From: Brachyspira pilosicoli
GTDB taxonomy: Bacteria; Spirochaetota; Brachyspiria; Brachyspirales; Brachyspiraceae
Direction: 5' to 3'
Length of the DNA: 25,909 nucleotides
Assembly (NCBI RefSeq): GCF_019402445.1
Contig: NZ_SRZM01000308.1
Span: 1 to 25,909 of the forward strand
A program made the translations under genes and the position numbers. The notes beneath the pieces are model-generated. The model was not told where the DNA came from and ran no database searches. It worked only from the letters and a program-made list of their open reading frames with translations. Position 1 is the first letter of the stretch. The number at the start of each line of letters is the position of its first letter. Shown piece by piece: positions 1 through 25,909 of the stretch.

Positions 1-2
1 AT

Positions 3-203
3 ACAAAACATATGATACATAATATATATGAATTAGTAAGCGATATATCTAAAGGAATGACACTAGAACCAGGAGATATAATAGCAACCGGCACACCTTC
101 TGGAGTTGGTATGGGATTTAATCCTCCTAAATATATGAAAAATGGTGATAGAATAACTTGCTATATAGAAAATATTGGTGAGCTCACTAATTATGTTAAA
201 TAA
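3..203 (+). CDS. Fumarylacetoacetate hydrolase family protein (C-terminal fragment)
   Basis: Only the last ~66 codons are in the window; the frame is open to the left edge, so the start lies upstream. The visible part carries the family signature [13 protein letters not shown], preceded by [10 protein letters not shown] and followed by a short Gly/Asp strand ending in IENIGEL. This is the C-terminal strand-loop of the FAH fold (fumarylacetoacetase, 2-hydroxyhepta-2,4-diene-1,7-dioate isomerase, acylpyruvase, oxaloacetate tautomerase). Such enzymes are metal-dependent and cleave or isomerise beta-diketo acids. The metal ligands are upstream and not visible, so substrate cannot be judged. The stop codon (201-203) is 1 nt from the stop of the convergent thymidine kinase gene, and no terminator hairpin separates them. 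Family assignment is firm; the exact reaction is unknown. Confidence 0.85.
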
Positions 204-204
204 A

Positions 205-786
205 TTATAAGTTTAATTTAACTTCATCTTCACCCTCATAGCAATACCTGCATACGCATTTATATATATCATCTCCTATCACTATTCTATCAACATCTTT
301 AACTATTCTTTTTGAATATATTCCCTTTCTTCCGCAATCACATTTTCCAAAAACTTTTATATGCACATCAATCAAGTCTTCTTCAATTAAACTGCTTACA
401 CTCTCCCAATAATTCCTCTTAAAGTCCATATCCAAAGAAGCTATATAAAAATCTATATTAATATTATTTCTTGAAAAATCTTTTATTAGTTTAATAAAGT
501 CAGAAGTTTTATTTAAAAAACAAAACTCATCAATACCTACAACATCATAATTTGATAAATAATTTTCTATATTTGTAAATTTATCTTCTAATTCTTCTTC
601 AGTTATAATATCTATTCTCTTGTCAAATACAACATTTTTATCCCTGCAAAAATATCCTCTATAAGAAATATTAGGATATATAAACAGTATCCTAATATCA
701 TTTTTTTCCATAAGTAGATAATCCAAAGTCTTTATCAAATATTTAGATTTTCCTGCAAACATAGGACCTGTTATTAAATAATTCAT
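205..786 (-). CDS. tdk: Thymidine kinase (type II, Zn-binding)
   Basis: A 193-residue cytosolic kinase that phosphorylates thymidine with ATP in pyrimidine salvage. Motifs in order: P-loop GPMFAGKS (residues 7-14), Walker B/catalytic DEFCF (D86-E87), the SLDMDF element equivalent to GLDxDF, a zinc ribbon with KCDCG and CVCRYC, and the IGDDIYKCVCRYCYEG lid region typical of TK1-like enzymes. Length matches the family (about 190-200). The family usually has DE-x-Q-F at the Walker B site; here the Q position is Cys (C89). The Shine-Dalgarno sequence is weak (an AGG about 12 nt upstream). It is divergent from the TPR gene at 973 and convergent with the FAH-family gene. The assignment is secure. 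Confidence 0.93.
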   Translation of the reverse strand: MNYLITGPMFAGKSKYLIKTLDYLLMEKNDIRILFIYPNISYRGYFCRDKNVVFDKRIDIITEEELEDKFTNIENYLSNYDVVGIDEFCFLNKTSDFIKLIKDFSRNNINIDFYIASLDMDFKRNYWESVSSLIEEDLIDVHIKVFGKCDCGRKGIYSKRIVKDVDRIVIGDDIYKCVCRYCYEGEDEVKLNL

Positions 787-972
787 AGAAATATATACCT
801 AAGTAAAAATAAGTAAAAAATTAAATAGATTTTATCAAAAAAAACACTTTTTGCAAGTAAAACTATAAAATACAAATTTATAAAAAATATTTTATAATCT
901 TTAACTTTATTTAAAATAAAAAATAATATAAAATATTTTTGAAAAAATAGTGAAAGGACAAAGAGATAATTT
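787..972. other. AT-rich divergent intergenic region
   Basis: 186 nt between thymidine kinase (-) and the TPR gene (+), almost pure A/T. It must hold both promoters, but so many TATA-like hexamers fit that I cannot choose one. A purine-rich stretch with AAAGGA and AAGAGA at about 953-966 is the likely ribosome-binding region for the gene at 973. No gene or RNA is visible. Confidence 0.5.
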
Positions 973-2643
973 ATGAATAATATAGTTGTATATTTAATAA
1001 CTTTAGTAGTATTAGCTTTTCTTACATTTATTTTAATAAAAAAAATAATTGCAAACAAAGATAATAAAATAGGGAAAGTATCAGGTAAATTAAGCAAAGA
1101 AAGAATATTAGAATTAAAGAAAAGAATTGCTAAAGATGAAAATGATTATGAAGCAATATACGAACTTGCAATGCTTGAAGAGAATATTGGAGAGAATGAA
1201 GAGGCTTTAAAAAAATATGAACAATTAATGGATATAGGTTATTTAAGAGGAAAAGCTCAGCTTGATGCTGCAAAAAAATTAGAAGAAAAATACTCTTCAT
1301 TAGAAAATAGAGAAAATACATTAAAATATTCTGCTATTGTATTTAAAATAGACCCTAAAAATACAATATATGCTATAAAGGCTGCAACCATATTAACATA
1401 CGAAGGAAATTTTAAAATAGCTTGCGATTATTTTTCTAAAGCATCATCTTCAAAAGAAGAATTCGATATTGACAATATTAAAGCAGCAGCATTTGCTTTT
1501 TATAAAGTGAAAGATTATAAAAAATCTCTTTCATTCTTAGAAATGCTATATAAAAAAATAAATAAAGAAAAAAGTAACAAAGAACTAGCTAAACAAATAG
1601 CTAAATCTTTAATTTCACTATACTTGATATCTGAAGAAATTAATATAGCAAAATCTTTTTTAGAAATAACACTTGCTGATAAATCTCATGATGATAAATA
1701 TATATTTGATTTAGATAAAATATATCTATTTGTATTATATAAATTAGAAGACAATAAACAATTTAAAACATATTATGATAAATTGTATTCAATATACAAA
1801 ATTCCACAATTTGACAAAAAAATATCTAATTTAATCTTTGACTTTGCATTTTATTCATATTTTTTAAGAGATATAGATTTTTCTATACAAGCTTTTAGAG
1901 CAATAAAATCATTTAACATAGAAGAATTTGGTATATACGAAATTGATAAAATATTAAGTTACTTATCTGAAATATACAAAGCATCAGACCAATTAAATAA
2001 AATAAAAGATTCAGGTTCATATTATCTTCAAAAATACAAAAATGATAATTTTGAAAACTACATTGATAAAGATTTAACAGCGTTTTGGGATAAAACAATT
2101 AATTTATGGGAAGCTTCTTTTATAGATTTTGATTATATATCAACTTTAATAGACACAAGAGCTACAATTAATACTGATGCTATATTAAATCAATTAAAAA
2201 TTTCTGTAAACGAAAATAAAGCAAATACATTTAGCACTACCAATAAAATAGATAAAATATTCAAAATGAGCATGCTTGATTTTAAAAAGGTTTGCCAGAA
2301 TATAATAAAAAACAAATTATCACACTCTATAGTTCAGGAATACACAGGTGAAAAAGGAAAAAATAGTTATGGAGATGAGGTAGATTATTTAGCATACAAC
2401 ATGAAAAGTAGCAAAAAAGATTTAACTCTAATATCTTTCAAAAGGTGGAATAATGTTGAAATTGGAGAGCTTATGATTAGAGACTTTTTAATGCTTGTTT
2501 CTGAGGCTGGTGCTAAAAATGGAATATTAATTGTACCAGTAGACCTTACAAGTAGTGCTAAAAGTTTTGTACTTCATAACAATAGAATAGAAGTTTATTC
2601 TAGGGCACAATTTAATAATTTTTTAAAAGATGAGTCTATATAA
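973..2643 (+). CDS. Membrane-anchored TPR protein with Mrr-like C-terminal domain
   Basis: 556 residues. Residues 4-23 form one membrane segment (IVVYLITLVVLAFLTFILI), followed by Lys-rich sequence. From about residue 45 to 350 come helical, tetratricopeptide-like repeats; the clearest is KDENDYEAIYELAMLEENIG-type sequence at residues ~53-75. The last ~125 residues differ: after GDEVDY (D468, D471) there is LISFKRW (K490), then IRDFLMLVSEAGAKNGILI and a Ser/Ala helix, closely resembling the Mrr restriction-nuclease fold (D...(E/Q)xK, then a GxxIT-like strand and FTxxA helix). The E/Q of the catalytic (E/Q)xK is Ser here (S488-F-K490), so nuclease activity is doubtful. I infer a membrane scaffold whose C-terminal domain binds nucleic acid or protein. 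A weak purine-rich SD precedes the ATG. The TPR/TM calls are sound; the Mrr-like call is moderate. Confidence 0.75.
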   Translation: MNNIVVYLITLVVLAFLTFILIKKIIANKDNKIGKVSGKLSKERILELKKRIAKDENDYEAIYELAMLEENIGENEEALKKYEQLMDIGYLRGKAQLDAAKKLEEKYSSLENRENTLKYSAIVFKIDPKNTIYAIKAATILTYEGNFKIACDYFSKASSSKEEFDIDNIKAAAFAFYKVKDYKKSLSFLEMLYKKINKEKSNKELAKQIAKSLISLYLISEEINIAKSFLEITLADKSHDDKYIFDLDKIYLFVLYKLEDNKQFKTYYDKLYSIYKIPQFDKKISNLIFDFAFYSYFLRDIDFSIQAFRAIKSFNIEEFGIYEIDKILSYLSEIYKASDQLNKIKDSGSYYLQKYKNDNFENYIDKDLTAFWDKTINLWEASFIDFDYISTLIDTRATINTDAILNQLKISVNENKANTFSTTNKIDKIFKMSMLDFKKVCQNIIKNKLSHSIVQEYTGEKGKNSYGDEVDYLAYNMKSSKKDLTLISFKRWNNVEIGELMIRDFLMLVSEAGAKNGILIVPVDLTSSAKSFVLHNNRIEVYSRAQFNNFLKDESI

Positions 2644-2666
2644 TTTTACGATTTATGTAATTAAGA

Positions 2667-2675
2667 TGTTATAAT
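2667..2675 (+). promoter_or_regulatory. Extended -10 promoter for DUF305 lipoprotein gene
   Basis: TGTTATAAT matches the extended -10 consensus TGnTATAAT and lies 30 nt before the ATG at 2705. The -35 region (TTTACG at 2645-2650, 19-nt spacer) is poor, as is usual for extended -10 promoters. Confidence 0.5.
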
Positions 2676-2704
2676 AGTAAATTTTATTAAAGGATATTTA
2701 CATA

Positions 2705-3397
2705 ATGAAAATTTTTTTAACTACAATTACTATTATAATGATGTTAGTTTTTACTGTTTCTTGTAGTCAAAAAACAGATACAACTTCTGCTGCAGAAAAT
2801 AATATTTCACAAAATAATACAGCAGAAAATGCTCATAATGCACATGCTGCACATAATACTTCTGGCTCTAAGATAATAGATGCAATGCATGCTCCTATGA
2901 TGGCTCAGGCTTTTGAGAAAACTAAAAATATAGATGTTGACTTTTTAGTTAATATGATACCTCATCATCAAGGTGCTATAGATTCTTCTAAAATACTTCT
3001 TGAAACTACTACAAATGAAACTCTAAAAACTTTAGCTAATAATATTATACAAGCTCAAGAAAAAGAGATAAAAGAGTTTACTGCTTTAGTAGATGAATTA
3101 AAAGCAAAAAACACAGATTATAGTGATATAGACACTGTTGCTTTTGGTAATGAAGCAGAAAAAATTATGAATGATATGATGATGGAAATGTCTATGATAG
3201 AAGTTAGTGCTGATAATGATATAGATTTCATTAAAGGAATGATACCTCATCATCAGGCTGCAGTTGATGCTTCTAAACAAATATTAGCTTCTACAAAAGA
3301 TGATAAAATTAAAGAGATTGCTAATAGAATAATAGCTGACCAAGAAAAAGAAATAGCAGAGATGAACAATTTATTAACTTCATTAACATCAAAATAA
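2705..3397 (+). CDS. Tandem DUF305 lipoprotein
   Basis: 230 residues with a lipoprotein-type signal: Lys2, a hydrophobic core, then TVSC with Cys20 as the presumed lipidated residue (the -3 Thr is a relaxed, spirochaete-like lipobox). Residues ~38-55 are a His/Ala/Asn-rich linker (AHNAHAAHN). Two DUF305 units follow, each opening with MIPHHQ (Met84 and Met179) and continuing into a helix with KEI near its end. DUF305 proteins are small ferritin-like helical bundles, often in periplasmic metal-handling contexts; the repeated HH pairs and the His-rich linker suggest metal, perhaps copper, binding. That function is inferred. An AAAGGA SD lies about 11 nt upstream of the ATG, and a clear terminator follows, so it is probably monocistronic. 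Confidence 0.85.
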   Translation: MKIFLTTITIIMMLVFTVSCSQKTDTTSAAENNISQNNTAENAHNAHAAHNTSGSKIIDAMHAPMMAQAFEKTKNIDVDFLVNMIPHHQGAIDSSKILLETTTNETLKTLANNIIQAQEKEIKEFTALVDELKAKNTDYSDIDTVAFGNEAEKIMNDMMMEMSMIEVSADNDIDFIKGMIPHHQAAVDASKQILASTKDDKIKEIANRIIADQEKEIAEMNNLLTSLTSK

Positions 3398-3426
3398 TAA
3401 ATAATAGTAAATAATAAAAAATATTA

Positions 3427-3463
3427 AACGCTATGGATTTTATTATCTATAGCGTTTTTTTAT
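3427..3463 (+). terminator. Rho-independent terminator after DUF305 gene
   Basis: AACGCTAT (3427-3434) pairs perfectly with ATAGCGTT (3449-3456), with a 14-nt loop, and is followed by a T run. It lies 30 nt past the stop codon. Confidence 0.85.
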
Positions 3464-3552
3464 TTTAAAAAATATAAATTTGCAAAAAAACATATTTGTT
3501 TATAAAATAAAATACAATAATATTTTTAAATAATTTTATAAATGGAGCTAAT

Positions 3553-4593
3553 ATGAATATTAAAGATATTGCTAATTTTTTGAATGCTATAAAAACATTA
3601 GGCGATGACAATGTTAATATAACAACACTCTCTCCTATTAATGATATATCAGAAGGCTCTATAGTTTGTGTTGATAATAATAAATATATAGAAACCGCTT
3701 TAAATAGTAAAGCGAGTGCAATTATTTTAAGAGAGGATTTAGCAAACACAATAGAAGATTTTAAAAAGAAAACTGCTATTATTCATGCAAATCCAAAAGA
3801 AGCATTTATAAAACTTCTCTATATTTTATTTGAAGATAAAAAATATACATTAGGTACAGTAGAAAGTACTGCCGTTATAAAAGATAATGCAAAAATAGAT
3901 AAAGAAACCTATATAGGAGATAATGCCCATATTGGAAAGAATGTAAAAATTGCTAAAGGCAGTGTAATAGAAAGCGGAGTATTTTTGGGAGATGATGTTG
4001 AAATTGGAGAGAATTGCATCATACATTCAAATGTTTCTATACATGATAGATGCATAATAAAAAACAATGTTATAATAGGTTCATCTACTGTTATTGGTAA
4101 TGATGGTTTTGGATTTTTTGAGGTTAATGGCAAACAGATGAAAATCCCTCAAAGGGGAAATGTTGTTATAGAAAATGATGTTGAGATAGGTGCTAATGTT
4201 TGTATAGACAGGGCAACTTTAGGCTCTACAATAATTAGAGAGGGCGTAAAAATAGACAACTTAGTTCAAATTGCTCATAACTGCGACATAGGAGAGCATT
4301 CTATCATTGTATCACAAGTTGGAATTGCAGGAAGCAGTAAATTGGGTCATCATTGTGTACTTGCAGGACAGGTTGGTTTGGCTGACCATGTTACTTTAGG
4401 CGACAGAGTTATATTAGGAGGACAAAGCGGTGTTATGTCTAATGTAAAAATAGAATCAAACTCTATTATGCTTGGCTCTCCTGCCCAAAATATTAACAGA
4501 GAAAAATTAAAAATGATAGCAGAGCAAAAACTTCCTGAATTAATTAGTTTGGTAGAAGAACGCTTTGATGTTAAGATAAGAAGAGCGAAATAA
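3553..4593 (+). CDS. lpxD: UDP-3-O-acylglucosamine N-acyltransferase
   Basis: 346 residues, the usual LpxD length (~340). LpxD transfers a 3-hydroxyacyl chain from acyl carrier protein to the 2-amino group of UDP-3-O-acylglucosamine, the third step of lipid A synthesis, in the cytosol. Residues ~1-100 form the N-terminal uridine-binding domain. Residues ~105-310 are left-handed beta-helix hexapeptide repeats (for example [20 protein letters not shown]). The diagnostic block NDGFGFF is followed by IPQRGNVVI and QIAHNCDIG, where His242 matches the catalytic base (His239 in E. coli). The tail ends in a short helix. The ATG has GGAG 5 nt upstream. The EamA gene starts 1 nt after the stop. No lpxA or fabZ is adjacent, unlike the enterobacterial cluster. 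Its presence supports an LOS-bearing outer membrane. Confidence 0.96.
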
Positions 4594-4594
4594 A

Positions 4595-5458
4595 ATGATT
4601 AATGTACTATTAGTAATCATAGCTTCTATTGCCTATGGTTTTCTTCCAATATTTACAAAAAATATTATAAAAGAAAATTATTCATCTGTAGCTATAGTTT
4701 TTTATAGATATGCTTTTACAGCAATATTTTTATTTTTTATAATTCTAATAAGAAAAAAAAGTTTTAAAATAGATAAAAGACAATTTTTTGAATTAATTTT
4801 ATTTAGTATAGTAGGGCTTGGCTTAACATTTTTCTTTTTATCGCTTTCTTTATTATATATATCAGCAGGGCTTACCAATATGATTCATTTTGGATATCCT
4901 GTTGTAGTAATTATATTAATGGCTATAGTCTATAAAGAGAAAATTAATATATTAAAAATAATCTCTGTAATTTCTGCTATTATTGGGATAGTACTCTTAA
5001 CTAGGGTTGTAGAAGTGGAATCTTTTAAGGGTGTAATATATGCTTTAATAACCACAGTAACATATGGAGTTTATATTATATCAAACAAAAAGGCTTCATT
5101 TGCCAAACTTGATACTATGGTTTCGCTTTTTTATATGTCTTTGTTTGTATCTATAGTATTTTTTATATTTGGTATAGCAACTAATAGCCTAAAAATGATT
5201 GACAGCATAAATGTATTTAATAATTTTATTGCCATATCTCTGCTTTGTACAATATTTTCTTTGGGGCTTTTACTTTATGGAGTAAAACAATTAGGCTCTT
5301 CACTTGCCTCAATATTAAATATGTTTGAACCTACAACCACAGTAATAGCTTCTATATTTATCTATAATGAAACTTTAACTATTAATATATTACTAGGTTC
5401 TATTCTTGTTGTTTTGTCTACGGTGTTTATGATAATGTCGTCGAAAATAAAAAGCTAA
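4595..5458 (+). CDS. EamA/DMT-family permease
   Basis: 287 residues with about ten hydrophobic segments arranged as two EamA halves of five (roughly residues 1-135 and 145-285). Typical family features are the N-terminal YGFLPIFTK segment, the FYRYAFTA motif after TM1, and the second-half YGVYIISNK and MFEPTTTVIASIFIYNE blocks. Members are inner-membrane exporters or importers of small metabolites such as amino acids or nucleosides; the substrate cannot be read from sequence. The ATG lies 1 nt after the lpxD stop, so it is almost certainly co-transcribed and translationally coupled. The downstream gene-free region is a repeat array rather than a simple terminator. A second, different EamA protein occurs at 11415. 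Confidence 0.88.
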   Translation: MINVLLVIIASIAYGFLPIFTKNIIKENYSSVAIVFYRYAFTAIFLFFIILIRKKSFKIDKRQFFELILFSIVGLGLTFFFLSLSLLYISAGLTNMIHFGYPVVVIILMAIVYKEKINILKIISVISAIIGIVLLTRVVEVESFKGVIYALITTVTYGVYIISNKKASFAKLDTMVSLFYMSLFVSIVFFIFGIATNSLKMIDSINVFNNFIAISLLCTIFSLGLLLYGVKQLGSSLASILNMFEPTTTVIASIFIYNETLTINILLGSILVVLSTVFMIMSSKIKS

Positions 5459-5462
5459 AACA

Positions 5463-5547
5463 TTTGCACTTTCGCGAAGCGTGCCCGAAGGGCGAAAACT
5501 TTGACGGAATCCGCACAGCGTAGCTGCGGGAAAAGTTAATAAAAAAT
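5463..5547 (+). repeat. Repeat module A, copy 1
   Basis: G+C-richer than its surroundings. It opens with TTGCACTTT, passes through AACTTTGACGGAATCCGCAC, and closes with GCGGGAAAAGTTAATAAAAA. The arms AACTTT (5497-5502) and AAAAGTT (5531-5537) can pair around a nested CAGC/GCTG hairpin. A GCCC-GAA-GGGC hairpin lies just inside the 5' part. The same module recurs at 5766, 6051, 23439 and 23732. Confidence 0.8.
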
Positions 5548-5624
5548 AATTATTTTAATATATACTAAAAATTTTAAGTCTGTGAAAATTCTGTTTTTAT
5601 GTTTTTTATTGCTTTAGGGGACTA

Positions 5625-5694
5625 GCCACCAAATACACAGATCTTTTGCGACCGTAGGAAGTGCCTTCGGTATTGCTACAAAAGAACTGCATTA
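5625..5694 (+). repeat. Repeat module B, copy 1
   Basis: The core CTTTTGCGACCGTAGGAAG reads into a CCTTCGG half-hairpin and ends with ACAAAAGAACTGCATT. The CTTTTG/CAAAAG arms bracket an inner stem of the CCG-AAGG kind. It is homologous to the modules at 5885 and 23578, sharing the TTTTGC...AAAAG-ACTGCATT frame. Confidence 0.75.
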
Positions 5695-5765
5695 TTTAGA
5701 TTTAAATGTTGGTATTATGCTATAGTTTATACATATTCCTAAGATATTAGCTATAATATGTGCGT

Positions 5766-5807
5766 TTTTTGCAACTTTTTTGAGCGACAAAAAAGTTGAA
5801 TAAAAAA
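5766..5807 (+). repeat. Repeat module A, minimal copy
   Basis: GCAACTTTTT (5771-5780) and AAAAAAGTTG form a hairpin with a short TGAGCGAC loop, followed by AATAAAAAA. This is module A with its G+C-rich apical insert missing. The copy at 23732 is nearly as short. Confidence 0.75.
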
Positions 5808-5884
5808 TTATATAATAAAATATAGTTATTTTAGAATATATTGATTTGAGTTTATCAGAAAATATTTTTTAAGTTTTTTATTTT

Positions 5885-5970
5885 GTGGTGACGTTGCCCC
5901 ATGCCCATACTTCTTTTGCCGAATAGGTACCTACTCGGTGGTGACCCAAAGAAGCAAAAGGACTGCATTA
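5885..5970 (+). repeat. Repeat module B, copy 2
   Basis: It starts near GTGGTGACGTTGCCCC, contains ACTTCTTTTGC, a GGTACC-centred hairpin (CCGAATAGGTACCTACTCGG), and ends ACCCAAAGAAGCAAAAGG plus ACTGCATT. The last ~25 nt match the inverted copy at 23578 almost exactly. Confidence 0.8.
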
Positions 5971-6050
5971 AAGAAACTAACTTTTAAGTATATCCAAAAT
6001 ACTACATTATTCTATATTAATACATATTCCAACATATAGAGTAAAAACAC

Positions 6051-6166
6051 TTGCACTTTTTATTTCTTTTACAAAGTCTGCACCGCGACCGAAGGAGTAC
6101 CTTCGACTGAAAGAAGTACCTTTAGGTATAGGTGCGTAGCGGCGGGAAAAAGAACAACAAAAAAAT
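6051..6166 (+). repeat. Repeat module A, long copy
   Basis: It opens with TTGCACTTTT and ends with GGCGGGAAAAAGAACAACAA. The apical part is extended by a CGAAGG...CCTTCG hairpin and further AAGTACCTTTAGGTA sequence, making it the longest of the A copies. It ends 11 nt before the stop of the convergent radical SAM gene. Confidence 0.75.
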
Positions 6167-6176
6167 TGATAAAAAT

Positions 6177-7109
6177 CTATAAAAACTTACAACCTTGCTT
6201 CAACTCTCTCTCTGTCATCAATTTGTTTATAGAATTAATTATTTTGCCTTTAGATTTTTTCCATTTCGGAGCTATTAAACTATCTCCTAAACTGTCTCCC
6301 ATAATCCTTGAAACTATTATATCTTCTCTTAAAATAGATATAGCATCAGCCATAAGCTCTATATAAAAATCTTCATCAAGCGTAGGAAAATCATAATTTT
6401 TATACATTGCTTCAAAAGCACTACCTACTACAATATCAAGCTGATGAAACTTCACACTGTCAATTTTTAAATTAGAAATGTCCCTCACCGTTTGAAGCAT
6501 CTCTTCTCTTGTTTCTAAAATTATTTTTTTTCCATCTATTTTTTTAGGCAAACCAAATATTATATGAGTTGATATTATAAGATTGCTGTAATTATTTTTT
6601 ATGTTTTCTGTCATATTAGCAAACGACTCAAAATTATGTCCTCTATTTATAAAAATAGAAGTATTATCATTTGAAGATTGAAGCCCCATTTCAAGCCATA
6701 TCTCTTTATTATGTTTTTTTGACAAATTATTTAATTCTAAGAGCACTGCCTCTTCAAGCATATCGCTTCTAGCCCCAAACATTAAACCTACACAATCCTC
6801 AAACTCAATTAATTTATTGGCATATTTAAGCGATTCTGATGAAGCTAATTTTGATAATGGAGTGCCAAGCTGAAAATAAGCATAATATTTTTTGTATCTG
6901 TTTTTATAATTATTTATGCCATTTATCCATTGATTTTTTATATCATCTTCTTCTACATACGGAGGTTTATAACTATTTAAATTGCAAAATCTGCATCCTC
7001 CATTATTAGCCTTATGAGCACAGCCAAAATCTGTGTCTATAGAAATTTTACCAACCTTAAAACCGAATTTCTTTTTTACATAATCAGAAAAACTATAATA
7101 ATTTTGCAT
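6177..7109 (-). CDS. TIGR01212-family radical SAM protein (YhcC/YtqA type)
   Basis: 310 residues, the normal length for this Elp3-like family. The cluster-binding motif near the N-terminus is CAHKANNGGCRFC (C-x8-C-x2-C, about residues 30-42), preceded by GKISIDTDFG and followed by NLNSYKPPY. Later blocks include YFQLGTPL, GARSDML, WLEMGLQSS, FINRGHNF, THIIFGLP and VKFHQLDIV, all typical of the family. These enzymes bind a [4Fe-4S] cluster and cleave S-adenosylmethionine; the physiological substrate is not established. The ATG follows the smpB stop by 2 nt, so the two are one transcription unit. The 3' end abuts the A/B repeat array, with no separate terminator. Confidence 0.9.
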   Translation of the reverse strand: MQNYYSFSDYVKKKFGFKVGKISIDTDFGCAHKANNGGCRFCNLNSYKPPYVEEDDIKNQWINGINNYKNRYKKYYAYFQLGTPLSKLASSESLKYANKLIEFEDCVGLMFGARSDMLEEAVLLELNNLSKKHNKEIWLEMGLQSSNDNTSIFINRGHNFESFANMTENIKNNYSNLIISTHIIFGLPKKIDGKKIILETREEMLQTVRDISNLKIDSVKFHQLDIVVGSAFEAMYKNYDFPTLDEDFYIELMADAISILREDIIVSRIMGDSLGDSLIAPKWKKSKGKIINSINKLMTERELKQGCKFL

Positions 7110-7111
7110 AT

Positions 7112-7597
7112 CTATCTTTTAATATATCTTTCCATCTCTCTGTCTAATGCTTTTTTCTTGAGAGTCTCTCTCTTATCATGAAGCTTCTTACCTTTAGCCA
7201 AAGCTAGTTCAACTTTAACTTTTCCTCTGCTAAAATATAAACTAATAGGAATTAAAGTAAGTCCCTGTTCTTTTATTTTACCATAAAGTCTTTTAATCTC
7301 TCTTTTTTTCATTAGAAGCTTTCTTTCACGCAAAGGGTCATGATTATTCCTGTTGCCAAAATGATATGGAGAAATATGCATGTTCACTATAAAAAGCTCA
7401 CCCTTTTTAAAAGAAGCATAAGAATCAGACATATTAACTCCCCTATCTCTAAGAGATTTAACTTCCGTACCAAGTAAAACTATACCTGCCTCAAACTTCT
7501 CTATCACCTCATAATTAAAAAGTGCTTTTTTATTTCTTGCTATCTCTCCAGATGAAACAGCATTATTTTTTTTATCTTTTTTGTCTTTTTTAGCCAT
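7112..7597 (-). CDS. smpB: SsrA-binding protein SmpB
   Basis: 161 residues. SmpB binds tmRNA and delivers it to stalled ribosomes for trans-translation. A Lys-rich N-terminus (MAKKDKKDKK) is followed by the conserved blocks IARNKKALFNYEV, GIVLLGTEVKSLR, SYASFKKGELF, HISPY, DPLRERKLLM, LIPISLYFSRGKVKVELALAKGKK and the basic tail HDKRETLKKKALDREMERYI, which folds as a helix in the decoding site. Start at 7597 gives the full family length. Upstream is a near-consensus promoter, so smpB leads a two-gene unit with the radical SAM gene. No ssrA gene is in the window. Confidence 0.97.
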   Translation of the reverse strand: MAKKDKKDKKNNAVSSGEIARNKKALFNYEVIEKFEAGIVLLGTEVKSLRDRGVNMSDSYASFKKGELFIVNMHISPYHFGNRNNHDPLRERKLLMKKREIKRLYGKIKEQGLTLIPISLYFSRGKVKVELALAKGKKLHDKRETLKKKALDREMERYIKR

Positions 7598-7619
7598 TTT
7601 TTATTTACTCTTATATGAG

Positions 7620-7647
7620 ATTATACATAAATTGCAAAAATTGTCAA
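7620..7647 (-). promoter_or_regulatory. Sigma-70 promoter of smpB operon
   Basis: On the minus strand, a consensus -35 TTGACA (7642-7647), a 16-nt spacer and a consensus -10 TATAAT (7620-7625) lie about 22 nt upstream of the smpB ATG. Confidence 0.85.
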
Positions 7648-7675
7648 AATAAAGAAATAATTATATTGTTTTAAT

Positions 7676-8665
7676 TTATATTTTTTTACATGAGTTTCTA
7701 ATTACTATATTAGGCTGAAGTACAATATTTATATTATCTGTTATTCTCTCACTTATAATATTCAATACAGAAAGTACAGCATTTTTACCCATTTCATAAG
7801 CTTGAGAAGACACTGTAGTAAGCCCTATCATAGATGAATAAGGTATATTATCATAACCCATTAAAGATATATCATTAGGTATTGATATCCCATACTCTTC
7901 TGTTGCTTTCTTTATACCAAAACACATAACATCACATGCCGAAAATATAGCAGTATAATTAAGCTTAGATTTTATAATCTCTTTCATTTGCTCATAGCTT
8001 TCATCAAAATTAAAATTTGCTATTTTTTTATATTTAGTATTGTCAAAATCTATATTATTATCATTCAATGCCTTTATAAATCCATCAAATCTTTCTTTCT
8101 CTGTACTAATATCTTGAGGACCAGCCATATATATAATATTTTTATGCCCCAAATCTATTAAATATTTAGTGGCATTATAAGCCCCTATTTTGTTATCAGA
8201 ACCAACATAATTTATATTATTAAACTCTACTTTTCTATCTAAAAAAACAATTGGTAAATTAGAATTATTAATTATATCATTAAAATATTCTGTACTTCCT
8301 ACAGATGGTATTATAATATATCCTGATACTCCAATATTTGTTATATCTTTAAAATTTGATATATCTCTATTTTCTTTAAACTGAGAAAGTATAATATGAT
8401 ACCCATAAAGATTAGCAGTATTTTCTATTCCTTCAATTATATTTGCAAAAAAAGGATTTGTAATATCTGGAATAATTACTGATATAATTTGTTTATTTTT
8501 CGTGTTTTTCTTTAAATTATACCCATCAGAATTAATAATTTTATTTATTTTATTTTTTATTTTTTCATCAACACTGCTGTTTCCATTCAATACCCTAGAA
8601 ACAGTCGCCACAGAAACATTTGCTTTTTTCGCTATATAACTTAATGTTATTTTCTTATCATTCAT
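7676..8665 (-). CDS. LacI-family transcriptional regulator of nucleoside locus
   Basis: 329 residues, full LacI length. The N-terminal helix-turn-helix is ITLSYIAKKANVSVATVSRV with the hinge sequence LNGNSSVDEKIKNKINKII; residues ~60-329 form the periplasmic-binding-protein-like effector domain (VIIPDITNPFFANIIEGIE, LDRKVEFNNINYVGSDN, SLMGYDNIP, TTVSSQAYEMG). The gene is divergent from nucleoside hydrolase, transporter and ribokinase genes, so the ligand is likely a nucleoside, nucleobase or ribose; this is inferred from position. Two good promoters and a palindrome occupy the shared upstream region. No SD is obvious before the ATG (GATTTATATATT), so a leaderless-like or weak initiation is possible. 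Confidence 0.93.
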   Translation of the reverse strand: MNDKKITLSYIAKKANVSVATVSRVLNGNSSVDEKIKNKINKIINSDGYNLKKNTKNKQIISVIIPDITNPFFANIIEGIENTANLYGYHIILSQFKENRDISNFKDITNIGVSGYIIIPSVGSTEYFNDIINNSNLPIVFLDRKVEFNNINYVGSDNKIGAYNATKYLIDLGHKNIIYMAGPQDISTEKERFDGFIKALNDNNIDFDNTKYKKIANFNFDESYEQMKEIIKSKLNYTAIFSACDVMCFGIKKATEEYGISIPNDISLMGYDNIPYSSMIGLTTVSSQAYEMGKNAVLSVLNIISERITDNINIVLQPNIVIRNSCKKI

Positions 8666-8699
8666 AATATATAAATCATGCTAATTAAGATTTTTTATT

Positions 8700-8728
8700 A
8701 CTATAATACATGAAGTTTAATTTGTCAA
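8700..8728 (-). promoter_or_regulatory. Promoter of LacI-family regulator
   Basis: On the minus strand, a consensus -35 TTGACA (8723-8728), a 17-nt spacer and -10 TATAGT (8700-8705), with the ATG about 35 nt downstream. Confidence 0.8.
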
Positions 8729-8749
8729 TATAATTTTGATACACAGTTA

Positions 8750-8784
8750 TTTTACAGAAAAATTTCAGAAAATTTTCTGTAAAA
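8750..8784. promoter_or_regulatory. Palindromic operator in divergent promoter region
   Basis: 8763-8782 is a 20-nt palindrome (arms TTTCAGAAAA and TTTTCTGTAA, 9 of 10 positions paired), the size of a LacI-family operator. A further half-site, TTTTACAGAAAA (8750-8761), is an exact inverted match to TTTTCTGTAAAA (8773-8784). The block lies between the two divergent -35 elements, directly upstream of the nucleoside hydrolase promoter. The likely binder is the adjacent LacI-type protein. Confidence 0.65.
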
Positions 8785-8786
8785 AA

Positions 8787-8814
8787 TTGACTTCATAACA
8801 AACTTGACTATACT
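8787..8814 (+). promoter_or_regulatory. Promoter of nucleoside operon
   Basis: -35 TTGACT (8787-8792), a 16-nt spacer and -10 TATACT (8809-8814), 36 nt before the ATG at 8850. It begins 4 nt after the palindromic operator. Confidence 0.78.
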
Positions 8815-8849
8815 TTATTAATATAAAAAATAAACATAGGATATAAATT

Positions 8850-9779
8850 ATGATTAATGATAATAAAATCTATTGGGTTGATACAGATGCTGGTGTAGAT
8901 GATGCTGTTGCTATACTATGGGCATTAAATAATAATTTTAATATTGTTGGATTTAGCACTGTTGCTGGTAATTTAGCTGTAGAATCTACAGTTAGAAATG
9001 TATGTGCTTTATTAGAATATAGCAAAAAAGATATACCTGTATATTATGGGGCCTCATATGCAACTATAGGCGGACATATAGATGCTTCTCATATACATGG
9101 TGTAAATTTAGGTCCTATAGTAATAGATAAAGAGTATAAAGCAAAAGAACATGTATTTAATGGTCTTATTAACTTCTTTGAAAACACTGATGAAAAATTA
9201 AATATTATCACATTAGGACCACTTACAAATATAAGTACATTTTTAATGCATTTCCCAAAATATAAAGAGAGAATAGAATGTTTATATATTATGGGGGGTG
9301 GAAGTTTTGGTAATATGACAGCTTATGGTGAATTTAATATTTATGCTGATGTTGAAGCTGCACATTTCGTTTTTAATCAAAATATGAATATAGTTCTAAG
9401 TGATTTAGATATCACAGACCATTATGCTTATTTTACAAAAGAAGATATTGATTCTTATTTAAAAGGCAGAAGTTTAGATAATTGGATAGAACAATTATTA
9501 AATTTTAGAATATCAAAAAGTGCCTTACCTCATGCCGCAAGAATATATGATGTTCTTCCTTTTATGTATATAAAATATCCTGATTATTTTACAACTAATG
9601 AAGTATATGTAGATGTTCAATTAAGCGGAAAAATGAGAGGGTTTACTGCTTATGATTATGAGGGAATGAGAATAACAAATTATTTATTTCCAGAAAAAGA
9701 TATAAGAAAAGTAAAAAGATTATTAACAATCGATAAAAATATTTATATAGATACATTATTAAAAACATTTTTAAGATAA
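8850..9779 (+). CDS. Nucleoside hydrolase (IUNH family)
   Basis: 309 residues, the family's standard length. The N-terminal calcium-binding signature is VDTDAGVDDA (residues ~10-19). Later come NVCALLEY, PVYYGA, the LGPLTN block (LNIITLGPLTNIST), the IMGGGSF block, and the active-site segment GEFNIYADVEAA, where the conserved Asn-x-x-x-Asp pattern reads N-I-Y-A-D. It hydrolyses the N-glycosidic bond of ribonucleosides to free base and ribose in the cytosol. Base preference cannot be assigned. An AGGAT SD lies 7 nt before the ATG. It is the first gene of the operon iunH-type/CNT/EamA/ribokinase; the next gene's SD overlaps its stop codon. Confidence 0.94.
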   Translation: MINDNKIYWVDTDAGVDDAVAILWALNNNFNIVGFSTVAGNLAVESTVRNVCALLEYSKKDIPVYYGASYATIGGHIDASHIHGVNLGPIVIDKEYKAKEHVFNGLINFFENTDEKLNIITLGPLTNISTFLMHFPKYKERIECLYIMGGGSFGNMTAYGEFNIYADVEAAHFVFNQNMNIVLSDLDITDHYAYFTKEDIDSYLKGRSLDNWIEQLLNFRISKSALPHAARIYDVLPFMYIKYPDYFTTNEVYVDVQLSGKMRGFTAYDYEGMRITNYLFPEKDIRKVKRLLTIDKNIYIDTLLKTFLR

Positions 9780-9789
9780 GGATAATATT

Positions 9790-11415
9790 ATGCAATTTAC
9801 AGGCTTTTTAGGTGTTGCTTTATTTTGTTTAATAGGTTTTTTATTTTCTAGAAACAAAAAAGCTATTGATTGGAAGTTAGTTATTTGGGGTATAGTTATG
9901 CAATTTATTATTGCAGCTATAATATTAGGCAAGGGATTAATAAGTTTAATACCATTTTTTATATGGATATGGGCTATAGCTTGGTATAATTTAGATGTAT
10001 TTATTTTTAGAGAAAAAAAATTAAATATAATTGTTAGTGGGGTAGCATCATTAGTTCTTACAGGTATTGTTATAGGTATAACATATTTACTTGGAGGAGA
10101 TATATCTTCATTATTGCTTTCAATAATTTGGTATCTTTTTATAATTGTTGGAGTTGTGAGAGTTACTTTACTATCTTTTGGCAAAGATATAAAATTATAT
10201 AAACATTGGTCAAATATAGCTGGATTTTTATTATGCGGTATAATATTTGGTAATTTATTAGCTAATGGAAAAACAGGTGCTGACTTTTTTGGCTCAATAG
10301 GTGATGCTATAACTTCATTTTTAAAATTTGCTTCTTTAGGTGGTGAGTTTATATTCGGCAAATTATATACTGGAGCAGTAGGCTGGGTATTTATTATAGA
10401 TGTTGGTGTTGCTACAATATTCTTTATAGCTTTTGTTGGACTATTAGAAAGTGTTGGATTAATGAATCAAATTATTATAAGTATAGCTAGATTTGTAGAC
10501 TGGAATATGAAAGGAATGGGAATTAAACCATTAAGTGGTGCTGAAACTCTCGTTGCTATTTCTAGTATTCCTATGGGAGGAGATAATTTACTTCTCATAA
10601 AAAATTATTTAAGCACTTTAACAAGGTCTGAAATATCATTATCTATATCAGCTATAATGGCTACTATATCAGCTAGTTTGTTTGCTGCATTTGTGTCATT
10701 AGGTATTTCACCAGTGCATTTGTTGGCTGCTAGTGCTATGAGTGTACCTGCTGTTATTGTTGTATCAAAAATATGTTATCCTGAAGTAGATAATCCAGTT
10801 ACTAGAGGACAGGATATAGAAGTAGTAAAAGATGCTAATTATGGTAAACCTATGAATGCAATTATGGATAGTATAAATAATGCAATTCAAACAGTATTAA
10901 TAATGGCTGGAAGTTTGGTTGTATTTATATCTTTGATAGGGGTATTTGATAGTATACTTGGACGTTTAGATGCTTATGTTGATGGTCAATTATTACATGG
11001 AATTAAAAATATATATGGTGAATATAATGGATTTGTACCTGGAAGTTTAAAAACATTATTAGGATATATATTCTCTCCTTTGGCTTTTGCTATGGGTACT
11101 CCTGTTGAAGACATTATAAAAATGGGATATTTAATGGGAACTAAACTTTCTATTAATGAATTTGTTGCTTTTACACAACTTGGTGAATTCATAAAAAGCA
11201 ATGCTTTAACAGAGAAATCTATTATAATAGCAAGTTTTGCTTTGTGCGGATATGCTAACCCTGGTACTGTAGCTATGAATTTGGGTAAGGTACTACCTTT
11301 TTCTGGAAACAACAGGGAAAACTATATTAATTTAGCATTTAAAACTATGTTTATAGGAGCAGCTGCTTCTTGGATGACAGCAGCCATTGCTGGAATAATA
11401 TCAGGATTAATATAA
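9790..11415 (+). CDS. CNT-family nucleoside transporter (NupC-like, extended N-terminus)
   Basis: 541 residues, longer than typical bacterial NupC (~400) because of an N-terminal part with additional hydrophobic segments (to residue ~150). The transport core is clear: GAETLVAISSIPMGGDNLLL forms the first hairpin (HP1), then LLAASAMSVPAVIVVSKICYPE, NEFVAF (E457) and CGYANPGTVAMN (N490). By alignment from memory, E457 and N490 match the ribose-contacting Glu and Asn of Vibrio CNT. The HP1 base-contacting motif, QTEA in human CNTs and QSEN in E. coli NupC, reads GGDN here (263-266). It probably imports nucleosides with Na+ or H+. The SD AAGGA overlaps the preceding stop; the stop overlaps the next ATG by one base (TAATG). 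Confidence 0.9.
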   Translation: MQFTGFLGVALFCLIGFLFSRNKKAIDWKLVIWGIVMQFIIAAIILGKGLISLIPFFIWIWAIAWYNLDVFIFREKKLNIIVSGVASLVLTGIVIGITYLLGGDISSLLLSIIWYLFIIVGVVRVTLLSFGKDIKLYKHWSNIAGFLLCGIIFGNLLANGKTGADFFGSIGDAITSFLKFASLGGEFIFGKLYTGAVGWVFIIDVGVATIFFIAFVGLLESVGLMNQIIISIARFVDWNMKGMGIKPLSGAETLVAISSIPMGGDNLLLIKNYLSTLTRSEISLSISAIMATISASLFAAFVSLGISPVHLLAASAMSVPAVIVVSKICYPEVDNPVTRGQDIEVVKDANYGKPMNAIMDSINNAIQTVLIMAGSLVVFISLIGVFDSILGRLDAYVDGQLLHGIKNIYGEYNGFVPGSLKTLLGYIFSPLAFAMGTPVEDIIKMGYLMGTKLSINEFVAFTQLGEFIKSNALTEKSIIIASFALCGYANPGTVAMNLGKVLPFSGNNRENYINLAFKTMFIGAAASWMTAAIAGIISGLI

Positions 11416-12278
11416 TGTATTATATTATAATGTTTATAGCAACGACTATCTTTGCATCTATTGCTTGGGTAGCTAATTATTCAAAAGATATGGGATGGTC
11501 GTTGTTTTTCTTAGCATCTATAAGTTATTTTATAGCTTTTTGTGTATTTGCTTTACTTTGTATATTTAAGAAAAAGCCTATGTTTGATGCAGGTATGTGG
11601 AAAGACGGTCTTAAACCTGTAATCATATTATTAGTAGGAAATATGTCATTGAATGTTGCTGTTTTTATGACAACACCTGAAAAAATTGGATTTTTAGTTG
11701 GACTTACAGTAATAATTGTTCCTATACTAGATTTTTTTATGTATAAAGTAAAGATACCAAAACTTATATATCCAAGTTTAATATTTGCTTTTATAGGCAA
11801 TTTTATATTAAACTATAATAAAGAAATGAAAATATTTTCTTTTGGGCTTGGAGAAGTTTTATCTTTAGCAACTACAGTATGTTATGCTTTATCTATTATA
11901 TGGATAGGAAGATGTGCAAGGTCTTTTGGTTTTGAATCATTTGGTTTCATACAAAGTTTAGTTAGTTCTATAGGTTATTTTATAGCATCGTTAATTACTG
12001 GAAGTATTCATTCTATAGCTAATTTGCCTTTATATCCTATATTATTTTATGGCATAGGTTCTTATGTATTAGGTAATGCATGTCAATTTGTTGCTCAGAA
12101 AAATTTATCTCCTATAATTTCAGCTTTGATTATGGCTACACAACCAATAGTTGGTGTTATAATAGGGATATTATTTTTTAATTTTAGTATTACAATGTCA
12201 ATATGTATATCTGGTTTCTTTTTCTTCATTGCTAGTGTAATGGGAGTAATTGCCAATAATAAGACGTCTAAAGAATAA
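11415..12278 (+). CDS. EamA/DMT-family permease in nucleoside operon
   Basis: 287 residues from the ATG at 11415, whose A is the last base of the transporter stop codon (TAATG); this start gives MYYIIMFIATTIF as the first membrane segment. An upstream in-frame ATG at 11370 would add 15 polar residues lying inside the preceding gene and is less likely. About ten membrane segments in two EamA halves are visible, including SIAWVANYSKDMGW, NMSLNVAVFMTTP, LATTVCYALSIIWIGR and IISALIMATQPIVGVIIGILFF. The family moves small solutes. In this operon I infer export of the nucleobase left after nucleoside cleavage, or a second importer; neither is shown by sequence. Confidence 0.85.
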   Translation: MYYIIMFIATTIFASIAWVANYSKDMGWSLFFLASISYFIAFCVFALLCIFKKKPMFDAGMWKDGLKPVIILLVGNMSLNVAVFMTTPEKIGFLVGLTVIIVPILDFFMYKVKIPKLIYPSLIFAFIGNFILNYNKEMKIFSFGLGEVLSLATTVCYALSIIWIGRCARSFGFESFGFIQSLVSSIGYFIASLITGSIHSIANLPLYPILFYGIGSYVLGNACQFVAQKNLSPIISALIMATQPIVGVIIGILFFNFSITMSICISGFFFFIASVMGVIANNKTSKE

Positions 12279-12289
12279 GGAATATAAAT

Positions 12290-13159
12290 ATGAGTAAAAA
12301 AATTTTGGTTATAGGAAGCATTAATAAAGATTTGGTTACAACAACTCCGCGTTTTCCTAAAGAGGGTGAAACTATACTCGGTAATAATTTTTATACTACT
12401 AATGGAGGTAAAGGAGCTAATCAGGCATGTGCCATAGGTAAATTAGGTGGCAATGTAAGTATGTTAGGGGCTGTTGGAGATGATAGTTTTGCTAAAGATT
12501 TATCAAATGCTTTGTTTTCTAATAATGTTAATATAGATAATTTATTAATAAAAAATAATGTTTCTACAGGCATAGCAGTTATTACAGTTACTAATGATGG
12601 GGCTAACAATATTATAGTAGTACAAGGGGCTAATGGTTTAATTACAAAAGATGATATCAAAGAAAAATTAATTGCATCATTTGATATAATAGTTATGCAA
12701 TTAGAAATACCTTTAGAAATAGCAAAATACGCTGCATCTATTGCTAGAAAACTTGGTAAAATTGTAGTATTAAATCCTTCACCTGCTGTAAAGCTTGATA
12801 AAGATTTTTTAAGCTGCGTAGATATACTAATTCCTAATGAAACAGAAATAGACATTATAGGTGGTATAGATTATGTTATTGAATGTGGTGTAAAAAATAT
12901 AATACTTACTTTAGGTGCTGATGGATGCGATTTAATAACAAAACAAAATAGAAAACATTTTGATGCTTATGATGTTAATGTTGTTGATACCACTGCTGCT
13001 GGAGACAGTTTTTTAGGTGGGGTTGTGAGAATGATTGCTGACGATAAAACTATTGAAGAGGCTATTGAATTCGCTACTAAAGTTTCTAACATAACAGTTA
13101 CAAGAAAAGGAGCAATAGATTCTATACCTACATATAATGAAGTAATCGATAACTATTAA
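12290..13159 (+). CDS. rbsK: Ribokinase (PfkB family)
   Basis: 289 residues, slightly shorter than typical RbsK (~305). The ribokinase N-terminus is VIGSINKDLVTTTPRFPKEG; NGGKGANQACAIGKLGG is PfkB signature 1 with the sugar-binding GGKGAN; LNPSPAV, IPNETE and ILTLGADG follow. The second signature DTTAAGDSFLGG contains the catalytic Asp239. It phosphorylates ribose at O5 with ATP, feeding the pentose phosphate pathway. As last gene of the nucleoside operon it would use the ribose released by the nucleoside hydrolase, which supports ribose rather than another sugar as substrate. An AAGGA SD precedes the ATG; a strong terminator begins 26 nt after the stop. Confidence 0.92.
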   Translation: MSKKILVIGSINKDLVTTTPRFPKEGETILGNNFYTTNGGKGANQACAIGKLGGNVSMLGAVGDDSFAKDLSNALFSNNVNIDNLLIKNNVSTGIAVITVTNDGANNIIVVQGANGLITKDDIKEKLIASFDIIVMQLEIPLEIAKYAASIARKLGKIVVLNPSPAVKLDKDFLSCVDILIPNETEIDIIGGIDYVIECGVKNIILTLGADGCDLITKQNRKHFDAYDVNVVDTTAAGDSFLGGVVRMIADDKTIEEAIEFATKVSNITVTRKGAIDSIPTYNEVIDNY

Positions 13160-13184
13160 TAATGAATAATTAATGTTCTATATT

Positions 13185-13217
13185 AAAGAGTGCTTTTTAA
13201 AAAAGGCACTCTTTTTT
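13185..13217 (+). terminator. Terminator of nucleoside operon
   Basis: AAAGAGTGC (13185-13193) pairs with GCACTCTTT (13206-13214), followed by a T run. It is the only strong hairpin-plus-T stop after the four-gene unit. Confidence 0.88.
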
Positions 13218-13230
13218 ATACCATGGTATA
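13217..13230. repeat. 14-nt perfect palindrome
   Basis: TATACCATGGTATA is self-complementary throughout. It overlaps the end of the terminator T run and lies upstream of the decayed GYGR gene. It could be a protein-binding site. The same half-sites occur before threonine aldolase (24895-24912). Confidence 0.45.
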
Positions 13231-13302
13231 GTATATAAAAAAATTCATTTTTTTTATTTTTTTGGGAACTTTTATTTTTTTTGTACGTCTAATAAAGCAT
13301 AA

Positions 13303-13524
13303 GAAAACAAAAAGGTTTCTATAGCAATTATGGTATTTGGTTCTGTATCTTTATTTGGATATGGTAGAGGCTATGGAATGGGTTATGGCAGAGGTTATGG
13401 TATGGGTTGTAATTATGGATACAATGCTAGATACAATAATCAAGGATATGAAGGCAGATATTACAACCAAAGATTTAATGGATACAACGGATGTTATTAT
13501 TATAACAACCCATATGTTAAATAA
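13303..13524 (+). pseudogene. Decayed copy of GYGR-repeat secreted protein
   Basis: The frame from 13303 encodes ENKKVSIAIMVFGSVSLFG, then GYGRGYGMGYGRGYGMGCNY and a Tyr/Asn-rich tail ending YYYNNPYVK. The first part is nearly identical, in DNA and protein, to the signal peptide of the intact gene at 13584, but an in-frame TAA (13300-13302) precedes it and the ATG of the signal peptide is gone. Several LIL residues of the hydrophobic core are also missing. The first ATG (13330) lies inside the former signal peptide and has no properly spaced SD. The C-terminal Spy/ZraP-like helical domain of the paralogue is absent. I read this as a degraded tandem duplicate. A short expressed peptide from 13330 remains possible. 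Confidence 0.6.
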
Positions 13525-13583
13525 TAAAATAAAAAAATAATAATAAAATAAATAAAAAACACACAACTAAAGGAGAATTAAAA

Positions 13584-14078
13584 ATGAAAAACATTAACAA
13601 AAAAGTATTAATATTAGTTTCTATAGCTATAATGGTATTTGGCTCTGTATCTTTATTCGGACAATATGGTAGAGGTTATGGAATGGGTTATGGTAGAGGA
13701 TACGGTAGAGGTTATGGTATGGGCTGCGGTTATGGCAGAGGTTACGGAAGAGGTTACGGTATGGGTTGTAATTATGGTTATGGCAGAGGATATGGTGCAG
13801 GTTATGGTTACGGAAGAGGTTATGGATACAACAACCTTACTCAAGAGCAAATTAACCAAATACAATCTATAGAAAGTAAATATTTCCCTCAAATAGATGA
13901 TTTGAGAAGAGAAGCTTATAACAAAACTCAAACTATAAATTTGGAAATGAGCAAACAAAACCCTGACCAAAATGCTATAAATAAAGCTATAGATGATAGA
14001 GCTAAAACTTTATCTGATTTAGACAAATTAAGAACAGAGTTTTTCTTAGAAATAGATAAAGTGTTTCAAGTAAAATAA
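13584..14078 (+). CDS. Secreted GYGR-repeat protein with Spy/ZraP-like helical tail
   Basis: 164 residues. Residues 1-26 are a signal peptide (MKNINKKVLILVSIAIMVFG then SVSLFG). Residues ~28-82 are repeats of GYGR and GYGM with two GC pairs (GMGCGY, GMGCNY), rich in Gly, Tyr and Arg. Residues ~84-164 are helical and open with LTQEQINQIQSIESKYFPQI, followed by LRREAYNKTQ and a second helix AIDDRAKTLSDLDKLRTEFF. The LTxEQ start and Arg/Glu-rich amphipathic helices resemble the Spy/CpxP/ZraP group of periplasmic chaperones and metal-responsive proteins. I therefore infer a periplasmic stress or metal-binding role. An AAAGGAG SD lies 9 nt before the ATG, and a terminator follows. The degraded copy lies directly upstream. 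Confidence 0.8.
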   Translation: MKNINKKVLILVSIAIMVFGSVSLFGQYGRGYGMGYGRGYGRGYGMGCGYGRGYGRGYGMGCNYGYGRGYGAGYGYGRGYGYNNLTQEQINQIQSIESKYFPQIDDLRREAYNKTQTINLEMSKQNPDQNAINKAIDDRAKTLSDLDKLRTEFFLEIDKVFQVK

Positions 14079-14100
14079 TAAAATATTTATAGCTAAAATA

Positions 14101-14137
14101 AAAATACCTGCATATTACTATGTGGGTATTTTTTTAT
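14101..14137 (+). terminator. Terminator after GYGR-repeat gene
   Basis: AAATACC plus TGCATA pairs (with two G-T wobbles) with TATGTG plus GGTATTT, ending in a T run, about 23 nt past the stop codon. Confidence 0.82.
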
Positions 14138-14259
14138 TTTAAATAAAAGATTTTCAATATTAATTTTTTATAAAACCAAGAATTTTTAAAATTCAATTAA
14201 CATAACAATAGATATTTATAAATAATAGAGCCGATAATAAATTATAGAGGTTTTAAACA

Positions 14260-15789
14260 ATGAGAAGATTTTTATTTATTATTTTATCGGTACTATTTTT
14301 TAGTGCTTTAGAAAATTTATATTGTCAATACACAGAAATTACACAAGATGATATTATTATAGAAAAATTAGTTACAGGATATCAAATAAATATAAGAAAA
14401 AAAAATAATATAGACAATATAAGACTACTATTTAAATTACAAAATAATAAATACTCATACCTTTATCTAAATCAATCATCTGATGCTAATTCATTAATAA
14501 ATATTGATAAAGTATCAATACATAATAAATTAGGAACAGTCTTACAAGAATCTATAGGCGAATCAGTATATTTAGATACAAATAATGGAAATGCAAGAAT
14601 TTTACTAGCAGACAATATGGAACTTATATTAGAAGCATTAGATAATAATGGAAATATTGTAACAGATTCAAAATTTTTATTCAAAATTGATAATAATAAA
14701 AAAACTAACCCTATAATAACATTAAGAAATGTAGAAAAAGAAGGAGATTTATACGCGTTTTATCTTTACTATTCTGGTGGAGAAAATGGTAAATATGCTT
14801 TTTATGTGAGAGAGGGTTTAACTAATACTACATATAAATTAATTAAAACTTCATTAAATTATGCAGTAAAAGCAGATAATAATGGAATAGTACTAGAGGA
14901 TACATATAACAGCAAAATAGGAAAACAATTATATATAAAAGCTTATTTTAGAAAATTACCAGAAGATAGATATTTATCATTTAATGTGTTTAATACCAAA
15001 GGAGAGACTTTTACTTACCCTATAGATTATATAATCGAAAATAAAATAACAAACAACATCACAAACACTACAACAACTACAGAAGAAAAAGTTAATGTTC
15101 CTCCTATAATAGAACCTCCTACTCAAGAAATTATAGAATTAAATACAAATGAAATGATAGTGAGAAAAAATCAAATAAATAATAATATAGAAAGAAATTT
15201 CTTTGATGGTGAGGCAATAGATTCTTTAAATAAAGCTAGTGAATTAAAAAGTCATTATGCTGATGATGAAAAAGATTTGAATGCTCAAGTTTATAATATT
15301 ATAAATAAATATAACTCAGCAGTAGATTTAGTATTAGTACTAGACACAACAGAAAGTATGCATCCATATTTAACTTCAATAAAAGAAGAAATAAAATCTA
15401 TAAGCAAACAAGTATTTAAAAAAGATATTAATTCAAGAATTGGTTTTTTGCTTTATAGAGATGTAAAAGATACATACCTCACTAAAAAAATAGATTTTGA
15501 TAATAATATAAATAAAATATATAGAGATGTTAATTACTTTTATGCTAGCGGAGGCGGAGATAAAGCAGAACCTATGTATGAAGCAATACAAAAAGCTTTA
15601 GAAGATTTTGATTATAAAAATGAAAATAAAGTAGTAATAGTAATTACAGATGCCCCTGCCAAAGTTATAGGTAAAGCCAACGCTGATACAAACAAAAAAA
15701 CTGCAAAAGAAAAAAACATTGAAATAGAATATATACTTGTAAAAGAAATAAAAAGAAATTCAGACGATATAGAAAAACCAATATTTTAA
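14260..15789 (+). CDS. Secreted von Willebrand factor A domain protein
   Basis: 509 residues. The N-terminus (MRRFLFIILSVLFFSALENL) is a signal peptide; cleavage probably follows near YCQ, but no clean lipobox is present. Residues ~25-265 look beta-rich and match no family I recognise. Residues ~265-295 are an Asn/Thr then Pro-rich linker (NITNTTTTTEEK, PPIIEPP). Residues ~356-500 form a vWA domain: VDLVLVLDTTESM with MIDAS D362-x-T-x-S, IGFLLYRDV, an SGGGDKAEP loop (D434) and VVIVITDAPA (D464). All key MIDAS positions are present, so divalent-metal-dependent ligand binding is likely. The partner is unknown; periplasmic or surface adhesion and envelope assembly are possibilities. GAGG lies 9 nt before the ATG. 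No operon partner; the next gene is convergent. Confidence 0.82.
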   Translation: MRRFLFIILSVLFFSALENLYCQYTEITQDDIIIEKLVTGYQINIRKKNNIDNIRLLFKLQNNKYSYLYLNQSSDANSLINIDKVSIHNKLGTVLQESIGESVYLDTNNGNARILLADNMELILEALDNNGNIVTDSKFLFKIDNNKKTNPIITLRNVEKEGDLYAFYLYYSGGENGKYAFYVREGLTNTTYKLIKTSLNYAVKADNNGIVLEDTYNSKIGKQLYIKAYFRKLPEDRYLSFNVFNTKGETFTYPIDYIIENKITNNITNTTTTTEEKVNVPPIIEPPTQEIIELNTNEMIVRKNQINNNIERNFFDGEAIDSLNKASELKSHYADDEKDLNAQVYNIINKYNSAVDLVLVLDTTESMHPYLTSIKEEIKSISKQVFKKDINSRIGFLLYRDVKDTYLTKKIDFDNNINKIYRDVNYFYASGGGDKAEPMYEAIQKALEDFDYKNENKVVIVITDAPAKVIGKANADTNKKTAKEKNIEIEYILVKEIKRNSDDIEKPIF

Positions 15790-15846
15790 TTAATTTTTAT
15801 AATTTTGTAATATAAATAATAATATAATTGAAATGTTATTTATAAC

Positions 15847-15880
15847 TCCATATTATATATGGATTGTTATTTTATTTTAA
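15847..15880 (+). terminator. Possible terminator after vWA gene
   Basis: TCCATAT and ATATGGA form a 7-bp stem around TAT, followed by a T-rich stretch (TTGTTATTTTATTTT). It lies in the 168-nt gap between the vWA gene and the convergent cupin gene. The weak AT stem limits confidence. Confidence 0.45.
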
Positions 15881-15957
15881 ATTTATTTTTTATTATATGC
15901 TTAATCAGTTTTAGATGCTGTTATTTATATTTTTAGTATAATAATATTTATATAAAA

Positions 15958-16287
15958 TCATTTATTCAAAAAATCTTGTCTTTTAGGTGTGAATGTGTCT
16001 AAAAGTTTACCTTTCTTAATACATTTACATCCATGAGAAATATTTTTATCAAAATGCATACTATCTCCAGACTTGCATAAATATTTCTCTCCATTAATTG
16101 TAAATTCAAACTCACCATCTATAATATAAGTAATTTGTTCATGGTTATCATGAGAATGAGTTTCAGCTATAGCTCCTTCATCAAATTCCATATAAACAGT
16201 CATAAGATTATCAGAGTAAACTAATATTTTTCTTTTAAGTCCATTTCCTAAATCTTTTAATTCTGTTTTATTAAAGTCCTGATACAT
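15958..16287 (-). CDS. Small cupin-domain protein
   Basis: 109 residues, one cupin barrel. Motif 1 is AETHSHDNHEQITYIIDGEF, with the HxH...E metal-ligand pattern; motif 2 is GDSMHFDKNISHGCK, giving the fourth His. Such single-domain cupins bind a metal (Fe, Mn, Zn or Ni) and range from dioxygenases to sugar isomerases and sensors; no specific reaction can be read here. AAGGAG lies 5 nt before the ATG. The gene is downstream of, and on the same strand as, the 16S gene, separated from it by the rrs terminator. I found no strong promoter in the 50 nt between, so read-through is possible. Confidence 0.85.
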   Translation of the reverse strand: MYQDFNKTELKDLGNGLKRKILVYSDNLMTVYMEFDEGAIAETHSHDNHEQITYIIDGEFEFTINGEKYLCKSGDSMHFDKNISHGCKCIKKGKLLDTFTPKRQDFLNK

Positions 16288-16339
16288 AAAAACTCCTTTA
16301 AGTAATTATATAGAAGTTTATATAAAATATTTAAGACAC

Positions 16340-16366
16340 AAAAAAACCAGCCGAGTAGGCTAGTTA
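16340..16366 (-). terminator. Rho-independent terminator of 16S rRNA unit
   Basis: On the minus strand, CTAGCC (16358-16363) pairs with GGCTGG (16347-16352; one G-T pair) around TACTC, followed by seven T (16340-16346). It lies about 80 nt past the 16S 3' end and ends the transcript before any tRNA or 23S gene. Confidence 0.88.
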
Positions 16367-16386
16367 TTAACGAGGTATAGATATAT

Positions 16387-16413
16387 AAAAGTTCTTTCAA
16401 ATATGAATAGCAG
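16387..16413 (-). repeat. 16S processing stem, 3' arm
   Basis: This 27-nt segment is complementary to 18117-18143 in the leader: 25 Watson-Crick pairs, one G-U and one mismatch. The pair encloses the whole 16S gene, as expected for the RNase III processing stalk of pre-16S rRNA. Confidence 0.85.
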
Positions 16414-16441
16414 TAAGAGTTTAAAAGGACAAACTCCGAAT

Positions 16442-17954
<1,513 letters not shown>

Positions 17955-18183
17955 CACTTTTCAGTGAATCGTTTTCGATTCTTTATTTTATCACTTTACT
18001 AAGTGATGATTTACTTTTTTGCAAAGAAATTGTTACTTATTGTAACGCGTTTAGGTCTCCGAACTTAATTAAAAGTTCGTTTACACCAGTTGTGTTTTGT
18101 TTTATTAAACTAGCTTCTGCTATCCATATTTCAAAGAACTTTTGTTTCAAGCGATTTTTTTATTTCTCATCGTTTGTTTTATT
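17955..18183 (-). ncRNA. 16S rRNA leader (pre-rRNA 5' region)
   Basis: About 230 nt of transcribed leader with several small hairpins: GAATCG/CGATTC (17967-17982), ATCACTT/AAGTGAT (17989-18006), GTTAC/GTAAC around 18034-18047 and CGAACTT/AAGTTCG (18060-18079). It also holds the 5' processing arm (18117-18143), within which 18129-18140 reads AGTTCTTTGAAA on the RNA strand, similar to the rRNA antitermination boxA (TGCTCTTTAACA in E. coli). The leader would be removed during maturation. Confidence 0.7.
18117..18143 (-). repeat. 16S processing stem, 5' arm, with boxA-like core
   Basis: Partner of 16387-16413. The arm includes the boxA-like AGTTCTTTGAAA (18129-18140), so the antitermination signal and the processing stem share the same bases. 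Confidence 0.82.
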
Positions 18184-18211
18184 ATTATAGCACGAGTGCG
18201 ATAAATAGCAA
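18184..18211 (-). promoter_or_regulatory. rrs promoter
   Basis: On the minus strand, -10 TATAAT (18184-18189), a 16-nt spacer and -35 TTGCTA (18206-18211; 4 of 6 to consensus). A GCACTCGTGC self-complementary sequence fills the spacer. It lies ~230 nt before mature 16S. Confidence 0.75.
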
Positions 18212-18466
18212 TAGGGTTTTAAGCTGATTTTTTGAATTTTTTTATCTTTTTATCTAAATTAAGCTATATACACTACATTTTGTACATATTTTTAAACCCA
18301 AATTCCTAAAACTAAAAATTAACCCCAAATTCAACCCAAATTCCGCCATAAATTCTTCTAAAAATAGCGGTTTTTAAGAAAAAATTAACTTCTAAAATCA
18401 TTTTTAACACATATTTACTAAAATAAATTGATAAAAATTTAATAATTATAAATTTTTTTCCTAAGC
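18212..18466. other. Intergenic region with short direct repeats between rrs and winged-helix gene
   Basis: AT-rich, no gene. CCCAAATTC occurs three times in the same orientation (18297-18305, 18324-18332, 18335-18343), each preceded by A or C-rich bases. They lie upstream of both divergent promoters and may be protein-binding sites. Confidence 0.5.
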
Positions 18467-18495
18467 TTGATTTTATATCAATTCTAATGTATTAT
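18467..18495 (+). promoter_or_regulatory. Promoter of winged-helix/LysM operon
   Basis: -35 TTGATT (18467-18472), a 17-nt spacer and -10 TATTAT (18490-18495), ~29 nt before the TTG start at 18524. Confidence 0.7.
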
Positions 18496-18509
18496 AGTAT
18501 CCTATAATA
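18490..18509. promoter_or_regulatory. Inverted repeat over -10 element
   Basis: TATTATAG (18490-18497) and CTATAATA (18502-18509) form an 8-bp inverted repeat with a 4-nt centre, covering the -10 hexamer. It is well placed for repression, possibly by the adjacent winged-helix-like protein (inference). Confidence 0.5.
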
Positions 18510-18523
18510 ATCGGAGAAGTATT

Positions 18524-19276
18524 TTGGAAACAATGTTAGATATCATAAATAAGGTACAATTAGAGAGTATCAAAAACCTAGATAAGGATACTTTTATATC
18601 AATAGCTAATTTATGCTCTTTCATACCAAAATCTCTAACAGAAAATAACAAATGGAAAAAACTTCCTCTATCTGCTAAAGAAGTATATAGAGTTTTAGTT
18701 GCTAATTATGACTACGAAAACGGTATAGCAAAAACTACTCACTCTCAAATGCTTAATGAAGCTGGAATTGGCGGAAATGCTACTATAGTAAAATCTTTAG
18801 ATACTCTAGAAGAAAATAATTTTATTACTAGAGTTGAATCTAAAGTAAAAAGCCATTATTATCTTATGCCGTATCAAGAAAAGTTTTTTGCTGATATGTG
18901 CCGTTTTACTCCAAGAGATTTTTCTGTGCTGTACACTATAAACAAAAAAGTAAAAAAAGAACAGCAAGTTAAACAAGCTATAGATAAATTATTCTTTAAA
19001 GTTTGTTATAAATTAAGCTATCTTGGTATAGATAATCCGCAAAAACTAATAGAAAAATACTCTTCCGATGGATATAAATTAAGAATAATACAATTTATGG
19101 CTGATTCGGTTTATATAGTTCAAAAGTATAATCTAAACAATGACAATATAGACCTAAATAAATATCTTATAGATTTATTAAAAAAAGGAAATATTAAAGA
19201 AAACATATTTGATAATGATAAAATGAATACTATAAGAAATATAATAATAAAAAATAAACAAAATATTACAGAGTAA
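18524..19276 (+). CDS. Putative winged-helix DNA-binding protein
   Basis: 250 residues if translation starts at TTG 18524, which has GGAG 7 nt upstream; the ATG at 18533 would place the SD 16 nt away, so TTG is preferred. I do not recognise a named family. Residues ~45-115 look like a winged helix: LPLSAKEVYRVLVANYDYE, then HSQMLNEAGIGGNATIVKSL (helix-turn-helix) and DTLEENNFITRVESKVKSHY (helix plus wing), a layout seen in replication initiators and MarR/DnaD-like proteins. The rest is Lys-rich and helical, ending with Ile/Asn/Lys repeats. It begins a tight operon: the 720-residue LysM protein starts 5 nt after its stop. DNA binding is inferred from the fold pattern only. Confidence 0.65.
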   Translation: METMLDIINKVQLESIKNLDKDTFISIANLCSFIPKSLTENNKWKKLPLSAKEVYRVLVANYDYENGIAKTTHSQMLNEAGIGGNATIVKSLDTLEENNFITRVESKVKSHYYLMPYQEKFFADMCRFTPRDFSVLYTINKKVKKEQQVKQAIDKLFFKVCYKLSYLGIDNPQKLIEKYSSDGYKLRIIQFMADSVYIVQKYNLNNDNIDLNKYLIDLLKKGNIKENIFDNDKMNTIRNIIIKNKQNITE

Positions 19277-19281
19277 AAAAT

Positions 19282-21444
19282 ATGGCAACAAAAAAAACAA
19301 CAAATAAAGAAGAAGCAAAAAAATCTACTGTAGCTAAAAAAACAACTACAGCAAAAAAAACTACTAGTAAAGAAACAGCAGCTAAAAGTTCTGCAAAAGA
19401 AACTACTACAGCAAAGAAAACAGCTGCAAGTGTTAAAAAAACTGATACTGCTAAAAAAGATGCTCCTAGAAAAACTGAATCATCTGTAAAGAAGACTAGC
19501 ACAGTCAAAAAAACAGTTTCTGCTACTAATAAAGAAACTACTACAGCAAAAAAAACTACTGCAAGCATTAAAAAGACTGATACTGCAAAAAAAGATACCC
19601 CAGCAAAAACTGAAACAAAAAAAACTGTATCTCCTTTGACTTCTTTAAAAAAAGATAATACACAAAAAACAATAGATAATATCTTCAAAAAAATGGCTGC
19701 TAAAGATGATGCCGAAAAAACTTCAACAACATCAAAAGAAACAGCATTTACTCCATTAAGAACATCATCAACTATAAGAAAAATAGAGCCAATAAAAACA
19801 ACTGAAAAACCTTCTGAAAGAGAATCTATTACTTTACTAAAAGAAGCTATAAGAGCTAAATCTAAAAATGTTTCAAAACCAATAGTGGCAAAAAAACATT
19901 TAGTGGTAACAGATGATAAAGTTGTTGAAGAAGAAACAACTAATAAAGAAATAAATAACGATACAAAAAATAATGAAAATATTTTTAATAAAACAAGTGA
20001 TATAGTAAACAATGTACTTAACAAAAAAGAAAATGATATAATTCTTAAAGAAAATAATGATAAGCCTCAAACTTTGGAAGAGGTTGTAAAAAAATATAAC
20101 TTTGATTCATTTGATAAATACAAAGAAAATGAAAATAAAATTAAAGAACCTGAAGAAATAAAAGAAGAGTTAGAAAAAATAAAAAGCGATATAGATGATA
20201 TAGAACAAGTAGAGAATAAAGTTATAGATGAAAAAGTAGAAACTAAAATAGAACCAGTAAAAGAAGAAATAAAAGAGAAAGTAACTTATACTAAAGGCGA
20301 TATATTTAAAAATAAAAAAGTTGTACTTCCTACAATAATGCAGCAACCTTCTAATAATGAAGAGTCAAAATTTAATCAAGAAGAAATGGATAAAGCAATA
20401 GAAAATGCTGCAGAAATAGATGATGATACTCCAGTAGAAGATTATCAAAATTATTCAAATAAAAAGTTAAAAGAATTAGAAGAAAAAGATATTAAAATTA
20501 TAGAAACTGAAGAAGAATTAAAAACATCTACAATTATACCTGAAATAGAAAAAAAACCTGTAGAACCATACAAAGTTCCAGAGCATTCTATTGAAAATAA
20601 AGATGAGAAAAAATCAAATAAGCTTATACCAATTATAGGTATCATAATTATAATATTAGGTTTATCATTCTTAGGTTTCCAATTCTTAACTTCTAAAAAT
20701 GATAATAATGATGATGGATTTTATAATATAGTTACAAATGAAAATATATTAAGCAATGAAAATATTAATGAAATGACTAATGATTATGATGATTTATCTG
20801 ATATATCAAATATAAATGCTATAAGCAGCAATCAAAATAATCTTATAAATAATCAAAGCAACAATGCAAATAAAATTACTAATAACATTGTAACTAATAA
20901 TACACCTACTAACAATATTGTTACTAATAATCAGATAAATAAAATAACAAATAATACTCAAATAAAAACAAATAATATTCAAACAAATACAGCAGCAGTA
21001 AAAACAAACACAATTAACACAAATGTTAATCCTCCAAAAGAGCCTGAATTACCTAATCCTCCTGTAATACCTGACCCTCCTACTCCGCCAACAACACAAA
21101 ATAACAATACTCAAAACAACACTGTTTCATATATAGACGGCAATGTATATAAAACTAAATGGACAGATACTTTAACTTCTATTGCTACAAAAGAGCTTGG
21201 AGATGCTAGAAAATGGCCTATTATATTTGCTGCTAACGATAATATATTTACAGACCCAGACAAGATAGTATTTAATGTAAATATAAAAATACCTAATGAC
21301 GGCAAAAAAAAAATTGAAGATATGAATCAAAATGAAAAAAAAAATCTATATGATGCTTATATAAAAGTGGCTAATAGATATATTGAACTTGGCAAAACTA
21401 ATATGGCTAATATAGTAAGAAATGCCGCTAACAACATAAAATAA
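19282..21444 (+). CDS. Lys-rich (H1-like) single-pass membrane protein with C-terminal LysM domain
   Basis: 720 residues in five parts. Residues 1-~130: Lys/Thr/Ala-rich repeats (KKTTTAKKTTSKE, TAKKDAPRKTE), like bacterial histone H1-type tails. ~130-445: charged, Glu/Lys-rich, coiled-coil-like and acidic overall. ~446-470: one membrane segment (LIPIIGIIIIILGLSFLGF). ~475-620: Asn-rich then Pro-rich linker (NNIVTNN repeats; PPVIPDPPTPP). ~622-675: LysM-like domain with WTDTLTSIATKELGDARKWP and AANDNIF...DPDKI...IKIP; a helical tail follows. By the positive-inside rule the basic N-terminus is cytoplasmic and LysM periplasmic, where LysM binds peptidoglycan. I infer an envelope-spanning tether; DNA contact is speculative. 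Its stop overlaps the next ATG by one base. Low-complexity AT-rich codons produce a long antisense frame that is not a gene. Confidence 0.82.
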   Translation: MATKKTTNKEEAKKSTVAKKTTTAKKTTSKETAAKSSAKETTTAKKTAASVKKTDTAKKDAPRKTESSVKKTSTVKKTVSATNKETTTAKKTTASIKKTDTAKKDTPAKTETKKTVSPLTSLKKDNTQKTIDNIFKKMAAKDDAEKTSTTSKETAFTPLRTSSTIRKIEPIKTTEKPSERESITLLKEAIRAKSKNVSKPIVAKKHLVVTDDKVVEEETTNKEINNDTKNNENIFNKTSDIVNNVLNKKENDIILKENNDKPQTLEEVVKKYNFDSFDKYKENENKIKEPEEIKEELEKIKSDIDDIEQVENKVIDEKVETKIEPVKEEIKEKVTYTKGDIFKNKKVVLPTIMQQPSNNEESKFNQEEMDKAIENAAEIDDDTPVEDYQNYSNKKLKELEEKDIKIIETEEELKTSTIIPEIEKKPVEPYKVPEHSIENKDEKKSNKLIPIIGIIIIILGLSFLGFQFLTSKNDNNDDGFYNIVTNENILSNENINEMTNDYDDLSDISNINAISSNQNNLINNQSNNANKITNNIVTNNTPTNNIVTNNQINKITNNTQIKTNNIQTNTAAVKTNTINTNVNPPKEPELPNPPVIPDPPTPPTTQNNNTQNNTVSYIDGNVYKTKWTDTLTSIATKELGDARKWPIIFAANDNIFTDPDKIVFNVNIKIPNDGKKKIEDMNQNEKKNLYDAYIKVANRYIELGKTNMANIVRNAANNIK

Positions 21445-21821
21445 TGAAAAAAACTAAAAAGAAAAATGATATATTAGAATTCTCTTGTACAGGTTGTGGA
21501 TTATGCTGTAAAGAAAATGGATATATATATTTTTCTTTAGAAGATATAAAAAAAGCCTCAGATTATTTAAATATCAATCCTCTTGTGTTTATAAGTAAAT
21601 ATTTAAAACACAGCTATTCATTGGAATATCATATAAAAGTTGATGAAGAAAATCAATGTCCTTTTTTAGATGAAAATAATAAATGTATTATAAATGATGC
21701 TAAACCAAAACAATGCAGTACTTTTCCATATTGGAATGAATATATTGATAAAAATGGAAATTTAATATCTGGAAAATTCAATAGACCTTGCCCTGGTGTT
21801 AAAGTAAAAAAGAAAAAATAA
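21444..21821 (+). CDS. YkgJ-family Cys-cluster protein (putative metal binding)
   Basis: 125 residues. The N-terminal CTGCGLCC (C15, C18, C21, C22) followed by CPFL...C (C72, C81), KPKQC (C91) and TFP is the signature of the YkgJ/UPF0153 family, annotated as zinc- or iron-chelating. A further Cys lies in NRPCPG near the end. Biochemical function is not established for the family. The ATG overlaps the stop of the LysM gene by one base (TAATG), so it is translationally coupled. A long perfect AT hairpin begins 6 nt after its stop. Confidence 0.88.
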   Translation: MKKTKKKNDILEFSCTGCGLCCKENGYIYFSLEDIKKASDYLNINPLVFISKYLKHSYSLEYHIKVDEENQCPFLDENNKCIINDAKPKQCSTFPYWNEYIDKNGNLISGKFNRPCPGVKVKKKK

Positions 21822-21827
21822 TATAAA

Positions 21828-21864
21828 TTTTATAAAAAAATAGTAGTTTTATTTTTTTATAAAA
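21828..21864 (+). terminator. Perfect 15-bp AT-only hairpin downstream of YkgJ gene
   Basis: TTTTATAAAAAAATA (21828-21842) and its exact reverse complement (21850-21864) are separated by seven bases (GTAGTTT). It sits between the YkgJ stop and a -10-like TATACT (21870-21875). The stem contains a T run and no G/C, so it may act as a bidirectional or weak terminator, or as a DNA structure. Confidence 0.5.
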
Positions 21865-21915
21865 TATTATATACTAGAATTACACACAATTAATAATTAA
21901 GGAAAATTAATAAAT

Positions 21916-23367
21916 ATGCCTGAAGAATTAAATATAGATAAATATGTCGTTCTTAGTATAGATGAAATAAAAGAAATAAAAGATAATCTAATAGCACATA
22001 ATATACCATTATTTAGAATGGATAAAGAAAATAATATAATAGCTTTTCCTACAGAGCAGTTAAGCCTTATTGTAGATAATCCAAAATATTCTAATGTAAA
22101 ATTATATGCACCAAAAACTTTTTCTCATTTTATAAATGAGTTTAAATTATTAAACACAAACTCTGCAGCAACATATATAGAAACTAATAAATACGTATTT
22201 CAAACTCCAAAAGAAGCTGCTGAAGAGATGAGCAGAAAAATATCTGAAATCTCTAAAATGAGTTATAATGAAAAAGTAAATATAATTGAAACTTATAATA
22301 AAGAATTAAAAGAAATTAAAGTTGATGAGAAACATACGATAAATAGAAATACAGCACAGCAGATAGTAGATGCTGGTAATGATGTTGGGCTTATTGCTAA
22401 AGTTACTATGTTTGAGAGTATCAAAAAAATTAAGGGAAATGAGATTACACAGGATCAGGCAAAATTAGAGAATCAGGAAATTAATGATACTACTACTTCT
22501 TTAGTAAACACTATAGTTAACATGCTTTCAAAGAATTTAGAAACGCAGAAAGTTTTTACAGAATTAAGAAATTTCTCTGATGGTGGAGTAATGGCTCATT
22601 CAAATAGGGTTTTTGTTTCTTATGTAAATTTTCTTGCCTTTTATAACAATCTCATAAAAAGAAGAAATTTAATACATAGCATAAGAACCTCTTTTCCTAC
22701 AGTGTATAAAAAATATTATGAGAATATGACTACCTCTTCAGAAAAATACAGAATATACGAAGACTTTAGAACTCTTGAAGACTGTATTGATAATGGTATG
22801 CGTTTTGTAGAAGAGAAAGAGATGAACTTATATTCTATAGGTGCTTTGCTTCATGATATAGGAAAAGTAAAAGATTTGGATTATTTTGAGGGTGAATCTG
22901 GAAGAGATTATGAGAGAATAAAAAAACATTTATTTAACAGCTACACTCTTGTAAGCCAAACTTCTGAATATTCTCTTGAGGTTATTTTAACAGTAGCTTT
23001 GCATCATGAATATTATGGACTTGGATATGGACCTTATGAGCGTTTATACAAATTAAAATTAGAGAAAGTTCCTAGCTTTCAGATACCAAGAATAATGTCT
23101 TATGAGGCTAAAGTAATAGATGACTGCGATGCTTTTGCTTATTTCCCTGCTAAGATGCTGGAGATAATAGATGTATATGATGCTTTAATTGACCCTGCAA
23201 GAAAATACAGAGGAGGAAAAACTTTTACTCCTGAAGAAGCTCTAAAGATTATGAAAGAAGATTTTATAGAAAAACATGTGAAGTTAGACCCTATACTTTA
23301 TGATGTGTTTGTTGAGTTTTTAAGCAACTCTATAGAAAAAGATTTACTTTCTTCTAAGTTGGAATAG
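21916..23367 (+). CDS. HD-GYP-like phosphohydrolase
   Basis: 483 residues. The N-terminal ~200 residues match no domain I recognise and contain helical, Lys/Glu-rich sequence. The catalytic part starts at HSNRV (H228), then LLHDIGK (H313-D314), VALHHEYYGLGYG (H363-H364) and EIIDVYDALIDPARKYRGGK, all HD-GYP landmarks; the closing EEALKIMKED helix is also typical. HD-GYP proteins usually hydrolyse cyclic di-GMP. Two departures: the GYP tripeptide reads GYG, and the gap between the first His and the HD pair is ~85 residues, longer than usual. The domain could bind or cleave another cyclic nucleotide, or be a plain HD hydrolase. AAGGA lies 12 nt before the ATG. A repeat array follows. Confidence 0.8.
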   Translation: MPEELNIDKYVVLSIDEIKEIKDNLIAHNIPLFRMDKENNIIAFPTEQLSLIVDNPKYSNVKLYAPKTFSHFINEFKLLNTNSAATYIETNKYVFQTPKEAAEEMSRKISEISKMSYNEKVNIIETYNKELKEIKVDEKHTINRNTAQQIVDAGNDVGLIAKVTMFESIKKIKGNEITQDQAKLENQEINDTTTSLVNTIVNMLSKNLETQKVFTELRNFSDGGVMAHSNRVFVSYVNFLAFYNNLIKRRNLIHSIRTSFPTVYKKYYENMTTSSEKYRIYEDFRTLEDCIDNGMRFVEEKEMNLYSIGALLHDIGKVKDLDYFEGESGRDYERIKKHLFNSYTLVSQTSEYSLEVILTVALHHEYYGLGYGPYERLYKLKLEKVPSFQIPRIMSYEAKVIDDCDAFAYFPAKMLEIIDVYDALIDPARKYRGGKTFTPEEALKIMKEDFIEKHVKLDPILYDVFVEFLSNSIEKDLLSSKLE

Positions 23368-23438
23368 ATTTATTAGTTACAATAAACTAAATTAAAAATA
23401 TTTACAGCGATTTAATTTTTATTTATATAATTTTTTTA

Positions 23439-23499
23439 TTTTATTCAACTTTTTCCCGCCTTAGCGGTGCGGACTTCGTCAAAGTTGCAAAAAATGCAA
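23439..23499 (-). repeat. Repeat module A, inverted copy
   Basis: On the minus strand it reads TTGCAACTTTGACGAAGTCC, then GCACCGCTAAGGCGGG and AAAAAGTTGAATAAAA. It is closely related to the module at 5463. CAACTTT and AAAAAGTTG form the base stem, with CCGC/GCGG inside. Confidence 0.8.
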
Positions 23500-23577
23500 A
23501 ATATTTTAGTTTTATATCTAAGAAATATATAAATAATATATTGTATTTTTAACTATATCTAAATTGTACTTCATAAA

Positions 23578-23690
23578 AATGCAGTCCTTTTGCTTCTTTG
23601 GGCCACGTCTCCGACACTCCCTTCGGTCGCAAAAGAAGTGGGGTGCTGCACGGTGTGTACTTCGTTAAGGGCAAAGCCCTGCAAATATTT
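23578..23690 (-). repeat. Repeat module B, inverted copy, plus adjoining hairpin
   Basis: On the minus strand the core reads CACCCCACTTCTTTTGCGACC, then CCCAAAGAAGCAAAAGGA and CTGCATT, matching the copy at 5885. The segment 23656-23690 adds an AGGGC-AAA-GCCCT hairpin. Short open frames here arise only from this G+C-rich block. Confidence 0.78.
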
Positions 23691-23731
23691 TTATTTAAAA
23701 AATATTCTTTTGATATTAATTTATATTTTTG

Positions 23732-23774
23732 TTTTATTCAACTTTTTCCCGCTGCAAAAAGTTGCAAAAAGTAC
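23732..23774 (-). repeat. Repeat module A, minimal inverted copy
   Basis: On the minus strand it reads GCAACTTTTTGCAGCGGG followed by AAAAAGTTGAATAAAA: a CAACTTTTT/AAAAAGTTG stem with a GCAGCGGG loop. It is the counterpart of the copy at 5766. Confidence 0.8.
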
Positions 23775-23924
23775 AAATTATTCAAGTTATTCAGATATAC
23801 TTTGCGAAAGTGAAAATAAAAATTATATTAAATTATATTAATTTTTATTTTATATACAGTATAATTCATTAAAAATATTTTTTATAAATTTGAAAATTTT
23901 TAGTATATAGATAAGATGACTATA

Positions 23925-24248
23925 TTAAAATCTCAATTTCTTTTTCTTTAAAAGAAGCTCTACTAAATATTTAAGCTCATATCTTGAATAATAATCTTTT
24001 ACCATAGTAACGCCTCTTTTATTAAAAAAACTAAAATATTGATGCGTTTCTAATATACTTATAAGTGATTTGAAGTGTTCTTTATCTAATCTAAAACTAT
24101 TTGAAACTTCTTCTATTGTGTATAGTTTTTCTTCATCTTGAAAATGTTTATTTAAAAAAATATTGGCTTTCTTTGATATTATTATTTTAGAAACTATATA
24201 TTTTATAAGAAGAGTAAAAGCAAATAATATTAATAGGTAATTAATCAT
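23925..24248 (-). CDS. Small membrane protein of unknown function
   Basis: 107 residues. Residues ~3-25 are one membrane segment (YLLILFAFTLLIKYIVSKII); the rest is cytosolic-looking, with LYTIEEVSNSFRLDKEHFKS and ILETHQYF resembling a small helical, possibly HTH-like, domain and a basic tail ending LLLKKKKLRF. I recognise no family. Its ATG overlaps the cheX-like stop in an ATGA arrangement (24245-24248), so it is translationally coupled to CheX and probably works with it or is expressed in proportion. Confidence 0.7.
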   Translation of the reverse strand: MINYLLILFAFTLLIKYIVSKIIISKKANIFLNKHFQDEEKLYTIEEVSNSFRLDKEHFKSLISILETHQYFSFFNKRGVTMVKDYYSRYELKYLVELLLKKKKLRF

Positions 24249-24721
24249 GATGGAGTTTGATTAAATATTATTAAGTTCATAAATATTTCACCAAGCTCTG
24301 TTTTGTAGCATATAGAAAGTATTTGGTCGTTTTCTCTCTCAAGCATAGATAATTGGTCACTCATTAATATTGCAGGAGGAGTCATATCCAAATCTATATG
24401 TTTAGTAGAAAGTTCATTTATGGCAGAGCCTGCAACCATATTAACAAACTCTTTTATAGTTGAAATAAAGATATCATCTATAACAGTAATAGATTCCATA
24501 TTAAGAGCAGAAGCTAATTTAAAAGCAGTAGCCTTACTCATATTAAACATAAGTCTTCCGCTTAAATCTCCATTAATACCAATAAAAACTATAACGCCTC
24601 CAACATGATTAGCATTTCTATGTATTTTTATACTACCCTTACCAACATTAGAATTAAAATAACTCTTTAATATAACAACTGTACCTTTACTAAAAGCGTT
24701 TACAACATCTAAATCAAACAT
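24245..24721 (-). CDS. cheX: CheX-like chemotaxis phosphatase
   Basis: 158 residues, typical of CheX (~150-160). The N-terminus reads VNAFSKGTVVIL; the GDLSGRLMFNMS strand-turn and the helix KEFVNMVAGSAINEL carry the ExxN catalytic motif (E91, N94) that CheX uses to dephosphorylate CheY-P. The final strand EIFMNLIIF matches the family fold. In spirochaetes CheX sets flagellar switching by clearing CheY-P. No other chemotaxis gene is in the window, so this is an orphan unit with the downstream membrane protein. It could alternatively be a CheC/FliN-related paralogue, but the single ExxN motif and length favour CheX. Confidence 0.82.
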   Translation of the reverse strand: MFDLDVVNAFSKGTVVILKSYFNSNVGKGSIKIHRNANHVGGVIVFIGINGDLSGRLMFNMSKATAFKLASALNMESITVIDDIFISTIKEFVNMVAGSAINELSTKHIDLDMTPPAILMSDQLSMLERENDQILSICYKTELGEIFMNLIIFNQTPS

Positions 24722-24860
24722 ATTTTATTACCTACAATAATATTTATATATAATAATATCGGAAATTTTTTAATATTTTTTTATAAAAATAAACTCATAT
24801 ATAAGTAATAGTATATTAATAATATTTGATTTATCAAGTATAGTAATATTTTTTAAATCC

Positions 24861-24889
24861 TTGACATTATATAAAAATTGTAATATTAT
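24861..24889 (+). promoter_or_regulatory. Promoter of threonine aldolase gene
   Basis: Consensus -35 TTGACA (24861-24866), a 17-nt spacer and -10 TATTAT (24884-24889), 68 nt before the ATG. Confidence 0.75.
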
Positions 24890-24894
24890 ATTTT

Positions 24895-24912
24895 TATACC
24901 AAAATAGGTATA
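24895..24912. promoter_or_regulatory. Inverted repeat in threonine aldolase 5' region
   Basis: TATACC (24895-24900) and GGTATA (24907-24912) flank AAAATA just past the -10 element, a good position for an operator. Identical half-sites make up the palindrome at 13217-13230. Confidence 0.4.
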
Positions 24913-24957
24913 TAAAACAAAAATAATTAACTTTTATTATATATCAGGAGCAACAAT

Positions 24958-25909
24958 ATGAGAGTTTACGATTTAAGAACCGACACAATAACAAAGCCTA
25001 GTGATGAAATGCGTAAAGCAATATATAATGCAGAATGCGGTGATGATGTTTATATGGAAGACCCAACAGTGAATAAACTTCAAGACATGGCAGCAGAAAT
25101 TACAGGAAAAGAAAAAGCAATATTTGTTTCAAGCGGTACTATGGGTAATTTAATACCTTTATTAATATTATCTTCAAAAACAAGACAAATACTTTTGGAA
25201 GAAGAATCTCATATTGTACATTATGAACTTGGAGGAGTAGCTGCATTAGCTGGTGTTTTGCCTTTGCCAGTAAAAGCTAAAAGAGGAATATTAACAAAAT
25301 CTATAATAGAAGACTACTTTTCTACTCAGCCTTATTATATGTCTAATGTAAATATAGTAGAAGTTGAAAACAGCCATAATAGGCATGGAGGAAGCGTATA
25401 CCCTATAGAAGTTTTAAAAGAATTATATAGTTTTACAAAATCAAAAAACGTGCATATGCATATGGATGGAGCGAGAGTATTTAATGCTTCTATTGCTTCA
25501 AAAGCTTCAGTAAAGGAAATAGCTTCTAATACAGACTCTATCACATTCTGTTTATCAAAAGGACTCGGTGCACCTATGGGAGCTATGTTATGCGGAAAAA
25601 AAGAGTTTATAGACGAGGCTTTTAAAATTAGGAAGTTAATAGGAGGAGGATTAAGACAGATTGGTTTGATGGCTGCTGCTGGAATATATGCTTTAGAAAA
25701 TAATATAGACTCATTAGAAGAAGACCATATAAAGGCTAAAAAAATTGCTTCTGCTGTAATTGAATCAAAATTGGGAGAGCTAAGTTTAGATGAAGTTGAA
25801 ACTAATATTGTTATAGCAAAAACACAAAAGAAATCAATAGAGTTGGTAAATAAACTTTTGGAAAAAGGAGTAAAAGCAAGCTCTTTTGGTGATTATAAAT
25901 TAAGATTTG
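24958..25909 (+). CDS. ltaE: Low-specificity L-threonine aldolase (3' truncated by window)
   Basis: 317 codons are visible; the frame runs off the right edge (family length ~340). This PLP enzyme cleaves L-threonine or allo-threonine to glycine and acetaldehyde. The N-terminal DLRTDTITKPSDEMRKA is the family start; later blocks are GDDVYMEDPTVNKL, FVSSGTMGN, EEESHIVHYELGG, EVENSHNRHGGSVYP, HMHMDGARVFNA and FCLSKGLGAPMGAML, with the PLP-binding Lys201. The end of the window reads VKASSFGDYKLRF, close to the usual C-terminal strand. AGGAG lies 7 nt before the ATG. It is divergent from cheX with its own promoter. The identification is secure. Confidence 0.95.
   Translation, partial: MRVYDLRTDTITKPSDEMRKAIYNAECGDDVYMEDPTVNKLQDMAAEITGKEKAIFVSSGTMGNLIPLLILSSKTRQILLEEESHIVHYELGGVAALAGVLPLPVKAKRGILTKSIIEDYFSTQPYYMSNVNIVEVENSHNRHGGSVYPIEVLKELYSFTKSKNVHMHMDGARVFNASIASKASVKEIASNTDSITFCLSKGLGAPMGAMLCGKKEFIDEAFKIRKLIGGGLRQIGLMAAAGIYALENNIDSLEEDHIKAKKIASAVIESKLGELSLDEVETNIVIAKTQKKSIELVNKLLEKGVKASSFGDYKLRF

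Follow-up and report, generated by a model that had tools for sequence, protein, structure and literature searches.

The window analysed here, a stretch of 25,909 nucleotides of Brachyspira pilosicoli DNA (contig NZ_SRZM01000308.1), carries an EamA transporter gene on the + strand (4595..5458; Pfam EamA, E 6.5e-37) and, convergent with it, a radical-SAM gene on the − strand (6177..7109; Pfam Radical_SAM and Radical_SAM_C). The gap between the two consists of repeated hairpin sequence throughout, in which three A-like and two B-like modules alternate between 5463 and 6166. The A-B-A-B-A order given in an earlier note on this DNA is present, with all five modules on the + strand. That note had, however, described A and B as two separate modules, with an AT-rich spacer from each B to the next A. 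The spacers are not random, and we rejected the reading of two independent modules because the linker from B to A is conserved in sequence and the A-to-B spacer is a junction of transposon ends. A and B are instead the halves of one unit of ~300 nt, in which two ends enclose, in this order, the B hairpins, a linker and the A hairpin. In a plain repeat search the shared pieces of the array appear as short two-copy families, and Rfam covariance models applied to the whole window at the gathering score returned 16S rRNA only, with no match under the name BOX.

We searched the window with a unit profile built from 32 whole copies taken out of three sister genomes, which resolved the array into one 3′ half-unit followed by two head-to-tail whole units. 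The half-unit (5459..5547, +; unit profile 5442-5547, E 6.7e-13) begins immediately past the EamA stop codon and comprises module A1 (5463-5542; A profile match 5498-5546, +, E 2.9e-7) and the start of its end. Transposon ends are fused at its junction with the second unit (5541..5586, +), where the left end, TATATACTAAAAATTTTAAG, is clear and the right-end half is weak (scores of 47 fused, 41 left and 20 right, against 99th shuffle percentiles of 28, 25 and 22). The second unit (5554..5838, +; unit profile E 3.3e-30) contains module B1, a degenerate double hairpin with an exact ACTGCATT tail (5613..5696, +; B profile E 0.0058), an internal B-to-A linker (5697..5760, +) that lies within the unit match and belongs to a linker family conserved in sequence, and module A2 with its CAACTTTTT/AAAAAGTTG stem (5761..5806, +; A profile E 1.1e-4; fold z -2.58). 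At the junction of the second and third units (5817..5857, +) the right end is clear and the left-end half weak (29 fused, 28 right, 22 left; thresholds 28, 22 and 25), the fused score lying barely above the cut. Each junction in the window thus has one clear half and one worn half. The third unit (5844..6174, +; unit profile E 2.1e-41) ends beside the radical-SAM stop codon and holds module B2 (5883..5970, +; B profile E 1.6e-12) and module A3, which has an enlarged hairpin apex (6051..6162, +; A profile 6051-6088, E 9.2e-6, and 6136-6162, E 0.049). Both B modules are detected where the note had placed them, but the first is degenerate. The base stem that it assigned to module A, CAACTTTTT...AAAAAGTTG, is found in the middle copy only; the first copy has AACTTT...AAAAGTTA and the third has TTTC...GAAC arms. 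A weak antisense match of the unit profile at 6185-5860 (E 0.0022) was set aside. A second small tandem array occurs elsewhere in the window on the − strand, where a further unit (B, linker, A; 23400..23713, unit profile E 9.9e-51) has a 3′ half-unit directly before it (23721..23812, −, E 4.2e-13).

Downstream of the radical-SAM gene, the window's own genome and genomes G011, G012, G013 and G016 hold differing arrays, and among the 13 of 26 loci listed eight other Brachyspira loci showed no array by eye. The gene beyond the array (window 4595-6176; loci L057-L060) was identified by eye as EamA in the window's own genome and G012 and as RND-type (AcrB-like) in G011, G013 and G016, so that gene order breaks at the array. 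Between A- and B-like pieces downstream of the radical-SAM gene, L057, L059 and L060 also contain a third hairpin module (GCACTCCCCCGCACGACTAAG...GTGCGGCAAGG); at L060, in G011, the radical-SAM frame itself has one internal TGA and one internal TAA. Upstream of the gene, at L068 and L078 (G009 and G025), inspection by eye suggested a candidate cobalamin riboswitch.

Covariance models, seeded with 24 copies of B and 17 of A, found both modules in 23 of 26 Brachyspira genomes and neither in the other three (G001, G003 and G019), when the best 135 and 150 scored candidates per genome were considered. Across 198 evenly drawn genomes of the phylum, B was found in 23, all belonging to one genus of 104, under stricter filters that lose weak matches. 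The B tail CAAAAGRACTGCATTA (≤1 mismatch) has 26 matches in the window's own genome and 0 for the reversed pattern; eight of these matches are no more than 40 nt from the end of a contig. At E ≤0.1, 800 kb of G011 and G013 yielded 65 matches to B and 67 to A, and an nhmmer search of 400 kb of G011 gave 29 A and 28 B, which extrapolates to ~180 of each in its 2.56 Mb; for counting we used profiles made from the 52 best model matches, with which 123 of 132 model hits are recovered. The earlier note would have counted its idea refuted if a genome-wide search placed A and B independently of each other or showed stems without paired changes. The idea withstood this search, which found a preferred order and spacing throughout the genomes and stems changed on both sides. 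In 1.6 Mb of G011, G013 and G016, 132 of 135 pairs of neighbouring modules (≤200 nt apart) share a strand; 76 pairs are BA, 50 AB, 3 AA, 3 BB and 3 on opposite strands, with a median gap of 65 nt from B to A and 61 nt from A to B. The only opposite-strand neighbours are divergent A-minus A-plus pairs (L108 2444-2592, L114 13589-13762 and L141 2555-2772; G011 and G013). The modules of this 1.6 Mb form 134 clusters, among them 32 BA, 10 AB, 29 lone B and 24 lone A, and together the cluster and pair counts suggest that the unit is B-A and that many copies are partial. The repeat gives the genomes that carry it hundreds of homologous same-strand tracts, on which rearrangement could plausibly act and at which assemblies could break.

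The flanks of the clusters have outer sequence in common, to the left of B and to the right of A. A fuzzy search with the first end consensus gave 25 matches, against 1 for the reversed pattern, in 800 kb. A single terminal repeat as the only end was replaced by two end types after an insertion sequence (IS), described below, came to light. The right-end pattern (≤3 mismatches) is present in 22 of 26 genomes, and its reversed control gave 0 matches in all 26. Allowing ≤8 mismatches, we found 190 ends and 16 reversed-control matches, 53 of the 190 having no module within 110 nt; a search at ≤12 mismatches proved useless (2.88 per kb vs 2.79 for the reversed control) and its labels were discarded. 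Inverted terminal repeats bound short elements: 64 distinct end pairs span 153-400 nt with a median of 302 nt, a range partly set by the 60-450 nt search window. Modules are enclosed by 58 of these pairs (both A and B in 26, B in 19, A in 13) and the remaining 6 enclose neither. A fused right-plus-left end scored above the 99th shuffle percentile at 32 of 50 A-to-B junctions but in only 1 of 74 B-to-A linkers, the test having kept 74 of 76 BA and all 50 AB intervals after exclusion of lengths outside 30-160 nt including flanks. An alignment of 60 distinct linkers, drawn from gaps of 50-95 nt, gave no consensus fold for a third hairpin. The unit is thus a hairpin body (B, linker, A) set between a ~31-nt end of one type and a ~31-nt end of the other.

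Among the 26 genomes the transposase domain DDE_3 occurs in one (G015) and DDE_Tnp_1 in four. The DDE_3 remnant of G015, whose DNA also bears the name Brachyspira sp. G79, is an IS630-like gene with internal stops that lies between one end of each type (the left end identified by eye). Since this gene is broken and was found in one genome of 26, most carriers either lack the partner or have it outside their assembly. DNA of the G015 IS has matches in at least 21 of the 26 genomes, mostly to its ends among the matches listed. IS ends at contig edges in G014, G023 and G024 have 0-1 (right) and 1 (left) mismatches to the unit-end consensus over 31 positions. In G024, 9 of 17 IS matches start ≤3 nt from the first base of their contig, which would fit a multi-copy IS collapsed in assembly. 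No intact autonomous copy was seen whole among the Brachyspira genomes examined. A genome-wide scan for the helix-turn-helix ORF of the IS returned two G015 remnants only; the G015 ORF falls below profile cut-offs, and a 92-aa relative, which is annotated in B. hyodysenteriae and has a count of 74 contigs, passes the HTH_23 cut-off. DDE_Tnp_1 was considered as the partner of the main unit and rejected, its loci bearing the other end type. At one of them (L243) a 303-aa ORF (466-1377, −), which by eye resembles an integrase-type transposase, lies just upstream of the DDE_Tnp_1 remnant and is perhaps a separate IS inside it. Neither DDE_Tnp_1 nor DDE_3 was found in G014, which holds 245 main-family ends, or in G006, which holds 255 ends of the second family described below.

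We next compared orthologous sites between sister species; clusters at the ends of stretches or without matching flanks gave no comparison. Within the G011/G013/G016 group the partner has no modules in 12 of 65 ordered comparisons, in which one site may be counted from several sides. The clearest case is G016 175611, where a 302-nt insert with both ends is present relative to G013; at the same site G011 has the identical two ends and a different inside. In G007 and G009 the partner is free of modules in 6 of 14 comparisons, and at least one of these holds another repeat instead. At the readable sites the inserts measure 302, 214, 388, 184 and 197 nt, of which the 214-nt insert is at the same site as that of 302 nt and the 184-nt insert is a second-family unit; G016 150871 and G016 74125 are left out because their alignments were unreadable. 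G016 369141 was discarded as an empty site in G013, where end-like sequence is still found. The alignments at readable sites have no target-duplication overlap, and their flanks are too A+T-rich for a TA duplication to be judged. At some matching sites the modules have opposite orientation, as at g11 127623 (B+A+) and g13 333158 (A-B-), which may reflect inversion or re-insertion. The paired ends, the agreement of these ends with a Brachyspira IS, and the sister-species sites without the unit support the non-autonomous mobile unit that the earlier note had listed among its possibilities.

The orientation of the body relative to its ends was counted with outward-facing ends only, at ≤8 mismatches. 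In G011, G013 and G016 the end 5′ of B is of the left type in 28 cases and the right type in 6, and 3′ of A it is right in 30 and left in 8. In G007 and G009, by contrast, the right type lies 5′ of B in 16 cases and the left in 4, and the left type lies 3′ of A in 18 and the right in 3. These counts indicate that the body is turned relative to the ends between the species groups, and that each group includes a smaller number of bodies turned the other way. The group of the window's own genome is presumably B. pilosicoli-like. A second family of ends, TAGACTTGTTTCAAAACT (≤2 mismatches), was detected in all but one of the 26 genomes, with 255 matches in G006 and 13 reversed-control matches over all 26; these ends are unrelated to the IS630-type ends. 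Of nine distinct second-family pairs within 450 nt, eight enclose B, one encloses neither module and none encloses A, and longer nested cases exist. In G012 and G018, DDE_Tnp_1 remnants are closely followed by a near variant of the TAGACTTGTTTCAAAACT end, and from these two loci DDE_Tnp_1 may be the partner of the second family. It is conceivable, although we regard it as rather doubtful, that B is a cassette of its own carried in two MITE families, which probably use different transposases, and that the body can turn between IS630-type ends, the groups having settled on opposite orientations. If so, B would either parasitise other parasites or be a structure under selection, as RNA or as cruciform DNA, of benefit to any element that hosts it. 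A single hairpin body common to two types of transposon end offers a testable case.

Could the host have selected these hairpins? The earlier note had suggested an RNA structure at transcript ends, in which transcribed hairpins would stop or protect messages, and the location agrees with this. By simple ORF calls, 258 of 269 modules are intergenic, compared with 10.6% of random 70-mers. The same calls place the 134 clusters in 57 convergent, 63 codirectional and 14 divergent gaps, against 143, 509 and 191 of 843 background gaps of ≥40 nt, so that convergent gaps are enriched and divergent ones scarce. This convergent bias fits insertions tolerated away from promoters as well as it fits any 3′-end role, and beside codirectional genes there is no strand preference (35 clusters on the opposite strand, 25 on the same). 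The stems seem to be maintained in base-paired form, as either DNA or RNA. Their arms were altered on both sides: the 85 A copies that could be parsed have arms CAAC/GTTG (43), GTTC/GAAC (27), GTAC/GTAC (2) or hybrids that break pairing (13), and the outer pair of 95 parsed B copies is C-G in 48, G-C in 40 and something else in 7, with 51 of 136 A and 38 of 133 B copies unparsed and left out. In model-fitted alignments there are 46 both-sided changes in A and 21 in B, compared with 19.3 and 8.3 in shuffles that leave relatedness in; further pair types in A show no excess (5 vs 5.1 shuffled), and the two types of arm could represent a pair of old subfamilies. The claim that structure keeps the stems alike is favoured by paired swaps in the arms but not by folding energies, which are mostly ordinary, and strong folding was dropped as support. 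Folded as single RNAs, the five window modules have z of -0.60, -1.24, -2.58, -0.03 and -1.98, only the middle A and perhaps the last module folding better than shuffles, and the modules at 23.4-23.7 kb have -0.09 and -1.28. Terminator anatomy is also missing. An intrinsic terminator, a G+C-rich stem with a T run, was rejected, there being no T run in the array, and 5300-6400 contains 0 terminator-like sites, a weak test since shuffles average just 0.4. Promoter-like sites in the same interval number 4, against 5.3 in shuffles. A host RNA role was favoured by no test, and with sister-species sites empty or otherwise filled we consider a 3′-end RNA structure unlikely as the explanation of the array.

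Local tandem amplification alone, by slippage or unequal crossing-over without transposition, would account for head-to-tail units at near-constant spacing and for a module number that varies per site between species (six at g16 348002, two at g13 678102). Copies are nonetheless dispersed over the genomes and occur as single inserts within otherwise matching flanks, which makes this process very unlikely as a full account, though it may be what enlarged stacks after a first insertion. Less likely still are protein-binding palindromes of the REP/BIME type, which would be sites for nucleoid proteins or gyrase dispersed in some other way: like these, the modules are dispersed, intergenic and palindromic and favour convergent gaps, yet neighbouring copies in a cluster keep one orientation (same strand in 132 of 135 pairs) and the unit ends are of the IS630 type. 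The array is, as judged from sequence comparison, very probably a stack of an IS630-type MITE family moved in trans and piled up at its own ends, with a RUP-like way of working and a BOX-like modular body. We favour this reading because the ends are those of an IS630-family IS, the units are dispersed between genes, sister sites are empty or differently filled, and A-to-B junctions carry fused ends. An IS630 transposase would have bound the unit ends and moved the units in trans, and new units may then have entered the TA-rich ends of resident ones to give head-to-tail stacks; alternatively, units could have multiplied within stacks through unequal recombination.

The repeat is high-copy in much of the genus, and yet it is unmentioned in the literature that we found: neither the open literature searched nor the excerpts consulted of Brachyspira genome papers (PMC2650404, PMC2897892, PMC3532143, PMC3163572, PMC8116685, PMC3587939) describe such an element. 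In its excerpt, PMC8116685 cites a tandem-repeat typing scheme for B. pilosicoli, which might use some of these arrays. The nearest relative in kind is RUP of S. pneumoniae, given in source excerpts as 107 bp with 108 copies (PMC2229807) or as 110 copies in one genome (PMC3049150). To the extent that these excerpts describe it, RUP, with its IS630-Spn1, and the Brachyspira unit are both short and intergenic, the unit being apparently free of genes as RUP is, with IS630-family-like ends, TA at the ends and about a hundred copies. Compared by description, the Brachyspira unit differs in being ~3 times longer and in having a multi-hairpin body, two end types and habitual head-to-tail stacks. Clustering itself has precedent, since BOX, RUP and SPRITE cluster and insert into each other according to the excerpt of PMC3049150. 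With BOX of Streptococcus pneumoniae, as far as its excerpted description goes, the unit has in common a modular hairpin body of variable module number, but by description what is repeated here is B together with A, set between transposon ends. The Correia/NEMIS element of Neisseria is, in the excerpts, a MITE with TA ends and 24-bp TIRs, noted for promoter formation and RNase III cleavage (PMC2229807, PMC3049150). The Brachyspira unit-end consensus reads outward TTGACA-N17-TATATA, a promoter likeness that holds for the consensus only; in the window promoter-like sites do not exceed shuffles. Closest to home, the unit and the IS630-family IS of Brachyspira are alike at both ends to within the single mismatches given above, but the unit is without the IS gene and its hairpin body was not seen in the IS DNA. 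The kind of element is thus known, a MITE with IS630-type ends; what is new is the large modular body, the frequent stacking, a body orientation that varies between species groups, and a B module common to a second type of end.
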